Shown piece by piece: positions 1 through 64,000 of a DNA stretch of 64,000 bases. Made by a program: the position numbers and the translations under genes. Position 1 is the first letter of the stretch, and every line of letters starts with the position of its first letter. The stretch lies in assembly GCF_947496985.1 (NCBI RefSeq), contig NZ_CANMEZ010000005.1, forward strand, positions 1-64,000. Direction: 5' to 3'. This DNA comes from an uncultured Kordia sp. GTDB lineage: Bacteria; Bacteroidota; Bacteroidia; Flavobacteriales; Flavobacteriaceae. Below the pieces are notes generated by a model, which saw only the letters and a list, made by a program, of their open reading frames with translations, did no database searches and was not told where the DNA came from.

Positions 1-401
1 TTGTATGTCATAGTTTTGTTTTTGGATAAAAAGCAAAGAAAGGGATGTACTTGTAAGGACTACTATAAACTCTGAAAATTTATAGGTTGCTTCTTTTGTG
101 GAAAATGAACTAAACGATTTTTATCTTCTAACAAGTTAGTACCTACTTCCTGATTGTTATAATCTTCTGTAAAAGTACATTGCAGCTATACATCATTATA
201 CAATTACAATGATATATAGTTGTTTTAAAAGATAAATATAGTAGGTTAGAAAATTGAATTCATTATTGTTATTCGATAGAGATGTCATTTATATTTTTAA
301 ACCAAATAGAATAATAAAATAGGAAGGTTATATATGTAAATAGAAAACCTCTTGAGTTATGACAATCAAGAGGTTTCGTGAAACAAAAAATAGAAGCTTA
401 T
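1..401. other. AT-rich region with no supported gene
   Basis: No reading frame of useful length or RNA gene was recognised here. An ATG on the minus strand at 9-11 could open a gene running off the left edge, but too little is visible to call it. The only clear structure is the hairpin at 345-376. Confidence 0.5.
345..376 (-). terminator. Hairpin terminator of the surface-protein operon
   Basis: A perfect 11-bp inverted repeat (345-355 with 366-376, 10-nt loop) lies about 25 bp past the stop codon of the minus-strand gene ending at 402. The minus-strand sequence after the stem is only moderately T-rich, so intrinsic termination is likely rather than certain. Confidence 0.65.
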
Positions 402-1226
402 TTATTCTACAATAAGCTTTTTAGTAGTTTTTATATCATTTGATATTATAGATATTAGATATAAGCCAGATGCAATCTTACTTACATCAATAGTATTATC
501 TGAGGATAATTCCATATTTATCTTTTTACCAGCATTATCAAATACTTCAATTTCAATATCCTGTATTCCATTTGGAACTTGAATTTTTACAAGGTTTTTA
601 GCGGGATTAGGATATAACGATAGACCAGATAGTATATTTTCTTCTTCAACAGATAAAGTGTTAAAGTCAAAAATACTCATTCCAGACACAGCTGCAGCAT
701 TAGGATCTACTACGTTTGTAAATTCTGCCATTCCATTATCAATCATATCTGCCTGCATGAATGATTTTAATGGTGTTGCGGCATTTGCTAGTGCTGAATT
801 ATTTTCTAAAATTTTTATTTCTCCACTAGTTGGGCTTCCGTTTACGGTAAATGTGTATACATTAGAGTTTGTGGCAGCTGAAGGAGCAGATAATGTTACA
901 GGACTTCCTAAAGTTTCTGTAACTAAATATCCATCAATAGTTGCCATTGATAGACTAGTTCCATCAAAGAAATTAGCACCAGCAGCACCTCCTAAAGAAG
1001 TTGCTGATCCTGTATCAATTGTTACACCATCTGGAACTATGATAGAGAAACCATAACTCTGTACAGAAGTAGCAAAGTTATTAGCACTTGCATTTGGTAC
1101 TGCTTGTACTGTAAAGCTATATCCTCCATTGTGCATCAATGTATATGTATAGCCATCTTGTGCTTTTAGCTGATGAGCTAAGAGGCATATGATGCTAAAT
1201 ATTAATATGTTTATTGTTTTTTTCAT
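402..1226 (-). CDS. Secreted protein with T9SS C-terminal sorting domain
   Basis: A 274-residue exported protein. Residues 1-23 form a Sec signal peptide ending at LKAQ. The middle (about 25-190) is rich in Ser, Thr, Gly and Asn and has no recognised enzyme motif. Residues about 200-274 match the type A T9SS sorting domain: a YPNPAKN start, a Val-Phe-Asp-Asn-Ala-Gly-Lys strand, and a SGLYLI segment before a Lys-rich end. Such domains direct export across the outer membrane and surface attachment or release by the type IX system, for which gldJ, porU and porV are encoded later in this window. It is the last gene of a three-gene minus-strand operon, 4 bp after the 27-residue repeat protein. Cargo function unknown. 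Confidence 0.88.
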   Translation of the reverse strand: MKKTINILIFSIICLLAHQLKAQDGYTYTLMHNGGYSFTVQAVPNASANNFATSVQSYGFSIIVPDGVTIDTGSATSLGGAAGANFFDGTSLSMATIDGYLVTETLGSPVTLSAPSAATNSNVYTFTVNGSPTSGEIKILENNSALANAATPLKSFMQADMIDNGMAEFTNVVDPNAAAVSGMSIFDFNTLSVEEENILSGLSLYPNPAKNLVKIQVPNGIQDIEIEVFDNAGKKINMELSSDNTIDVSKIASGLYLISIISNDIKTTKKLIVE

Positions 1227-1230
1227 AAGT

Positions 1231-2649
1231 TTAATTTTCTGGTAATTGTTCTTGTATTTGATATGTGCTAAAGTTTAAGAAATTCCCTGGATGTGCTAAT
1301 ACATTTTGTAATAAGATTGGAGTGTCAGGAGCTGTTCCTGTATATTGTGTATCTCCATCCATGTTTACATCGTGTACTTGATATCCAGTTACTACATATG
1401 TAGGGAAGTTTAAAAAGTTTCCAGCATCATTAAGTACTAGTGATAATATACTTGGTGAATCAGGAGTTGTTCCTGAATATTGTACTACAGTATCACTATT
1501 TACATTTCCTGACCATAAAGCCATATCTCCATTTGATAATTGCACTTGTGCATTTGAACCAAAGGTAGCGGTAGCATTACTTGTAAAGTTTATGTTTGTA
1601 GCTACTACTGATAATGGAAGCGCATTATTTGTCATTGAAGCTAAATGATTTCTATGTTTGATAGTTATGAAATAGTTACCTACTAATCCACGTAATATTA
1701 CATCAGAGGTTCCATCTAAATCAACAATATCTCCATCACGTTGTACTAAAACAGATGCTTCGTCTACAATAAGAGTGTTGTCTGAGTTGCTTCTAATTTC
1801 TATCCAAACCCAATCAACAATATCATCTTGATTTAATCCAACACCAGAGATTCCGCCAGTATTGAATACATCAGAATCAGGAATTGCCGTTAGACCATCA
1901 TAAGGACTCACTTTAGGAATTAAATTTCCAGTACGTAAATCATCATTCATAAGTCCAGCATCAACAGCATTCAAACGAGGTCCTTGTAAAAATACTTTTG
2001 CACGTATCCTCAAGTCAACAACTTGATTAGGATCTAAAAATGCGTTTATTTGACCAACATTGAACCCATCACCATTACTACCTTCATATAATACTGCAAG
2101 TGAAATGTTTTCAAGTGTCGTGGCTGTTAATGTTCTATTAGAAAATCCATCACCATTACTACCATCATACAATACTGCAAGAGAAATATTCTCAAGTGTA
2201 GTGGCTGTTAATGTTCTATTAGAGAATCCGTCACCATTACTACCATCGTAAAGTACAGCTAATTGTGTATTTTCAAGTGTCGTAGCAGATAATAATCTGA
2301 AAGAAAACCCATCACCATTACTACCTTCATAAAGTGCATCCAATTGTGTATTATCAAGCGTCGTGGCTGACAGTATTCTATTAGAGAATCCGTCACCATT
2401 ACTACCTTCATATAATACTGCAAGTGAAATGTTATCAAGTGTAGTGGCTGTTAATATTCTATTAGAGAATCCATCACCATTACTACCATCGTACAATATT
2501 TCAAGGGAAAGATTTGTAAGTGTTATGGAGGATACAGATTCTACATCAAATCCATCACCATTACTTCCTTCAAATTGAGCAGCAACTTGTATACTATACA
2601 GGAGAGAAATAGACAATAAGAAAATAATTCTTTTTTTCATCTCCTTCAT
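1231..2649 (-). CDS. Exported protein with seven GSNGDGF repeats
   Basis: A 472-residue exported protein; signal peptide 1-24 ending VAAQ. Residues about 26-195 carry seven copies of a 27-residue unit that opens with GSNGDGF and contains a T-A-T-T-L-[DE]-N core. Residues about 200-470 are beta-rich and carry two copies of a module with NSDTVVQYSG or DVNMDGDTQYTG followed by FLNFPTY or FLNFSTY, resembling the Asp/Asn calcium-binding type modules seen in large flavobacterial surface proteins. No C-terminal sorting domain is visible. It sits between the T9SS cargo gene (4 bp) and the SUMF1-fold gene (1 bp), so the three are probably cotranscribed. The ATG at 2649 was used; a second in-frame ATG at 2640 is possible. 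Function unknown; adhesin or surface-layer role is a guess. Confidence 0.85.
   Translation of the reverse strand: MKEMKKRIIFLLSISLLYSIQVAAQFEGSNGDGFDVESVSSITLTNLSLEILYDGSNGDGFSNRILTATTLDNISLAVLYEGSNGDGFSNRILSATTLDNTQLDALYEGSNGDGFSFRLLSATTLENTQLAVLYDGSNGDGFSNRTLTATTLENISLAVLYDGSNGDGFSNRTLTATTLENISLAVLYEGSNGDGFNVGQINAFLDPNQVVDLRIRAKVFLQGPRLNAVDAGLMNDDLRTGNLIPKVSPYDGLTAIPDSDVFNTGGISGVGLNQDDIVDWVWIEIRSNSDNTLIVDEASVLVQRDGDIVDLDGTSDVILRGLVGNYFITIKHRNHLASMTNNALPLSVVATNINFTSNATATFGSNAQVQLSNGDMALWSGNVNSDTVVQYSGTTPDSPSILSLVLNDAGNFLNFPTYVVTGYQVHDVNMDGDTQYTGTAPDTPILLQNVLAHPGNFLNFSTYQIQEQLPEN
2060..2575. repeat. 81-bp coding tandem repeat, about seven copies
   Basis: In-frame imperfect repeats of 81 bp inside the repeat protein. 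Copies are very similar at DNA level, especially the part encoding GSNGDGF, which reads as recurrent TCACCATTACTACC on the plus strand. Copy number could change by slippage or recombination without breaking the frame. Confidence 0.85.
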
Positions 2650-2650
2650 T

Positions 2651-4123
2651 TTATGGTGCAGTTCTTACAGCTCTAAATCCTAAACGATTATTTCCTGAAG
2701 CAATTATAGATGCTCCATCAAATCTATCAGATACTCTAATAAAGTCAGCTCCATTTAACCAGCTTCCTCCACGATAACTATATCCATCACCTGTAGTGTT
2801 GTTTGGCCAGTTGATTGCTGTTCCATTTCCTGTAGAGCTAATGATTCCATTTCCATGCACGCCAGTAAAGTTTCGACCTTGTGCAGTTCCTACACTTATG
2901 CATCTTTCATATAAATTTCCTGAAAGTTCCATAATACCGTAGTATGAACCACCAGTTTCTTCACGATTATTATTTACCGCACTTGCTGCAAAGATACCAT
3001 TACGTAATGGACCACTGATTGTACCGTTAGTGTCAGAATACATAGCGTTACCTGTGTTCGTTTCAGGATTCGTGATTCGTTCACTTGAAAAACCTGAGTT
3101 TACTAAGGTGTAGGCGTTAGAAGCAATATTGGCACTTCCCCAAGCAAATTCACCTGGTTTTGGTAATATAGGTCCTCTACATGCTTTTTCGTATTCTAAC
3201 TCAGTCATAGGACGCATTCCAGTCCAATCCATATAAGCATTCATGTCGCCAGGACTCAAGTAAGCTATTGCTCTATCTGGTGCAGATGTTGTAGCACTTG
3301 CTGAGCCTCCTGTCCATGAAACCGTATTTCTACTGATTACTGCATCACTGTTTTTGTGAGTAGCGTCAGTAACATCTCGATTCGTTTTTTGCGTTTCTGT
3401 TAAGCTATTGAAGAACCCTAGCCATTGTGCTTCTGTTACTTCATATTTCATGCTGTAAAAAGCACCAAATCCTTTAGGGAACGAAGCACTAAGACTTCCT
3501 GTTTGGTCTCCACCGTTTGAATTAGTAGCAGTGTAGTATAAGTTTCCTGATGTGTTTGCAATTGTTAAAACACTTTCTGAAGTAACTCGGTATGAAGAAC
3601 TTGTTGAAAATCCACCAGAGTGAAATTTATTTGCTTCATCTCCTGTTGTTCCTCCTACATAAAATGAGCCTTCTGGTACATATACCATTTCAATAGCAAA
3701 TACTTGAATGTCTATAATGTCATTCGTATCTGTAGAACCAAAGTTCCAACGTAGTTGCGTATTTTGAAAGTTTACATTTCCACTTCCGTCAGTAGATCTG
3801 TAAATAAAAGCTCCCATTCCATCGGAAGTCACATCCATTGTAGATCCGGATGCAGCTACTGAGTTTGCTTGACTTACAATACCATGTGTCCAAGTTCCAT
3901 TATTTACTCTATATTTAATAAATACCCAAGCAGCATCCCAATTGGATGGTCCCGAGCTAATTCTCCATGAATTTTCCCAAAAGAGATCAAATTCTACATG
4001 AACCCAGTTAGAAACTTCATTTAAGTTCTCAAGTGATATGTTGTTCACTTGAATGTTGTTTGCTTTCGTACTTGTGCTAAAAGTAAAACAAACTAGCATT
4101 AAGAATAGTGTAATTTTTTTCAT
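2651..4123 (-). CDS. Exported SUMF1/FGE-fold protein
   Basis: A 490-residue protein with a signal peptide (1-21). An N-terminal beta domain of about 120 residues precedes a formylglycine-generating-enzyme (SUMF1) fold at about 145-488: VYVPEGSFYVGG entry, MKYEVTEAQW, RPMTELEYEKACRG, GIMELSGNLYE, YRGGSW and GFRAVR. Most such Bacteroidota proteins are not sulfatase-maturing enzymes but structural or surface proteins; GldJ further along this window shares the fold. No sulfatase gene is nearby. It is the first gene of the three-gene operon, so it was probably transcribed from the 333-bp gap shared with the divergent LytTR regulator. Exact role unknown. Confidence 0.85.
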   Translation of the reverse strand: MKKITLFLMLVCFTFSTSTKANNIQVNNISLENLNEVSNWVHVEFDLFWENSWRISSGPSNWDAAWVFIKYRVNNGTWTHGIVSQANSVAASGSTMDVTSDGMGAFIYRSTDGSGNVNFQNTQLRWNFGSTDTNDIIDIQVFAIEMVYVPEGSFYVGGTTGDEANKFHSGGFSTSSSYRVTSESVLTIANTSGNLYYTATNSNGGDQTGSLSASFPKGFGAFYSMKYEVTEAQWLGFFNSLTETQKTNRDVTDATHKNSDAVISRNTVSWTGGSASATTSAPDRAIAYLSPGDMNAYMDWTGMRPMTELEYEKACRGPILPKPGEFAWGSANIASNAYTLVNSGFSSERITNPETNTGNAMYSDTNGTISGPLRNGIFAASAVNNNREETGGSYYGIMELSGNLYERCISVGTAQGRNFTGVHGNGIISSTGNGTAINWPNNTTGDGYSYRGGSWLNGADFIRVSDRFDGASIIASGNNRLGFRAVRTAP

Positions 4124-4456
4124 TACTTTGATTTTGATTGTTTAGTTATTAGATAAATTGTATTCTAGATTATTAAAATATGTACATGTATGTAATTGAC
4201 TATAAGCGATCAAAATTCGGGGCGGAACTAATTGATTAGCCAAATATATACCATGAAGAAGTTGGTAAGCATGGTTTTTGTATAAATGGAATCAAATGTT
4301 GTATAGATTGTTTTTGGCTGAAAAGGGTGAAAATACCCTTGTATGTTAACTATTTATAAAATTAAACCGCACATACATATTTTTGAACCAATGATACTAT
4401 GTGTGTCAGAATTTAATTCGAAAGAATTACCTTTATAGTATAAAAGCCACAATCTT
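4124..4456. promoter_or_regulatory. Divergent intergenic region with small hairpin
   Basis: This 333-bp AT-rich gap separates the surface-protein operon (minus) from the LytTR regulator (plus) and must hold both promoters. A short inverted repeat AAGGGT/ACCCTT occurs at 4323-4328 and 4335-4340. A TACCTTTA at 4428-4435 is one base from the TAnnTTTG -7 box and is 22 bp before the regulator ATG. Nothing else was recognised. Confidence 0.4.
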
Positions 4457-5194
4457 ATGTTAAGAGCAATTTTAATAGACGACGAACCTAAAGCTATAGA
4501 AAGCCTTTCTTGGGAACTAGAAAACTTTAGTGATGAAATAGAAGTACTAGCAAAATTTACGGACCCAGAAGAAGCTTTATTGTATGTAGAAAAAGCAAGT
4601 TTTGACTGTATTTTTCTCGATATTGAAATGCCAACAATGGATGGATTCCAATTTTTAAATAGATTAAAAACAAAAGATTTTGCAGTTGTTATTACGACAG
4701 CTTATAATGAATATGCTATCAAAGCTTTGAAAGAAGAAGCTATTGATTATTTGTTAAAACCGATTGATATGGACGATTTAAAATTGACCATTTCTAAAAT
4801 CAAAAAGTATATTTCAAGAAATGATGTTTCTACAGAAAAGTTTGAGCGAATTTTATCAGACTATAATAGTAGATTCAATAAAAAGAGAATTACCATTAAT
4901 ACAGATGGAAAACTGATATTTCTAGATTTAGACGATTTGTTATTTGCTGAATCTGATGGGAATTATAGTACATTGTATTTAACAAATTCAAAAAAAATAG
5001 TACTCACAAAAAAACTAAAAGAAGTAAATGCTATGCTACCAGATGAGCGTTTCTTCAGAATTCATAATTCATACATTGTCAACTTAGATAAAATAAAAGA
5101 GTTTATAAAATCTGATGGATATGTAATTTTAGTTTCCAATCATAAAATCCCCATATCTAGACAACGCAAGGCAGCATTTCTGGAAAAATTATAA
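4457..5194 (+). CDS. LytTR-family response regulator
   Basis: A 245-residue cytoplasmic regulator. Residues 1-120 form a receiver domain: acidic pair D8-D9, phosphoacceptor D55 in FLDIEMP, TTAY switch region and LLKPID with the conserved Lys. Residues about 140-245 form a LytTR DNA-binding domain (FAESDGNYS, FRIHNSYIVNL, ISRQRK). Family members bind DNA as dimers after phosphorylation by a LytS-type kinase; the gene for one follows after 14 bp. The divergent surface-protein operon is the most obvious target, by position only. Confidence 0.93.
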   Translation: MLRAILIDDEPKAIESLSWELENFSDEIEVLAKFTDPEEALLYVEKASFDCIFLDIEMPTMDGFQFLNRLKTKDFAVVITTAYNEYAIKALKEEAIDYLLKPIDMDDLKLTISKIKKYISRNDVSTEKFERILSDYNSRFNKKRITINTDGKLIFLDLDDLLFAESDGNYSTLYLTNSKKIVLTKKLKEVNAMLPDERFFRIHNSYIVNLDKIKEFIKSDGYVILVSNHKIPISRQRKAAFLEKL

Positions 5195-5208
5195 GAAAAT
5201 TAAAGTGT

Positions 5209-7146
5209 ATGTGCAATTTACATAAGAATGCAATGCTGTTCATTCTTACCTTATTTATATCTACCATTAGCTTTTCACAAACTACTAACGACAGTATTTT
5301 TGTGGAAGAAGCCAATGCACTTTTGAAAGCAAAAATGACTGAGTTTTCTAAGTTTGATGAAAAACTAAAGAAGTATGAAGTTGATTCTTTGAAGCTTCAA
5401 TATATAATCAATTTATATAAAGAGAATAACTATTTACATGGCGAAAGTTATGTAATGAATGCAATGGGAGTGTATTGTCGAAATACGTCTCAGTATGACA
5501 AAGCAGTACTGTATCATAAAAAAGCTTTGGAGAAAGCTAAAGAAGCAAGTGATAAAGAATTACATGTAAATGCTTTAAATATGTTAGGCGTTGTATACAG
5601 ACGAACAGAAGATATCAGAACTGCTTTAGATTATCATCAAGAAGCTTTAGCTCTAGCAGAAACTATTGAGCAACGTACTGTATCTGTAAAAAAGAGTATA
5701 GCTATTTCCTTAAATAGTATGGGAAATATATACTTAGCATTAGATCAATACGATTTGGCGGTACAGCGCTTTAAGAAATCAATGGAAATTGAAAAAAGTG
5801 TAGATAATAAACTCGGACTTGCTATTAATTATCACAATATAGGATATGCTAAGGAAGCAACAAACGATTTAGAAGGTGCGTTAGCAGACTATAAAGAATC
5901 ACTAAGATATAATAACGAAATCAACTCCGATTTGGGACGTGTTATCTGTAATTATACGATAGGGAGAATTTATATTAAGCAAAAAAAATATCAAAAAGCA
6001 GTTGCACTTCTCACTACAACTTTAGAAATGGGAAAAGGACTGAGAGATAAATTTCATCTTTCAGGCGTATATCTAAATCTAGGTTTAGTGCATGTAGAAT
6101 TAAATAACTATAAACTTGCAGATAAATACTTAAAAGAAGGGTTGATAATCTCAAAACAATTCAATCTTAGAAGTGCTATTGCAGAAGCATATGAGTATTT
6201 ATCGAAATTAGCCAAAAAACAAAAACAATTTGAGAAAGCATTAGAATACCAAAAACAATCGTATGAATTGAATAAAGAAATCAGAAATGACAAAAATTTC
6301 AAATACGTCAATGATTTAATTGCTCAATACGATAATGAAAAATACAATCTGCAAATAGAAAGTCTTGAAAAAGAAAACGAAAATGTGAAGCTTACGCTGA
6401 AAAGAAATAAAAGCATATGGATTACAAGTAGTATTGTGTTGGCGTTTTTGGCAATCATGATCTACATTTTATACAGACAACGTTTATTAAATAATGAAAA
6501 GAAGATTTTAACGCTAGAGCAAGACATGCTTCGTAGTCAAATGAATCCGCATTTTGTATTTAATTCGTTAAACTCTATCAAACAATACATTATTGCAAAT
6601 GAGCAAAAAAATGCAGTGCATTATTTGAATAAATTCGCAAAGTTGATTCGTAAAATATTAGATGCTTCTCGTGTAAAAGTAGTTTCTTTAGGAGACGAAC
6701 TAGAAACAATGGATTTATACATGAGTATTGAAAATATCCGTTTTTCTAATGGAATCAATTTTGAAATTATGGTAGATAATAATATCAATCTTGATCAAAT
6801 AAAAATTCCATCACTTGTATTGCAACCATTTTTAGAAAATGCTTTATGGCATGGGCTTTCCTCTAAAAAAGGAGACAAAAATATTAAGCTATCTGTTGAA
6901 AGTACTAAAAAAGATTTTATTACAATTTCAATTACTGATAATGGTATTGGTAGAGAAGCAGCTCAAAAAATAGCTAATGATAAATTTGTAAAACGAAAAT
7001 CAATTGGTATTGCATTAACAAAAAGTAGACTGAGTAACTTTGTAAAAGACTTCAAAAACAATTTTTCAGTGTATTTTGTAGATCTTAAAGATGAAAACGA
7101 AAACCCAAGCGGAACAGAAGTTGTTCTAAGTATTCCGCTTCGTTAA
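5209..7146 (+). CDS. TPR-containing LytS-type sensor histidine kinase
   Basis: A 645-residue membrane sensor. A hydrophobic N-terminus (about 5-24, ending SFSQ) looks like a signal peptide. Residues about 60-375 are consecutive TPR helices, expected in the periplasm. One transmembrane segment lies at about 404-421, followed by a short coiled coil and a His_kinase (LytS-like) domain with QMNPHFVFNSLNSI (phosphoacceptor H448), and an HATPase region with FLENALWHGL and DNGIGR. It likely phosphorylates the adjacent LytTR regulator. ATG at 5209 was kept; an internal ATG at 5230 would shorten the signal peptide. Its 3' end converges on a GG-leader peptide gene 31 bp away, the first of three TPR sensor/peptide neighbours in this window. 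Confidence 0.92.
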   Translation: MCNLHKNAMLFILTLFISTISFSQTTNDSIFVEEANALLKAKMTEFSKFDEKLKKYEVDSLKLQYIINLYKENNYLHGESYVMNAMGVYCRNTSQYDKAVLYHKKALEKAKEASDKELHVNALNMLGVVYRRTEDIRTALDYHQEALALAETIEQRTVSVKKSIAISLNSMGNIYLALDQYDLAVQRFKKSMEIEKSVDNKLGLAINYHNIGYAKEATNDLEGALADYKESLRYNNEINSDLGRVICNYTIGRIYIKQKKYQKAVALLTTTLEMGKGLRDKFHLSGVYLNLGLVHVELNNYKLADKYLKEGLIISKQFNLRSAIAEAYEYLSKLAKKQKQFEKALEYQKQSYELNKEIRNDKNFKYVNDLIAQYDNEKYNLQIESLEKENENVKLTLKRNKSIWITSSIVLAFLAIMIYILYRQRLLNNEKKILTLEQDMLRSQMNPHFVFNSLNSIKQYIIANEQKNAVHYLNKFAKLIRKILDASRVKVVSLGDELETMDLYMSIENIRFSNGINFEIMVDNNINLDQIKIPSLVLQPFLENALWHGLSSKKGDKNIKLSVESTKKDFITISITDNGIGREAAQKIANDKFVKRKSIGIALTKSRLSNFVKDFKNNFSVYFVDLKDENENPSGTEVVLSIPLR

Positions 7147-7177
7147 TCGCTATTTTAAATCGTATCTGAATAATAAA

Positions 7178-7366
7178 TTATTTAGAGCCACGTTTAGTTC
7201 TTCCGTCAGCAGTTCTTGATGATGTTGCTGGGCAATCAGAAATTAATGAATAGGTACATACTTCTAACGTATCACATACATTAGTGTGATTATTTGCACC
7301 ACCTTTTACCTGATTTAAGTTTTCGAACTTGGAAATTGTCTTTTTTGTAAACTGTAGTTTTTTCAT
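7178..7366 (-). CDS. GG-leader peptide (RiPP-precursor-like)
   Basis: A 62-residue peptide. The leader reads MKKLQFTKKTISKFENLN and ends in a double glycine at about residues 22-23, as in Bacteroidota GG-type natural-product precursors (class I lanthipeptide-like and related families). The putative core of about 39 residues contains three Cys (NVC, EVC, SDC), many Ser/Thr, and a basic tail. GG leaders are normally cut by C39-peptidase ABC exporters; no such exporter, LanB dehydratase or LanC cyclase is present in the window. It lies downstream of a TPR-AraC regulator-like gene on neither operon: 77 bp separate it from the TPR-AraC gene ending at 7444, and it converges with the TPR kinase. Modification state unknown. 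Confidence 0.78.
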   Translation of the reverse strand: MKKLQFTKKTISKFENLNQVKGGANNHTNVCDTLEVCTYSLISDCPATSSRTADGRTKRGSK

Positions 7367-7443
7367 AAGGTCTTTAGGTTTAATTAATAGGAATGTAAAT
7401 GTAAAAGATTGTCAGGTATGAAAATAAAAATAAGTTTGATGAT

Positions 7444-9162
7444 TTATAAATTGTCATTCTTTAACTTCTTTAAATAGTACGATGGAGAAATACCTGTTTG
7501 CTTTTTAAAAACCCTACTAAACGTTTCATGTCTACTAAAACCAAACTGTTCCGCAATATATTTTAAAGTATATTGATGATACTGACTGTCGCTTTTCAAT
7601 TTGACTAATACTTTGTTAATTCGATATTCATTTAAGTAATTTGCAAACGATTTCCCTTTGTACTCATTTACAATTTTGGACAAATACGAAGTATTAGTGT
7701 CAATTTCTTTAGCAACAGAATTCAAGGTGCAACTCATAGCTAAGTAATATTCTTCTTTTTCTAAGGTTTCTAATGAGTGCAAAATGCGTTGTATTTCTGT
7801 ATCTTCTATCTTAGCATTAGTTGTGGTGTAAACAACTTCTTTTTGTATTTCGGTGGTTTCTAATTGATCAAGAATTTCAGTAAGTCGTTTGCTATTTGTT
7901 CTATTTTTTCTATAAAAAAATAACGCAATCAACCCAATTACAATAATACTTGTAATAGTGATTAAAAGAATGACATATTGTTTGTGAGAAGCTTTTATTT
8001 CTATCTGAGAAATTTTCTTTTCCAATGCAGTAACATTATATTCATTATGAAGTTTTGCAAATAACTTTCGATTGTCTTGCTCAATTTTACCACTAAAACT
8101 TTTATACTTCTCTAAATACGTATTTGCTTTTGCGTGATTCTGTACATAAAAATAATTCTTGGTCAACAGTAAATATACTTCAGGAGTATCACTAAAATGA
8201 AAATCCTTTGTCGCTAATATTGAACTAGCTTTTTCTAAAACTTCAATAGCAGCAGTATGATTTTGAGTTTCATCATGCAACCTTCCCAAATATAAATACA
8301 AAAACAACTTCCATTTCTGATCATTATTTTCTTCGAAATAATTTAATGATTCTTCTAGTGTAACCAAGGCTTTATCGTACTGTTTCGTTTCTTGAAGCCA
8401 TTGTCCTTTCGTGTATAAAAACAAATAATGCCCAAATGTATCTTTATACAGCTTGCATTTTTTTAAACCTGAGTCGGTGTATAATTTTGTAGAATCTAAA
8501 TATTTTGAATCTCCATGTAAACGATACATATCTAAATACAATTCTCCAATAAGATGCATGGAACCAATTTCATTATAGAATCGATTATCTTTTCGAAATC
8601 CTTTTAAGGCAACGCACACATCTTTTAAAGCTTCTTTCGGTGTTTGTAGCTCTTTCTTAATTAATGCTATATTATTAAGTGCCACCAATGTCATCCTTTG
8701 ATTTTTTGGCGAAGTGCTTATTTCAATAACCTTTGTATACTCTGAAAAAGCGGTTTCAAGATTTCCTTCTTCATATGCAATAGTGCCTCTTAAGTTGAAA
8801 CAATTTGCTAGCATAGTTATATCTTTTGACTGTGTGGTATAATATTCAAGACTGTCAATAGCTTGGTTATAATTGTTTTTCTTTCCTTGTTTATGGTACG
8901 CAAAAGCTAGATTGTAAAAAGCGATATTTTTTTGTAGAACACTATCGTTTTTTCTAGAAATAGTAAGCATTCTTTGTGCATACAGCTCTAAAGTTGAAAA
9001 ATCATCATGTTGTGAATATATGAACAATGAATCAAGCTGATCAAATGAAAGTATATGTAGATATGATTGTTCTTTTTCTGTTTGCGCAAATGTTTCTAAA
9101 GAAAAGCATGAAAATATCAAGAAAAAGAATTTGCAGATATTTAAAAGACTACTTTTTTTCAT
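7444..9162 (-). CDS. Membrane-spanning TPR-AraC transcription regulator
   Basis: A 572-residue one-component sensor. Residues 1-27 are a signal peptide (ends TFAQ). Residues about 60-370 are TPR-like helices predicted to lie in the periplasm. A single transmembrane segment spans about 396-417. Residues about 479-570 are an AraC-type double helix-turn-helix (LNSVAKEIDTNTSYLSKIVNEY, then LKYIAEQFGFSRHETFSRVFKKQTGISPSYYLKK). The architecture is like hybrid two-component regulators without kinase or receiver: an extracytoplasmic domain linked directly to DNA binding. It is flanked on both sides by GG-leader peptide genes, one 77 bp downstream (7178-7366) and one divergent (9377-9556). Ligand unknown; peptide sensing is inferred. 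Confidence 0.88.
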   Translation of the reverse strand: MKKSSLLNICKFFFLIFSCFSLETFAQTEKEQSYLHILSFDQLDSLFIYSQHDDFSTLELYAQRMLTISRKNDSVLQKNIAFYNLAFAYHKQGKKNNYNQAIDSLEYYTTQSKDITMLANCFNLRGTIAYEEGNLETAFSEYTKVIEISTSPKNQRMTLVALNNIALIKKELQTPKEALKDVCVALKGFRKDNRFYNEIGSMHLIGELYLDMYRLHGDSKYLDSTKLYTDSGLKKCKLYKDTFGHYLFLYTKGQWLQETKQYDKALVTLEESLNYFEENNDQKWKLFLYLYLGRLHDETQNHTAAIEVLEKASSILATKDFHFSDTPEVYLLLTKNYFYVQNHAKANTYLEKYKSFSGKIEQDNRKLFAKLHNEYNVTALEKKISQIEIKASHKQYVILLITITSIIVIGLIALFFYRKNRTNSKRLTEILDQLETTEIQKEVVYTTTNAKIEDTEIQRILHSLETLEKEEYYLAMSCTLNSVAKEIDTNTSYLSKIVNEYKGKSFANYLNEYRINKVLVKLKSDSQYHQYTLKYIAEQFGFSRHETFSRVFKKQTGISPSYYLKKLKNDNL

Positions 9163-9270
9163 TCGCTATGGTGAGGATTTTTTTGCAAAATAGAGATATT
9201 GAACTGCTTACCAAAATTTAATTGTGTGTAAAACAGTTTGAACATGTCTTTCGTACAAAACAATTTTGAC

Positions 9271-9310
9271 ATTTTATAAATAATCAAGACGTTTCATAAA
9301 TCGTCAAGAA
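9271..9310. promoter_or_regulatory. Tandem 20-bp direct repeats, candidate AraC operator
   Basis: Two adjacent 20-bp units (9271-9290 and 9291-9310) match at 15 of 20 positions, sharing TTT-ATAAAT and TCAAGA cores. A weaker third unit may precede at 9251-9270 (10 of 20). The 20-bp period equals about two helical turns, the spacing typical of AraC-family half sites. The array lies between the divergent TPR-AraC gene and the peptide gene at 9377, about 67 bp before its start. Confidence 0.5.
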
Positions 9311-9376
9311 GTGCTTTTTTTTCTCTCAAAATTACCCTGTTATTTAGCAGTATTATTAATCGTAAACTTTATTAAA

Positions 9377-9556
9377 ATGAAAAAAAAGAATTTAAAAAAC
9401 CTAAGCTTTACCAAAAAAACTATTTCTAATATGAATGCTATAAATGGAGGAGCACAAGATGGTAGAGGTAGTAGAGTTTGGTGTGAAGCGCCACCAGCAT
9501 TACCATTAACATATCAACGTACGTGTCCAATATCAGCATGTTATGAATGTAGTTAA
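9377..9556 (+). CDS. GG-leader peptide (RiPP-precursor-like)
   Basis: A 59-residue peptide. The ATG at 9377 was chosen because it gives the MKKKNLKNLSFTKKTIS leader shared with neighbouring peptides; the longer frame from 9311 adds a non-homologous stretch. Double glycine at about 24-25. The core contains four Cys (VWC, RTC, SAC, YEC), a Pro-rich APPALPLT segment and a C-terminal Cys-Ser. It is divergent from the TPR-AraC gene, with a 20-bp repeat operator candidate in between, and is followed by a strong terminator 25 bp after the stop, so it is transcribed alone. No maturation enzymes are adjacent. Confidence 0.78.
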   Translation: MKKKNLKNLSFTKKTISNMNAINGGAQDGRGSRVWCEAPPALPLTYQRTCPISACYECS

Positions 9557-9580
9557 TAACACATAGTATTGTTGAAACGA

Positions 9581-9605
9581 AAGAAGCGGGTTTTGCCCGC
9601 TTCTT
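9581..9605. terminator. Strong bidirectional terminator
   Basis: A perfect 10-bp stem AAGAAGCGGG/CCCGCTTCTT with a 5-nt loop, followed by TTT on the plus strand and preceded by a poly-purine run giving Ts on the minus strand. It ends the peptide gene at 9556 and the minus-strand gene ending at 9632. Confidence 0.9.
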
Positions 9606-9631
9606 TTTGTATCTGTATGAAAAAGTAATTC

Positions 9632-11275
9632 TTATAAAGAATCTTTTACAATACTATCTTTCTGAATCGTAATTGAATCTTTATTTTTTTCTGTGTTAAT
9701 GTTTAATCTATTCGGATATAAATCACGATCTGATAAGTTTTCAGAAGTTTGCCAAGTTTCTCCTAATTGTTTTAAAATTTGAGCGTTCCATTGTGATGGA
9801 TGTTTAGCATCAATCCAAACAACATCTTTGTAAGAAACATCAACCAAGGCTAAATCTGGTGTAGAACCACCATCAAATTGATCGCTGTTTTCACGTTTTG
9901 CAGCAATAGTTGATAACATAAATAAACGTCTTTTTCCTGCCAAATCTCTAATGAAAGGCCTAAATTCTACAGGTTTATTTACCGTCCAATCATATGATTT
10001 TTTAGATTCCATTACTTTCGCTGGCATAGCCGAAACTCCTGCAAATCCTTCTTTCTTTTTAGCATGATTGTAGTAATATACTTTTTTAGTTCCGTCAGCA
10101 GGAATAAAAACACTGATAGATAAACTTGTACGTTCATCTCCAATTGGTTCTAATCCAAACCAGTGGTATAAACCATCGTATGCATTATTAACGACACCGT
10201 TAAATTTGAAATCGGTTACAAAAGGTTGCTGATTTTGATCTTCTATCAAATCTGGAATTTTTACAGCAGTCTTCTTATTCCATGGCAATGGATCTGTAAA
10301 ACCACCTAAAAACATCATTGACTTTGCTTGTAAACGTGATACTTTTTCAGATAAAGTATTTTGACGCATTAAGTATGGATAATTTTGAACTTCGTCGGCG
10401 GAAATAAATGTTCCTTTTCCAATCAACAAACGTTCTATGTAATCATTCAAATTGTGTTCGCCAGTTTCTACAACCATTACTCCACCAAATGTTGGATATG
10501 GAAAAAAGAAACCTTTCCACTTTATCAAACTCACAACCTGAACCCACTTTCCAGCGTCATTTTTCATGTAATACGCTTCATGTGGTTCATAGTTAAACAA
10601 TTGCCAAGGATTAAAACGTTGTACAACAGCATTGTACGTGTTTCTGCTAAACGCTAACGATTCACCAATGGCAAAAGTTGCTTCAATTCTATTCTCGTTA
10701 GAAAATCGGGGAGAAGGTGACGTACTCGAAACCGAAAACAATTCTTCAATATTATCACTTGTACGTTGTACAAAATATTCATGTGAAGGTTGTACAGCCA
10801 TTGTCCATTGATTTCTATCATCAACACGAACTAGTTGTGGAGCAGATACTTCTTGCGTTTCCGAAATAGATTCGTACGCCATTGTTTTAATGTTATTGTA
10901 TGGCTGTATACGTTCATTTTGAGTTAATGGTAGCTCTGATATTTCTTGTAAATTCATATCATTATACACATTGTATGTTTGCATATAATCGTACATGCCA
11001 ACATTCCAAAAGAAAACATATATCAGCGCAATAGAAGCTAATGCAAGAATAGCTCTAAATACTTTTTTTAGTGCATTTGCCGCTTTTCGGAACGATCGAA
11101 TTCCGATATATAGGATTGCAACAAATAAAAGCAATACAAAGAAATACTTTCTAATAAAAAGTAAAAACGGTTGATAGTCGTCTCTCAAAATAAAGAGCGT
11201 ACAAAAAATAATAAACCCTATTAATATGAGGATGAATTTTTGTTTTGCGCCACGGTTCCAATATCTTTTTAGCAT
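9632..11275 (-). CDS. Uncharacterised membrane protein with large soluble domain
   Basis: A 547-residue protein with three N-terminal transmembrane segments (about 14-30, 42-60, 75-95) and a soluble part of about 440 residues, probably extracytoplasmic. No catalytic motif or family was recognised. The soluble part has Trp/Tyr-rich beta-type segments (WQLFNYEPHEAYYMKND, GLYHWFGLEP) and a short Lys/Ser/Asp tail. It is the last gene of a tight operon with the 177-residue membrane protein (6 bp) and the 415-residue protein. Because those genes and the AAA+ group further upstream run the same way with no other clear function, they may work together. Confidence 0.8.
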   Translation of the reverse strand: MLKRYWNRGAKQKFILILIGFIIFCTLFILRDDYQPFLLFIRKYFFVLLLFVAILYIGIRSFRKAANALKKVFRAILALASIALIYVFFWNVGMYDYMQTYNVYNDMNLQEISELPLTQNERIQPYNNIKTMAYESISETQEVSAPQLVRVDDRNQWTMAVQPSHEYFVQRTSDNIEELFSVSSTSPSPRFSNENRIEATFAIGESLAFSRNTYNAVVQRFNPWQLFNYEPHEAYYMKNDAGKWVQVVSLIKWKGFFFPYPTFGGVMVVETGEHNLNDYIERLLIGKGTFISADEVQNYPYLMRQNTLSEKVSRLQAKSMMFLGGFTDPLPWNKKTAVKIPDLIEDQNQQPFVTDFKFNGVVNNAYDGLYHWFGLEPIGDERTSLSISVFIPADGTKKVYYYNHAKKKEGFAGVSAMPAKVMESKKSYDWTVNKPVEFRPFIRDLAGKRRLFMLSTIAAKRENSDQFDGGSTPDLALVDVSYKDVVWIDAKHPSQWNAQILKQLGETWQTSENLSDRDLYPNRLNINTEKNKDSITIQKDSIVKDSL

Positions 11276-11281
11276 AACTTT

Positions 11282-11815
11282 CTATTTTAAATATCCTTTA
11301 TCTTTTAATCGTTCTCTACCGCTTTTCTTTGGCGTTTCAGGTTCTTTTGTAGTTGTTTCTTTTTCTTCTTCTTTAGAAAAACTGGAAGCAGCTTCCTGTC
11401 CTTTGGTTTTAATATCGTCAATGATATCTTTTCCAGTATCGACAACTTTATCAATAATTTCTTCAGACTTATCTTTTATATTGATGATAAAACTCGCAAT
11501 GTAAATTCCGACCATAGTTCCAATCAATGCAGTTACATAATATGGGACTGTCGGCGTTGCAATAGGAAATAAGAAGAAAAGAAATAAACACACAACAATG
11601 AAGATGACGTTTACATAAATTAAACGCGGAATAAAAGGTTGTCCTACAAAGAAACCTTTTCTACTCGTGTCTTTCATTTGTAACTCTTCAGAATGTGTAA
11701 TCTTGTTAATTGTTTTATACAAACCATTGCTTTTTGATTCTAACCAATAGATAGAAATTCCAAAAACGAGACTTGATATTAATATGATAATTTCAAATGT
11801 AATCATGTGTTCCAA
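11282..11815 (-). CDS. Small membrane protein with charged C-terminal tail
   Basis: A 177-residue protein. Hydrophobic segments at about 5-23, 70-87 and 92-112 are followed by a charged, probably cytoplasmic tail rich in Lys and Glu (EEEKETTTKEPETPKKSG) ending near GYLK. No family recognised. Its start overlaps the end of the 415-residue protein by 13 bp and its stop is 6 bp from the next gene, so translation is probably coupled and the three products may form a complex with this protein as membrane anchor. Confidence 0.8.
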   Translation of the reverse strand: MEHMITFEIIILISSLVFGISIYWLESKSNGLYKTINKITHSEELQMKDTSRKGFFVGQPFIPRLIYVNVIFIVVCLFLFFLFPIATPTVPYYVTALIGTMVGIYIASFIINIKDKSEEIIDKVVDTGKDIIDDIKTKGQEAASSFSKEEEKETTTKEPETPKKSGRERLKDKGYLK

Positions 11816-13050
11816 GTGTTTTGTTTAATTAATTTGATGACCCAATCCTGATACGATTCGTCCCAATTTGTATATTCTAAATAGAATGTTTCCTTATCAT
11901 ACCAATACAAAAATAAAGGATCTTTGTATGGTGATGTTTTTACAATCAATTTCCAAACAAGTTCTTGTTCTTTCATTGCTAGTTCAGGTGTTGGAATTTG
12001 TATACAAGCCAACACTTCCGGCGTTAAGCCACCTTCAATATCTAACGCATTTTCTTTTTTTGCATTCGTTTTTAAACGTTCTAAAATCATTAATTGCTTT
12101 CGCGAATCGGCTGTGAAACGATTCAAATAACGTTTGTACACATTAGAGTTTTCTAAAATTTCATGCAATGAGTGTGTTGCATTTTCTATTTGTTTTGAAA
12201 AAATAATTTTTTGTACACGTTCATAATAGCCAGACAAAACACTGTGTTCAGGATCAAGAACAATCATTTTTTCAGCAGCTAAAGCACTATAAAAACGTCC
12301 GTCTTTTATATGAAAGGCTTGCGTTTTTGAAGAGGATGTTACTTTTTTTGCCATTTTTTTCGATTCAAAAATCAAGATGTTTTTTCCACTTCCTTTTCGT
12401 CTAAATACAAATACGCCACCAAAAGCTCTTGTGTAAAACGAATCTGTGGTAAACGACATGCTTTTCATTTCAAGTGTGCGTGAACGTAAATCGCCATGTT
12501 TTCTGGCGGAAGCCAAAATTTTTAAATGTAAACTTTCATCTAAAAAATTATGATCTTCTTGAAATTCTTTAACTAGTTTTAATTGTTTTTGTTGGATGTT
12601 GTATAAATCTTCAACCACTGTAAAATCGACTGAGATTTGATTGTATTTTAATAAATCTTCGGGTTCGTAAAACGCATCAATATATTGATCTAAATCAACA
12701 CAAATTGCGGCATCACGAGTAATATCTTTAATTGCATCACGATGTTCTTTAAACACCAAATTCATAATTTCTATATCAAAACTATGAAAAGGCGAATACG
12801 CTGGTTTTTCATTTTGTTTTGGTGAAAGAATAATAGCATTCGGATTGGCTTCTCCAGAATTTAAATATAAAAAATCATCTTTTTCATCTGCAATTTCAGG
12901 ACTCCAACCCATGGCATCAATATGAAAACTGCGCAGTTTTGTAGGTGCAGTTCCTATGAAAGAAAGACATTTATTGTAGCGTTCTACCAAAGCTCCAGTA
13001 ATTGGAACTAAGGCTGCGCCGAATAATTCAGATCGTTTTAATTTTTCCAT
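11803..13050 (-). CDS. Conserved-type 415-residue protein, unknown function
   Basis: A 415-residue soluble protein without signal peptide or membrane segments. It begins MEKLKRSELFGAALVPITG and includes a WSPEIADEKDDFLYLNSGEA segment, a helical region at about 140-200 and a Trp/Tyr-rich C-terminus (LYWYDKETFYLEYTNWDESY). It reminds me of Bacteroidota proteins annotated DUF6638, but that is recall and was not checked. First gene of the operon with the two membrane proteins downstream; it overlaps the next gene by 13 bp. Function unknown. Confidence 0.82.
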   Translation of the reverse strand: MEKLKRSELFGAALVPITGALVERYNKCLSFIGTAPTKLRSFHIDAMGWSPEIADEKDDFLYLNSGEANPNAIILSPKQNEKPAYSPFHSFDIEIMNLVFKEHRDAIKDITRDAAICVDLDQYIDAFYEPEDLLKYNQISVDFTVVEDLYNIQQKQLKLVKEFQEDHNFLDESLHLKILASARKHGDLRSRTLEMKSMSFTTDSFYTRAFGGVFVFRRKGSGKNILIFESKKMAKKVTSSSKTQAFHIKDGRFYSALAAEKMIVLDPEHSVLSGYYERVQKIIFSKQIENATHSLHEILENSNVYKRYLNRFTADSRKQLMILERLKTNAKKENALDIEGGLTPEVLACIQIPTPELAMKEQELVWKLIVKTSPYKDPLFLYWYDKETFYLEYTNWDESYQDWVIKLIKQNTWNT

Positions 13051-13251
13051 TCGCTATAAAATTCACCTTTTAACAAAAATAGGATATCTGTTGCTAAGAT
13101 ACTTTATAAGTAGTTAATTTTTGTCTCTTGTTACAGATAATGAAAAGAGTGATAAAATAAATTCTCTTTTTACTATAAAGAATGAAGGTAAATGCGATAA
13201 ATAGTCGAAAGTTGAATAAAGTTCTGTAGTCTGAAATTCAGTAATTAAGAG

Positions 13252-13271
13252 TCGAAATTGTTGAATGTCGA
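13252..13271. promoter_or_regulatory. 20-bp semi-palindromic element, copy A
   Basis: An element of the form TCGAAAT-N6-ATNTCGA. It matches a second copy at 14036-14055 at 17 of 20 positions, including an identical first 11 bases. It lies about 67 bp upstream of the peptide gene at 13338. A degenerate relative (AGTCGAAAGTTGAAT) occurs at 13203-13217. Likely a regulator-binding site, inferred from repetition upstream of two peptide genes. Confidence 0.5.
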
Positions 13272-13304
13272 GCAGGTCGTGTTTTTTCGGGATGAGTAGC
13301 GCTA

Positions 13305-13312
13305 TATCTTTG
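13305..13312 (+). promoter_or_regulatory. Bacteroidota -7 box for peptide gene
   Basis: TATCTTTG matches the TAnnTTTG -7 consensus exactly and stands 25 bp before the peptide start. No clean TTG -33 box was found; a T-run lies about 17 bp upstream. Confidence 0.5.
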
Positions 13313-13337
13313 ATTCATATTAATCATAAAATTAAAA

Positions 13338-13526
13338 ATGATGAAAAAGCAACAGCTTAAAAATTTAGCATTAAACAAAAAATCAATTTCACTTTTAAAT
13401 CTAACTGAGTTGGTTGGTGGAGAAACTAGAACCTTTTGCGTGGACACCAGAACTTCATGTGGTATTAATTGTCCTTTTGGCCCATCTAATGATACGATAG
13501 ATTATAATTGTACAGCTAGATGCTAA
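13338..13526 (+). CDS. GG-leader peptide (RiPP-precursor-like)
   Basis: A 62-residue peptide (61 if the second of two tandem ATGs, at 13341, is used). The leader MKKQQLKNLALNKKSIS is clearly related to those at 7366 and 9377, and a V-GG site falls near residue 28. The core has five Cys (TFC, TSC, INC, YNC, ARC) ending in Cys, with many Thr/Asn/Asp. It has its own -7 box and a strong terminator, and lies divergent from the 415-residue protein gene and between two regulator-like elements. Whether the Cys form disulfides, thioethers or metal ligands cannot be told. Confidence 0.78.
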   Translation: MMKKQQLKNLALNKKSISLLNLTELVGGETRTFCVDTRTSCGINCPFGPSNDTIDYNCTARC

Positions 13527-13570
13527 TACTGTAGAAAAACAACTTAAATAGTAAGGAGTTTAAATTAAAT

Positions 13571-13601
13571 AATGGTCGGAAGATTTTTTCTTCCGACCAT
13601 T
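13571..13601. terminator. Strong terminator hairpin
   Basis: A 13-bp perfect stem (AATGGTCGGAAGA with its complement) closed by a T5 loop. It follows the peptide gene at 13526 and can also end the minus-strand peptide gene at 13714. Confidence 0.8.
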
Positions 13602-13713
13602 ATGATGTTTAAGTTTGACTTCCTTTTTTTTAAAGTGAATCAACGTTTGAACAATGCAAACTAAAATTATAAAAAATTGAATTTTTTTATTTTTATCACT
13701 AATAGGAGAAAAA

Positions 13714-13971
13714 TCATCCACCATTATTCAAGCAAATGGCTGCTTGTGTATTAATACTTTTGTTCGGTCTTGTGTTCCCTGGATTAGTCGAATTACAAGG
13801 ACTATTTTCATTAGTTGTATTGCAAGTATCACAGTTTGTATGACAAGTTACAGATTCGTTATTTGTGTAATCACAGATGGTATTTATGACAGAATTGTCT
13901 GTGCCACCATTAATGAAGTAAGCATTTGTAATAGCAGCAATTTTACTCTTTTTCAAGTTTAATTTTTTCAT
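13714..13971 (-). CDS. Longer GG-leader Cys/Asn/Thr-rich peptide
   Basis: An 85-residue peptide. The leader MKKLNLKKSKIAAITNAYFING ends in double glycine at about 22-23. The core has six Cys, four in a cluster of TC, NC, TC and PC within 20 residues, is rich in Asn and Thr, and ends in NNGG. It is the largest of the four related peptides. The gene lies 100 bp downstream of the TPR-AraC gene ending at 14072, in the same direction, with a 20-bp element in between. Same leader class as the other three, diverged core; no maturation genes nearby. Confidence 0.75.
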   Translation of the reverse strand: MKKLNLKKSKIAAITNAYFINGGTDNSVINTICDYTNNESVTCHTNCDTCNTTNENSPCNSTNPGNTRPNKSINTQAAICLNNGG

Positions 13972-14035
13972 ATGGATGAGTGTTTATGTTGTAGCTAATA
14001 TATGAGCGTACTACTCTTGAGTCAAAAGTTAGTAC

Positions 14036-14055
14036 TCGAAATTGTTAGATTTCGA
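14036..14055. promoter_or_regulatory. 20-bp semi-palindromic element, copy B
   Basis: A perfect inverted repeat TCGAAAT-TGTTAG-ATTTCGA upstream of the peptide gene at 13971 and just past the stop of the TPR-AraC gene. It shares 17 of 20 bases with copy A at 13252-13271. It lacks a T-run on the minus strand, so an operator is more likely than a terminator. Confidence 0.5.
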
Positions 14056-14071
14056 TTACTATTTTAAAGTT

Positions 14072-15793
14072 TTAAATGGCTGTTTCGTTTAATTTTTTTA
14101 TGTAATATGAAGGATATAGTTTGGTTCTTCTTTTGAAGTCTTTAGAGAATGATTCTGCTGAATTATATCCGAGTTCAGCAGCAATAGATTTGATATTATA
14201 GGCTCTAAATTTTTTGTCGGCTTGAAGTTTTTCAAGCGCGTAATCAATGCGAAGGTCAGTAATGTATTGGATAAACTTTTTCTGTTTATGAATTTGAATC
14301 ACCTTTGATAAATATGTACTATTTGTATTTGTTTTATTTGCTACAAAATTTAAAGAACAATTCTTTTTGAGAAACTGTTCGTTTTTTTCAAAGTTATCCA
14401 AGCCTTGTAAAATTTTGGAAATATTTTCTTCACTAATATTGATTTCTTTTGAAGGTGATTTTTTTTCTTGTTGTTTCTTAGAATCTAATTCATTTAAAAC
14501 CAGCTGAAATTGCTTGTGATTTTGAACTTGTTTTCTTTTGTAATACATAATGATAATCATGATGAGTAGCAGAAATACAGCTATTAAAATACGATAATTA
14601 TACTTTTTTTCTTTAAGACTTTTTTGCAAAGAATCGATAGTGTCTTTAAAAATGACAACATCATATTCTTTATGTAAATTTTCTAGCGCTTGTTGACTCA
14701 AATAATCATTTTGTAGATCTTTTTCATGAAATAAGTTGTAGTATTTAATAGTATTTTTAGCATCATTTTTTTGTTCATACGATTTTGCTAGTAGAATATA
14801 TAATTCCTGTAAATCAGGGAAATTTGTATTTGTATGTCTAATTAGAGAATCTGTTTTAATGAAATAGGTGATTGCTTTATCATAGTTTGCTTTTACGTAA
14901 TAATTTTTTCCTCTATATAATTGTGAAATTAAGAGTTGTCCTGGAAGATTTAAACTTTGAATTAAGTTTTCAGCCTTGATTAATTCCGTTGTTGATTGTT
15001 CAATATCTCCTTCTTCATGATGAATAATTCCTTTGAGTGTTAGTGAAATGGCAAAAGCTTCATCATCATTATAACGTATGCTTTTCTGCAATGCAATAGA
15101 ATTGTAATACCGTGCAGAGTCTAAATATTTTTTGTTATTCTTTCCTTTATCTATAAATAAATTAGTGTAAATATCACTAACAGTCATGAGTGAATTGAGA
15201 TATGGAGCCCTGTATTGTTCACTATCTTTTTTATTTAGTAGTTGTTCATAAAAAGGAAGATTCTTTCGTACAAGTTGTAGTGCATCTGCATTGTCTCCAA
15301 TTTGTGTTTTTATCAATGCTATATCATTGGCAAGATTTGCTTGTGCAAAAAGATCATTTTTCTTTTTTGCGATGTTGTATACTTTTGTATAATACTCAAT
15401 AGCTTCTATATAGTCTCCAAAGTCATAATAAATACCTCCTTTTAGATATAGATGATTAGATAGTAATGTTTCGTCGTTTTCAACTTCTTTTAGTGCATTG
15501 TTTATATGGTGTAGTGAGCTATCTTTATTTCTTAGGGTACTAAAAATAATTGCTAACTGATAGTGGATTTTATGTTTTTCAAGTATAGTATCTTTAGAAG
15601 ATGCTTTTTGTAAAAGTGAAACTAAATATTCTTTAGCTACACTAGGATTCGTTTTTTGGTAATGATAAAATCCTTTTTTTAAGCTATCAATAGATACATT
15701 TTTCAAATTGCTTTGAACAATTTTTTTAGCAATTTGCGCATTGGCAAAATTGAAGAAAATAAAAGATATAAGTGTAAAAAATAGCTTATTCAT
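14072..15793 (-). CDS. Membrane-spanning TPR-AraC transcription regulator
   Basis: A 573-residue paralogue of the regulator at 7444-9162. The ATG at 15793 gives a good signal peptide (MNKLFFTLISFIFFNFANAQ); a longer frame begins at 15811. TPR helices fill about 50-370, one transmembrane segment (ILIAVFLLLIMIIIMYY) lies at about 400, and the C-terminal 100 residues are an AraC-type HTH (LNFVANKTNTNSTYLSKVI; IKSIAAELGYNSAESFSKDFKRR). It is last in a run of minus-strand genes beginning with the AAA+ gene and follows the signal-peptidase-like gene by 33 bp. The GG-leader peptide gene at 13971 follows. Probably senses an extracytoplasmic signal and controls nearby genes directly. Confidence 0.88.
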   Translation of the reverse strand: MNKLFFTLISFIFFNFANAQIAKKIVQSNLKNVSIDSLKKGFYHYQKTNPSVAKEYLVSLLQKASSKDTILEKHKIHYQLAIIFSTLRNKDSSLHHINNALKEVENDETLLSNHLYLKGGIYYDFGDYIEAIEYYTKVYNIAKKKNDLFAQANLANDIALIKTQIGDNADALQLVRKNLPFYEQLLNKKDSEQYRAPYLNSLMTVSDIYTNLFIDKGKNNKKYLDSARYYNSIALQKSIRYNDDEAFAISLTLKGIIHHEEGDIEQSTTELIKAENLIQSLNLPGQLLISQLYRGKNYYVKANYDKAITYFIKTDSLIRHTNTNFPDLQELYILLAKSYEQKNDAKNTIKYYNLFHEKDLQNDYLSQQALENLHKEYDVVIFKDTIDSLQKSLKEKKYNYRILIAVFLLLIMIIIMYYKRKQVQNHKQFQLVLNELDSKKQQEKKSPSKEINISEENISKILQGLDNFEKNEQFLKKNCSLNFVANKTNTNSTYLSKVIQIHKQKKFIQYITDLRIDYALEKLQADKKFRAYNIKSIAAELGYNSAESFSKDFKRRTKLYPSYYIKKLNETAI

Positions 15794-15826
15794 AATTTCT
15801 CTATATTGCATGCATTATTTGAATTG

Positions 15827-16513
15827 TCAGAAGAGTGTTTTCCAATAAACACCTGTAATTGCGGAAGCATCTATTAAACCGATAGTACGACTATCTCTAG
15901 CATTGTCTCTATTATCGCCAAGCACAAACATTTTTCCTTCAGGAATAACTAATGGACCAAAATGATCTTTGTTCCAGTTTTGTTGATACTTTTCTTTGAT
16001 GAAATCATCAGGTTTTCCTTTTTTATCTATGAATTGCTGCTTTTCTAGTGCATGTTTTTTTGCATCAGCATCTTTCATAAACACCATGAATGAATCCTTG
16101 TTTATTGGAAAGTTTTCTGGATCAAGATCTTTTACTTTGTCCAATTGAGCTTGACTCAAAAGATACGAATGTTTTAGTGTAAGTTGTGTATCAACGTTTT
16201 TACCATTTACATACACAATGCCTTTTTTAATTTCAAGGGTATCATTTGCAACAGCCGTTAAACGAAATATATAACTCAACTCTTGAATTGGAGAGTCTGG
16301 TTGCAATCGATCTTTAAAAATAAATGTAATTACATCACCGCGTTTGGGCGTTTTTAAATTGGTTGCAAGAATAAAACTTCCTGTTTTAATTGTTGGCTCA
16401 CTACTAGAAGATGGAATTGCATATAATACAAGAACTCCTGAGAATTTTAAAGCATAATAGAGAATGGCAATACCTATGAAAACAATGTATAATTTATATG
16501 ACTTTTTCTTCAA
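15827..16513 (-). CDS. Signal peptidase I-like protein lacking the catalytic Lys
   Basis: A 228-residue S26-family protein with one N-terminal transmembrane segment (about 8-31). The nucleophile region reads SSSSEPTIKTG, so Ser37 fits the Ser of S-x-x-P-T although the usual Met is Ser. RGDVITF, VYVNGK and GDNRDNARDSR boxes are present. The Lys general-base position in I-K-R-x-x-G is Phe83 (YIFRLTAVANDTLEI), confirmed from the codon TTT. The protein may be inactive, use another base, or belong to a divergent subfamily. It lies 6 bp after the SnoaL-like gene and 33 bp before a TPR-AraC gene. The housekeeping signal peptidase is presumably elsewhere; a role in processing the nearby peptides is speculation. 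Confidence 0.82.
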   Translation of the reverse strand: MKKKSYKLYIVFIGIAILYYALKFSGVLVLYAIPSSSSEPTIKTGSFILATNLKTPKRGDVITFIFKDRLQPDSPIQELSYIFRLTAVANDTLEIKKGIVYVNGKNVDTQLTLKHSYLLSQAQLDKVKDLDPENFPINKDSFMVFMKDADAKKHALEKQQFIDKKGKPDDFIKEKYQQNWNKDHFGPLVIPEGKMFVLGDNRDNARDSRTIGLIDASAITGVYWKTLF

Positions 16514-16519
16514 AACAGG

Positions 16520-16915
16520 TTATCGTTTTATATAATATACTTCCGTGATTTTTTTATTTTCTACAATATACATTACTATAAATTCTTTTGCAGGTTCGCC
16601 TTTTTTAAAGGTTACTTTTTCATGATCAATTACTTTGTTTTCAGAAGCAATTCTGTCTTCTATATAGCTGAATAGATCAGGTGTGTTTTGAAACATTTGA
16701 CCAAAGCGTTTTTTTAGTTCGACTTTGCCTGATGCTCGTAATGTTTTCGGAAAATCATACATTTTTACATCATCACTAAATAGTGCTGAAAATGCTTGAA
16801 TATCTCTTGCATTATAGGCTTCTACTTGTTTTTGAACAATAATAGCAGCTTCGTTATTTTCTTGTGCAGTGACAAACGAAGCATATAATACGAATAAAAT
16901 AAATAGTCTTTTCAT
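16520..16915 (-). CDS. Exported SnoaL/NTF2-like protein
   Basis: A 131-residue protein with a signal peptide (1-18, ending VTAQ) and one SnoaL-like (NTF2-fold) domain: IVQKQVEAYNARDIQAFSALFSDDVKMYDFP and YIVENKKITEVYYIKR. This fold usually binds small hydrophobic ligands or acts as a simple isomerase or hydrolase. It closely resembles the C-terminal domain of the amidohydrolase encoded 21 bp upstream, which indicates a domain duplication. Substrate unknown. Confidence 0.85.
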   Translation of the reverse strand: MKRLFILFVLYASFVTAQENNEAAIIVQKQVEAYNARDIQAFSALFSDDVKMYDFPKTLRASGKVELKKRFGQMFQNTPDLFSYIEDRIASENKVIDHEKVTFKKGEPAKEFIVMYIVENKKITEVYYIKR

Positions 16916-16936
16916 GATGATATTGTTTTAGAACAC

Positions 16937-18685
16937 TTAATCTCGAAGAAAGTAAACTTTCGCGATTTTGTGATTTTCAATGATATAAATTGCAATAACT
17001 TCCGATGACTTATATCCTTCTCCAATAGAAACACGTTCGTTATCAATCACTTTGTTCCCTATGACAATTCTGTTTAAAATTTCACAATGTAATTCTGGAT
17101 ATTTTTTAAAGTAAACGGTAAAGATTTCTCTTATTTTTTCTTTTCCTTTATACATCAATTGATTTGGGAAATTATAAATTTCAATCGTATCACTGTATGT
17201 ATCTAAAAAAGCTTCTACATTTCTTGAATTGTATGCGTTGACTTGTTTTTGTACAATGTTTTCAGGACTATCTTTTAGTACATTTTCAATCGTATACATA
17301 CTTCCACCTTTTATAATATGACTTATATTTTGAAGTGCTTCAATGTCTTCCAAAGGATTACTGTTTAAAATCAGTAAATCTGCTAGTTTTGATGTTTCAA
17401 TGCTTCCAATTTCATGTTCTTTATCTAATATTTTAGCCGCATTTATGGTAGAAGCTTGTATGATTTCTAAGTTAGATAATCCAGCTTCTTTCATTTGACG
17501 AATTTCTTCTTGATATGAAGTTGCGTGCAATGTTCCTATGTTTCCAGCATCTGTTCCTGTAGCAATGATACTATTGCTTTTTTGAAGTAGTTTTAAGTTT
17601 TCTGCTTGAATAAAATCTTCCTTTTGACCTCTGTTTTTTCTAGCAATAGCATACTTTTTTACTAAATTAAAAAGATCACCATTATGTAAATGTTTATAAT
17701 CTGAAAAGCTACGAATAGGATACGGATTGGAATGTTTCAGTTCTTCGGTAGAGAATGTAATTTCTTGTGCAAAAGCTTCAGTATATTTATTAGCAACCAT
17801 CAGTGTTGGAATGTACACAACATTTCTAGCGTTTAACAAATCTATAAATTCTTTGTCAATAGGATCATCAACGCTATGGACTAAAATATCTGCTTTTGCT
17901 TTTAGGGCACGTTTTGCAGTTTCTAATTGTGTAGCGTGTACAGCAACTTTCAAATTGTGTTTGTGACTTTCTTCAATAGTAGCTTTTACAATGTCATAAT
18001 TTTGCTGTTCGTTACCACTGGCAATGTACCATATTTTGATAAAATCAGGTTTGTACGGTAATTGCTTTTTAACCAAATCAATAGCTTCCTCGGGCGAACT
18101 TGCTTTGATAATAGGACTGTCTTCTATATCAAAAGCTTTTGGTTGATAGGTAGAAATTAACGGTCCGGTAAGGTAGATGTTCGGAAATGAAGTATTGTCA
18201 TTATACAGGTCTCTTAGTTTGTAATTGTATAAAGGTCCGCCAACATCAGTAATGGTGGTAATTCCTGCTTGTAAATAACGTTTTAATAAATCGGGTGCAT
18301 TTTGGCGAAGCCATTTACGCTCGTCTTCATAGGGTTTAAATTTCGTTAAATTAAAAACATCTGGGCGTGTGTATATGCTTCCCGATTGAAACAAGTGAAC
18401 ATGGCTGTCAACCATTCCTGGTGACAACCATTTTCCTGTTCCGTCTATTGTAATAGTTGTTGTATCGTTTACACGAATATTTTTAGAAATCGCTGCAATT
18501 TTTTTATCACGAATTAAAACGCTTTTTTTACTACTTTTTCCTGTATGAACGTCAATAATATTGATGTGTTCTATTAAAATGGCTTCACCTTTCGGGTTCA
18601 TTTTAATACTTTCAACTTTTACAGTCTCTTCTTGTGCGTAATTTGTTGAAAGATAAAGAAACAGTAAGAAAACGAGGTTTTTCAT
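16937..18685 (-). CDS. Exported amidohydrolase fused to SnoaL-like domain
   Basis: A 582-residue protein with a signal peptide (1-17, NYAQ). Residues about 30-460 form a metal-dependent amidohydrolase of the imidazolonepropionase/prolidase-like group: H95-x-H97 in VDSHVHLF, a Lys in FIKIWY, His in VAVHAT and DILVHS, and Asp in ATGTDAGN. Residues about 472-582 are a SnoaL-like domain (ENIVQKQVNAYNSRNVEAF) similar to the separate 131-residue protein downstream. Related enzymes hydrolyse peptides or cyclic amides; the substrate here is unknown. The start is 5 bp after the AAA+ gene, so the two are probably cotranscribed. Confidence 0.88.
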   Translation of the reverse strand: MKNLVFLLFLYLSTNYAQEETVKVESIKMNPKGEAILIEHINIIDVHTGKSSKKSVLIRDKKIAAISKNIRVNDTTTITIDGTGKWLSPGMVDSHVHLFQSGSIYTRPDVFNLTKFKPYEDERKWLRQNAPDLLKRYLQAGITTITDVGGPLYNYKLRDLYNDNTSFPNIYLTGPLISTYQPKAFDIEDSPIIKASSPEEAIDLVKKQLPYKPDFIKIWYIASGNEQQNYDIVKATIEESHKHNLKVAVHATQLETAKRALKAKADILVHSVDDPIDKEFIDLLNARNVVYIPTLMVANKYTEAFAQEITFSTEELKHSNPYPIRSFSDYKHLHNGDLFNLVKKYAIARKNRGQKEDFIQAENLKLLQKSNSIIATGTDAGNIGTLHATSYQEEIRQMKEAGLSNLEIIQASTINAAKILDKEHEIGSIETSKLADLLILNSNPLEDIEALQNISHIIKGGSMYTIENVLKDSPENIVQKQVNAYNSRNVEAFLDTYSDTIEIYNFPNQLMYKGKEKIREIFTVYFKKYPELHCEILNRIVIGNKVIDNERVSIGEGYKSSEVIAIYIIENHKIAKVYFLRD

Positions 18686-18690
18686 GATAA

Positions 18691-20649
18691 TTAACTGCCT
18701 TTTTCAAAACGATTGCGTGCTTCTGTTCCAATTTTCATTTGCATAATTTGTTGCTCTACTTTACGAGAGAAATCAGTATCTGCAATTGTAGCAACATTAT
18801 CTAAGTAACGAATTACTTCTTGCTTACGAATATCTGCAAAGTTGAGTCCTTTCATATTTGTAGTCATCAACTCTTTTAGCATTCCTAGTTTTGTGTCGTA
18901 ATCTTTTAGGAAATATAATTCAGGGTTTTCAAACCAGTCTTCTTCTAGGTTGAAATCTGTCAAACGTAATGAAATCGCACTTTGAATGTTTCTGATATCT
19001 CTTGAAGAGAAAAATGGAAACTCTTTTTGTACAGCTCCATATAAGTTTGAATAAAACGTATGCGAATCCAAAGCATCTTTTGCTAACACTTTATCATAAA
19101 TGATCGCAATTTTTTCTTCTGTTGGTTTATCTAACTGTCCTAAAATTTCTCCAGCATTTGCCGCCAAGCCTTGATCGCTTAAGTATTTGTAATCAGGATG
19201 GTTTTTCATAGAAACAAATCCAGGTAATGTCTTTTCAATTTTGGACCACCAAATATAATCTTGATCTAAGAAATCATGTTCTGTGCGCGCTCCATCAATC
19301 TTAAAACGCCCTTGAATTCTGGAAATTACAGCTTTGTCTAATTGTTCGGGTAAGTTGGTAAATAAACCAATAGAACTATTTCCATGATTTACCGCGTATG
19401 CACCTTCCGTATAACGTAAAAACACACCAATTACTTCTTTTACACCTGCCGAAACACCTTGTGCAGTTCGTTCCTGTAAATTGTTCTCTGCATCATCAAT
19501 GGGTGCAAAAATTAATCGAGTAGGATCCTGCATTGGCTTCATCCATTGAACCATTTTTTCTGCCGATCCACCTTGAAATGTAGAAACTACGGTATCTGGC
19601 ATTGGATGAAATAAAAATGGAATATCTAAATGATCACAGCGTTCTTTCAACATTGTTGCAATGGCAGCAATTAACATACTTTTTCCAGTTCCAGGAATTC
19701 CGTATCCCATAAATACGGGCATGAATCCACCTAATTCTTGAAAAGGATTTCTTTTCGTTGCGATATCATAACTCATTAAACGCTCTACCAAACGTTTGGC
19801 AAAGTGTTTTGCATCTTTATTACCAACAATTTGTTCAAAACGAATTGGGTTGAATTCAATACTTTTAGCACTTCCTGTAAAAGCAGTTTCCCAACCAGCA
19901 ATAGAAAACTCTGAATCTTCTAATTGATAAGTTCTATCTGTAATAACTTCTGTATAATCTAAGGCTCCTTTTCGTTGAATGATTTCATTGAGATATGCTT
20001 CAAAATATAGTACAGTGAAATCGATCACATCTTGTTCAGAATTGATCAAATTCGGATGATTCATGTATTTGTCATAATAAAACAACTGACATGAAATTCC
20101 TTTCATTGGCGATAACAATGAAACTTCCGGAATCCCAGCAAATTTGTTTTGCATTGCTTTGTTGTTTTCGGAAGCTTTCTCTTTCATCTTCGCTAAAACA
20201 TAATACGATATACTAAACAACATAAACGCAGTTGCTGTTTGTTGCTTTGATTCATATTCTTTACGTTGATCTGCAGAAAGTCCGGTTCTTCTTTCATGCA
20301 AAATAGATAAGCCAGAAGCATCATAATAACTATCTCTAATCCATAAACCAATTGCCAGCGCTTCTTGTAAGTTAAAGAGCGTTTCATTCAGTGCAAGCGG
20401 TAACGCAACAGAATCTGGAAGCAATCGTTTTTTTAAACTTAAAATTGTTTTTGAGATGGAAATAGTATTTCCTCCATTCCCTTTGGCTTTAGATAAGTAT
20501 AATAGAATATCTTCTTGCTCTTTGTTTCCGTCTCTACTTCGTGCTTTGTAACCTTGTTCCCATTGTACGCCTTTAATGAAAGAAGAAGCTTCTTCACGTA
20601 AAATAGTTAATTCTGTTTTTTTGATAGGAAAAGTCGGTTGTTTCTCCAT
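18691..20649 (-). CDS. AAA+ ATPase of uncharacterised cluster
   Basis: A 652-residue soluble protein. An N-terminal helical region of about 270 residues is followed by one AAA+ module: Walker A GIPGTGKS at 317-324, Walker B LIFAPIDDAE at about 379-388, and a sensor/arginine region SIGLFTNLPEQLDKAVISRIQGRF. About 200 residues of helical C-terminal domain follow. Two acidic residues end Walker B but the motif is D-D rather than D-E. The fold suggests a remodelling ATPase acting on a protein partner. Neighbours on the same strand are a 353-residue protein, a coiled-coil protein and membrane proteins, none of known function. Not MoxR, ClpX or FtsH by visible motifs. Confidence 0.88.
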   Translation of the reverse strand: MEKQPTFPIKKTELTILREEASSFIKGVQWEQGYKARSRDGNKEQEDILLYLSKAKGNGGNTISISKTILSLKKRLLPDSVALPLALNETLFNLQEALAIGLWIRDSYYDASGLSILHERRTGLSADQRKEYESKQQTATAFMLFSISYYVLAKMKEKASENNKAMQNKFAGIPEVSLLSPMKGISCQLFYYDKYMNHPNLINSEQDVIDFTVLYFEAYLNEIIQRKGALDYTEVITDRTYQLEDSEFSIAGWETAFTGSAKSIEFNPIRFEQIVGNKDAKHFAKRLVERLMSYDIATKRNPFQELGGFMPVFMGYGIPGTGKSMLIAAIATMLKERCDHLDIPFLFHPMPDTVVSTFQGGSAEKMVQWMKPMQDPTRLIFAPIDDAENNLQERTAQGVSAGVKEVIGVFLRYTEGAYAVNHGNSSIGLFTNLPEQLDKAVISRIQGRFKIDGARTEHDFLDQDYIWWSKIEKTLPGFVSMKNHPDYKYLSDQGLAANAGEILGQLDKPTEEKIAIIYDKVLAKDALDSHTFYSNLYGAVQKEFPFFSSRDIRNIQSAISLRLTDFNLEEDWFENPELYFLKDYDTKLGMLKELMTTNMKGLNFADIRKQEVIRYLDNVATIADTDFSRKVEQQIMQMKIGTEARNRFEKGS

Positions 20650-20751
20650 ATATATATTGTTTGTCGCTTTCGCTTCGTTTATTTGTTAATTCGTTTTTTG
20701 TTGATTTAAGTATTTGATTTCAACTTCATGATCTATTTTCTAGACTCAATT

Positions 20752-21813
20752 TCAACTTTCAGGTATTTCTTCTACTTCAAAAGGTTCATGGTGTAAATGA
20801 ATTACGGTATCAGGAATGGCGCCATATAGTAATTGAATCACTCTGTGTGGTGCTAATATGTAATTATGTTTTACAACATCACTCCAAACCTGTATGACTT
20901 GTTTTTTAAATGATAATAAATCATTGCTTACTTTAGAAGAATTGACAGCTGTAATCGTTTCTACTTTGGTGCTTAATGCAAATGAGTTGATGGTTACATC
21001 TTTTTGTGCAATTGCTTTTAAAAGTGCATGTGTTGTTTCATGATCATCTTTTGAAAAGATACTATGTAATATTCCTAAATCTACACGTTTTATTTTTCGT
21101 GGATGTACATATTTTAGACGTTTATCAATCATATACGCCATGTTGTCTAAATCTAAACAACGATCAGCACATTCTTTTACAGTATCATAAATTTCTTGTT
21201 CTACTTTGTCATCGTGTTTGTAATCGAAATACATGAAACAGATAAAAGGCCTATTGAGTGTTACGTCATAAAAAGCCCAATCGAGCACATAAGTTGCAAA
21301 TGAACTTTTTGTCTTTTTTATCTTTCCAATCACAAACTTTTGAAAAATTTTATCTTCCTGAATCATGTTATAATACAAGGAAGAAGAAGCTTCAAACAAA
21401 TCACGTTTGTCTACATGTTGCTTATCAATCATTAAGCGATGAATAAACTTTTCTTTGAATTCTTTAGCTTCAGGAAGTTTGGCTTTAAATTCTTCTTTAA
21501 GATCTAAATCGTTGTGAATGTAGCGTAATTCTAAATAGTTTGGGAAGCCAGATTCTGTCAAATCCACTTTCATACGTTCTTCATCAAAACGATATTTTAA
21601 TTGCATTGCTTTTAATGAAAACGCCAAACGTTTACAGTACTCTTCTAAAGATTTTAGTTCTTCTTTTGTGCAAATTCGGTAATGATTCCATTCTACTAAA
21701 TTGATTTCAAATTCGTCTAATACATGTTTTACCATTCTATAGTAAAGTTCGTATTGTGCATCTGAATCTAAGGTTGCAGAGTCTAATGGTGTTGTGATAT
21801 CGTTTATAGACAT
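20752..21813 (-). CDS. Uncharacterised 353-residue protein of the AAA+ cluster
   Basis: A soluble, mostly helical protein with no signal peptide, membrane segment or recognised motif. It starts MSINDITTPLDSATLDSD; the centre is rich in charged helices (EEYCKRLAFSLKAMQLKYRF, HRLMIDKQHVDKRDLFEA) and includes FICFMYFDYKHDD; the end is acidic and Pro-containing. It lies 102 bp upstream of the AAA+ gene and 236 bp downstream of the coiled-coil gene. Its position suggests an adaptor or substrate of the ATPase, an inference only. Confidence 0.78.
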   Translation of the reverse strand: MSINDITTPLDSATLDSDAQYELYYRMVKHVLDEFEINLVEWNHYRICTKEELKSLEEYCKRLAFSLKAMQLKYRFDEERMKVDLTESGFPNYLELRYIHNDLDLKEEFKAKLPEAKEFKEKFIHRLMIDKQHVDKRDLFEASSSLYYNMIQEDKIFQKFVIGKIKKTKSSFATYVLDWAFYDVTLNRPFICFMYFDYKHDDKVEQEIYDTVKECADRCLDLDNMAYMIDKRLKYVHPRKIKRVDLGILHSIFSKDDHETTHALLKAIAQKDVTINSFALSTKVETITAVNSSKVSNDLLSFKKQVIQVWSDVVKHNYILAPHRVIQLLYGAIPDTVIHLHHEPFEVEEIPES

Positions 21814-21959
21814 TAAAACAGAAATGTTTTAGTAATTATTATTTTTGGGCATGCATACAAAAGAACATTGAGGTTCTCGAAATTTACTTTTGCGGTCAGG
21901 CTATCAGCAGTCACTTTTTTATAGTACAATTTTGCCATTCCTACGTGGGCAGGAATCTA

Positions 21960-22000
21960 AAAAAAGAGCTCCAACACTATCGTATATTGAGCGAAGTCGA
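21960..22000. repeat. Degenerate flavobacterial intergenic repeat
   Basis: The 236-bp gap between two minus-strand genes contains TGAGCGAAGTCGAAATAC with flanking GGCAGGAATC, sequence of the kind repeated between flavobacterial genes and similar in style to the elements at 50766 and 58984. No gene is seen in this gap. Confidence 0.35.
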
Positions 22001-22049
22001 AATACAATCCTTCATGCGGAACCCTTTTTTATAATATACTTTAGTAATA

Positions 22050-23417
22050 TTATCCTAACAAATCGTCCGAACCACCATCATTTGCTGGCGCACCGTTTCC
22101 AGCTCCGCCAGAATCATTCCCTTTATCATTTCCTGTAGATGGATTGTCATTATTTTTATAATACTCTTCAAATAATTCTTTCATGTCAATTCCATAACGA
22201 TCTGCGAAGTTCTTACGAATTTCCACATCTTTCTCCCGAATTTCTTGTAACGATTCTGCATAACTTCCGTAAATACCTTTCATTACTTTTTCGTGAACAG
22301 GAATGTTTTCCATCATATCTTGACGCGCTCTAGCACTTGCTGTATGCATCGCTGCTAGTGTTTCACCAATTTTCTCATCAGTTTTAATTCCTAAATGCTC
22401 TAAAATTGCTGCAAATTCTTGATCAGTTCTAGCTTTTAATGCAACTACATAACCATCATAATAACGCACACGTTCTTCAGTATCTGATTTCAATTTCGCT
22501 CTGTGCGTTTGTAAGTTGCTACGTAACGAAGTCAATACTTTGATTGTTAAGTTATGCTTGTGGACGAAACTATCTTTACTTGCTGCTAACGTAATATAAG
22601 CTGTTCGTAAACCTTCTAGTTCTTCTACTTTTTGTTCAAGCTTTGTAACTTTAGACAATGCTTCAGAATATTCAGGTGATTGCTTATCAACCACTTCTTC
22701 CAATCCTTGTCGGGCTTGACTCAATAACGATTTTTCAGTTTCGAGTTTTTCTTCAACTTCTTTCTTCTTCTCTAACGCTTTTGTGTGATTTTTACTAGCT
22801 TCAACAATTGCAACTTGCAATTTATCTTCAACTTCTTTGATTTCAACTTCACGATCTTTTAAACGCTTTACAGCTGCCTGACTTTTGAATGATAGTTCTT
22901 TTAATAATGTTTCTGTATCAGAGCTTTCAATACGCTTTTGGAACATTTCTTTTGCTTTAGAATCAGCAAATTTCCTTGTTTTTTCAGCTTGATCTAAGTC
23001 AGCTTTCGTGCTTTTTATCTTAGATTTTCGTCCCCAAAGATTATTCCACCAAGTATCTGGTTTGTCTAATGCTTCTTGATATTCAACTTTTGCTTTTTCA
23101 AGGTCTTTTTGTGCGTTGTCAATTACACGTTGTTCTTCATCATTTAAAGTAGAAAAACGCTCAAAAATGATTCCAACTTCATCTTGATAATCAGTCAAGT
23201 CTTTTATGGCATCTAATAAAGAAGTGCGATCTTTTTCAGCCATATCAACCACATTATCTAAGGTTGCATTTAATATTTTTTGACGTACTTCTGGACTGTC
23301 TTCTTGTGCTAACTTCGACTTCATTTGGTCGATAGCTTTTCCCCAATCTACTTTGTCGTTTGATTTTTGTTCTTGTTGTGATCCTGAAGTTTCCAGTAAA
23401 TCAAATTCGTCAGCCAT
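22050..23417 (-). CDS. Long coiled-coil protein of the AAA+ cluster
   Basis: A 455-residue acidic, almost wholly helical protein without signal peptide. Heptad-rich coiled coils occupy about 60-330, interrupted near 115-130 by a Trp-rich turn (DTWWNNLWGRKSK). A conserved-looking segment follows (EERVRYYDGYVVALKARTD, GIKTDEKIGETLAAMHTASARARQDMMENIPVHEKVMKGIYG). The last 35 residues are a Gly/Asn/Asp-rich linker ending SDDLLG. Such proteins are sometimes annotated microtubule-binding or cell-surface by coiled-coil similarity, which means little. A filament or scaffold used with the nearby ATPase is possible. Function unknown. Confidence 0.82.
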   Translation of the reverse strand: MADEFDLLETSGSQQEQKSNDKVDWGKAIDQMKSKLAQEDSPEVRQKILNATLDNVVDMAEKDRTSLLDAIKDLTDYQDEVGIIFERFSTLNDEEQRVIDNAQKDLEKAKVEYQEALDKPDTWWNNLWGRKSKIKSTKADLDQAEKTRKFADSKAKEMFQKRIESSDTETLLKELSFKSQAAVKRLKDREVEIKEVEDKLQVAIVEASKNHTKALEKKKEVEEKLETEKSLLSQARQGLEEVVDKQSPEYSEALSKVTKLEQKVEELEGLRTAYITLAASKDSFVHKHNLTIKVLTSLRSNLQTHRAKLKSDTEERVRYYDGYVVALKARTDQEFAAILEHLGIKTDEKIGETLAAMHTASARARQDMMENIPVHEKVMKGIYGSYAESLQEIREKDVEIRKNFADRYGIDMKELFEEYYKNNDNPSTGNDKGNDSGGAGNGAPANDGGSDDLLG

Positions 23418-23632
23418 ATACTATTTAGTTTATTGTTAATGAATGTTTATTTTAAGTCAATTTTGTTTTAGCCTAGTTACTTGAATTCATTCCATTGACT
23501 AACAATGAAAAAAAGATTTTTCAAGTAATTTCTAAAGATAAAGAATTTAGCTTATATGTGTGAGATTTTCTTAAAATGTTACAGTATGGTAACATTTTCG
23601 TGAAAAAACACTTGAAATAGAAAGAATAGCTT

Positions 23633-24331
23633 TTACTGCGTTAATTTATATAGAAGATCTTGCGGGGCTTTCCATCCCATGGTATTTCCAATGTAGTTTT
23701 GAATTTCCTTTATCTGTGTTTCGGTTGGATTTTCAGGAGATTTTTCTAAGTAATTCCCAATTTCATATACTTGATGAAAACTTGGGTAGATTTGTCCAGT
23801 TTCTCTAAAAGCGTGTTTAGCTTTGTCTAATTCACCATTCACTAAAAAAGTAAATGCTTCACGTTCTTTGGCAATGGCACGATCATATTTTGAAACTTTT
23901 TTCTGAATGACATCTGAATCTTGAAAGCTTTCTTTCAATTTTGTATCGTCGGATGCAAATGCATTGATCGCAGTTGTTACTTTTTTAGCTTCTTCGGGCG
24001 TGCCTGTCATCGCTTTATTTTTAAGATACTTGTCAATGGATGCTTGAATTTTATCAGCAAGTACATCATTTTCAAGAATTTCATCTAAAATATCTCTAAG
24101 GATTACTGTGCGTTCTATAGTGGTGTCAGTGAATACTTGATTTACAATTGTTTGTGTTATTTTCAATTGTTCTAATCGTTTTTCAGATTGTTGTACAGTA
24201 TGTTGAAAATAATAACCCATTCCAGCAAGAATTAAAGGAAATATAAAAAACTGTAACCAGAGATTGAAGTTTCGTTTCTTTTCAAGTTTTGCAACTTTTT
24301 CTTTAAGTTCATTAAATTCTTGTTTATCCAT
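23633..24331 (-). CDS. Membrane-anchored coiled-coil protein
   Basis: A 232-residue protein: a short N-terminal coiled coil (FNELKEKVAKLEKKRN), one transmembrane segment at about 24-42, then a helical domain of about 185 residues with TPR-like spacing near the end (FLVNGELDKAKHAFRETGQIYPSFHQVYEIGNYL). No family recognised. First visible gene of the minus-strand series, 215 bp upstream of the coiled-coil gene, so it may have its own promoter. Confidence 0.78.
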   Translation of the reverse strand: MDKQEFNELKEKVAKLEKKRNFNLWLQFFIFPLILAGMGYYFQHTVQQSEKRLEQLKITQTIVNQVFTDTTIERTVILRDILDEILENDVLADKIQASIDKYLKNKAMTGTPEEAKKVTTAINAFASDDTKLKESFQDSDVIQKKVSKYDRAIAKEREAFTFLVNGELDKAKHAFRETGQIYPSFHQVYEIGNYLEKSPENPTETQIKEIQNYIGNTMGWKAPQDLLYKLTQ

Positions 24332-24520
24332 GATGTTGTATTTAGAGTCAAAAATGTACCATATTATCCATATTAAATATAAGGTAAATAGTATTATTTA
24401 GCAATTAGAGCGTTTTTTGAGTCTTTTCCTCATTAATACTAACGATCAAAAAATACGTATAATTAAGTATTGTTCTAAGTGGTTTTATGATGGATATTTA
24501 TCTAAACTAAAACAAACCTC

Positions 24521-24661
24521 ATGAAGCCATCTAAAACGACTATTGAAATTGGAAACGAATTTAAAGAAGTAGAAATATATTATGATAAAAAAAAGGAATC
24601 GCAACTAACGATTGCAATTCATAAAAATCAGGTTACGGTATGTCAAAGTGATGCTACATGA
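24521..24661 (+). CDS. Possible 46-residue small protein
   Basis: An ATG-started frame of 46 codons that ends TGA, in an otherwise empty 495-bp gap. It begins MKPSKTTIEIGNEFKEVE and alternates charged and beta-branched residues (SQLTIAIHKNQVTVCQS), a plausible small beta protein. It is upstream of, and in the same direction as, the TIR gene. There is no clear ribosome-binding site, and no homologue is recognised, so this is tentative. Confidence 0.4.
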   Translation: MKPSKTTIEIGNEFKEVEIYYDKKKESQLTIAIHKNQVTVCQSDAT

Positions 24662-24718
24662 TAGCTTGGTTGCTATAGGGTATAAAAGATATCTTCGATA
24701 TTATTATTCGTGCTTAGT

Positions 24719-24749
24719 ACAAAAACTCCTTAAGCTTGAGGGGTTTTGT
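24719..24749. terminator. Imperfect hairpin before TIR gene
   Basis: ACAAAA and TTTTGT ends enclose partly paired CTCC and GGGG segments around an AAGCTT loop. It may terminate the small frame at 24661, or be an RNA structure in the upstream region of the TIR unit. There is no T-run after it on the plus strand. Confidence 0.4.
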
Positions 24750-24827
24750 ATTCCTCAATATTATTGATTTTTTGCGTTACAGAATCATTCATCTTTGTGG
24801 TAAAATCAATTTCAAACCATCAATAAT

Positions 24828-25613
24828 ATGAATCCAGTAACACAAAATCGATTAATTCAAGACATTTTCTTTTCATTGCAAACCAGTCACAGTATGAGAG
24901 AAATGGTTAGTATTCTAAGTGGGTACGGAGTTGCAAATGAGTTAATTAATGATTATACGCAAACCGAAATTAAAAAACTATTAGCAACAGCCTCAAGCAA
25001 AATATTGCTATTAATTGCAGATGATTTAAAAATTGATACGTCAAATTATGTTATTCAAAAACCAACAAAAGGAAAAGAAACCGTTACATCTGACAAAAAA
25101 TATTTAAAGAAAATCTTTATTAGTCATTCCTATGAGGACAGAGAAGTTGTCACTACGTTTATTCATATGTTACAAGCTATTGGAATTCCTGCGGAAGCTA
25201 TATTTTGTACTTCTTTAAAAGGATATGGAACACCTTTGGGCAATGATTTTATGGAAGAAATCAAAGAACGATTAAACGAAGATGTATTAGTGATTTTTAT
25301 GTTGTCTGACAATTTTTACGAATCGGCAATGTGTTTAATAGAAATGGGTGCGGCTTGGATACAGACAAAAAGCCAAATATCTGTAGCAATTACACCTTTT
25401 AAGCTTGATAAAATAAAAGGAGTTTTTAAGCATTTTCAAGGAATTGAAATTGAAGGAGTCGCTAATTATGATTTACTTAAAGAAACTCTAGAAAGCAAAT
25501 TTGATATTGTGCCTAAGAGACCGTTGGTGTGGTCGCCATTGCGAGATAGTTTTTTGAAAATCATTCAATCGCAGATAAAAGAGAAACTACAAGCAATAAA
25601 TAGTAATCGCTAA
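24828..25613 (+). CDS. TIR-domain protein, candidate defence NADase
   Basis: A 261-residue soluble protein. Residues 1-75 form a small helical domain of unknown family (MREMVSILSGYGVANELIND). Residues about 93-235 are a TIR domain: box 1 KKIFISHSYEDREVV (about 94-108), FMEEIKERLNEDVLVIFMLSDNFYES, and the helix CLIEMGAAW carrying Glu172 at the place of the catalytic Glu of NAD-cleaving TIRs. Bacterial TIR proteins commonly act in anti-phage immunity, either depleting NAD+ or making ADP-ribose-type signals. The next gene starts 4 bp after the stop and encodes a membrane beta-domain protein, so the two probably form one unit. A signalling role rather than killing role is inferred. Confidence 0.85.
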   Translation: MNPVTQNRLIQDIFFSLQTSHSMREMVSILSGYGVANELINDYTQTEIKKLLATASSKILLLIADDLKIDTSNYVIQKPTKGKETVTSDKKYLKKIFISHSYEDREVVTTFIHMLQAIGIPAEAIFCTSLKGYGTPLGNDFMEEIKERLNEDVLVIFMLSDNFYESAMCLIEMGAAWIQTKSQISVAITPFKLDKIKGVFKHFQGIEIEGVANYDLLKETLESKFDIVPKRPLVWSPLRDSFLKIIQSQIKEKLQAINSNR

Positions 25614-25617
25614 ATTG

Positions 25618-26400
25618 ATGGAAGAAAAAACAGAATTTCAAACGAAAGAAATTATTCGGAAACATGAATTTGTTAATGGTCTTTTCCTCTTTGTAAAAGC
25701 ACTCATCATATTTGGAATTTTATTAATAACAATGGAAAAGAATTACTTTGTATATTATAAAACCCAAGCAATAATCGCTTTAATAGTTGGAACTTCCTTT
25801 TTTGTATTTGTACTTAGAAAAAATGATTTTATTGCTCCAATAATAGCTTTGATATTAATGTGTTTTTTAGAAGTTGTAGATACTCATTTATGGAGATACG
25901 TTCCATTTTCATATATGTTTACTGTGGAAGACTTTTCAGGAGTATATGAAGGTAATAAGATTAGTGAATCTGTGACAAAAACTGAACAAATTGTTGATGG
26001 TTACACTAGTGTGCTTAAAAGTAAAATATCTAGGAATCCATCAAAATTTACATTAAGAATCAATCAGACAGGGAGTAAAATTAGTATTCATTCTTTTTGT
26101 TATAAAAATGATAAAGATAAAATTCATGAATCTAAAAGTGATATGATGGCTATTCGTGAGTTAGAAAATAAAGGAGACTATGAGCTTATCTATCACTTTA
26201 ATGATATTGGAACTCCAAAACAAGGAAGATACTCAGGAACAGCTCATCTAAACATAACGAGAATAAATGATGATTTTTCAATAGAAGGCGGTTTTTATAC
26301 TAACCGAAATCCGCAAACAAGAGGTAATTTCACGGAATTAAAAAAGATTGGAGAAAATTCACAAAACCCTTTCTATTCGCCACGTTATTTACGAGATTGA
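25618..26400 (+). CDS. Membrane protein with Cap15-like beta domain
   Basis: A 260-residue protein starting at the ATG at 25618 (a TTG lies one codon earlier). Three hydrophobic segments at about 21-39, 51-67 and 72-88 are followed by a soluble beta-strand domain at about 104-243 with DFSGVYEG, FTLRINQTGSKISIHS, GDYELIYHF, GRYSGTAHLNI, GGFYTNRN and RGNFTEL. The arrangement resembles the 2TM-beta effector family (S-2TMbeta, Cap15), in which a membrane anchor is joined to a small beta barrel that binds a nucleotide signal. No CD-NTase gene is nearby; instead a TIR gene precedes it by 4 bp. It could be the effector of a TIR-made signal. Family assignment is by pattern and needs structure comparison. 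Confidence 0.72.
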   Translation: MEEKTEFQTKEIIRKHEFVNGLFLFVKALIIFGILLITMEKNYFVYYKTQAIIALIVGTSFFVFVLRKNDFIAPIIALILMCFLEVVDTHLWRYVPFSYMFTVEDFSGVYEGNKISESVTKTEQIVDGYTSVLKSKISRNPSKFTLRINQTGSKISIHSFCYKNDKDKIHESKSDMMAIRELENKGDYELIYHFNDIGTPKQGRYSGTAHLNITRINDDFSIEGGFYTNRNPQTRGNFTELKKIGENSQNPFYSPRYLRD

Positions 26401-26473
26401 CATTTACTTAACATAGGTACTTGAATTTTTGGCACTTTTCTTGATACATTTTGGCAACATTAAAACCAATTTT

Positions 26474-27277
26474 ATGAACCCAAAAATTACACTGCTACTT
26501 TTGTTGTGTTGTTTTACCTGCGCACTTACCAATGCGCAGGGAAAACTCAATAAAGCTAAAGAAGAGCTGTCAAGCGGAAGTTCTAGCTCAAGTTCTTCGT
26601 CTTCCGATTCCTCCAATTCCTCCAATTCATGGGATGATGATGAAAACAACCATTTTGAACAAATACTTAATGATATAATAGACCAAATTGTTTTTGGAAT
26701 ATTGTTTGGAGATATGGAACAGAAATATTTTTATGACTATCCATATGCCAATGGTTCACATGGTGAATATGCTCTTCCTGAGGAAAATGCATCGTTAAAA
26801 AGTATGAAACTCATGCTTTCGAATACCTTTTTTGCTAGTGGAAAAGAATTTTATGGAAATGATGTGAAGTTAAATTTTCGCTTTATGCGATTGTTAGGAG
26901 TTGAGGTAAATCACTTGCATTTTTTTGAAAAAATACCAAAATCTGAGTTAGGAATAAATTCGTTGATGCTAAATTATTATCGAGTGCGTGAAAAAATGGT
27001 GACAGCCTTTTGGGGAGTTGGAGTTTCACATGTAATTCATGGAGTAGATAAAATAGGTTTTACATATCAAGTTGGTATAGATGTGTATTTGAAAAAGCCA
27101 TTTAGTTTAAGTACGTTGTGGAAGCAAAGTTTTATTAATAATTCTTCTGTAAACGAATTTAAACTACACGCACGTTATCATTTAAATCGATTTTCAGTTC
27201 ATGGAGGTTTTAATCGTTACAAATTAGGTTCGGTTGAAATCAATTCTATGGGGATTGGTTTTGATTATCGTTTTTAA
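26474..27277 (+). CDS. Exported protein with Ser-rich linker and barrel-like domain
   Basis: A 267-residue protein starting at the ATG at 26474, which gives a clean signal peptide (1-21, ALTNAQ). A highly Ser-rich and then Asp-rich linker covers about residues 30-58. The remaining part has alternating beta strands typical of a small outer-membrane barrel (VGVSHVIHGVDKIGFTYQVG, FKLHARYHLNRFSVHGGF) and ends in Phe (GIGFDYRF), a usual outer-membrane protein C-terminus. Function unknown. It is 73 bp downstream of the membrane gene of the TIR unit and is probably separate from it. Confidence 0.82.
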   Translation: MNPKITLLLLLCCFTCALTNAQGKLNKAKEELSSGSSSSSSSSSDSSNSSNSWDDDENNHFEQILNDIIDQIVFGILFGDMEQKYFYDYPYANGSHGEYALPEENASLKSMKLMLSNTFFASGKEFYGNDVKLNFRFMRLLGVEVNHLHFFEKIPKSELGINSLMLNYYRVREKMVTAFWGVGVSHVIHGVDKIGFTYQVGIDVYLKKPFSLSTLWKQSFINNSSVNEFKLHARYHLNRFSVHGGFNRYKLGSVEINSMGIGFDYRF

Positions 27278-27333
27278 ATCGATATTCATAAAGCAACAAT
27301 ATTTCCAGAAAATATGAGTTGTTGGTTTAGTTT

Positions 27334-28452
27334 ATGAATCCATCAAATATCAAAAACATCTTGAATTATACTTTTTCTAAATCGTCTATTTTTAGCGTAC
27401 TAATTATGCTGTTTTTGGTGAATCAAAGTTTTTCTCAACAACATACAAAATGGTTAGATTCTATTTGTCAAAACTTCAAAAAAGAACAACATATAGTAGG
27501 AATGACAGTAGCTGTTATAAAACCAGACACTTCCTATTATAGCGTTTCAGGATTGCGAAAACAAGATGAATCTGATGTAATAACACTGAAAAACAAATTC
27601 TTTCTAGCTTCACTATCCAAAGCATTTACATCGTTCATTGCTAAAAAAATGGAAGAAGATGGTGTTATTAGTTTTGAAACGAAGTTCTTCGATGTTTTTC
27701 CCGAATTATTAACAGAAAAGAAAGCTAAAAAATATGCAGAAATCACATTGGGAAATTTGTTAAGTCACAAAGCTAAGATAAATGATGTCTGTATATATGA
27801 TGAAACTCAAATTTTAAAAGAAGGAACACATGCTGAAAAAAGGTATCATTTAGCAAAATTGACACTTTCTAAATCTCCCAAAGGGAAAAATAAATATTCT
27901 AATGTCGGGTATATTATGGCTGCAATGATGTTGGAGAAAACTACTGGAGTATCATTTGAAAAACTGATACAGAAAACACTCCATGATTTATCATTAACAT
28001 ATGTAATAGGGTATCCAAATACACATAATAAAAAAGATACATGGGGACATAATGTGTTGTCTAAAAAAGAAAGAAGCTTTGAATTATCTGAGTTTAATTT
28101 CTACAAAGACTTTCAATTGCCTTGTTGGGGATTATCGATGTCTACAATTGATTATTCAAAATTTATCCAAATGCATTTAAATGGTTTGCTTGGGAACGAT
28201 AATGTGCTAAAAAGTAAAAGTTATAAAGAATTGCATCAAACTTTTAAAAAGCGAAATTATGGTTGGGAAAAAATGAAACTAGGTGCTTATACGATAAGTA
28301 CACATGATGGAAGTGGTGATGTGTTTTTTGGAAGAACCATAATAGTAGCAAAAGAAGAAATTGCCATTTCAATATTGATGAATCAAACAGTAAGCGATCT
28401 AAAAGCTATCAATGATTTATTAGAAGAAATTGTAGCGCATTATAAAAAATGA
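27334..28452 (+). CDS. Exported beta-lactamase-fold serine hydrolase
   Basis: A 372-residue class C beta-lactamase/D-alanyl carboxypeptidase-like (Pfam Beta-lactamase) protein. A hydrophobic segment at about 18-34 ending SFSQ is a signal peptide, so a start nearer to it is possible. SxxK is S93-L-S-K96, Y-x-N is in KYSNVGY (about 189-194), and a HDGSG motif near the end fits the third box. Enzymes of this group hydrolyse beta-lactams, D-amino-acid peptides or esters; true beta-lactamase activity cannot be inferred. It stands alone, followed by a terminator. Confidence 0.88.
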   Translation: MNPSNIKNILNYTFSKSSIFSVLIMLFLVNQSFSQQHTKWLDSICQNFKKEQHIVGMTVAVIKPDTSYYSVSGLRKQDESDVITLKNKFFLASLSKAFTSFIAKKMEEDGVISFETKFFDVFPELLTEKKAKKYAEITLGNLLSHKAKINDVCIYDETQILKEGTHAEKRYHLAKLTLSKSPKGKNKYSNVGYIMAAMMLEKTTGVSFEKLIQKTLHDLSLTYVIGYPNTHNKKDTWGHNVLSKKERSFELSEFNFYKDFQLPCWGLSMSTIDYSKFIQMHLNGLLGNDNVLKSKSYKELHQTFKKRNYGWEKMKLGAYTISTHDGSGDVFFGRTIIVAKEEIAISILMNQTVSDLKAINDLLEEIVAHYKK

Positions 28453-28460
28453 AGTATAAA

Positions 28461-28488
28461 AAAAGCGCATCCTTACGAATGCGCTTTT
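28461..28488. terminator. Bidirectional terminator
   Basis: A perfect 10-bp stem AAAAGCGCAT/ATGCGCTTTT with an 8-nt loop between the converging hydrolase and acyl-CoA dehydrogenase genes; T-runs on both strands. Confidence 0.88.
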
Positions 28489-28510
28489 CAATATATATAA
28501 AATCTTAAAT

Positions 28511-29653
28511 TTATCCTCTGATAACTCCTCTTGAAATTACAATTTTCTGAATTTCAGAAGTTCCTTCGTAAATCTGTGTAATTTTTGCATCACGCATCAA
28601 ACGTTCTACATGATATTCTTTTACAAAACCATTTCCACCGTGAATCTGAACAGCTTCAACTGTGTGTTCCATAGCTACTTTAGAAGCAAACAATTTTGCC
28701 ATAGCACTTTCCATGTCATAATTCTCTTTTGCATCTTTTTTACAAGCAGCTTGCATTACTAAATGACGTGCAGCAGTAATATCAGTATACATGTCAGCTA
28801 ATTTGAATGCAATAGCTTGGTGATTGCAAATCTCAGTTCCAAAAGCTTTACGTTCCTTTGAATATTTCAATGCTAATTCATATGCTCCAGAAGCAATTCC
28901 TAAAGCTTGTGCGGCAATTCCAATACGTCCACCAGATAAAGTTTTCATTGCAAATTTAAATCCAAATCCGTCTTCGCCAATTCTATTCTCTTTAGGAACT
29001 TTTACATCATTAAACTGTAATGTATGGGTATCACTTCCGCGAATTCCTAACTTATCTTCTTTTGGTCCAATATCAAAACCTGGCATTCCTTTTTCAACAA
29101 TAAAGGCATTAATTCCTCTATGTCCTTTTTCTCTATCTGTTTGTGCAATCACTAAATAAAAATCAGCACGTCCACCACTAGTAATCCAGTTTTTAGTACC
29201 ATTAATTACATAATGATCACCCATGTCAATTGCTGTTGTTGTTTGAGAAGTTGCATCACTTCCAGCTTCAGGTTCACTTAAACAAAAAGCACCTACAGAC
29301 TCTCCTGTAGCTAATTTTGTTAAATACTTTTGCTTTTGCTCTTCACTACCATATGCTTCCAAACCGTAACATACTAAAGAGTTGTTTACAGATACAATTA
29401 CAGAAGCAGAAGCATCAATTTTAGATAATTCTTCCATGATTAACACATAAGAAATCGTGTCCATTCCACTTCCTCCGTACTTAGGATCTACCATAATTCC
29501 CAAAAATCCTAATTCACCCATTTTGCGAACCAATTCTTGTGGAAATTCTTGCTTATTATCACGTTCTATAACGCCTGGAAGCAACTCAGTTCTTGCAAAA
29601 TCTCTTGCTGCATCACGAATCATGATATGTTCCTCTGTAAGATTAAAATCCAT
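28511..29653 (-). CDS. Acyl-CoA dehydrogenase
   Basis: A 380-residue FAD enzyme oxidising acyl-CoA to trans-2-enoyl-CoA, in fatty-acid or branched-chain amino-acid breakdown. The ATG at 29653 (MDFNLTEEHIMIRDAARDF) was chosen because it matches the usual N-terminus; the longer frame adds 14 unrelated residues. FAD-binding CLSEPEAGSDA and WITSGGRADFY, and the base Glu in IYEGTSEIQ near the C-terminus are visible. It is a single gene between a terminator and anmK. Closest to short/branched-chain or butyryl-type enzymes by size; chain length not determined. Confidence 0.95.
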   Translation of the reverse strand: MDFNLTEEHIMIRDAARDFARTELLPGVIERDNKQEFPQELVRKMGELGFLGIMVDPKYGGSGMDTISYVLIMEELSKIDASASVIVSVNNSLVCYGLEAYGSEEQKQKYLTKLATGESVGAFCLSEPEAGSDATSQTTTAIDMGDHYVINGTKNWITSGGRADFYLVIAQTDREKGHRGINAFIVEKGMPGFDIGPKEDKLGIRGSDTHTLQFNDVKVPKENRIGEDGFGFKFAMKTLSGGRIGIAAQALGIASGAYELALKYSKERKAFGTEICNHQAIAFKLADMYTDITAARHLVMQAACKKDAKENYDMESAMAKLFASKVAMEHTVEAVQIHGGNGFVKEYHVERLMRDAKITQIYEGTSEIQKIVISRGVIRG

Positions 29654-29815
29654 AACTATATATTGTATTAATAAATTTTTAAAAAAGTCGCACAAAGATA
29701 ATTCTAAAATAGCAGATTTTCAATAATAAGTGCGTTTTTCTGAGAATCTTCGATTTTAATACACCAGAATTGTGAATGTTATCTTAAAAGTCAAATCAAA
29801 ATGGTAAAATTTGAA

Positions 29816-29823
29816 TAATTTTG
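29816..29823 (+). promoter_or_regulatory. -7 box directly before anmK
   Basis: TAATTTTG fits TAnnTTTG and ends 4 bp before the ATG, so transcription starting a few bases later would give an almost leaderless mRNA. No clear -33 box was found, so the box may be fortuitous. Confidence 0.4.
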
Positions 29824-29827
29824 TAAA

Positions 29828-30889
29828 ATGATTTCATACAAAGTGATTGGTGTCATGTCAGGAACTTCTCTTGACGGAATTGATGTAGCTTATATACATT
29901 TCAAAAAACAAGAATTTTGGACATTTTCTATCTTACAAGCAACAACTATTTCATATACGAAAGAAATGGAACAGGAGCTTCGTGAAGCTATTCATTATGA
30001 AAAAGAAAAGTTAGCTCAATTTGATACTACATACACAAAACATTTAGCAACTGTAATTAATTCATTTATTAAAAAATATCAAATTACAGATATTGATGCG
30101 GTTTGTTCGCACGGACATACGGTTTTGCATCAGCCTGAAAATGGAATAACCTATCAAATTGGGAATCAGGAACTATTAGCCGAAATTATTCAGCAAAAGC
30201 TAGTATGTGATTTCAGGGTGCAAGATGTTGCATTTGGAGGACAAGGAGCGCCATTAGTGCCAATCGGAGATGAATTGTTATTTTCTGAATATGATTACTG
30301 TTTAAATTTGGGCGGGTTCGCAAATGTGTCTTTTCATCAAAGTGGAAAACGAATAGCATACGATATCTGTCCAGTAAATATTGTATTGAATAAATACGCA
30401 AAACAGTTAGGATTTGAATATGATGATAAAGGGAGCCTTGCAAAATCAGGTGAATATTTAATGGTTTTAGGTTCAGAATTGAATAATCTTTCTTTTTACG
30501 AGCAAAAACCACCAAAATCACTTGGACTAGAATGGGTGCAAGAAGAAATATTTCCTCGATTAGAAAAATCTAAACGAAAAGAACTCGACATTTTACGAAC
30601 TTTTACAGAACATATCGCACAGCAAATTGCTAAAAATTTTAAAATTCGAACCAAAATATTAGTCACTGGCGGTGGCGCATATAATGATTATTTACTATCA
30701 AGGATTAAATTTTATAAAGATGTAAACCTTGTAAAACCAAGCGATGAACTCATTGAATATAAGGAAGCGGTTGTTTTTGGTTTTCTTGGAATTCTGCGTT
30801 TGCGAGATGAGGTAAATTGTCTTAAAAGTGTAACGGGAGCTGTAAAAAATCATAGTTCAGGAGAAGTGTATGATTTTAAAGTAAATTAA
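29828..30889 (+). CDS. anmK: Anhydro-N-acetylmuramic acid kinase
   Basis: A 353-residue cytoplasmic kinase that hydrolyses and phosphorylates 1,6-anhydroMurNAc to MurNAc-6-phosphate in cell-wall recycling. Diagnostic segments are VIGVMSGTSLDGIDVAY at the N-terminus, SHGHTVLHQP, the QDVAFGGQGAPLVP loop with the catalytic Asp, NLGGFAN, and VTGGGAYN near the end. Length is normal for the family. It lies alone, transcribed toward the amino-acid dehydrogenase gene 69 bp away. Confidence 0.95.
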   Translation: MISYKVIGVMSGTSLDGIDVAYIHFKKQEFWTFSILQATTISYTKEMEQELREAIHYEKEKLAQFDTTYTKHLATVINSFIKKYQITDIDAVCSHGHTVLHQPENGITYQIGNQELLAEIIQQKLVCDFRVQDVAFGGQGAPLVPIGDELLFSEYDYCLNLGGFANVSFHQSGKRIAYDICPVNIVLNKYAKQLGFEYDDKGSLAKSGEYLMVLGSELNNLSFYEQKPPKSLGLEWVQEEIFPRLEKSKRKELDILRTFTEHIAQQIAKNFKIRTKILVTGGGAYNDYLLSRIKFYKDVNLVKPSDELIEYKEAVVFGFLGILRLRDEVNCLKSVTGAVKNHSSGEVYDFKVN

Positions 30890-30911
30890 CCTAAAAGATG
30901 GTAACAATTTT

Positions 30912-30919
30912 TATATTTG
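30912..30919 (+). promoter_or_regulatory. -7 box of the amino-acid dehydrogenase gene
   Basis: TATATTTG is an exact TAnnTTTG box 39 bp before the TTG start codon, giving a leader of about 30 nt. The TTG -33 box is not clear. Confidence 0.55.
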
Positions 30920-30958
30920 TCTGTAAAGACACAACATACCAATAAAATCTAATTTTAA

Positions 30959-32185
30959 TTGAAAGAACTACTCAAAATATACGAAAATAAAGCACCAGAA
31001 ATAGTATTTAACTGGAAAGATTCTGAAACGAATGCAGAAGGATGGACAGTAATTAATTCACTTCGCGGAGGTGCAGCAGGTGGAGGAACAAGAATGCGAA
31101 AAGGTTTGGATATGAACGAAGTACTTTCATTGGCAAAAACAATGGAAGTAAAATTTACAGTTTCTGGTCCAGCAATTGGCGGAGCCAAATCAGGAATCAA
31201 TTTTGACCCAAGAGATCCAAGAAAAAACGGCGTTTTAAAACGTTGGTACAAAGCAGTAGCACCTTTACTTAAAAGCTATTACGGAACAGGTGGAGATTTA
31301 AATGTAGATGAAATACATGAAGTAATTCCAATTACGGAAGATAGCGGTGTTTGGCATCCACAAGAAGGTGTTTTTAATGGACACTTTAAACCTACGGAAG
31401 CTGATAAAATCAACAGAATTGGACAATTGCGTTTGGGAGTAATTAAAGTAATTGAAAGCTCAGAATACTCTCCAGATGTTTCTCGTAAATATACAGTTGC
31501 AGATATGATTACAGGATTTGGAGTTGCAGAAGCAGCGCGCCATTTCTATGATATTTACGGTGGGTCAATCAAGGGTAAACGTGCTATTGTACAAGGTTTC
31601 GGAAATGTTGGAGCTGCAGCAGCGTACTATTTATCACAAATGGGCGCAAAAATAGTAGGAATCATTGATAGAGTTGGAGGAGTTATCAAAGAAGAAGGGT
31701 TTTCGTATGAAGAAATCAAAGGATATTTTCTTCAAAAAGATGGAAACACATTGGTAGCGGATAATATGATTTCATTTGAAGAAATGAATCAACGTATTTG
31801 GGAATTACCAACCGAAATATTTGCACCGTGTGCAGCTTCAAGGCTTATCACGCAAGAGCAAATTGATAAAATGATTGATACAGGTTTGGAAGTAATTACC
31901 TGTGGAGCTAATGTGCCATTTGCAGACAAAGAAATATTTTTTGGGCCAATAATGGAGCATACAGATCAAAAAGTAAGCTTAATTCCAGATTTCATTTCTA
32001 ACTGCGGAATGGCAAGAGTATTTGCATATTTCATGGAACGCAGAGTTCAAATGACGGATGAAGCTATCTTTGAAGATACCTCTAAAATCATCAAAAAAGC
32101 ATTGCAAAATACATTCAAACGAAACGCTTCAAAAGTAGATGTAAGTAAAACTGCTTTTGAAATCGCACTAAAAGAATTAGTGTAA
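30959..32185 (+). CDS. Glu/Leu/Phe/Val dehydrogenase family enzyme
   Basis: A 408-residue NAD(P)-dependent oxidative deaminase of amino acids (2-oxo acid plus ammonia). The N-terminal catalytic domain has SLRGGAAGGGTRMRKG, and the signature VSGPAIGGAKSGINFDPRDP with the catalytic Lys; the C-terminal Rossmann fold has VQGFGNVGAAAAYYLS. The start is TTG at 30959: no in-frame ATG occurs until residue about 46, inside the conserved region, so the rare start is forced. Substrate preference cannot be read; leucine, valine and glutamate are all possible. Upstream box at 30912; nhaD follows after 30 bp. Confidence 0.92.
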   Translation: MKELLKIYENKAPEIVFNWKDSETNAEGWTVINSLRGGAAGGGTRMRKGLDMNEVLSLAKTMEVKFTVSGPAIGGAKSGINFDPRDPRKNGVLKRWYKAVAPLLKSYYGTGGDLNVDEIHEVIPITEDSGVWHPQEGVFNGHFKPTEADKINRIGQLRLGVIKVIESSEYSPDVSRKYTVADMITGFGVAEAARHFYDIYGGSIKGKRAIVQGFGNVGAAAAYYLSQMGAKIVGIIDRVGGVIKEEGFSYEEIKGYFLQKDGNTLVADNMISFEEMNQRIWELPTEIFAPCAASRLITQEQIDKMIDTGLEVITCGANVPFADKEIFFGPIMEHTDQKVSLIPDFISNCGMARVFAYFMERRVQMTDEAIFEDTSKIIKKALQNTFKRNASKVDVSKTAFEIALKELV

Positions 32186-32215
32186 TTATAAACTAACAAC
32201 TCATAAATACTACAA

Positions 32216-33637
32216 ATGGAATCAGCAATAATAGCCGTATTTGTTATAGGATATTTAGCCATAACCCTAGAACACAACCTGAAAATTGATAAGCTTATTC
32301 CAGCATTAGCCATGATGGCAATATGTTGGGCATTTGTCGCTTTCGGAATGGAAGATTTTCAAACTTGGTTTGATTCAGGAGCACATGCCTTAATGGATCT
32401 CACAAGTCCTGAAAATGCAGGTGTAGATAAAATGCATTTAATGGAAGAAACCTTATTGCATCATCTTGGTAAAACCGCAGAAATACTAGTGTTCTTACTA
32501 GGAGCAATGACCATTGTGGAAATCATAGATTACTTTGATGGATTTGCTACAATAAAAAGCTTTATAAAAACCCGAAGTAGAAGTAAAGTACTTTGGATTT
32601 TTGCATTTTTAGCGTTTGTGTTATCAGCTATTATTGATAACCTAACAGCTACAATTGTACTAATTTCTATTCTTCAGAAAATTATTGGAGACAGAAATAT
32701 CCGTATTTGGTATGCAGGTTTAATAATTATTGCCGCAAATGCAGGAGGAGCTTGGTCGCCAATTGGGGATGTTACCACAACCATGCTATGGATTGGAAAC
32801 AAAGTATCAACAGGGAAACTATTAGCATACTTATTCGTTCCATCACTATTATGTATGTTGGTGCCAACGTTCTTGGCAGCAACATTCTTGAAGCCATTCA
32901 AAGGAAATCTTCCTGAAGAAGCTGTAAATGATGATGGTAAAAAAGCACATCGTTTTGGACCAACAATGTTATATTTAGGTTTATCCGCAATTGTTTTTGT
33001 GCCAATATTTAAGGTAGTAACGCATTTGCCTCCATATGTAGGAATGATGTTATCGTTATCTGTAGTGGCTATCTTTGCTGAAATATATAGTAATACGAAA
33101 TTTAGCATGTCTGCAGTTGGCGCAAATGAAGGGCATGATGTTGAAACAGAAGCATTATCAACACACCACAGTCCAGTACATCATTCATTATCAAAAATTG
33201 AATTACCAAGTATACTATTCTTTTTAGGAATTTTAATGGCTGTTGCAGCTTTAGAGTCTTTAGGTTTGCTATTCGGATTTGCAGATTGGTTAAAAACGGC
33301 AACGCCGCAATTAGGAACAGAAGCTACAGCTGGAGGTGTTTCAGATTTAGTAGTAATGTTGCTTGGAGTTGGTTCAGCAGTAATTGACAATGTACCATTA
33401 GTAGCAGCAAGTTTAGGAATGTTTACAGAAACAATTGACAACCCGTTATGGCACTTTATTGCTTTTGCAGCAGGAACAGGTGGAAGCATGTTAATCATCG
33501 GATCTGCAGCAGGAGTTGTAGCAATGGGAATGGAAAAAATTGATTTTTTCTGGTATTTCAAAAAAATATCATGGTTAGCACTTGTCGGATTCATTGTAGG
33601 TTCAGGAGCTTTTATATTAATGAGAATCATTATATAA
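32216..33637 (+). CDS. nhaD: Na+/H+ antiporter NhaD-like
   Basis: A 473-residue inner-membrane transporter of the ion-transporter superfamily with about 11-13 transmembrane segments. SAIIDNLTATIVL and AVIDNVPLVAA carry the paired Asp-Asn ion-binding motifs of NhaD, and NAGGAWSPIGDVTTTMLW is the typical re-entrant loop. A hydrophilic His-rich loop lies at about 300-322 (EGHDVETEALSTHHSPVHH). It exports Na+ in exchange for protons, fitting a marine salt-adapted host. It follows the amino-acid dehydrogenase gene by 30 bp. Confidence 0.93.
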   Translation: MESAIIAVFVIGYLAITLEHNLKIDKLIPALAMMAICWAFVAFGMEDFQTWFDSGAHALMDLTSPENAGVDKMHLMEETLLHHLGKTAEILVFLLGAMTIVEIIDYFDGFATIKSFIKTRSRSKVLWIFAFLAFVLSAIIDNLTATIVLISILQKIIGDRNIRIWYAGLIIIAANAGGAWSPIGDVTTTMLWIGNKVSTGKLLAYLFVPSLLCMLVPTFLAATFLKPFKGNLPEEAVNDDGKKAHRFGPTMLYLGLSAIVFVPIFKVVTHLPPYVGMMLSLSVVAIFAEIYSNTKFSMSAVGANEGHDVETEALSTHHSPVHHSLSKIELPSILFFLGILMAVAALESLGLLFGFADWLKTATPQLGTEATAGGVSDLVVMLLGVGSAVIDNVPLVAASLGMFTETIDNPLWHFIAFAAGTGGSMLIIGSAAGVVAMGMEKIDFFWYFKKISWLALVGFIVGSGAFILMRIII

Positions 33638-33689
33638 GTATACTTTATTCATAAATCATACGTTATTATAGTTTAAATTTAAAACACAT

Positions 33690-34397
33690 ATGTTGCTACT
33701 TCAAACAACCAAAAAAGCAAAAGAAACAGCGGAAGCGCTAGAAAATTTATTAGAAGATCAAGAAAAAACACTCTCCATTTATGAACTAGTCGTAAATGGT
33801 GGAATAGGAAGTATTATAATCATTAGTGTATTATTGATTTTACTTGCGGTTGCTTTATACATTTATTTTGAACGTTTATTTGCGATAAAATCAGCGTCTA
33901 AGATTGATAAAAACTTTATGAATCAAATTCGAGATAATGTCTCTAGTGGAAAATTAGATGCAGCCAAAATGTTATGTGCACAAACAGATTCTCCTGTAGC
34001 ACGTTTAACAGAAAAAGGAATTTCACGTATCGGAAAACCGTTGGAAGATATCAATAAAGCAATCGAAAATGCAGGTACGTTAGAAGTATATAAACTAGAG
34101 AAAAACGTGAGTATTTTAGCAACTGTAGCTGGAGCTGCACCAATGATTGGTTTCTTAGGGACTGTAATTGGTATGATTTTGGCATTCCATGAAATGGCAA
34201 CAAGTGGCGGTCAAGCCGAAATGGGCTCGCTTGCAGGTGGTATTTACACAGCAATGACAACGACAGTTGCTGGTTTAATTGTGGGGATTATTGCGTATAT
34301 TGGGTATAATCACTTAGTTGTAAAAACAGATAAGGTGGTGCATCAAATGGAAGCAAATGCAGTAGACTTCTTAGACTTATTAAATGAACCTGTGTAA
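33690..34397 (+). CDS. exbB: ExbB/MotA-TolQ proton channel
   Basis: A 235-residue inner-membrane protein of the MotA/TolQ/ExbB family. Membrane segments lie at about 34-56, 145-170 and 190-212. The conserved VAGAAPMIGFLGTVIGMILAF and AGGIYTAMTTTVAGLIVGIIAY regions are present. It forms the pentameric proton-driven stator with ExbD and energises outer-membrane transport through TonB. It opens an exbB-exbD-exbD-tonB operon with gaps of 14, -1 and 6 bp. Confidence 0.93.
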   Translation: MLLLQTTKKAKETAEALENLLEDQEKTLSIYELVVNGGIGSIIIISVLLILLAVALYIYFERLFAIKSASKIDKNFMNQIRDNVSSGKLDAAKMLCAQTDSPVARLTEKGISRIGKPLEDINKAIENAGTLEVYKLEKNVSILATVAGAAPMIGFLGTVIGMILAFHEMATSGGQAEMGSLAGGIYTAMTTTVAGLIVGIIAYIGYNHLVVKTDKVVHQMEANAVDFLDLLNEPV

Positions 34398-34411
34398 TTC
34401 TACTATATGAT

Positions 34412-34798
34412 ATGAGATTAAAAGGTAGAAATAAAGTCAGTCCAGAATTCAGTATGTCGTCTATGACGGATATTGTATTCTTGTTATTGGTGTTTTTCAT
34501 GTTAACATCAAATTCGCCAAATGCACTCGATTTATTATTGCCAAAAGCAAAAGGGAAATCGACAAATACACAGAATGTATCTGTAAGTATTAAAAAAAAC
34601 TTAGAAGTATATATTGATGCAGATAGAGTAAGAGCAAGTCAAGTAGAAGCAAAACTACGCGCGAAGCTAAGAGGGCAAACGGAACCAACAATTATACTAA
34701 GGGCGGAAGAAGGTGTGCCAATTGAAAAGGCAGTCAATATTATGGATATCGCAAATAGAAATAAATATAAAATCATTCTAGCAGTTCGGCCTCAGTAA
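34412..34798 (+). CDS. exbD: ExbD/TolR biopolymer transport protein, first copy
   Basis: A 128-residue protein with one transmembrane segment (about 17-36) after a basic N-terminus (MRLKGRNKVSPEFSMSSMTD); the Asp of SMSSMTDIVFLLLVFFM is the conserved proton-path residue. The periplasmic domain has PTIILRAEEGVPIEKAVNIMD. It belongs with ExbB upstream. Its last base overlaps the start of the second ExbD gene. Confidence 0.93.
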   Translation: MRLKGRNKVSPEFSMSSMTDIVFLLLVFFMLTSNSPNALDLLLPKAKGKSTNTQNVSVSIKKNLEVYIDADRVRASQVEAKLRAKLRGQTEPTIILRAEEGVPIEKAVNIMDIANRNKYKIILAVRPQ

Positions 34799-35193
34799 TG
34801 AGTTTATTACAAACGAAAAATAAAAAGTTTAATCTTCCATTCGTTTATATTGCTGGAATTATTTTTCTAATCGTATTAGCGTATTTTGCTAATTATATAG
34901 AAAATTTAGGGAAAGATACTATTGATTTAGAATTGCCTAAAACTGTTGAAAGTGATGCGGGTACTCCATCAGTTTCGGTGCGATTAGCAAAAGATAAAAT
35001 TATATATCTTGACTCAGTACGAGTAGAATCAACTGAATTAAAAGAAAAATTAAAAATAAAATTAGACGGGCAACAAAATCCAACAATTATAGTGCATGCC
35101 GATGAAGGAGTGCCAATTGGAAAGGTAGTGGATATTATGGATTTTGCGAGCAAGCATCAATATAAAGTTATTTTAGCAGTACGATCAAAATAA
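34798..35193 (+). CDS. ExbD/TolR-like protein, second divergent copy
   Basis: A 131-residue protein with one transmembrane segment (about 15-33) and a periplasmic domain matching the first ExbD (NPTIIVHADEGVPIGKVVDIMDFASKHQYKVILAVRSK). The N-terminus is divergent: the segment aligned with the first ExbD lacks the SMSSMTD motif, so the membrane Asp is missing. It may act as a non-conducting partner. The start overlaps the previous stop by one base (TAATG). Confidence 0.88.
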   Translation: MSLLQTKNKKFNLPFVYIAGIIFLIVLAYFANYIENLGKDTIDLELPKTVESDAGTPSVSVRLAKDKIIYLDSVRVESTELKEKLKIKLDGQQNPTIIVHADEGVPIGKVVDIMDFASKHQYKVILAVRSK

Positions 35194-35199
35194 AAGATT

Positions 35200-36093
35200 A
35201 TGTCAATACTAAATACAGAACACAAACGAAAATCAGCTACAATTACCACGGTATTAATGATTTTGTTATTAATACTCATGTTTCTTTTTGGAATGCGATA
35301 TTTAGATCCGCCAGAAGAAAGTGGGATTGCTGTAAATTTTGGTACGACTGCAACTGGAAGTGGAAATGTGCAACCTAAAGAAGCTATAAAACCTGATACT
35401 GCACCAACGCAGCCAGAAGAAGAAGTTGAAGAACCACAAGAAACAGAAGCAGTTACAGAAGAGCAGCCAGAAACTACAACGGAAACGGCAACAGAAGAAG
35501 TAGTAACACAGGATTCAGAAGAATCAATTGCTATCAAAAAGGCTGAAGAAGCTAAGCGTAAGGCAGATGAAGCCGAAAAAGCGGCAAAAGCTGAAGCTGA
35601 TCGAATTGCAAAAGAAAAACGTGAAGCAGAAGAAAAACTCGAGCGAGAAAAAGCAGAAAAGAGAGCAAAGTTAGATGCAATGATGGATGGTGTGAAAAAC
35701 TCTGATGGAAAAGCTGACGGAGGTGACGGAGATGATAACGATAAAGGAGATAAGGGAAACCCTAAAGGCGATCCATATGCAGCAAGTTATTACGGACAAC
35801 CTGGTTCAGGAACAGGTGGGCAAGGAGGAAGCGGATTAAATGGACGTTCTAGAACACACAAACCTGACGTTCAGTCTGAATGTCAGGCAGAAGGTAAAGT
35901 GGTAATTTCAATTAAAGTAAATAATCAAGGAAAAGTAGTTGAGGCTAAACGTGGTTCGGGTACTACAGCAATTGATCAATGTTTAATTGATACAGCTATA
36001 AAAGCTGCTTACAAGTTTAAATGGAATGCTGATTCAAACGCTCCTTCTAGACAATCTGGAGTTATTGAATTTGTCTTCAAGTTAGGGCAATAA
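35200..36093 (+). CDS. tonB: TonB-like energy transducer
   Basis: A 297-residue periplasm-spanning protein. One transmembrane segment lies at about 17-33; a Pro/Glu-rich region and a Lys/Ala/Glu coiled coil (about 105-165) are followed by a Gly/Asp-rich linker and the C-terminal TonB-type beta domain (GKVVISIKVNNQGKVVEAKRGSGTTAID, ending VIEFVFKLGQ). It transfers proton-motive energy from ExbBD to outer-membrane receptors. It ends the four-gene cassette; folC follows after 16 bp. Confidence 0.9.
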   Translation: MSILNTEHKRKSATITTVLMILLLILMFLFGMRYLDPPEESGIAVNFGTTATGSGNVQPKEAIKPDTAPTQPEEEVEEPQETEAVTEEQPETTTETATEEVVTQDSEESIAIKKAEEAKRKADEAEKAAKAEADRIAKEKREAEEKLEREKAEKRAKLDAMMDGVKNSDGKADGGDGDDNDKGDKGNPKGDPYAASYYGQPGSGTGGQGGSGLNGRSRTHKPDVQSECQAEGKVVISIKVNNQGKVVEAKRGSGTTAIDQCLIDTAIKAAYKFKWNADSNAPSRQSGVIEFVFKLGQ

Positions 36094-36109
36094 TTTCCTT
36101 AAAAATAGT

Positions 36110-37321
36110 ATGAATTACCAAGATACCATAAACTGGTTGTATCATCAGTTGCCTTTTTTTCAGCGTCAAGGAGCAAAAGCACTTAAAAAAGACTTAGAGA
36201 ATATCATCAAATTTTCAGAGTACTTAAACTTTCCTGAAAAGAAATTCAAAACAATACATGTTGGAGGAACCAATGGAAAAGGTTCTACATCGCACATGAT
36301 TGCCTCTATTTTGCAAGAGGCAGGGTACAAAGTTGGTCTCTATACGTCCCCGCATTTAAAAGATGTGAGAGAGCGTATTCGGATTAATGGAAAAATGGTG
36401 AGTAAGCAATTCATTATTCAATTCATAAAACAAAACAGAACATTTTTAGAAACCAATGGTCTTTCATTTTTTGAAATGACAGTAGCGATGGCATTTGATT
36501 ACTTTGCTAAGAAAAAAGTTGATATTGCAGTTATTGAAGTTGGTTTGGGTGGTTTAACGGATTCTACAAATATCATTATACCTGAAGTTAGTGTAATTAC
36601 CAATATTGGTTTTGATCATACAGCTTCTTTAGGACATACTTTAGCTAATATTGCTTCGCATAAAGCGGGAATTATTAAAAAAAATATTCCTGTAGTTATT
36701 AGTGAATTCCAGAAAGAGATATCTCCAATTTTTGAAAAAGTGGCGTTAGAGAAAGAGACGCAGTTATATCTTGCAGAAAAAACAATTGTAAAACGGTATC
36801 AAACGGATTTATTAGGCGATTATCAGCAGAAAAACTACAAAGCTGCTGTGCAAGCTGTTCAATTACTAAAAGGCTTTAAAATTGAAGAAAAGCATATTAA
36901 AAACGGATTGTTAAGAGTTTTTGTCAACACAAAACTTACAGGTAGATGGCAAATTCTAAATAAAATACCTAAAATAATTTGTGATACTGCACATAATAAA
37001 GAAGGCTTGGTGATAGTTATGCGTCAACTGCAAAGAGAGAATTATGAAAAACTACATATTGTTTTTGGTGTTGTAAAAGATAAAAACATAGAAGAAGTGC
37101 TATCATTATTGCCTAAAGAGGCAATATATTATTTTTGCAGTCCAGAAATAATTAGAGGTTTAGATGCGCCTATATTACAACAAAAGGCAAGTAATCATGA
37201 GTTGATTGGTGATGTATATGATTCTGTTTCAGAAGCGTATGAGGTTTCTAAGATTAGGGCTTCTCCAAATGATGTAATTTTTATAGGAGGAAGTACTTAT
37301 GTGGTAGCAGAAATAGTTTAA
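36110..37321 (+). CDS. folC: Dihydrofolate/folylpolyglutamate synthase
   Basis: A 403-residue ATP-dependent ligase adding glutamate to folates. The P-loop is VGGTNGKGSTSHM, with YTSPHLKDVRERIRING, IEVGLGGLTDSTNII, FDHTASLG (catalytic-site loop), and the C-terminal Mur-ligase domain with TGRWQILNK, DTAHNKEGL and FVFGVVKDK-like GVVKDKN. Length is normal. It follows the TonB cassette by 16 bp, probably in the same operon, and precedes the tRNA-Val genes. Confidence 0.94.
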   Translation: MNYQDTINWLYHQLPFFQRQGAKALKKDLENIIKFSEYLNFPEKKFKTIHVGGTNGKGSTSHMIASILQEAGYKVGLYTSPHLKDVRERIRINGKMVSKQFIIQFIKQNRTFLETNGLSFFEMTVAMAFDYFAKKKVDIAVIEVGLGGLTDSTNIIIPEVSVITNIGFDHTASLGHTLANIASHKAGIIKKNIPVVISEFQKEISPIFEKVALEKETQLYLAEKTIVKRYQTDLLGDYQQKNYKAAVQAVQLLKGFKIEEKHIKNGLLRVFVNTKLTGRWQILNKIPKIICDTAHNKEGLVIVMRQLQRENYEKLHIVFGVVKDKNIEEVLSLLPKEAIYYFCSPEIIRGLDAPILQQKASNHELIGDVYDSVSEAYEVSKIRASPNDVIFIGGSTYVVAEIV

Positions 37322-37388
37322 ATTTTTTAAGCTTAAATTTTGTCAGATATAAAATCTATTCTATATTTGCATCCGCAATACGCAATAA

Positions 37389-37463
37389 GGGTGATTAGCT
37401 CAGTTGGTTCAGAGCACCTGCCTTACAAGCAGGGGGTCACTGGTTCGAATCCAGTATTACCCA
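37389..37463 (+). tRNA. tRNA-Val (anticodon TAC), copy 1
   Basis: A 75-nt cloverleaf. Acceptor GGGTGAT pairs with ATTACCC (one G-T), the anticodon loop CTTACAA carries TAC at 37424-37426, and the T-arm is GGTTCGAATCC. The CCA end is not encoded (ACAAAA follows). D-loop has TTGG. Confidence 0.97.
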
Positions 37464-37489
37464 CAAAATTTTATTGAAAAAGGAACTTC

Positions 37490-37564
37490 GGGTGATTAGC
37501 TCAGCTGGTTCAGAGCACCTGCCTTACAAGCAGGGGGTCACTGGTTCGAATCCAGTATTACCCA
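37490..37564 (+). tRNA. tRNA-Val (anticodon TAC), copy 2
   Basis: A tandem copy 26 bp after the first. It differs by one base, GCTCAGCTGG against GCTCAGTTGG in the D-arm. Same anticodon TAC. Probably cotranscribed with copy 1 and ended by the following terminator. Confidence 0.97.
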
Positions 37565-37566
37565 CA

Positions 37567-37599
37567 AAAAAAAGCTTCTCTTTATGAGAAGCTTTTTTT
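37567..37599. terminator. Bidirectional terminator after tRNA-Val pair
   Basis: A 14-bp perfect stem ending in A and T runs on either side with a TTTAT loop. It ends the tRNA transcript and the minus-strand murF gene. Confidence 0.92.
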
Positions 37600-37602
37600 A
37601 TT

Positions 37603-38874
37603 TTACAATAATTCTAAAATTCTTTCTAATGCCATTCCACGTGAACCTTTTATTAAAAGTGTGCTATTTTTTACTTCTGGAAAGTCATTTTTTAATGATT
37701 CAAAATTTTTATGAATGCTAACTTTGGGATTGCTACTTTCTATACTGTTAAAGTTTTCTCCAACTAAATAGACTTTGTCAATATGCAAAGAATCAATATA
37801 GTCATTTATATATTGATGCTCTTCTTTGGCAGTAGATCCTAGTTCAAACATATCGCCTAAAAAAGCAACCTTTTTAGCGTCTGTTAAGCGTGAAAAGTTG
37901 TCCAGCGCTGCTTTCATGCTTGTTGGGTTTGCGTTATAAGCGTCTAAAATGATTTTGTTAGATTCTTTATGGATAATTTGTGATCTGTTGTTAGAAGGGA
38001 TGTATGATTCTATAGCTTCTTTAATATCGTTTAATGGTACATTTAAGTAAATTCCTATAGCGATGGCAACTGCAATGTTTGGAAAATTATATGCTCCAAT
38101 GAGTTGACTTTGTATTTCTATAGTGTTAGTTTGTAGACGAACCATTGGGTTGGCATCAATAAATTGAATTTTTATATCTGCTGTGGTGGTATTTCCAAAT
38201 GTATAATGTCTTGAGTTTTGTGTGCGTTCAACTTGTTTTGAGTCATTTCCATTCACAAAAATAAACTTGTCATTCGCTTTTAAATAATCATATAATTCAC
38301 TTTTGCCAATAATAACCCCTTCTATACTTCCAAAACCTTCTAGGTGTGCTTTTCCGAAATTCGTAATATATCCGTAATCAGGTTCAGCAATGTTGCTTAA
38401 AAAAGCAATTTCCTTTTGATGATTTGCACCCATTTCTACAATCCCTATTTCGGTAGAACTGTTCATGGATAAAAGAGTAAGTGGGACGCCTATGTGGTTG
38501 TTTAAATTTCCTTTGGTGGCGGTTGTGTTGAATTTTTTTGCAAGTACTATGTTGATTAATTCCTTGGTTGTTGTTTTTCCGTTGCTTCCAGTTAATGAAA
38601 TAATAGGAATATTTAATTGATGCCTGTGATAATTTGCAAGCTTTTGAAGTGTTTCTAATACATTTTCAACAAGGATCGTTTTTTTAGAAGTTGCATAAGC
38701 TTCTTCGTCAACAATAGCGTAAGAGGCTCCTTTTTTAAGTGCTTCGACGGCATATTTATTTCCATTAAAGTTTTCGCCTTTTAAAGCGAAGAAAATACAA
38801 TTTAGAGTAATGTTTCTTGAATCTGTACAAACGACAGGGTGTTTTTTGAAAATGGTATACAATTCTGCAATCAT
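37603..38874 (-). CDS. murF: UDP-MurNAc-tripeptide--D-Ala-D-Ala ligase
   Basis: A 423-residue cytoplasmic Mur ligase adding D-Ala-D-Ala to the peptidoglycan precursor. N-terminal VCTDSRNITLNCIFFALKGENFNG, P-loop LTGSNGKTTTKELI, GIVEMGANHQKEIAFL, the DAYNANPTSM loop and FLGDMFELG are visible. Length is slightly short but normal for Bacteroidota. It stands alone between two terminators. Confidence 0.95.
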   Translation of the reverse strand: MIAELYTIFKKHPVVCTDSRNITLNCIFFALKGENFNGNKYAVEALKKGASYAIVDEEAYATSKKTILVENVLETLQKLANYHRHQLNIPIISLTGSNGKTTTKELINIVLAKKFNTTATKGNLNNHIGVPLTLLSMNSSTEIGIVEMGANHQKEIAFLSNIAEPDYGYITNFGKAHLEGFGSIEGVIIGKSELYDYLKANDKFIFVNGNDSKQVERTQNSRHYTFGNTTTADIKIQFIDANPMVRLQTNTIEIQSQLIGAYNFPNIAVAIAIGIYLNVPLNDIKEAIESYIPSNNRSQIIHKESNKIILDAYNANPTSMKAALDNFSRLTDAKKVAFLGDMFELGSTAKEEHQYINDYIDSLHIDKVYLVGENFNSIESSNPKVSIHKNFESLKNDFPEVKNSTLLIKGSRGMALERILELL

Positions 38875-38906
38875 ATGGTTGATGTATTTATGTATGATTT
38901 AAACGA

Positions 38907-38936
38907 AAAAAAGCCCTGATAGATCAGGGCTTTTTT
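38907..38936. terminator. Terminator of gldJ
   Basis: GCCCTGA/TCAGGGC stem with TAGA loop, flanked by a run of As and Ts (38907-38936). It can end gldJ (minus strand, stop at 38960). murF on the same strand begins downstream at 38874. Confidence 0.88.
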
Positions 38937-38959
38937 CAATTACTTTTCATGAAGTAATA

Positions 38960-40663
38960 TTATTTTCTAGGTCTTTTCTTTCCTTGTGCTTTTGAACCAA
39001 CTCTAGACATTGCACATCTAAATCCGATGTATGAAGTTGCCATGTACTCTGGGAAAGCTCTTCTTTGTGCTGGATCAATCCAGTAAGCTCTATCTTTCCA
39101 TGATCCTCCTTTGTATACACGAACGTTGTCATCAATTAAAGTTGTTCTTTCTTCAGACTTGTCATATTGTCTAACCATTCCGCTGGAATCAGAGCTAACT
39201 TTATGCTTAGGAGCGTTATACATTCTCTTTTTGCTGTTTTCTCCTCCGTCTTCGTCTTCGTTAAATAAGTCATAGAATCTAGAAGAAGCAACATCTCCAT
39301 CTCTATAGTTTCTGTTATCAGACTTGTCAAAGTTTACTCTTAAGTATGTTTCGTTTTCGTCAACAGGAACTTGAGCTAATTGACCAGGAAGGTTTCTTGC
39401 CATAATTCTACCATTAGAAATGGTATCATATTTAATATCGTCAGCTTTAACAATCTCAGCTTTTCCTTCTTGGTTGATTTTGTTTTTCATGTAAACATTA
39501 CCACGATAGTAGTTAAAGTCACTAGCTTCGTCGTCAACCATTGGACGGTATACATCAGCAACCCATTCTGCAACGTTTCCTGCCATGTCATATAATCCAA
39601 AATCGTTTGGAGGGTATGATTTTACACGAGCAGTAATATCGGCTCCATCATCAGACCAACCAGCAATTCCACCATAGTCACCTTTTCCATTCTTGAAGTT
39701 AGCTAACTGATCTCCACGTCTTTTTCTGTTTCCACTTCTTGTGAATTCACCTTTCCATGGATATTTTTTTCTACCACGTACATTATTATACTCTCTTAAT
39801 CCATCTAAACCTTTAGCGGCATATTCCCACTCAGCTTCAGTTGGTAGTCTGTATTCTGGTAAAATAACTCCAGAAGTACGTTTTGCATATACGTTAGATG
39901 CTTCTTCCTCTTCTCCGTCAGCAGCGTCATCGTCGCTCTTTTTCTTGCTTTTACGCTTAGATTTTTCAGCAATTCTCCCTTTGTATTCGTCAATCTTACC
40001 ACCATAAGTTTCGTTAGGGCTTGTTAGGTAAGCTTCTGTACTAAATGTACTAGTAGCGTCTGTGCTATCAGTTTTAACACCTTTAGCAATGTAGCCTTCA
40101 CGTTCTAAAACAGCTTCGTTAACTCTGTCTGTTCTCCACTGACAGAACTGAACTGCTTGAATCCAGTTAACACCAACTACAGGGTATTCAGCATATCCAG
40201 GATGTCTTAAATAGTTAGTAGTCATCGTTTCGTTAAATCCTAAACGATTTCTCCAAACTAACGTATCTGGTAAAACACCAGTATAAATGTTTCTGTAATT
40301 TGGATCTTCAGGTGAAAATACATTCTTTGTCCAATATAAGTACTCTGTGTACATTAAATTAGTCACCTCAGTTTCATCCATGTAAAAGGATTGCACATGT
40401 TGTTGGTTTGGGGTATTGTTCCAATCGTGCATAGGATCATCCTGTGTTTTTCCCATTGTGAAGGTTCCACCTTCTACAAATACTAATCCAGGAGCAGTTT
40501 CTTGATCTTTATATTTTGTGTTGGCTTCAAATCCACCGTCTTTACCATCAATTCGCCAACCTGTGGCTCTTGATGTGTTTTTAGATGATGATCTTTTACA
40601 GCTAAAAAATCCTAAAGAAACTACTGCGACTAGTAGCATAATTCTTATTGTTCGCTTTTTCAT
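38960..40663 (-). CDS. gldJ: Gliding motility lipoprotein GldJ
   Basis: A 567-residue lipoprotein required for gliding and T9SS function. The ATG at 40663 gives a lipoprotein signal (MKKRTIRIMLLVAVVSLGFFSC, lipobox Cys at about 22); the longer frame from 40777 adds an unrelated 38 residues. A SUMF1-type fold follows (GLVFVEGGTFTMGKTQDDP, YRLPTEAEWEYAAKGLDG, YDMAGNVAEWVADVYRPM), interrupted by a charged insert of about 280-310 (KSKRKSKKKSDDDAADGEEEEA), and a C-terminus GSWKDRAYWIDPAQRRAFPEY with a basic tail. Position next to porU and porV matches flavobacterial synteny. Confidence 0.95.
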   Translation of the reverse strand: MKKRTIRIMLLVAVVSLGFFSCKRSSSKNTSRATGWRIDGKDGGFEANTKYKDQETAPGLVFVEGGTFTMGKTQDDPMHDWNNTPNQQHVQSFYMDETEVTNLMYTEYLYWTKNVFSPEDPNYRNIYTGVLPDTLVWRNRLGFNETMTTNYLRHPGYAEYPVVGVNWIQAVQFCQWRTDRVNEAVLEREGYIAKGVKTDSTDATSTFSTEAYLTSPNETYGGKIDEYKGRIAEKSKRKSKKKSDDDAADGEEEEASNVYAKRTSGVILPEYRLPTEAEWEYAAKGLDGLREYNNVRGRKKYPWKGEFTRSGNRKRRGDQLANFKNGKGDYGGIAGWSDDGADITARVKSYPPNDFGLYDMAGNVAEWVADVYRPMVDDEASDFNYYRGNVYMKNKINQEGKAEIVKADDIKYDTISNGRIMARNLPGQLAQVPVDENETYLRVNFDKSDNRNYRDGDVASSRFYDLFNEDEDGGENSKKRMYNAPKHKVSSDSSGMVRQYDKSEERTTLIDDNVRVYKGGSWKDRAYWIDPAQRRAFPEYMATSYIGFRCAMSRVGSKAQGKKRPRK

Positions 40664-40817
40664 AGTCAAGACTTGAGTATTGAAAGAAATTTTGGTTTGC
40701 AATATAGCAATTAAAGGTAAAATATCAAGGTTTATTTTAAAAATTAATATGATACTTACCCTCATCACAAATATCAATAGTTTTCATATAACGACTACAG
40801 TTGTAATTTATTATTCT

Positions 40818-40825
40818 TAATTTTG
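40818..40825 (+). promoter_or_regulatory. Candidate -7 box of porU
   Basis: TAATTTTG fits TAnnTTTG, 65 bp before the porU ATG. A TTG at 40801-40803 is only 14 bp upstream of it, shorter than usual for a -33 box, so it is tentative. Confidence 0.4.
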
Positions 40826-40889
40826 TTTTTTTAAAAGAAATACCCAAATCAATTAATAATATTTAATTTGTTTTACCGTTAAAGATGCA

Positions 40890-43800
40890 ATGAAAAAAAA
40901 ACTTACTTTCCTCTTAGGTATCCTTTCTATAAGTATATATGCTCAAAATAAACATTTTGATTTAGCATGGAGCGATACTGTAACTGAGTTTTCTACAGAA
41001 AACATCAATTTGAAATTGCCTACATTCAACAAAGAATATTTTGTGTATAATGGCGATGCTACTATTAGTTTTGTTACACAATGGGACGATGATCGAACAG
41101 TAAATCAACGTTCTATTCGTTTTGATAACATCTCATATGGAACGCTTACCAATACACAGTTAGGTAATATTGACAAAAGAAAACTACCTTCAGTAGCTAC
41201 TGTTAACATTTATAACTCCAAGGCAAGAGGGAAAAATAATCACATATTAGTGGTTTCTCCTTTAGTGAATGATAACGGTGTTATTAAGAAAGTTACAAGT
41301 TTTGATGTCAGCTATACTTTTAATTCAAGTAGTGCATTTACAGCTGGGAACCCTGAAGATGTTACAAGTTCAGTATTGAGTTCGGGTAATTTTTATAGAT
41401 TTTCTGTGCAAGAATCAGGAATCCATAGAATAGATGCTAATTTTTTAAATCAAATAGGGTTTAATACAGGGAATTTAAATCCAAGAAAATTAAAAATATA
41501 TGGTAATGGAGGAAGAATGCTTCCTTTACAAAATTCATTAAATGAACATTATGATGTTGCCGAAAATGCGATACAAGTAGTTGGTGAAGAAGACGGTGAA
41601 TTCAATGCAAATGATTATATTCTATTCTATGCGGAAGGCCCAAAAGAATGGAATAATGATAGTCAAACTCATATTAATGCATATACAGACAAAACTTACT
41701 ATTATATTACCACAGAAGGTTTAGAAGATGGAAAAAGGATTCAAGAAGCAGTACAGCCTTCTGGAACACCAGCGGTAACAGTAACTGAATACAATGATTA
41801 CCAATATCATGAACTTGATAATGTGAATATTGTAAAGTTAGGAAGAAGATGGTTTGGAGATGTATTTAACATTGAAACAGAAAAAACATTTGATTTTGAC
41901 CTTAAAAATCTTGTGACTTCTGAGCCAGTAACCATAGGGATTAAACCAGCAGCTATTTCAAATAGTGCAACTTCAATGTCTACATTAATTAATGGACAGC
42001 CTGCAGAAAACGTAAACGGACAGCCAACATTTAATTTTAACTTTGCGCCTATCAATGGTTCATCATTAGCAACACAACATATTATACCTGGATCACCACA
42101 ATCACGCCAAGGATTAATAGAAGATCAAATAAACTTAAGCTCAGAAAATTTAAGTATTACGCTTAATTATTCAAATAATGGAGTTGCAGGTTCTATAGGA
42201 TATCTTGATTATATTTCAGTAGCATCGACACGTATGTTAATGGGAACTGGAGAACAATTCAATTTTCAATACAACGATGCTAGAAATGTTATAGGTTTTG
42301 GGGAATTTGTTATTGCAAATGCGACCGATATTCCTGAAGTTTGGGACATTACGGATATATGGGATGTTTCGAAAGTAACGAATGAAGGAGCAGCAAGTAA
42401 TTTTGCTTTTAATGCGCCAATGGGAGAAGTTAGAAAATATATAGCGCTCGATAATTCGCAAATCTTCATTCCAACGATAGAACCTAATAGTTTAGTTGCT
42501 AATCAAAACCTAAAAGGAACGATTTTTTCTGAAGGAGACGTTGATTATATTATTATTTCTCCAGAAGAATTTGTTTCGCAAGCAGAACGCTTAGCCGATT
42601 TTCACAGAACAAACTCAGGATTGCAAGTTAGAGTCGTTACATTGACAAGTATTTACAATGAATTTAATACAGGGAATCCAGATATTGGAGCCATTCGTAA
42701 CTTTATTAAATATGTATATGACAATGCAAGTGCGGATGAAAACAGATTAAGATATGTTTGTTTCTTTGGAGATGCGTCATACGATTATAAAGATAGAATA
42801 GAAGAAAACACGAACATAGTTCCTGTATATCAGGCATACGAAAGTTTTAACTTAACCAGAGGATTCATGACAGATGATTTCTATGGTATGATGGATGATA
42901 ACGAAGGAACATTATCTATAGCAGATCGTTTAGATATCGCTTTAGGGAGAATGTTAATCATGGAACAAAGCCAAGCAAAAGCAATGGTAGATAAAGTGTT
43001 AACATATTATAGTAAGGAAGCATATGGAAGGTGGAGAAATACAGTGACAATTATTTCAGATGATGCCGAAGACAACTCCGATAAAGACTTGGAAGTAGAT
43101 TTAGATGCCTTAGGGAATACAATAGTAGCGAACAAACCATTTATCAATATCTCTAAAATTCACTCAGATGCATTTGTACAACAAACATCCGCAGGAGGAG
43201 AACGCTATCCGGAAGTAAATGAAGCCATAAAAGATAATATTGCTTTAGGTTCGTTAGTAGTAAACTACTTTGGTCATGGTGGAGAAGATGGACTCGCAGG
43301 AGAAAGAATCTTTGAAAAAAATGATTCGCAAGAACTAAGAAATGATTGCCGTCTTCCTTTATTTATCACAATTACTTGTGAATACACTCGATTTGATAAC
43401 CCACTACGTCAAACTGCTGGAGAATTCATGTTTTGGAATGAAGAAGGTGGAGCAGTATCACTTTTAACAACAACACGACAAATATTTCAAAATGTAGGGG
43501 TAAGTATCAACGAATTATTAGCAAGATACTTATTTTCATATGGTTCTAACGAATATCAGCCAATATCGGAAGCATTACGTCAAACTAAAAACTTGGTAAC
43601 AACAAGTAACAAAAGAACAGTTTTCTACATTGGGGATCCAGCATTAAAACTTGCGATTCCAAAACCACGTGTAAATCTTACAGCAATAAATGATGTGCCA
43701 ATTACACAAGCTACAGATACCTTAAAAGCGTTAAGTAGAGTAAAAATGGCAGGAAACATTACGGACGAATTCGGAAACATATTAAATACATACAACGGAA

Positions 43801-44762
43801 CAGTATTCTCAACAATTTACGACAAAAACATTCAGCGCCAAACACTATCAAATGATTTTCCATTTGTATTAGACTTTGAAACGTTAGGAGAAATTATATT
43901 CAGAGGAAAGTCTGGAGTAACGGACGGTACTTTTGAATTCGAATTCGTAGTACCACGTGATATTGCCATTCCTGTAGGAAATGGTCGTATCAGTTTCTAT
44001 GCAGAAAAAGGAGATGTTTTAGAAGATCATACAGGATTTAACGAAAACTTTTTAGTAGGAGAATTAAATGAAAATGCACCAGCAGACAATCAACCACCAG
44101 TTGTAAACTTATTTATGAATGATGAAAGTTTTGTATCTGGAGGAATTACCAATGAATCACCATTTTTGTTAGCAAAACTATCGGATGAAAATGGAATCAA
44201 TACCGCAAGTGGAATTGGACATGATATTGTCGGAATTCTTGATGGAGATGAAGTAAATCCAATCATTTTAAATGATTATTACGAAACAGAATTAAACGAT
44301 TACACACGTGGAATTGTAAAATTTCCATTCAGAGATCTAGAAGAAGGAACGCATACGCTTACATTAAAAGCGTGGGATGTGTACAACAATTCTTCAACAA
44401 ACGAAATACAATTTACAGTTTTCAACGAAAATAACTCACTCACTATTACCAATGTGTTAAATTATCCTAACCCATTTGTTAGCTATACAGAGTTTTGGTT
44501 TAATCATAATAGCTCAAGTGAACTGGATGTAATGATACAAGTATTTACAGTGTCAGGCAAGGTAGTACGTACACTTGTAGGAAAAGCAAATGCTGGCGCA
44601 AGCAGTAAAGATTTCGGTTCGCTGTCGCGTGATATTGTATGGGACGGGAAAGACGATTTCGGAGATAAATTAGCAAAAGGAGTCTATGTATACAAGATTA
44701 CAGTAAAATCTCCGTTAACTAATCAGAAAGTTGAAAAATTTGAAAAACTTGTAATACTATAA
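40890..44762 (+). CDS. porU: T9SS C-terminal signal peptidase PorU
   Basis: A 1290-residue outer-membrane sortase of the gingipain (C25) type that removes CTD signals of T9SS cargo and attaches them to the cell surface. Signal peptide 1-18 (SIYAQ). The C25 domain at about 540-925 has CFFGDASYDYKD, VNYFGHGGEDGLAGERIF (catalytic His) and ITCEYTRFDNP (catalytic Cys). A C-terminal domain of CTD-like fold (VLNYPNPFVSYTEFWF, GVYVYKITV) ends the protein. porV follows after 31 bp and gldJ is divergent. Length is as expected for the family. Confidence 0.95.
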   Translation: MKKKLTFLLGILSISIYAQNKHFDLAWSDTVTEFSTENINLKLPTFNKEYFVYNGDATISFVTQWDDDRTVNQRSIRFDNISYGTLTNTQLGNIDKRKLPSVATVNIYNSKARGKNNHILVVSPLVNDNGVIKKVTSFDVSYTFNSSSAFTAGNPEDVTSSVLSSGNFYRFSVQESGIHRIDANFLNQIGFNTGNLNPRKLKIYGNGGRMLPLQNSLNEHYDVAENAIQVVGEEDGEFNANDYILFYAEGPKEWNNDSQTHINAYTDKTYYYITTEGLEDGKRIQEAVQPSGTPAVTVTEYNDYQYHELDNVNIVKLGRRWFGDVFNIETEKTFDFDLKNLVTSEPVTIGIKPAAISNSATSMSTLINGQPAENVNGQPTFNFNFAPINGSSLATQHIIPGSPQSRQGLIEDQINLSSENLSITLNYSNNGVAGSIGYLDYISVASTRMLMGTGEQFNFQYNDARNVIGFGEFVIANATDIPEVWDITDIWDVSKVTNEGAASNFAFNAPMGEVRKYIALDNSQIFIPTIEPNSLVANQNLKGTIFSEGDVDYIIISPEEFVSQAERLADFHRTNSGLQVRVVTLTSIYNEFNTGNPDIGAIRNFIKYVYDNASADENRLRYVCFFGDASYDYKDRIEENTNIVPVYQAYESFNLTRGFMTDDFYGMMDDNEGTLSIADRLDIALGRMLIMEQSQAKAMVDKVLTYYSKEAYGRWRNTVTIISDDAEDNSDKDLEVDLDALGNTIVANKPFINISKIHSDAFVQQTSAGGERYPEVNEAIKDNIALGSLVVNYFGHGGEDGLAGERIFEKNDSQELRNDCRLPLFITITCEYTRFDNPLRQTAGEFMFWNEEGGAVSLLTTTRQIFQNVGVSINELLARYLFSYGSNEYQPISEALRQTKNLVTTSNKRTVFYIGDPALKLAIPKPRVNLTAINDVPITQATDTLKALSRVKMAGNITDEFGNILNTYNGTVFSTIYDKNIQRQTLSNDFPFVLDFETLGEIIFRGKSGVTDGTFEFEFVVPRDIAIPVGNGRISFYAEKGDVLEDHTGFNENFLVGELNENAPADNQPPVVNLFMNDESFVSGGITNESPFLLAKLSDENGINTASGIGHDIVGILDGDEVNPIILNDYYETELNDYTRGIVKFPFRDLEEGTHTLTLKAWDVYNNSSTNEIQFTVFNENNSLTITNVLNYPNPFVSYTEFWFNHNSSSELDVMIQVFTVSGKVVRTLVGKANAGASSKDFGSLSRDIVWDGKDDFGDKLAKGVYVYKITVKSPLTNQKVEKFEKLVIL

Positions 44763-44770
44763 ATAAAACC

Positions 44771-44778
44771 TATATTTG
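44771..44778 (+). promoter_or_regulatory. -7 box before porV
   Basis: TATATTTG is an exact TAnnTTTG box 15 bp before the porV ATG, suggesting porV can be transcribed separately from porU with a very short leader. Confidence 0.45.
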
Positions 44779-44793
44779 TTAAAATTTAACTTA

Positions 44794-46035
44794 ATGAAGA
44801 AGATATTTTTATCCTTATTGTGTTTAGTCCCATTGGGAATGTATGCACAAACGACGGTTATCAATCCAAATGATACAAGAGTAATTACCACAGGAGTTCC
44901 TTTCCTACTGATCACTCCAGATGCTCGAGCTGGAGGAATGGGAGAATTAGGAGTTGCAACTTCACCAGATACATATTCGCAACAATGGAATCCGGCAAAA
45001 TACGCTTTTGCTAAAGAACAAATTGGAGTAGGTATCAGTTACACACCATACTTAAGTGACTTAGTAAATGATATATTTCTTGGAAACTTAACATTTTACA
45101 ACAGATTAAGTGAAAGAAGTGCTTGGTCAGCAAGTATTAAATATTTCAGTTTAGGAGAAATTGAAATCATTACACAACAACAAGCGGACATAGGAAACTT
45201 TACACCGTTAATTGAAAGACCAAACGAATTGGCAATTGATGCATCATATGCCTTACGTTTAAGTGATCAATTCTCAATGTCGGTAACAGGTCGTTTCTTA
45301 CGTTCAGATTTAAAACTACAATCACAGCCAGATACAGAAGCAAACGCTGCAAGTACATTTGCTGTGGACATTGCAGGATACTATCAGTCAGAAGAAATTG
45401 CATATGATAGCTTCAATGGACGTTGGAGAGGTGGATTCAATATCTCTAATTTAGGTCCAAAACTAAAATATGATGATTTAGGTCAAGAAAACTTTTTGCC
45501 AACTCAATTAAGACTTGGTGGTGGATTTGACTTCATATTTGATGAATACAACAAATTATCTGTAAGTGCAGAAGTAACAAAATTATTAGTTCCTACACCT
45601 CCAAAACTCGGTTACGTAGATTTAAATGATGATGGAAATCAAGATACTGATGATCCTACAACGCCAAACGTTGATGAAAACGAACCTACAATTATTGTAG
45701 AAGGACAAAGTGATGATGTAAGTTTTGTATCGGGAATCTTTCAATCATTTGGAGATGCACCAGGCGGATTCAGTGAAGAATTAAAAGAATTTACATATGC
45801 TTTAGGAGCAGAATACTGGTACCAAGATTCATTTGCAATACGTGCAGGATACTTCAACGAAAGTGAATTAAAAGGAGCTAGAAAATTTTTAACACTAGGA
45901 GCAGGATTTAAGTATAGTGCTGTAAAAATTGATGTGTCTTATTTATTCTCTGCATCACAAGTGAAAAACCCATTAGAAAATACATTGCGTTTCTCATTAA
46001 CATTTAACTTAGGAGATACGTACGACGAATTATAA
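44794..46035 (+). CDS. porV: T9SS outer-membrane protein PorV
   Basis: A 413-residue beta-barrel that shuttles T9SS substrates to the PorU attachment complex. The ATG at 44794 gives a proper signal peptide (MKKIFLSLLCLVPLGMYAQ); a longer TTG-started frame begins at 44776. TTGVPFLLITPDARAGGMGE at the mature N-terminus, LSDQFSMSVTGRF and KYSAVKIDVSYLF are typical. An acidic loop (DLNDDGNQDTDDPTTPNVDENEP) may bind calcium. Ends with Phe-rich strand FSLTFNLGD then YDEL. Confidence 0.95.
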   Translation: MKKIFLSLLCLVPLGMYAQTTVINPNDTRVITTGVPFLLITPDARAGGMGELGVATSPDTYSQQWNPAKYAFAKEQIGVGISYTPYLSDLVNDIFLGNLTFYNRLSERSAWSASIKYFSLGEIEIITQQQADIGNFTPLIERPNELAIDASYALRLSDQFSMSVTGRFLRSDLKLQSQPDTEANAASTFAVDIAGYYQSEEIAYDSFNGRWRGGFNISNLGPKLKYDDLGQENFLPTQLRLGGGFDFIFDEYNKLSVSAEVTKLLVPTPPKLGYVDLNDDGNQDTDDPTTPNVDENEPTIIVEGQSDDVSFVSGIFQSFGDAPGGFSEELKEFTYALGAEYWYQDSFAIRAGYFNESELKGARKFLTLGAGFKYSAVKIDVSYLFSASQVKNPLENTLRFSLTFNLGDTYDEL

Positions 46036-46060
46036 AATTCAACAAATAATACATATACAA

Positions 46061-46087
46061 AAACCTTTCAATTCAATTGAAAGGTTT
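46061..46087. terminator. Terminator after porV
   Basis: An inverted repeat AAACCTTTCAA/TTGAAAGGTTT closed by a TTCAA loop, followed by TTTTTTT on the plus strand, 25 bp after the porV stop. Confidence 0.92.
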
Positions 46088-46111
46088 TTTTGTTTAAAAA
46101 AAAATAATTTT

Positions 46112-46199
46112 ACATAAACAGATAAACAGATAAACAGATAAACAGATAAACAGATAAACAGATAAACAGATAAACACATAAACACATAAACACATAAAC
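46112..46199. repeat. 8-bp tandem repeat, 11 units
   Basis: Eleven contiguous 8-bp units: one ACATAAAC, seven AGATAAAC and three ACATAAAC. The array lies between the porV terminator and cdd, ending 90 bp before the cdd ATG. Length variation by slippage could change the spacing of upstream elements. Confidence 0.95.
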
Positions 46200-46289
46200 C
46201 AAATTACGCTATTACATAAATAATCACTATATTTCTAAGCTATTTTGATTCGAGTTAAGTTCAATCAAAAAAGAAAATAAAAATTTCAA

Positions 46290-46772
46290 ATGCAAGAAAT
46301 AAAAATCACAACAACACTTACGTGTTATGACCACATAGAGGAACTTCCTCAAAAAATACAAGAACTCATGGAAAGTGCTGTAAAAGCACGTAAAAACGCC
46401 TATGCTCCATATTCTAAATTCAGAGTAGGAGCTGCATTATTATTAGAGAATGGTAAAGTAATCTTAGGAAACAATCAAGAAAATGCTGCATATCCATCTG
46501 GACTCTGTGCAGAACGTGTTGCTATCTTTCATGCAGGAGCAGAATATCCTGGGGTAGCTGTAAACCAAATTGCCATTACAGCGACATCTGATAATCATAT
46601 CAACAAAACGCCAATTCCACCATGTGGTTCATGTAGACAATCAATTGCTGAATATGAAATGCGTCAAGAATCACCCATAGAAATTTACTTTATGGGAGCA
46701 GAAGGAAAAATAATGAAATCAAATTCACTGAAAGATTTATTACCCTTGGTCTTTGATAAATCGTATTTATAA
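46290..46772 (+). CDS. cdd: Cytidine deaminase
   Basis: A 160-residue zinc enzyme converting cytidine or deoxycytidine to uridine. YSKFRVGAALLLENG, the zinc/proton-shuttle motif LCAERVAIF (Cys, Glu) and PPCGSCRQ (two Cys ligands) are present. Length is slightly long because of an N-terminal extension of about 25 residues. It is transcribed alone after the 8-bp repeat; the pdh genes follow after 256 bp. Confidence 0.95.
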   Translation: MQEIKITTTLTCYDHIEELPQKIQELMESAVKARKNAYAPYSKFRVGAALLLENGKVILGNNQENAAYPSGLCAERVAIFHAGAEYPGVAVNQIAITATSDNHINKTPIPPCGSCRQSIAEYEMRQESPIEIYFMGAEGKIMKSNSLKDLLPLVFDKSYL

Positions 46773-46879
46773 AATCAGAAAAATCATAAAAAACAGTTGC
46801 GAAGTAAAAAAATATAATCGTCAAAAATGATTTTCATGTTTTCGATAACGTTTTCGAAACAATAATTCGTGTTAAAACA

Positions 46880-46930
46880 GTGATAAATCATCACAACATT
46901 TTTTCACTTCTTATTAAAATAGTATTTTTG
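46880..46930 (+). promoter_or_regulatory. Regulatory region before pdhA
   Basis: A short inverted repeat GTGAT-N5-ATCAC at 46880-46894 is followed by a -7 box TATTTTTG at 46923-46930 (TAnnTTTG). The pdhA ATG is about 100 bp further, so the leader would be long. GTTTTCGATAAC/GTTTTCGAAAC repeats just upstream (about 46838-46860) could also be sites. Confidence 0.35.
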
Positions 46931-47028
46931 TTATCGTTTCATTAAAAACAAACAAACAACAAGAAGCTATAAACCTTAAAATGGAATTGTTACTATTTTA
47001 TTTAACAATGCCAACCAATTTGAAATAA

Positions 47029-48027
47029 ATGAAAAAGATCACTAAAGAGATATACCGTAAATGGTATGAGGAGATGTTATTCTGGAGAAAATTTGAAGAC
47101 AAACTAGCAGCTGTATATATTCAGCAAAAAGTGCGTGGATTTCTTCACTTATACAATGGTCAAGAGGCTGTTTTGGCAGGATCATTACATGCAATGGATT
47201 TATCAAAGGATAAAATGATTACGGCATATAGAAATCATGTTCAGCCAATTGGAATGGGTGTTGATCCTAAAAAAGTAATGGCAGAATTATATGGAAAAGC
47301 AACAGGAACTTCACAAGGTCTTGGAGGTTCAATGCATATATTTGCCCCAGAACAAGGATTTTATGGTGGACATGGAATTGTTGGTGGACAAATTCCACTA
47401 GGAGCAGGATTGGCATTTGCTGACAAATATTTCAAAAGAAATGCAGTTACACTATGTTATATGGGAGATGGAGCGGTACGTCAAGGATCGTTGCACGAAA
47501 CATTTAACATGGCAATGAATTGGAAACTTCCTGTAGTTTTTATCTGTGAAAACAATGGGTATGCAATGGGAACTTCAGTAGAAAGAACAGCGAATCATAC
47601 AGATATCTGGAAACTAGGTTTAGGATACGAAATGCCTTGTGGGCCAGTAGACGGAATGAATCCTGTAAAAGTTGCAGAAGCAGTTCATGAGGCAGTAGAA
47701 AGAGCAAGACGTGGAGACGGACCAACATTCTTAGAAATGAAAACATACCGTTACAGAGGTCACTCAATGTCAGATGCACAGCACTATAGAACAAAAGACG
47801 AAGTAGCAGAATACAAAAAAATAGATCCTATCACACAAGTAAAAGAAACATTACTTGAAAAAGAATATGCTACAGAAGAAGAAATTGCAGAAATGGACAA
47901 GCGTGTAAAAGCCTTGGTGAAAGAATGTGAAAAATTTGCAGAAGACTCTCCATATCCAGAAAAAAGCTTGATGTATGATGCAGTATACGAACAAGAAGAT
48001 TATCCATTTTTACCTCATAAACTATAA
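47029..48027 (+). CDS. pdhA: Pyruvate dehydrogenase E1 alpha subunit
   Basis: A 332-residue thiamine-diphosphate enzyme subunit. YNGQEAVLAG, TAYRNHVQPIGMG, GGSMHIF, the TPP-binding GDGAVRQGSLHETFNMAMNW, ENNGYAMGTSV and the phosphorylation-loop equivalent YRYRGHSMSDAQHYRTKDEV are visible. It decarboxylates pyruvate with the E1 beta subunit, whose gene is not in this window. The E2 gene pdhC follows after 3 bp. Confidence 0.96.
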   Translation: MKKITKEIYRKWYEEMLFWRKFEDKLAAVYIQQKVRGFLHLYNGQEAVLAGSLHAMDLSKDKMITAYRNHVQPIGMGVDPKKVMAELYGKATGTSQGLGGSMHIFAPEQGFYGGHGIVGGQIPLGAGLAFADKYFKRNAVTLCYMGDGAVRQGSLHETFNMAMNWKLPVVFICENNGYAMGTSVERTANHTDIWKLGLGYEMPCGPVDGMNPVKVAEAVHEAVERARRGDGPTFLEMKTYRYRGHSMSDAQHYRTKDEVAEYKKIDPITQVKETLLEKEYATEEEIAEMDKRVKALVKECEKFAEDSPYPEKSLMYDAVYEQEDYPFLPHKL

Positions 48028-48030
48028 AAC

Positions 48031-49659
48031 ATGGCAGAAATTATAAACATGCCGAGACTAAGTGACACCATGGAAGAAGGTGTTGTGGCAACATGGTTAA
48101 AACAAGTAGGTGATAAAGTAGAAGAAGGTGATATCTTAGCTGAGATTGAAACCGATAAAGCAACAATGGAATTTGAATCATTCCATGAAGGAACACTACT
48201 TTATATTGGTGTACAAGAAGGAGAAACTGCGCCAGTTGATACACTATTAGCAATCATTGGTGATGCAGGAGAAGATGTAGCCGCTTTAGTAAGTGGAGTA
48301 GGAGTACCAGCAAAAGAAGAAGTTACAGAAGAGAAACTAGTTGACACACCAAAAGCAGTAAGTACTGAAAAGGTTGAAATGCCATCCGGAGCTATTGTTG
48401 TAACCATGCCAAGGTTAAGTGATACCATGGAGGAAGGAACAGTTGCAACTTGGTTAAAACAAGTAGGAGATAATGTTGAAGAAGGTGATATCTTAGCAGA
48501 AATCGAAACAGATAAAGCTACAATGGAGTTTGAATCTTTCAACGAAGGAACATTACTATACATTGGAGTAAAAGAAGGAGAAACTGCACCAGTAGACAGT
48601 ATATTAGCAGTTATCGGTGAAAAAGGAACTGATGTTGATACAGTATTAAAAGCTGCAGCTTCGGGAAACGATTCAGTAGGAGAAGAAGCACCAAAAGCAG
48701 AAACACCAAAAGAAGAACCAGTAACAGCAACCGTAGCTTCTGGAAACGGATCTTCAGGTGGTAGAATCATTGCTTCACCATTAGCAAAGAAAATAGCAGC
48801 AGATAAAGGTATTGATTTATCGCAAGTAACAGGAAGTGGAGATCATGGACGTATTATAAAACGTGACGTTGAAAACTTTACACCAGCAGCAGCTAAAGCA
48901 GTTGCACCTCAAGTAACAACTTCTGCGCCAGCAGCAACGAAAGAAGCAGTAGTAGCACCTTTTGTACCTGCAGGAGAAGAAAGCAGTGAGGAAGTGAAAA
49001 ACTCGCAAATGCGTAAAACAATTGCACGTCGTCTAGGAGAATCTAAATTCTCTGCACCACATTATTACCTAACGGTAGAATTGGATATGGACAATGCAAT
49101 TGCTTCTAGAAAAACAATCAATGCAATTCCAGATATAAAAGTATCATTTAACGATATGATTGTAAAAGCTTGCGCGATGGCATTACGCAAACATCCACAA
49201 GTAAATACAACTTGGAATGACGCAACAACACGTTACAACAAGCACATTCATGTAGGAGTTGCAGTTGCAGTTGATGATGGATTATTAGTTCCTGTGTTAA
49301 AATTTGCAGACCAAATGAGTTTAACAACTATTGGAGCAAACGTAAGAGACTTAGCAGGAAAAGCAAGAAGTAAAAAGATTTCTCCAGCAGAAATGGACGG
49401 AAGTACTTTCACAATTTCTAACTTAGGAATGTTTGGAATCTTAGAATTCACATCAATTATCAATCAACCAAACTCAGCAATCCTATCTGTAGGAACCATT
49501 GTGCAAAAACCAGTAGTGAAAAACGGAGAAATTGTTGTTGGAAATACAATGAAAGTTACATTAGCGTGCGATCACAGAACAGTAGATGGCGCAACAGGAG
49601 CACAATTCTTGCAAACTGTAAAACAGTATATAGAAAATCCTGTGACAATGTTGGCATAA
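48031..49659 (+). CDS. pdhC: Pyruvate dehydrogenase E2, two lipoyl domains
   Basis: A 542-residue dihydrolipoyl acetyltransferase. Two nearly identical lipoyl domains (about 1-75 and 122-200) each carry the lipoylation Lys in IETDKATMEFESF. An E3-binding domain (about 245-285, RIIASPLAKKIAADKGIDL) follows, then a linker rich in Ala/Pro and the catalytic domain (about 325-542) with IARRLGESKFSAPHYYL and ACDHRTVDGATGAQF (catalytic His and Asp). It moves the acetyl group to CoA. Operon with pdhA; terminator downstream. Confidence 0.96.
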   Translation: MAEIINMPRLSDTMEEGVVATWLKQVGDKVEEGDILAEIETDKATMEFESFHEGTLLYIGVQEGETAPVDTLLAIIGDAGEDVAALVSGVGVPAKEEVTEEKLVDTPKAVSTEKVEMPSGAIVVTMPRLSDTMEEGTVATWLKQVGDNVEEGDILAEIETDKATMEFESFNEGTLLYIGVKEGETAPVDSILAVIGEKGTDVDTVLKAAASGNDSVGEEAPKAETPKEEPVTATVASGNGSSGGRIIASPLAKKIAADKGIDLSQVTGSGDHGRIIKRDVENFTPAAAKAVAPQVTTSAPAATKEAVVAPFVPAGEESSEEVKNSQMRKTIARRLGESKFSAPHYYLTVELDMDNAIASRKTINAIPDIKVSFNDMIVKACAMALRKHPQVNTTWNDATTRYNKHIHVGVAVAVDDGLLVPVLKFADQMSLTTIGANVRDLAGKARSKKISPAEMDGSTFTISNLGMFGILEFTSIINQPNSAILSVGTIVQKPVVKNGEIVVGNTMKVTLACDHRTVDGATGAQFLQTVKQYIENPVTMLA

Positions 49660-49673
49660 ACATATCATACTTG

Positions 49674-49699
49674 AAAAATCCCACGGAAGTGGGATTTTT
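49674..49699 (+). terminator. Terminator of the pdhA-pdhC operon
   Basis: An 11-bp stem AAAAATCCCAC/GTGGGATTTTT with a GGAA loop, then further Ts, 14 bp after the pdhC stop. Confidence 0.92.
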
Positions 49700-49739
49700 T
49701 GTTTAAACTCATAATTCATCATCAATCAAAAAAACAATC

Positions 49740-50687
49740 ATGAAATACCTAAAAAACATATTCGGGATTCTTATAGTGTCATTACTAATCTTTTCTTGTA
49801 AAACAAAAGAAATTATCATTGAAGCTCAAGAAGTAGATGATATTGTAACGTATTTGGCTTCTGACGAATTAGAAGGAAGAGATACAGGAAGTGAAGGGAT
49901 TGAAAAAGCAGCAGTATATATTGAAAGCTACTTTGAAAATTTAGGTGTGGAACCGTATTTTGATACGTATCGTGATAGTTTTAATGTAAAAGATAAAAAA
50001 GCTTTTAACGTAATTGGATATTTAGAAGGAACAGATCCTAAATTAAAAGATGAATTTGTAATTATTGGCGCACATTACGATCATATTGGTTTTGCACAAG
50101 AAGAAAATGGTGATAAAATTGCCAATGGAGCCAATGATAATGCTGCTGGAGTTGGAACTGTTATGACGATGGCAAAATACTTTGCGAAAACTAAAAGCAA
50201 TAAAAGAAGTATCTTATTTACGTTATTCTCTGCGGAAGAAAAAGGATTAGTAGGTTCAAAATACTTAGCAAAAACTTTAAAAGCTAAAAATATTGACTTA
50301 TATGTTATGTTAAATTTTGAAATGGTAGGAGTTCCTTTAGTAGACAAAGATTATACAGCTTACGTTACAGGATTTGATAAAACAAATCTTGCAGAAAAAA
50401 TGAACGAATATGCAGGGAAAAAAATTGCAGGGTTTTTTTCAAAAGCAGAAGAGTTTAGATTATTCATGCGATCGGATAACTATCCGTTTTTTAAAGAATT
50501 TAATGTGCCTAGCCAAACCTTCTGTACGTTCGATTTTTCAAATTTTGAACACTATCATAAAGTAGGAGATGAAGCTGATATTATGGATTTTAATCACATG
50601 GCAAACTTCGTAAATACGTTTATTCCAGCAGTGAAAAAAGCAGTCAATGCGGAAACTAAAGAAATCAAAATGAATCCTTCAAAATAA
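49740..50687 (+). CDS. Lipoprotein M28 family metallopeptidase
   Basis: A 315-residue lipoprotein; signal MKYLKNIFGILIVSLLIFSC with lipobox Cys at about 20. The M28 zinc-binding pattern is present: GAHYDHIGF (His, Asp), ANGANDNAAGVG (Asp), SAEEKGLVGS (Glu-Glu) and a later His near TFDFSNFEHYHKVGD. Such enzymes are aminopeptidases acting at the cell surface. It stands alone between terminators or gaps. Confidence 0.93.
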   Translation: MKYLKNIFGILIVSLLIFSCKTKEIIIEAQEVDDIVTYLASDELEGRDTGSEGIEKAAVYIESYFENLGVEPYFDTYRDSFNVKDKKAFNVIGYLEGTDPKLKDEFVIIGAHYDHIGFAQEENGDKIANGANDNAAGVGTVMTMAKYFAKTKSNKRSILFTLFSAEEKGLVGSKYLAKTLKAKNIDLYVMLNFEMVGVPLVDKDYTAYVTGFDKTNLAEKMNEYAGKKIAGFFSKAEEFRLFMRSDNYPFFKEFNVPSQTFCTFDFSNFEHYHKVGDEADIMDFNHMANFVNTFIPAVKKAVNAETKEIKMNPSK

Positions 50688-50765
50688 TTGTTCGATTTGA
50701 AGATTATTTGATCTGATAATTTAAAATCCAATTTGATAACTTTATTCATTATGTGAATCTACACG

Positions 50766-50778
50766 TCACTTCGAGTGA
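50766..50778. repeat. Palindromic intergenic element TCACT-TCG-AGTGA
   Basis: A 5-bp-armed palindrome in the 195-bp gap before the SDR gene, followed by GAAATTTGTATCGAAAAATAC. The same core is part of the larger hairpin at 58984-59084. Likely a degenerate dispersed repeat. Confidence 0.5.
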
Positions 50779-50883
50779 ATTTCTGCTAAGAAATTTGTAT
50801 CGAAAAATACCTAGAAGTCCATAATTTTATCGTTGATTATTCACAGCAGTTAGCACAAAATAGTTTAAAGAAATTTAGAAAAG

Positions 50884-51564
50884 ATGAAAAACATCATCAT
50901 TACAGGAACAAGTAGAGGAATTGGTTTCGAATTGGTACACCTTTTTGCAAAAGAAGGATACAATATTTTAGCGCTTTCGCGAAACGAAAAACCAATTACA
51001 AACCTGAACTATGAAAATATAACTTCATTTGCGTTCGATTTAAGCAAGCCAGAAGATTATGGACGTGTAACCGATTTTGTAAAAGAAAACTGGGAACAGG
51101 TAGATATCGTTATTCATAATGCAGGAGCATTACTCAACAGACCTTTTGCAGAAACTACAATGGAAGATTTCAAATGGATTTATGAAGTCAATGTATTTGG
51201 TGTTGCAGAATTGAGTCGTGTATTAGTGCCACATATGGTTTCAGGAAGTCACGTAGTTACTATAAGTTCTATGGGTGGAATTCAGGGAAGTATGAAATTT
51301 CCTGGCTTAGCTGCATACAGTTCTTCTAAAGGAGCTGTAATCACCTTAGTAGAATTATTAGCTGAAGAACATAAAGAAGCAGGAATTGCATTCAACGTAT
51401 TGGCTTTAGGTGCTGTACAAACTGAAATGTTAGAAGAAGCATTTCCAGGCTATAAAGCGCCGTTAAGCGCTTTGGAAATGGCAACATATATTCGTGATTT
51501 CTCTTTAACAGGAAACAAATACTATAACGGTAAAATAATGCAAGTTTCTAGCTCTACGCCTTAG
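50884..51564 (+). CDS. Short-chain dehydrogenase/reductase
   Basis: A 226-residue cytoplasmic oxidoreductase with the Rossmann motif TGTSRGIGFEL (NAD(P) binding), HNAGALLNRPF, catalytic Ser (SSMGGIQGS) and Y-x-x-x-K in YSSSKGAVIT. It is shorter than most SDRs but complete. Substrate unknown. Downstream neighbour is the YceI-like gene, 101 bp after its stop. Confidence 0.92.
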   Translation: MKNIIITGTSRGIGFELVHLFAKEGYNILALSRNEKPITNLNYENITSFAFDLSKPEDYGRVTDFVKENWEQVDIVIHNAGALLNRPFAETTMEDFKWIYEVNVFGVAELSRVLVPHMVSGSHVVTISSMGGIQGSMKFPGLAAYSSSKGAVITLVELLAEEHKEAGIAFNVLALGAVQTEMLEEAFPGYKAPLSALEMATYIRDFSLTGNKYYNGKIMQVSSSTP

Positions 51565-51665
51565 TTTTTGATTATAAACACACTTTTTGACACTTTTTTT
51601 ACATTTGATTGACAAATAGAATAGCGAACTCACTATATATTCGTGGAAATGTAAAAAATGAAGTC

Positions 51666-52340
51666 ATGAAAAAAATCAAAATTATTGTTTTACCATTCAT
51701 CGTATTAGCTATTGCACTTGTGATTAGTGGTTATACTAAAAATGAAACAAACTCAAAAAGCAATGACGTTGTTCATACAAATAAAACTATTGATGTTATA
51801 AAAGGTAAACAACATCAAACCATGAATCTATTTGTAACACATGGACATTGTAGTACACCATTTGCAGGTACTGTAAATGATTTAAAACTAGAAATTCCTT
51901 CGCGTGATGATTTAGGAAATCCTTTAGAAAATATGAGGATCTCGTTTAAAATAGATCCGAATACGTTTAATGTATGTAATAGTGAAGAGTTAACTGCCAA
52001 AATTAGAACGCCAGATTTATTTATCGGAATTGGCAATGAGCAAATCGTATTTAAGTCTACTAATGTTTATACGATGGGATTAAATTGGTATCAAGTAAAT
52101 GGTAAATTGTCAATAAAAGGAGTTGAAAAAGAAGTGAAGTTCTTCGTAACTGGAATTAGAGACCCAAAAGAAACAATGGCAAGTTCACTGGTGTTAAGTG
52201 GGCAAATGAATCTATTTGATTGGGGAATTGACTATGATAAAATTGTAAATGGAAAATCAGATAGCGTACCTACAAAATTGATGTATGTAAACATGAAATT
52301 TGATGTATTGGAATATCAAACATCAATTGCTGGAAAATAA
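51666..52340 (+). CDS. Exported YceI-like protein
   Basis: A 224-residue protein with an N-terminal hydrophobic anchor (about 5-22) starting at ATG 51666. The rest resembles the YceI lipocalin-like fold: MRISFKIDPNTFNV, YQVNGKLSIKGVEKEVKFFV, and LSGQMNLFDWGIDYDKI. Such proteins bind polyisoprenoid or lipid ligands in the periplasm. Lipobox is not clear (SGYTKNE). Convergent with the membrane protein gene downstream. Confidence 0.8.
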   Translation: MKKIKIIVLPFIVLAIALVISGYTKNETNSKSNDVVHTNKTIDVIKGKQHQTMNLFVTHGHCSTPFAGTVNDLKLEIPSRDDLGNPLENMRISFKIDPNTFNVCNSEELTAKIRTPDLFIGIGNEQIVFKSTNVYTMGLNWYQVNGKLSIKGVEKEVKFFVTGIRDPKETMASSLVLSGQMNLFDWGIDYDKIVNGKSDSVPTKLMYVNMKFDVLEYQTSIAGK

Positions 52341-52348
52341 TTCAAGTA

Positions 52349-52978
52349 CTAAGAATTAGTAATTGAAATATCTTTTTCATTAATCAATTCTTGTAAAAAT
52401 AACTTGACTCTTTCTATCTTTTTGTCATAAAGGTTTTTGTTTATCCAGAATATTCCAATGAATCCAAATCCAATTATAAATATAATTTCAAACAGAAAAA
52501 AGTGTAAATCATTATAAAGATCTCTGTTTTGTATAGCAATAAAAGTGATAGGCAAAATTGAAACAATAAATAGAGGAAACAGAATGAGTTCTAACTTTCG
52601 GAATTTTAAAACAAGTAATGACAGCTGTGAAATTTCTTTTTGAATCTCAATAATTGTTGAGGTGAAATAATCAATTTTTGAGATTTTAATTGCCTTTGTA
52701 ATTGCCAAATAAAGATATACGGAACCAATAATTGCGGCGATAAACCCAGGAATACTGAATTTCATTTCATTGATATAAAGTATTGAACCTACAAGAGCAG
52801 CCAAAACAGTGATTGATACTACTATGATATTTGCTATTTCATGTAAGAAAGGTGTCGTCATCTCACTTTTTGATCTATTCAATTTTCTTTTTGAGAGTTT
52901 TTGAGAGTCTATAATTAAATTTGACTCAAGCAAAGAGTCAGACTTTTTCCATTCTGTTTTTAAATCATTTAATTCCAT
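52349..52978 (-). CDS. Membrane partner of ECF sigma factor
   Basis: A 209-residue protein with an N-terminal cytoplasmic part of about 50 residues (MELNDLKTEWKKSDSLLESNLII) and four hydrophobic segments at about 51-71, 76-96, 130-150 and 160-178. The start is 8 bp after the ECF sigma factor gene, so the two are cotranscribed. The position suggests an anti-sigma factor; there is no zinc-finger (HxxxCxxC) motif, so it would be a non-ZAS type. Function inferred from context. Confidence 0.78.
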   Translation of the reverse strand: MELNDLKTEWKKSDSLLESNLIIDSQKLSKRKLNRSKSEMTTPFLHEIANIIVVSITVLAALVGSILYINEMKFSIPGFIAAIIGSVYLYLAITKAIKISKIDYFTSTIIEIQKEISQLSLLVLKFRKLELILFPLFIVSILPITFIAIQNRDLYNDLHFFLFEIIFIIGFGFIGIFWINKNLYDKKIERVKLFLQELINEKDISITNS

Positions 52979-52985
52979 AATATCG

Positions 52986-53471
52986 TTATTTTTTTTGAGT
53001 AAAATCTTTTCTGAGTTTAATCTTAATTCTATTAATTTTGGTAGAAATGTTCGTTTTTGAAAACCCTATGATTTCAGATATTTCTTTATATGTATAATTA
53101 TCCAAATACAATAGAATAATTGCTTTTTCAAGATAATGGAGCTTTTCTATAAACTTGTATAGAAGCTTAATTTGCTCATCAAGTTCAAAGTTATATTCTG
53201 AAAAAGTAACCACTGATTCGTGGATTGTAGAAGTCCTTTTTTTCTCAACCAATCCTTTTCGGTAATATGAAATTGCTGTATTTAAAGCAATTTTGTAAAT
53301 CCAAGTTGAGATTTTTACACGTCCATCATACCTGTCAAAAGAATTCCAGATTTGAATAAGAATCTCTTGTTCTAAATCTTTATACTCATTAGAATTGCAA
53401 TAAGAATTACAAACTTTAAAAATTAAATTTTTATGAGTTTCTATAATTGATATGAACTTCTTTTCATTCAT
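52986..53471 (-). CDS. ECF RNA polymerase sigma factor
   Basis: A 161-residue sigma-70-family factor. Region 2 (about 30-75) has DLEQEILIQIWNSFDRYD and ISTWIYKIALNTAI; region 4 (about 105-155) has the HTH TYKEISEIIGFSKTNISTKINRIKIKLRK. Group IV size. It probably directs RNA polymerase to a small regulon and is held by the membrane protein encoded next. Its own promoter region (53472-53566) has no clear autoregulatory site. Confidence 0.93.
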   Translation of the reverse strand: MNEKKFISIIETHKNLIFKVCNSYCNSNEYKDLEQEILIQIWNSFDRYDGRVKISTWIYKIALNTAISYYRKGLVEKKRTSTIHESVVTFSEYNFELDEQIKLLYKFIEKLHYLEKAIILLYLDNYTYKEISEIIGFSKTNISTKINRIKIKLRKDFTQKK

Positions 53472-53566
53472 GAATAATTCAGGTCTTTATATCATTATTC
53501 GCAGAAATAAAAAAAAGTCACATGATTTTAAAATAAAATACAAGGCATTGCTATAGAATGTTGTTT

Positions 53567-54418
53567 TTACAATTCTTCAAGAAGCCATTTAGTAAGCTCA
53601 ATTTTTAACTCTTTTTCTTTTGTTGTTAGTTCTGGCGAGACAGAAATATAATATTTTATAGAACCCGAAGCGCTATTTGCTTGTGTCCATTTAGGAATAT
53701 ACATACCCCGAGAAGAGGTAACACTGATTAGTTTGTTTTTTTCGAAGACAAGCATCAACATATAACGATAATTTTTGAGTCCAAAGCCGTCATAATAAAT
53801 TTTCATGTCTTTCCATGAAGGAGCTTTACGGAGTTTGTTTTGTGCTTTAGTGAATTCTGGAAGTTCTAAAAACTCAATAAAATCTAAGGAATCTAATACA
53901 TTCAAGTTAGCAACTTTTAGTATATCTTGAAAATCATCAGGAGAGTTCTTATTGCCTATAAGTTTAGTGTGAATTTTATTTTCTATAATGGATTCGGTAT
54001 AAAGATTGTTTATGGCAGTTACACCATCTATGTATCCAGCATAATAGTTATTGTATTTATCTTCAATTGCCGCACGAATATGAATATCGTTTAACGCAAA
54101 TCCTATATGTTGATTTTCGTCATTGATGAGTTTACTTCCTTTAGAGATTAGTTTATTCTTGAAATCTTCAGAACTTACTAAAACCTTAAAGTGAATGAAG
54201 TATGAATCATCATGAATTGAATCCATCACTACTTCATTAAACAGTTGCATTTTAAGTAGTGATTTTCCATTCACACGATCTTTGATAACAGCTTCTGACT
54301 TAATTATTTCTAGCCCTTTGTAAGGTAAAGGTAGTGGATCATTAGTTTTTGTTTCATTTGAACTATTGCATGATACTAGTATGAGAAAATTGAAAACGAT
54401 TAAGAGTATTATTTTCAT
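53567..54418 (-). CDS. Putative lipoprotein of unknown function
   Basis: A 283-residue protein starting at ATG 54418 (MKIILLIVFNFLILVSCNSSN, lipobox LVSC at about 14-17). The mature part has alternating beta/alpha content, no recognised motif, and a SxRGMYIPKW segment. Possibly an SecD/SecDF P1-like or periplasmic domain (lower-case guess), not supported. Downstream of a minus-strand LURP-one-like gene with an 84-bp gap. Confidence 0.72.
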   Translation of the reverse strand: MKIILLIVFNFLILVSCNSSNETKTNDPLPLPYKGLEIIKSEAVIKDRVNGKSLLKMQLFNEVVMDSIHDDSYFIHFKVLVSSEDFKNKLISKGSKLINDENQHIGFALNDIHIRAAIEDKYNNYYAGYIDGVTAINNLYTESIIENKIHTKLIGNKNSPDDFQDILKVANLNVLDSLDFIEFLELPEFTKAQNKLRKAPSWKDMKIYYDGFGLKNYRYMLMLVFEKNKLISVTSSRGMYIPKWTQANSASGSIKYYISVSPELTTKEKELKIELTKWLLEEL

Positions 54419-54502
54419 AAATTTAATAATATATATATGGAGTTCCATACATTTCGTTACAATTTAAATCATTATCCTTAAGATAGAAAATAAAAACAGT
54501 AA

Positions 54503-54997
54503 CTAATCATTATCGGAGTGAGTATCATCATGTAAAATTTGATCAATCACAATACATGTCATTAAAATAGCTATTTCATTTTCTTTCTCTTGAATGTCAA
54601 TAGCATAACTATCTGTCCAAGCCCAATGTTTTTTGCTAATAGTAGCTACTTGTTGATTGTTTCGCGTAAATACAAATTCATGATCCCAAAAAGAACCTTC
54701 AATAGTATAATCATTAGGTCCGGGAACATCAAGAATAAATACTTTAGAAAACCAACTCCATTCTTTTATGATTTCTGCATACAGTTCTCCGTTAATAAAA
54801 ATTTGATATTTTGGCTTCCAACTAAAAAGTTTTTGCTTTATAATAGCCAATTCCTTTCTATTATTGTCTAGAAATGATAAATTATCTCCCCAAGAAAATG
54901 CTCTTCCTTTCACATAAAAGCACTCATTTCCTTGCGAATCTGTAATTGAAAAATTATCACCAAATCCCCAAAACTTTTCTTTAATTCGGTATACCAT
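54503..54997 (-). CDS. LURP-one-related (Tubby-like fold) protein
   Basis: A 164-residue cytoplasmic protein with the repeated strand pattern of the LURP-one-related/YxjI family: MVYRIKEKFWGFGDNFSITDSQGN, FYVKGRAFSWGDNLSFLDN, KLFSWKPKYQIF, ISKKHWAWTDSYAIDI. The fold is a 12-strand barrel around one helix; roles in lipid or DNA binding are proposed for relatives. Single gene here. Confidence 0.82.
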   Translation of the reverse strand: MVYRIKEKFWGFGDNFSITDSQGNECFYVKGRAFSWGDNLSFLDNNRKELAIIKQKLFSWKPKYQIFINGELYAEIIKEWSWFSKVFILDVPGPNDYTIEGSFWDHEFVFTRNNQQVATISKKHWAWTDSYAIDIQEKENEIAILMTCIVIDQILHDDTHSDND

Positions 54998-55049
54998 AAA
55001 TATGTTTTTGTTTTTTATTGTGAAACAATCATAACTATGATATAGGTGT

Positions 55050-55613
55050 TTAGTTTAATGGAAACGTTACACCAAAAGCAGCAGCGCCTGCAAATTGTTC
55101 AGCACTCGGATGTATGAAATATGTAAACGCAATATCAAAATTATGTTTCGGACCTAACTCTAACCCAAGAGACAGTGGAATATGATATAAGAGTCCGCTT
55201 TTATCAATAAATGTAGTATTTGTGATCGTTTCAAACTTTCCTACAGATACTCCAATCCCAATTTCAATATATGGAGCAATCCAAGGAATTGGAGCGGTTA
55301 ATCTCGCTTTTCCACCCAATAAAAAGGCGTTTGCATCAGATGTAAAACCAGCTTCATTTGGTTTGTTGTCTTCTTCCTTGCTATTCGCGAAAATAACACC
55401 TGCATACGGACGAATATCTAGCCAATTATAAAATTCATATACATATTCTCCTTGCGCATAAAATCCGCTTCCAATAACATCAACATTGTCATAGGGAGCA
55501 CTAATGCCATATCCTATAGAAGCTTTGATATATTGTTTGTTATCCGATTGTGCAAATGTTGAGTGGATGCAAAAGATAGTAGTAATAAAAAATATAAATG
55601 CAATTTTTTTCAT
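55050..55613 (-). CDS. Small outer-membrane beta-barrel protein
   Basis: A 187-residue protein with a signal peptide (1-21, STFAQ) and amphipathic strands (YIKASIGYGISAPYDN, YIEIGIGVSVGKFE, FDIAFTYFIHP) ending in FGVTFPLN. Resembles OmpW/opacity-type small porins by pattern. Function unknown. Confidence 0.82.
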   Translation of the reverse strand: MKKIAFIFFITTIFCIHSTFAQSDNKQYIKASIGYGISAPYDNVDVIGSGFYAQGEYVYEFYNWLDIRPYAGVIFANSKEEDNKPNEAGFTSDANAFLLGGKARLTAPIPWIAPYIEIGIGVSVGKFETITNTTFIDKSGLLYHIPLSLGLELGPKHNFDIAFTYFIHPSAEQFAGAAAFGVTFPLN

Positions 55614-55670
55614 GGTAAATATAATTAATACGTATTGATTGCATCAAAAATACTATTTTGTAGATAAAGA

Positions 55671-55699
55671 AAAAAGGAAGCTTTTTCAGCTTCCTTTTT
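55671..55699. terminator. Terminator of thioredoxin-like gene
   Basis: Stem AAAAAGGAAGCT/AGCTTCCTTTTT with a TTTTC loop, flanked by A and T runs. It lies 25 bp past the stop of the minus-strand gene ending at 55725. Confidence 0.88.
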
Positions 55700-55724
55700 T
55701 ATAATGTTGTATGTGTGATAAATT

Positions 55725-56456
55725 TTACATCTCTTCAATAATCTTCTCAATCAACTCGGTAGTTGTTTTGTAACTGAGGTCTTCTTCTTTTGCAATATCG
55801 ATTGCTTTTTTTGCGGTCTTTAGTGCTTTCGCATAATTTCCTGTTTTATACAACAAAGCTGCATGCGTATCTACATTATAATACGTAGCTTCTAACTCAA
55901 TAGAACGTTCTACTGCTTTGATTGCTTTTAATAAAATTTTGACATCATTATGATTTTTATAAGCGTTCCATGCTAAAGAATTCAACTTAGTAGAAGAATC
56001 CCATACTTTATCAATATTTGCTTGACTATAATCATTTACATCAAAGTCATCAGTAGCATCAGTAGAAACTGTCGTTCCTGAATCTCCGCCCATATACTTC
56101 TTAATCAAACCTTCCATTTTAGCTTTGCTCATAGCTCCTTCAATTTGATTAAGATTGGAACTATTATAAATGAATAAGTAAGTAGGCATTGCTGAAATTC
56201 CTAAGGCATCATCTACTTGACTTTTATCTACATCAATTTTATAAAAATCAACACGATTTTTATATTTTTTATCCAACTCCTTCATAATAGGGTCCATACG
56301 TTTGCATGGTCCACACCAAGTAGCATAAAAATCTAAGACTATCAATCGATCATTATTTACAAGCAATTTTGATTCGGCGTCATCATCTGATAGCTCAGTT
56401 TGCGCAAAGGAGGGAATTGCAACACAAAGCATTAAAAACAACAATACTTTTTTCAT
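55725..56456 (-). CDS. Exported thioredoxin-domain protein
   Basis: A 243-residue protein with a signal peptide (1-18, PSFAQ). Residues about 22-118 are a thioredoxin fold with active site WCGPCKR (C-G-P-C) and cis-Pro MPTYL. Residues about 145-240 are helical with two TPR-like units (YNVDTHAALLYKTGNYAKALKTAKKAI). It probably reduces disulfides in the periplasm. Single gene with its own terminator. Confidence 0.92.
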   Translation of the reverse strand: MKKVLLFLMLCVAIPSFAQTELSDDDAESKLLVNNDRLIVLDFYATWCGPCKRMDPIMKELDKKYKNRVDFYKIDVDKSQVDDALGISAMPTYLFIYNSSNLNQIEGAMSKAKMEGLIKKYMGGDSGTTVSTDATDDFDVNDYSQANIDKVWDSSTKLNSLAWNAYKNHNDVKILLKAIKAVERSIELEATYYNVDTHAALLYKTGNYAKALKTAKKAIDIAKEEDLSYKTTTELIEKIIEEM

Positions 56457-56689
56457 ATGTGATAAATTTAATTTTAATTAAAAGTAGCTAAAAAATACCA
56501 TGTTCAGAAATAATTCAAAACTATTTTGATATAATACACGTATTATTAGTTATATAACTGTAGCTGAAAAGTTATTTGAATTCTGTCTAAATTAGAACGA
56601 AATGTATGAAATAGGTAATATTACGTGTACTAATTGAATAAACATCGTTTAAATTTATACTGACCATATAAAATAAAACCAACTACATT

Positions 56690-58195
56690 ATGAATGGACT
56701 ACTCTTTCAGTTGCCCAAAAAGGTAACCAAGTCAAATCTCAAACAAGCAATGCAACAAGCTATTGAAATTGAGATTGCTACAATTCCAGTATATTTATAT
56801 ACCTATTATTCAGTCAATAGAGTTCCCAACCAATCTGATATAGAAGCAAAAATTCTTTCAGATATGCAAGCAACTCAAAATGGAAAGAAAAATAAAAAAA
56901 CAGCTGCTGAATTACAAGAAGCTGCTGCGCAACTAGCTTTGGACATTATGGTTTTTGCCAACAAAGCTGGCGGATTGATTATGAGTGTTGCTGTAGAAGA
57001 AATGTTGCACATGTCATTATCATCTAATATAAAAAATGCATTAAAACCACCTTATGGAGGTGTTCCTGATTTAGTTGGGAAAACTCCAAAAGAATGGCCA
57101 GCATACTTACCTGGTCATGTCCCTGCTTTTCCAATAAATAGAGGAAAACTTAATAAAGAACAACTACATGCATTTTTGCTAATTGAAAGTCCATTACCGT
57201 TTAATAATGGTAAAAATGAAAAAGGAAAAGCTATTGAATATACCACAATAGGTGAATACTATGATCAAATCATAGCCTGCATGGATAAAGAATTAAGTGA
57301 TTCTGATTTCAACGGAGATGCACCACAATTATTACCAGGAAAAGGATACTACGCACAAAATAATATTGATACAATTTACTATGATGAAAATCATAAACCG
57401 CAATTTCCAAATGATGAAGATAGCGGAGGATTGGTTCATGTAAAAGGAAAATCTTCAGCGATTCATGCAATGCACGAAATCATAGAGCAAGGTGAAGGTT
57501 CACATTTTACAATAGAAATAGATGGTAAAAAAGAGAAAATAGTAGGAGATCATTTAACTCCTGAAGGAACAGTTGTATGTCCATTATTTCCGTTAGGTTC
57601 AGGAATGACAAATCCGTTAGATTATGATGATAAAGGGAAACAACATGAGTTATCACATTTCGATAAATTCTTAGAAGTATATTGTACAATTGAAAGAAAA
57701 AATAATGAACTCAATGCTTTTTTAGGAACAAAGGATTTTGATTTCACTAAGTACTTCGTAAGAGACCTTCCAACAAACCCAAGTACATCAGATTACCCAT
57801 CAGCTATTCAAGATGTATCTAATCTTACAAATGCAATTTATACATACATATTTGTAATGGCAGAAGCATGTTACAAAACTGCTGGACATAAGCAATACGA
57901 AATATTTATGTTTGGAATTCATAAATCTATGATTTGGTTACTAGATAATTTATGTGGAACTATGTCTAAATTACATTATACAGATAGTAGTGGTGAACAA
58001 CATAGCGTCGCAGCAACCCTTGAAGATTATGACTTTGCTCCTTCATCAAGTCCAAAATCTCAAATAATAAACTTAGCAGAAACTGCAATGGCTTCAAGTC
58101 CTATTGTATCTGAAACAATACTAAGTAGAATTAAAGATTTACCAGATGTGCCACTAGAAGCATACTTGGTAGAAAACAACAAAGGGATTTTATAA
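56690..58195 (+). CDS. Ferritin-like (VioB-type) domain protein
   Basis: A 501-residue soluble protein. The N-terminal part has the ferritin-like fold of the VioB-associated family (PF12902 type): AIEIEIATIPVYLYTYYSVN (Glu26, Glu28) and SVAVEEMLHMSLSSN (Glu103-Glu104, His107), a pair expected to bind iron. The centre is a loop-rich region with LPGKGYYA. Later helices contain IFVMAEACYK and FMFGIHKSMIWLLDNL, possibly a second half. Relatives include iminophenyl-pyruvate dimer synthases, but the rest of a violacein pathway is absent. The next gene begins 17 bp later, so it may supply an oxidative step to the cysteine-rich protein. Function inferred. Confidence 0.82.
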   Translation: MNGLLFQLPKKVTKSNLKQAMQQAIEIEIATIPVYLYTYYSVNRVPNQSDIEAKILSDMQATQNGKKNKKTAAELQEAAAQLALDIMVFANKAGGLIMSVAVEEMLHMSLSSNIKNALKPPYGGVPDLVGKTPKEWPAYLPGHVPAFPINRGKLNKEQLHAFLLIESPLPFNNGKNEKGKAIEYTTIGEYYDQIIACMDKELSDSDFNGDAPQLLPGKGYYAQNNIDTIYYDENHKPQFPNDEDSGGLVHVKGKSSAIHAMHEIIEQGEGSHFTIEIDGKKEKIVGDHLTPEGTVVCPLFPLGSGMTNPLDYDDKGKQHELSHFDKFLEVYCTIERKNNELNAFLGTKDFDFTKYFVRDLPTNPSTSDYPSAIQDVSNLTNAIYTYIFVMAEACYKTAGHKQYEIFMFGIHKSMIWLLDNLCGTMSKLHYTDSSGEQHSVAATLEDYDFAPSSSPKSQIINLAETAMASSPIVSETILSRIKDLPDVPLEAYLVENNKGIL

Positions 58196-58212
58196 TTAAA
58201 AGCAGTAAAGAC

Positions 58213-58968
58213 ATGAAAGATTTAAAATATAGCGCATTAAATGGATGTGGCGCAAACAGTTGTAGCAAATCAAGTACAAATGGGCCTAACAGTTGTAGCA
58301 GTAGTAGTAGTTCAAACGGTTGCGGAAGTAGTGGAGGATCTAATGGATGTGGAAGCGGAACAAGTACACCATCAAAACAAAAAGATATCGCAGTGCCATT
58401 GGAGTTACACGCATGTATGGGACTAAACGCTTGTAAAGGTCATGATCGATTTGGAACAAACGATTGTGCAGGCTCAGGACATTGTGCAACGCAAGTACAT
58501 AGTTGTCATACTTTAAATAATTGTCGCGGTCAAGGAGGTTGCGGATTATATGGAGATACAGAAGAACAGTGTAGACCAGGAGCAAATGATTGCGCGTGGC
58601 AAGGAAGTTGTGGAACGCCAATTCCTGCTGAACGCTTCATTACACAAGGACCAAACAAAGGAAGAAGTGTATGGCAATTGGCTCGTAAACTGTTTGAAGA
58701 TCGTATGGATAAATCACGTAGAACGGTAAAAGATGCGCCTTTTCAATATGGTCCACCAATAAAATGGTTACGTACTCAAGGAAGAGGAGAATCTTGTGGA
58801 AGTAGTGGTGATAAATATTGTTCTTTTGGATTAAATAATCCAGAGAAAAGTGCAAATGAATTCTGTATAGAAAGTAGTCACGAAATCAAAAATACACTTG
58901 AAAATTGTGATTGTAAAGAAGACAAAAAGAAGAAAAAATCTTCAAAAAAGAAATCTTCAAAAAAATAA
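58213..58968 (+). CDS. Cysteine-rich protein, candidate MNIO substrate
   Basis: A 251-residue protein with no signal peptide and 20 Cys. Residues 1-50 are Ser/Gly/Cys-rich low complexity with recurrent NGC and NSC. Residues about 66-140 hold four C-x4-C pairs, most as N-x-C-x-G-x-G-x-C (NDCAGSGHC, NNCRGQGGC, NDCAWQGSC). A region of about 140-195 (RSVWQLARKLFEDRM) is helical, and residues 240-251 are a Lys/Ser tail. CX4C-repeat segments of this type accompany DUF692 enzymes in other bacteria. It lies between the ferritin-like and DUF692 genes. Probable substrate of modification or a metal-binding protein; unproven. Confidence 0.82.
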   Translation: MKDLKYSALNGCGANSCSKSSTNGPNSCSSSSSSNGCGSSGGSNGCGSGTSTPSKQKDIAVPLELHACMGLNACKGHDRFGTNDCAGSGHCATQVHSCHTLNNCRGQGGCGLYGDTEEQCRPGANDCAWQGSCGTPIPAERFITQGPNKGRSVWQLARKLFEDRMDKSRRTVKDAPFQYGPPIKWLRTQGRGESCGSSGDKYCSFGLNNPEKSANEFCIESSHEIKNTLENCDCKEDKKKKKSSKKKSSKK

Positions 58969-58983
58969 TAACTAAACCGTTAG

Positions 58984-59084
58984 TTCGAGTGAAATATTGG
59001 AAAGATTTAGTATCGAGAAGAGCTTAGAAACAATAAAGTTCCGAAGTGCTTCTCGATACAATTTTCTATCAAAAATCACTCGAA
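58984..59084. repeat. Long nested palindrome in the DUF692 operon
   Basis: Two nested inverted repeats: outer TTCGAGTGA/TCACTCGAA (58984-58992 and 59076-59084) and inner GTATCGAGAAG/CTTCTCGATAC (59010-59020 and 59049-59059). The structure could form a hairpin of about 100 nt in the transcript between the Cys-rich gene and DUF692. Similar elements occur at 50766. It may be a dispersed repeat or an attenuator/mRNA stability element. Confidence 0.7.
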
Positions 59085-59191
59085 GTGATGTTTTTTGTGA
59101 AAAGATAAAATAAGGATGTGTGATTCTGAATCAAGCTCGGAATGACGTTAATACTGAAAGCTAAAAGCAAATAGCCAAAAGCTAAAAATCA

Positions 59192-60124
59192 ATGAAACAA
59201 ACAGTACAACAATTGCCCGATTTAGGTTTGGGCTTAGGTTTGCGTGGAGAACATTTCAATCATATTTTAGAACATACGCCTAAAGTAGATTGGTTCGAAA
59301 TTATTTCGGAAAATTTTATGGATTCTGGCGGTAGACCAAGGTATGTATTAGATCAAATTGCTGAAAAGTATCCAATCGTAATGCATGGAGTTTCAATGTC
59401 GATTGGAAGTACAGATGACTTAAATTTTGAATATCTCAAACGATTAAAAAATCTGGCAAAAGCAATTAATCCAAAATGGATTAGCGATCATTTGTGTTGG
59501 ACAGGTGTGCTAAGTCTAAATTCACATGATTTATTGCCTGTTGTACTCAATGAAGAAAGCTTGAAGCTTATTACAACGAAAATAAAACAAGTGCAAGACT
59601 ATTTAGAACGACCATTAATTCTAGAAAATCCAAGTACATACTTAACGTTTCAACAATCTACGATTCCAGAATGGCAATTTTTAAAATATATGGTTGAAGA
59701 AACGAATTGCGGTTTATTACTCGATGTAAATAATGTATATGTGTCTTCGTTTAATAATGAATTTGATCCAATTGAATACATAGAAGGTTTGCCACATAAA
59801 AGTATTGTACAAATGCACTTGGCAGGTCATCAACACAATGGTGATCATATTATAGATACTCATGACAGTCCCGTAGTTGATCCTGTTTGGGAATTATTCA
59901 GTTTGGCTTGGGAACGTACTGGTGGAACGTCAACTTTATTAGAATGGGATGGAAATATTCCTGATTTTAATGTCTGTCATGCAGAATTATTGAAAGCAAA
60001 AAATTATATGAATGGTTTTGAAAAACAATTTGTAACACCAAGGGTAACAGTGTCTGAAACAGAAATAGTGTCAAATCCAGTTGATTTTATGGTGACGAAT
60101 GTGGCAAAAGATTTTGTAGAATAA
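59192..60124 (+). CDS. DUF692 (MNIO-family) iron enzyme
   Basis: A 310-residue TIM-barrel protein of the DUF692/multinuclear non-heme iron oxidase family. Family landmarks: GLGLRGEHF, WFEIISENF, MHGVSMSIGS (His65), ISDHLCW (Asp99, His100), LENPSTY (Glu145, Asn146), LLLDVNNVYV (Asp178), VQMHLAGHQH (His209, 213), DTHDSPV (His224) and LLEWDGNIP (Glu251, Asp253). MNIO enzymes oxidise Cys residues of partner peptides, giving for example oxazolone-thioamide or other modifications. The next gene (DUF2063) overlaps by one base. The Cys-rich protein upstream is the likely substrate. Confidence 0.93.
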   Translation: MKQTVQQLPDLGLGLGLRGEHFNHILEHTPKVDWFEIISENFMDSGGRPRYVLDQIAEKYPIVMHGVSMSIGSTDDLNFEYLKRLKNLAKAINPKWISDHLCWTGVLSLNSHDLLPVVLNEESLKLITTKIKQVQDYLERPLILENPSTYLTFQQSTIPEWQFLKYMVEETNCGLLLDVNNVYVSSFNNEFDPIEYIEGLPHKSIVQMHLAGHQHNGDHIIDTHDSPVVDPVWELFSLAWERTGGTSTLLEWDGNIPDFNVCHAELLKAKNYMNGFEKQFVTPRVTVSETEIVSNPVDFMVTNVAKDFVE

Positions 60125-60954
60125 TGGACATCAAAAGAGACGCTTCGCGTAAAGCGACACAAAAAAGTTTTGCGCAAATTCAACAATGGATGCAATCACA
60201 ATTGATAAATCCACAGTTTCGAAATGATTATGAAGATTTTGTAAAATCGACTTCAAAACTTTCTGCAAAACAACACTTGCAAATTTACCAACGAAGTTAT
60301 ATTGCTCGTCTGCGTGATTGTATGATTGCGCAATTTCCAGCATTAAGCCATGCATTGGGAAAAGAATTGTTTCTAGAATTTGCCGATTTGTACTTACATC
60401 AATATCCTTCAAAAAGTTATACTTTGGGCGATTTAGGTCAGCATTTTGGAACGTTCTTAGAAGAAACGAGACCAGATAAAGATGCTGAAGTAAAAGAATC
60501 ATGGCCTGATTTTATGATTGAATTGGCAAACTTTGAATTTTTAGTAAATATTATTTTTGATGAAAAGGCCGATGAGAACCATCAAAAAACAACTTTAGAA
60601 ACAAAAGAAGAAGACTTGAAATTAGTGCCAGTATTTCATTTGTACAAACATCAATTTCCAGTGAGTTTATATTACAAAGAAGTAGTAAATGATCGAAATC
60701 CAACACTGCCATTTGAAGCTGAAAGTTACTGCGTGTTACTACGTCGTAAGTATCGATTGGGATTATTTGAGTTGAATAGAGTTCAGTACTATTTCTTAAC
60801 AAAGCTAAAAGAAACGCAATCTATTTATAAAACCAAACAGTTCTTTATTACACAACATAACTTTGATGCAAATGAACTTGAATCGCATTGGAAACAATGG
60901 AAAGTAAAGTGGTTGGAAGAAGGTTTTTTTACTTCGACTTCGCGCTTAATGTGA
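60124..60954 (+). CDS. DUF2063 family partner of DUF692
   Basis: A 276-residue protein of the DUF2063 (HvfC/BufC) type. The N-terminal domain has LSAKQHLQIYQRSYIARLRDCM, IAQFPALSHALG and FLEFADLYLHQYPSKSYTLGDLGQHF; the C-terminal part is mixed alpha/beta. Such proteins accompany DUF692 enzymes and are thought to recruit the precursor. Its ATG overlaps the DUF692 stop (TAATG), so translation is coupled. Confidence 0.9.
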   Translation: MDIKRDASRKATQKSFAQIQQWMQSQLINPQFRNDYEDFVKSTSKLSAKQHLQIYQRSYIARLRDCMIAQFPALSHALGKELFLEFADLYLHQYPSKSYTLGDLGQHFGTFLEETRPDKDAEVKESWPDFMIELANFEFLVNIIFDEKADENHQKTTLETKEEDLKLVPVFHLYKHQFPVSLYYKEVVNDRNPTLPFEAESYCVLLRRKYRLGLFELNRVQYYFLTKLKETQSIYKTKQFFITQHNFDANELESHWKQWKVKWLEEGFFTSTSRLM

Positions 60955-60991
60955 CAGAAAATCTAACAGCAACAACGATTTAAAAATCTAA

Positions 60992-61531
60992 TCAATCCAA
61001 TTTTTCAAACGAGAAAGAAGTATTTATTTTAAACTCATTATCAATAACAATCATAGCGCGTTTTATCACAACAAGAACGCTGTCTTTTTGCGTGTATTTT
61101 GAATTGATCAATGAAGTATATCTAATTTTTTGCGTAGTAATACTATCATTACGATTCCTCATAATTCCAAAACGTTCAACATCTTTAATTTCAATGGTTT
61201 CTATAGAATCGGAAAGTGAAACATTGAACTTATCTGAACCTGCTAATTGTTCTTTAATAGCTTCTTGAAACTCAGGATGTTTAGTAGCTAATATTTTTGC
61301 TTCATAGTTGGCTTGTAACTTTGCCGAAATTTCGGTGTCTAAATAACCAATTAGTGAAAAATCTAAATCAGGCTTTTTTAAATCAGTTTTATAGTCAGTA
61401 TCATCTAATAAACCATCTTTGTCAACGGTAAATTCTTGACTTTTCATTGTTGCATTTTCAGATTTAGGAGCGTGTTGATTGCAAGCAACACAAAAAAGGA
61501 AACATAGTATGTATACAATCTTTTTCATCAT
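60992..61531 (-). CDS. Putative lipoprotein, unknown function
   Basis: A 179-residue protein with signal MMKKIVYILCFLFCVACNQ (lipobox VAC, Cys at about 17). The mature part is charged, rich in Lys/Asp/Glu, with no recognised motif (DFSLIGYLDTEISAKLQANYEAK). Its ATG overlaps the stop of the preceding gene by 4 bp (ATGA), so both are cotranslated. Probably works with the 305-residue membrane protein. Confidence 0.78.
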   Translation of the reverse strand: MMKKIVYILCFLFCVACNQHAPKSENATMKSQEFTVDKDGLLDDTDYKTDLKKPDLDFSLIGYLDTEISAKLQANYEAKILATKHPEFQEAIKEQLAGSDKFNVSLSDSIETIEIKDVERFGIMRNRNDSITTQKIRYTSLINSKYTQKDSVLVVIKRAMIVIDNEFKINTSFSFEKLD

Positions 61532-62445
61532 TGAATCATAAATTTAAGTTTCACAATCTTATTATTTGCATATACTTTGTCAAGAATTTGCATCTTTTTT
61601 AATGTACTTGTCGGAATGGTTAGTAAGTTGATAAATTCTTTTTTGGTGTAAATTTCAATGCCAATATTATTTTTAAACGCTCTGTAAATTTGGGCATTTT
61701 CAGAAATCAACTCATTCAATTGTACACGTCTTTTTTTCCAATCATTTTTGTTTCCATTTGCATAATACAACAACATCAAAGCATAATCATCGGTTTGTAA
61801 TTGTACTGTTTTATGAGTACTCGAATTGATATGCCGTACTATGGTGTCTGTTTTATGATACGGCGATTTTACCACAAATTTCAATTCATTTTCAGGAGTT
61901 GTATAAGAGAAACATCCCAAACTATCTGTTTTAAAATACAAAGACGATTCATTATTTCGAATCACTTCAATATCTAAAGGTATTTTTGTTATAGCTTCAC
62001 GCTGATCGGCATCTGTAAAACAAAATGAAAATGTATTTTCTTTTGGATACAAACTATAAATTCCAAAGGCTAATAATGGTACAATAAAAAGTAAATATAC
62101 AGAACGACGTGAAGATGCTTTGACTTCAGTAGCTTCAATTTCGTTTTTAGCTTTGGTTTCTACGTTTTTTTGCATAAAGTCATTCCAGTTTTCGCAACCA
62201 ACATACACACTCAACAAATTAAGCATGTCTACACGAGGCAACTTTTCAGCATCATTTTTAATATATGTATAAAACCATTTTTCGCTAATACTTCCTTTTG
62301 TTTTACTGCGTAAGTCTTCTTGAAAATCTGTAATTGTATTCCCTTTCCATTCACAAATATCACTTGAAGCAGCATGCGAAGCCAAAAAAGTGCTCGCAAT
62401 TTGCTGTTTCAATACTGAAAAATAATATGTTTTTTCTGTGTTCAA
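61528..62445 (-). CDS. Membrane protein with N-terminal EKWFYTYIKND-type domain
   Basis: A 305-residue protein starting with TTG at 62445; the next in-frame ATG is far inside. Residues 1-95 contain the EKWFYTYIKNDAEKLPRVDMLNLLSVYVGCENWNDF segment (family name unknown to me), common in small Bacteroidota regulators. One transmembrane segment lies at about 111-130. The rest is beta-rich and probably periplasmic (PLDIEVIRNNESSLYFKTDS). It overlaps the lipoprotein gene. A sensor/signal relay is possible. Confidence 0.75.
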   Translation of the reverse strand: MNTEKTYYFSVLKQQIASTFLASHAASSDICEWKGNTITDFQEDLRSKTKGSISEKWFYTYIKNDAEKLPRVDMLNLLSVYVGCENWNDFMQKNVETKAKNEIEATEVKASSRRSVYLLFIVPLLAFGIYSLYPKENTFSFCFTDADQREAITKIPLDIEVIRNNESSLYFKTDSLGCFSYTTPENELKFVVKSPYHKTDTIVRHINSSTHKTVQLQTDDYALMLLYYANGNKNDWKKRRVQLNELISENAQIYRAFKNNIGIEIYTKKEFINLLTIPTSTLKKMQILDKVYANNKIVKLKFMIQ

Positions 62446-62481
62446 TTAAAATGTAAAAATCAGATAGTCAGTAAATTGTAT

Positions 62482-62535
62482 TTTGTAAATTAGTTTACAA
62501 AGCTGTTACAAGTCGTTTACAAAGCTTTTTGTAAA
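62482..62535. promoter_or_regulatory. Operator array of TTTACAAA inverted repeats
   Basis: Two 8-bp inverted repeats: TTTGTAAA-N4-TTTACAAA at 62482-62501 and TTTACAAA-N4-TTTGTAAA at 62516-62535. The 12-bp GTTTACAAAGCT occurs at 62493-62504 and 62515-62526, 22 bp apart, with a related GTTACAAG at 62505-62512. It lies between the divergent genes starting at 62445 and 62580. Confidence 0.7.
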
Positions 62536-62543
62536 AACTCCGA

Positions 62544-62551
62544 TACGTTTG
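62544..62551 (+). promoter_or_regulatory. -7 box of the DUF4349 gene
   Basis: TACGTTTG is an exact TAnnTTTG box 28 bp before the ATG, directly after the operator array, so a regulator bound there could block or activate transcription. Confidence 0.55.
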
Positions 62552-62579
62552 TATTCGTAATCCTTAAAAATATAAAATT

Positions 62580-63497
62580 ATGAATGCAATCACACTAAAA
62601 CGAATCGTAAAATCATATCTACTCATTTTTCTTTTTCTGATTTCTATTTCGTGTCATCAAAATGAGAGCCAGTTTAAAGAACAACTGTCATTAGAAAATG
62701 TAGACCTTAGAAATGATTATGATGGTGTTGATGATAAAACAACTGATACAGATAAGAAAAATGATTATAAAACTCAAACACGTGGTCTAACACCACAAAC
62801 GAAGAGTGAAGAACGTACGTCTAACATTCCCAAAGATTTAAAAATTATAAAAACGGCAAGCACAAAATATAAAGTAATAAATATTGAAAAAGCTTTGGCA
62901 GATATAAAAGATGAAATGTATATAAATGGTGGTTATATTTCGGAATTGCGATACGATAAAAATTATCATACTAAGCAAAACAGATTCACCATAAAAATTC
63001 CAAAAGATAAATTTAATACAATGTTAGAAGGCATTAAAAAATTTGCCGAAGAAACAGATTATGTAAACATATCTACAACGGATGTAACAGAAAAATATAT
63101 GGACATACAAATACGCTTACAAACAAAGTTAGAAGTAAAAAAACGTTTGGAAGCTGTATTGCGTAGAAATGCAAAAACGGTTAAAGATATTTTAGCGACA
63201 GAAAACCAATTACGCATCATTCAGGAAGAAATAGAAGTAGCGCAAGGAAAAATAAAATACATGAGCAATAGAGTTGCGTATAGTACTATTCAGGTAGAAA
63301 TTTATGAAACGATAACGTATAAGGAAGAACCTGTAGCGTATAAAAAAGGATTTTTAGCCAAAGCGAAAGAAGGATTGTCAGAAGGTTGGAATTTTATTCA
63401 AATCTTAGTTATTGCATTGTTTCATATTTGGCCAATAATTTTATTATCTGCAATTGGAATTTTCTTTTATAAAAGATGGAAAAAAGCTAAGAAATAA
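62580..63497 (+). CDS. DUF4349-type lipoprotein
   Basis: A 305-residue lipoprotein: signal about 1-25 with lipobox ISISC, a low-complexity Asp/Lys/Thr linker to about 85, then a DUF4349 domain (TASTKYKVINIEKALADIKDEMYINGGYISELRY, NRFTIKIPKDKFNTMLEGIKKFAEETDYVN), a coiled coil at about 185-225, and a C-terminal transmembrane segment at about 278-298. It may have a role in envelope stress or membrane anchoring. Divergent from the 61528 operon across the operator array. Confidence 0.88.
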   Translation: MNAITLKRIVKSYLLIFLFLISISCHQNESQFKEQLSLENVDLRNDYDGVDDKTTDTDKKNDYKTQTRGLTPQTKSEERTSNIPKDLKIIKTASTKYKVINIEKALADIKDEMYINGGYISELRYDKNYHTKQNRFTIKIPKDKFNTMLEGIKKFAEETDYVNISTTDVTEKYMDIQIRLQTKLEVKKRLEAVLRRNAKTVKDILATENQLRIIQEEIEVAQGKIKYMSNRVAYSTIQVEIYETITYKEEPVAYKKGFLAKAKEGLSEGWNFIQILVIALFHIWPIILLSAIGIFFYKRWKKAKK

Positions 63498-63523
63498 TAG
63501 GGGATAATTTATAAATTATATCC

Positions 63524-63556
63524 AACCGGCAATTTCGATTCCGTGAATTGTCGGTT
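63524..63556 (+). terminator. Likely terminator of the DUF4349 gene
   Basis: AACCGGCAATT/AATTGTCGGTT pair as an 11-bp stem with one G-T, loop of 11 nt, 26 bp after the stop. There is no strong T-run, so efficiency is uncertain. Confidence 0.5.
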
Positions 63557-63596
63557 GCTCTATTTGGTACAATTATCTTCTTTCAAAACAAATTAT

Positions 63597-63604
63597 TACT
63601 TTTG
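63597..63604 (+). promoter_or_regulatory. -7 box directly before SprT-like gene
   Basis: TACTTTTG fits TAnnTTTG and ends 4 bp before the GTG start, so this gene, like anmK, may be transcribed with little or no leader. Confidence 0.4.
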
Positions 63605-63608
63605 AATC

Positions 63609-64000
63609 GTGAAAGCTATACTAACCAAATACATTCCTGAACGCTCCGTAGATCCTACTTTTGAACTCATAAAGAAGCATCAAGTACACTTAAAAATTGT
63701 GAATCAGAGAGTTACACGACATGGTGATTACCGCAGAATGTCTGATGGAAGGCATGTAATAACCGTAAATGCAGGTGATAACAAATACCGTTTTTTCATA
63801 ACTTTAATTCATGAAATTGCGCATTTGGTAGCATATGAAAAGCACGGACGTCTAATAAAACCTCACGGAATAGAGTGGAAACGTACGTTTCAACAATTAA
63901 TGTTGCCATTTATCAATCCGCAAATATTTCCTGCAAAAATACTACCTATTGTTGCCAATCATTTTAAAAATCCAAAAGCAAGTAGTGATACAGATGCACG
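63609..64000 (+). CDS. SprT-like zinc protein, truncated by window end
   Basis: The first about 130 residues of a protein starting with GTG at 63609 (first codons read [12 protein letters not shown]). A zinc motif [13 protein letters not shown] with a later His ([11 protein letters not shown]) and the [18 protein letters not shown] context identify the SprT-like family, metal-dependent proteins related to DNA-protein crosslink proteases. The gene runs off the right edge, so length and C-terminus are unknown. Confidence 0.88.

What the first reader, a model, noticed from the sequence alone, without database searches (positions are those of the whole stretch)
56690..60954. Ferritin-like protein, 20-cysteine protein, DUF692 and DUF2063: candidate peptide oxidation system
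Seen: four same-strand genes; the Cys-rich protein has four C-x4-C pairs, three as N-x-C-x-G-x-G-x-C; DUF692 and DUF2063 overlap by one base. Known: DUF692 (MNIO) enzymes with DUF2063 partners modify Cys in small precursors such as bufferins. Differences here: the candidate substrate is 251 residues, lacks a signal peptide and the DUF2282 pattern, and a VioB-type ferritin-like protein is in the unit. This may be a new precursor class or metal-handling system.
Basis: partly seen in the sequence, partly recalled or inferred. Interest (0 to 1): 0.85.

Follow-up and report, generated by a model that had tools for sequence, protein, structure and literature searches.

The report
Bufferin-like cysteine protein with ferritin-like partner
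A marine bacterium carries a four-gene unit, also found in distantly related bacteria, in which a cysteine-rich protein is probably chemically rebuilt by an iron enzyme and works together with a ferritin-like iron protein; it is a new variant of the copper-binding 'bufferin' systems.

Summary
The four genes are real and form a conserved unit: ferritin-like protein (FLP, PF12902), Cys-rich protein (CYS), MNIO/DUF692 enzyme, DUF2063 partner. All four are recognised in 55 of 56 loci that were found through CYS alone, in four phyla. In 345 genomes of the window's phylum, full-length CYS and this FLP subfamily occur in the same 7. What my literature searches did not find described is the FLP link. 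Four genomes carry FLP and CYS in one reading frame before MNIO and DUF2063. FLP keeps a diiron-type E/ExxH pattern. Best reading: MNIO/DUF2063 oxidise cysteines of a cytosolic Buf2-type domain that functions as one unit with a diiron ferritin-like protein. Chemistry and function are inferred. It may be the published, unstudied 'adjamnio-I', but the partner type reported for that family does not fit. New variant of a known kind.

The parts
56690..58195 (+). FLP: ferritin-like protein, 501 aa, PF12902; pattern E28, E103/E104-xx-H107, E269, E320-xx-H323 of a diiron carboxylate site, plus a C-terminal helical domain
   Evidence: PF12902 in 54 of 54; model pLDDT 87.4; 3hl1 Z 24.4; positions invariant in 54 of 54; E320 in 53 of 54
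58213..58968 (+). CYS: 251-aa, 20-Cys candidate substrate without signal peptide
58408..58542 (+). Buf2/BufA2-like module inside CYS (residues 66-110)
58570..58611 (+). third Cys repeat of CYS (residues 120-133, CRPGANDCAWQGSC; Cys 127 and 133 invariant, Cys 120 in 13 of 56)
58669..58713 (+). conserved helix of CYS (residues 153-167, VWQLARKLFEDRMDK), candidate recognition or docking element (inferred)
59192..60124 (+). MNIO (DUF692, BufB-like) iron-dependent oxidase, 310 aa
60124..60954 (+). DUF2063 partner protein (PME-type 1), 276 aa, overlapping MNIO by 1 base
58978..59151 (.). dispersed genomic repeat in the 223-bp gap between CYS and MNIO; not part of the conserved unit

Best explanation
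The unit makes a cytosolic metalloprotein. The DUF2063 protein presents CYS to the MNIO, which oxidises some of the conserved cysteines of its Buf2-type C-x5-C repeats, most likely to 5-thiooxazoles as in bufferins. The matured CYS domain does not leave the cell as a metallophore but stays with the diiron ferritin-like protein FLP as one functional unit, in some species as one polypeptide, giving a metal-binding or redox-active FLP-CYS protein. Shown here: the gene unit, the homology of the Cys core to Buf2, the conserved iron-ligand pattern in FLP, the tight FLP-CYS linkage and the fusions at sequence level. Inferred: the modification, its chemistry, the cytosolic location, the metals, the reaction.
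For: All four genes recognised in 55 of 56 CYS loci of Bacteroidota, Pseudomonadota, Acidobacteriota and Actinomycetota, found through CYS alone (at the stricter E<=1e-5 it is 54 of 56, L056's FLP being weak there but a PF12902 protein). Same 7 of 345 genomes hold full-length CYS and FLP at E<1e-100, MNIO adjacent in all 7. Buf2 homology; MNIO in one clade with those of three Bacteroidota Buf2/CKG-type units (59 rows, support 99/95). Four FLP-CYS fusion frames: L046 Pleionea (675 codons) and a diverged type in L153, L165, L166 (658-712 codons), each followed by MNIO and DUF2063. Other PF12902 proteins also keep redox company: GMC oxidoreductases beside 4 of the 7 paralogues whose neighbouring ORF was scanned, and one paralogue fused to Fer4_19 and CDGSH domains. 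No signal peptide by hydropathy. CYS core dN/dS 0.012-0.016, against 0.049-0.079 for whole FLP and MNIO.
Against: No modification, metal or activity is shown. The AF2 model of CYS is poor in the Cys region (mean pLDDT 57), which fits a flexible peptide to be modified as well as a domain that folds only with metal. In seven Actinomycetota units Cys85 is replaced and FLP comes last, so the order is not fixed. The fused form is rare: no further case in 195 and 11 genomes around two of the seeds. The fusions are read from contig frames only. 12 of 14 CYS genomes examined hold one or two further MNIOs, so sharing of substrates or partners is not excluded. FLP may simply store or deliver iron for the MNIO.
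Confidence: 0.55

Rival explanations
1. CYS is a cytosolic copper buffer or store, a large signal-less bufferin: MNIO-made thiooxazoles chelate Cu, and FLP is only an accessory that handles iron or peroxide around the MNIO.
For: Buf2 homology. Caulobacter genes of two DUF692 operons are upregulated by copper (PMC8224329, Table 2 lines seen). The N-terminal Cys-Gly-Ser repeats vary in number, as in a capacity-type metal binder.
Against: FLP is recognised almost as often as the MNIO (55 and 56 of 56) and is fused to CYS in four genomes. Beside the unit no other gene cluster recurs in more than 16 of 56 loci among the 25 clusters printed, shadows set aside. The core is very constrained.
Confidence: 0.25
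2. FLP is a second tailoring enzyme: a diiron oxygenase or oxidase that acts on the CYS chain before or after the MNIO.
For: Conserved diiron-type pattern; PF12902 is shared with VioB, which acts in an oxidative coupling (its reaction is recalled; only a weak domain match here); ferritin-like genes lie near lodA/lodB, another protein-modification system, in five fungal cases (PMC4417212 passages).
Against: Fusion of an enzyme to its own single substrate is unusual (general knowledge); other PF12902 proteins pair with oxidoreductases.
Confidence: 0.3
3. CYS is not modified; it is an iron-sulphur, copper or zinc protein and the MNIO acts on something else.
For: Low AF2 confidence is also seen with metal-dependent folds (general knowledge); no modification data exist.
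Against: 56 of 56 loci have an MNIO match beside CYS and the core is homologous to a family of known MNIO substrates.
Confidence: 0.1

Closest known systems
Buf2 / BufA2 bufferins ('Cys-Lys' captophorins)
   Same: Shared core C-x-G-x-N-x-C-x-G ... C ... C-x3-N-x-C-x-G-x-G ... C, invariant in the 7 rows aligned; precursor, MNIO, DUF2063 gene order; MNIO in one clade with those of three Bacteroidota Buf2/CKG-type units
   Different: No signal peptide; 155-277 aa; a roughly 10-residue insertion, mostly with an extra Cys; a third Cys repeat and a conserved helix; BufA2 model 16.9 bits against cut-off 60 for the window protein; a ferritin-like partner. The residue after the presumed catalytic Asp (position mapped by motif, not by aligning FonB) is G, S, N or A in 42 and Asp in 8 of the 50 MNIOs where the pattern matched, of 56 examined, whereas Asp is reported for Cys-Lys MNIOs (PMC13097082, section 14)
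adjamnio-I (Antoine et al. 2025, PMC12452194, Table 2)
   Same: No signal peptide, precedes an MNIO, 122-293 aa and 8-21 Cys there against 155-277 aa and 8-22 Cys here
   Different: Reported major partner is PME-type 2 (no DUF2063 signature); here DUF2063 matches in 54 of 54 partners. 'Ferritin' and 'Bacteroid' do not occur in the main text. Its alignment (Fig. S3) could not be read, so identity is unsettled
PF12902 ferritin-like protein CC_0557 (PDB 3hl1)
   Same: Fold over model residues 10-445, Z 24.4, rmsd 2.8, 264 aligned
   Different: FLP is longer (501 aa, 3hl1 chain 289 residues) and is tied to an MNIO; I did not look for, or find, a function of CC_0557

Membership tests
MNIO (PF05114) / BufB | Pfam and NCBIfam curated cut-offs | tested here: met
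   PF05114 355.6 bits against 25; NF050167 356 against 310
PME-type 1 (DUF2063) partner | PF09836 signature | tested here: met
   62.3 bits against 27.2; 54 of 54 members at E<=0.001; 10 of 10 rescored at 59.8-72.9 bits
HvfC equivalog (NF050145) | Curated cut-off 142 bits | tested here: not met
   55.2 bits
Buf2 / BufA2 bufferin | Conserved Cys motif (C-x5-C, NACKG type) | tested here: met
   53 of 56 members match the BufA2 model at E<=0.1
Buf2 / BufA2 bufferin | NCBIfam BufA2 cut-off 60 bits | tested here: not met
   16.9 bits for the window protein
Buf2 / BufA2 bufferin | Sec signal peptide | tested here: not met
   Hydropathy of the first 40 residues; no SignalP available
Buf2 / BufA2 bufferin | Cys-derived thiooxazoles, Cu binding | not testable with these tools
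   needs mass spectrometry and metal assays
Buf1 (DUF2282) | DUF2282 domain | tested here: not met
   no Pfam match at E<=0.1
adjamnio-I | No signal peptide, 122-293 aa, 8-21 Cys, before MNIO | tested here: met
   one of 56 members has 22 Cys, just outside the printed range
adjamnio-I | PME-type 2 partner | tested here: not met
   54 of 54 partners examined carry the DUF2063 signature
adjamnio-I | Sequence alignment of Fig. S3 | not testable with these tools
VioB (TIGR04492) | Curated cut-off 1250 bits | tested here: not met
   14.6 bits
Ferritin-like PF12902 | Pfam cut-off 22.3 bits | tested here: met
   107.8 bits for the window protein; 54 of 54 members at E<=0.001
Diiron carboxylate protein | E, ExxH, E, ExxH pattern in sequence | tested here: met
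   E28, E103, E104, H107, E269 and H323 in 54 of 54, E320 in 53 of 54; that this pattern marks diiron sites is recalled knowledge
Diiron carboxylate protein | Two iron ions bound | not testable with these tools
   needs metal analysis

The most novel reading that the evidence does not exclude
FLP and CYS are two halves of one new kind of metalloenzyme: a ferritin-like diiron protein coupled to a protein domain whose metal-binding ligands are made from cysteines by an MNIO. The MNIO and DUF2063 proteins would then be maturation factors of an enzyme, not makers of a metallophore peptide, which would move the MNIO family from RiPP chemistry into protein-derived cofactors.
Probability: 0.3. Interest if true: 0.85.

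Novelty: new variant of a known kind. Interest (0 to 1): 0.64.

Why it matters
MNIO enzymes are a fast-growing family known so far mainly from peptide metallophores and other RiPPs. This unit links one to a dedicated ferritin-like diiron-type protein, has a substrate without export signal, and in four genomes welds the substrate domain to that protein. It also runs against the published correlation that signal-less precursors go with PME-type 2 partners (PMC12452194, section 19). If the FLP-CYS reading is right, an MNIO would be the maturase of a protein-borne metal site.

Tried and rejected
Rejected: VioB-type enzyme (14.6 bits against cut-off 1250); DUF2282/Buf1 membership; a wholly new precursor class (Buf2 homology); C-x4-C as the motif.

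Led nowhere: a PDB sequence search with CYS found nothing at E<=1. The AF2 model of CYS was too poor for a fold search, so none was run. CYS was not found among 72,556 plasmid records at E<=1e-5. Clustering of flanking ORFs (90 aa or more, within 7 kb; 25 largest clusters printed) gave no fifth conserved gene: the larger clusters look like antisense or out-of-frame shadows of the unit, the next is a mixed cluster at scattered positions in 16 of 56 loci. The fused form was not found again in 195 genomes of one order or 11 of one family beyond the seeds. Literature: no paper that joins DUF692/MNIO with a ferritin-like protein came up in searches (listings of 20 of 24, 6 of 7, 15 of 57, 1 of 1 and 15 of 51 papers); one search was too broad to tell. 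The two papers that hold both words name them in unrelated places (PMC8224329; PMC7907618, where ferritin-like means Dps).

Limits of counts: the 56 loci come from six peptide patterns of the window protein, so distant relatives are under-sampled, as the diverged fusions show. L054 (Kitasatospora) is left out of A1-A3 because its genes are broken by internal gaps; A2 also leaves out L006 and L055 (incomplete), A3 also L009 and L050. Start codons of CYS homologues were chosen by script or by eye, so lengths are approximate; the L046 row of A1 is the C-terminal part of its fusion. The MNIO tree used 23 of 31 other MNIOs; eight distant ones (L092-L097, L099, L125) were dropped before building. 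In it the CYS-linked MNIOs are not one clade (two changes needed: the three Buf2/CKG-type Bacteroidota MNIOs fall among them), the link to the two other Buf2-type MNIOs is weak (83/27), and its own check warns of long branches. For the paralogue control ten of the weaker FLP-profile matches were fetched (not that of G358:C215); the neighbouring ORF was scanned in seven. The signal-peptide test is hydropathy only. dN/dS compares a chosen part of CYS with whole genes.
Full report
What is there. The window is part of a 5.48-Mb genome (G000) whose nearest relatives in this system are two Kordia contigs (L002, L003; 91 and 90% identity of CYS). Four + strand genes lie at 56690-60954: FLP, CYS, MNIO, DUF2063, with gaps of 17 bp (FLP-CYS) and 223 bp (CYS-MNIO) and a one-base overlap (MNIO-DUF2063). 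The genome search finds one MNIO and one PF12902 protein, both in this unit. The 223-bp gap holds a palindromic repeat with matches at 14 other places of the genome.

Correcting the observation. The Cys motif is C-x5-C (five pairs); a single C-x4-C sits near the N-terminus; N-x-C-x-G-x-G-x-C occurs twice. 'VioB-type' rests on the shared PF12902 domain (14.6 bits against 1250 for VioB itself).

Conservation of the unit. A scan of genome contigs with CYS alone gave 56 loci: by record title 37 Bacteroidota, 9 Pseudomonadota, 2 Acidobacteriota, 8 Actinomycetota. Searched with the four window proteins (phmmer), 56 of 56 have an MNIO match, 55 of 56 a DUF2063 match and 55 of 56 an FLP match, on the same strand, at E<=1e-3; at E<=1e-5 FLP is 54 of 56, L056 being the one lost, though its protein is a PF12902 match. 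The exception, L054, shows broken remnants. FLP is upstream in 48 of 55 and downstream of DUF2063 in 7 of 55, those 7 being Actinomycetota. No other gene family was seen to be conserved beside the unit. In a separate sample of 345 genomes of the window's phylum, CYS matches full-length in 7 (an eighth, weak match is a BufA2-type peptide), FLP below E 1e-100 in the same 7 and in no other (one more genome at 1.7e-16), MNIO in 23; coordinates are adjacent in all 7. In 246 genomes of the phylum of L049 (Actinomycetota) one further complete unit was found besides the seed; in 229 of the class of Pleionea only the seed had a full-length CYS. Of 14 CYS genomes examined, 12 hold one or two further MNIOs; the ORFs upstream of several of these are Buf1-, Buf2- or EGKCG-type precursors. 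Selection: dN/dS of the CYS core (64-170) is 0.016 and 0.012 against the two Kordia relatives; whole genes: CYS 0.052/0.041, FLP 0.074/0.079, MNIO 0.074/0.049, DUF2063 0.090/0.124 (simple NG86 with dS near or above 1, so rough).

What CYS is. Eight Cys (68, 74, 91, 98, 104, 110, 127, 133) are invariant in 56 of 56. NCBIfam's BufA2 model matches 53 of 56 members at E<=0.1 (best 5.9e-7), although the window protein itself is far below its cut-off. Conversely, the 13 weak matches of the CYS profile among those 229 genomes are 11 ORFs with a BufA2-type motif and a hydrophobic stretch near the start (12-residue maxima 1.83-2.68; L142 is a longer membrane protein) and two large fusion ORFs; 9 of the 13 loci show an MNIO within the stretch held. 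Aligned, CYS and five BufA2-type peptides share C-x-G-x-N-x-C-x-G ... C ... C-x3-N-x-C-x-G-x-G ... C, CYS having a roughly 10-residue insertion. CYS adds a third repeat and a helix S-V-W-x-L-A-R-x-x-F-E-x-R-M. The AF2 model is uncertain in the Cys region. A maximum-likelihood tree places the MNIOs of this family in one clade (59 rows, 99/95) with those of three Bacteroidota Buf2/CKG-type units and of the S. carnea fusion; the three Buf2/CKG-type ones fall among the CYS-linked ones; oxazolin-type (EGKCG) MNIOs lie apart; the position of two further Buf2-type MNIOs as neighbours is weakly supported. Pseudomonadota members lie among Bacteroidota at three places, which suggests horizontal transfer (long branches present).

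What FLP is. PF12902 in 54 of 54; E28, E103, E104, H107, E269, H323 in 54 of 54 and E320 in 53 of 54, the two-E, two-ExxH pattern of diiron carboxylate proteins (the pattern is recalled knowledge). The model is confident (pLDDT 87.4, pTM 0.89); the best match is 3hl1, a Caulobacter ferritin-like protein (Z 24.4, rmsd 2.8, 264 aligned; Foldseek E 3.7e-06). Ten weaker PF12902-type paralogues, nine in CYS-bearing genomes, show no CYS, MNIO or DUF2063 match within the 9-11 kb read. Of seven neighbouring ORFs scanned, four are GMC oxidoreductases and three match no Pfam family; one paralogue is itself fused to Fer4_19 and CDGSH domains.

Fusions. In L046 (Pleionea) one 675-codon frame carries a complete FLP and then the CYS core. 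They retain an ACQGL...N-x-CA...H(S/T)C...G-x-CG...C...GC-x-PIS core and the E, ExxH, DQGEG, H pattern. The fused form looks rare.

Literature. Antoine et al. 2025 (PMC12452194; abstract, sections 13-15, 17-19, 21 and passages read; supplements not) list signal-less 'adjamnio-I' proteins (100 sequences, 122-293 aa, 8-21 Cys) before an MNIO. Length, Cys number and lack of signal peptide fit; the reported PME-type 2 partner does not, because the partners here carry the DUF2063 signature (54 of 54; 10 of 10 rescored over cut-off). The paper's main text has no 'ferritin'. Gadgil et al. 2026 (PMC13097082; sections 7, 13, 14 and passages) unify MNIO-PME1 products as 5-thiooxazole 'captophorins' in three precursor groups; NACKG, the invariant N72-K75 motif here plus a nearly invariant G76, is one of the 5-mers they tried in a FonA variant, and FonBC did not process it. 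Copper upregulates genes of two DUF692 operons of Caulobacter (PMC8224329, Table 2 lines).

Mechanism. Shown: unit, homology, ligand pattern, fusion frames. Inferred: MNIO/DUF2063 convert Cys of the C-x5-C repeats, probably to thiooxazoles; the product stays in the cytosol and works as one unit with FLP. Whether it stores copper, is further tailored by FLP, or forms a redox enzyme with it is open; the fusions, the tight pairing and the redox partners of other PF12902 proteins make me prefer the metalloprotein reading.

Noticed in passing
window 58978-59151: A palindromic repeat between CYS and MNIO has matches at 14 other places of the genome.
   Followed up: partly
L054:8001-9150: Kitasatospora copy: CYS runs in frame into the middle of an MNIO, and the start of a DUF2063 frame runs into the end of an FLP; a decayed unit or an assembly artefact (read by eye).
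   Followed up: no
L155:3066-5390 (- strand): PF12902 protein of the Andreprevotia genome fused to Fer4_19 and CDGSH domains.
   Followed up: partly
L142:967-1674 (- strand): Membrane-type protein with a BufA2-type motif towards its end, reminiscent of the MerC-Buf2 chimaeras described in PMC12452194; not scanned.
   Followed up: no
L031:10664-12094 (- strand): Nramp metal transporter downstream on the other strand; its cluster recurs in 9 of 56 loci, by title 7 Mucilaginibacter and 2 Bacteroidetes MAGs.
   Followed up: no
L077, L078: MNIO units with small signal-bearing precursors of repeated DSCKGKDGCKGKD type; their MNIOs fall among those of this family.
   Followed up: no
L002:8001-8831, L004:7788-8561: The N-terminal Ser-Gly-Asn-Cys repeats (SNGCGSS) of CYS vary in number between Kordia and Aquimarina relatives.
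   Followed up: no
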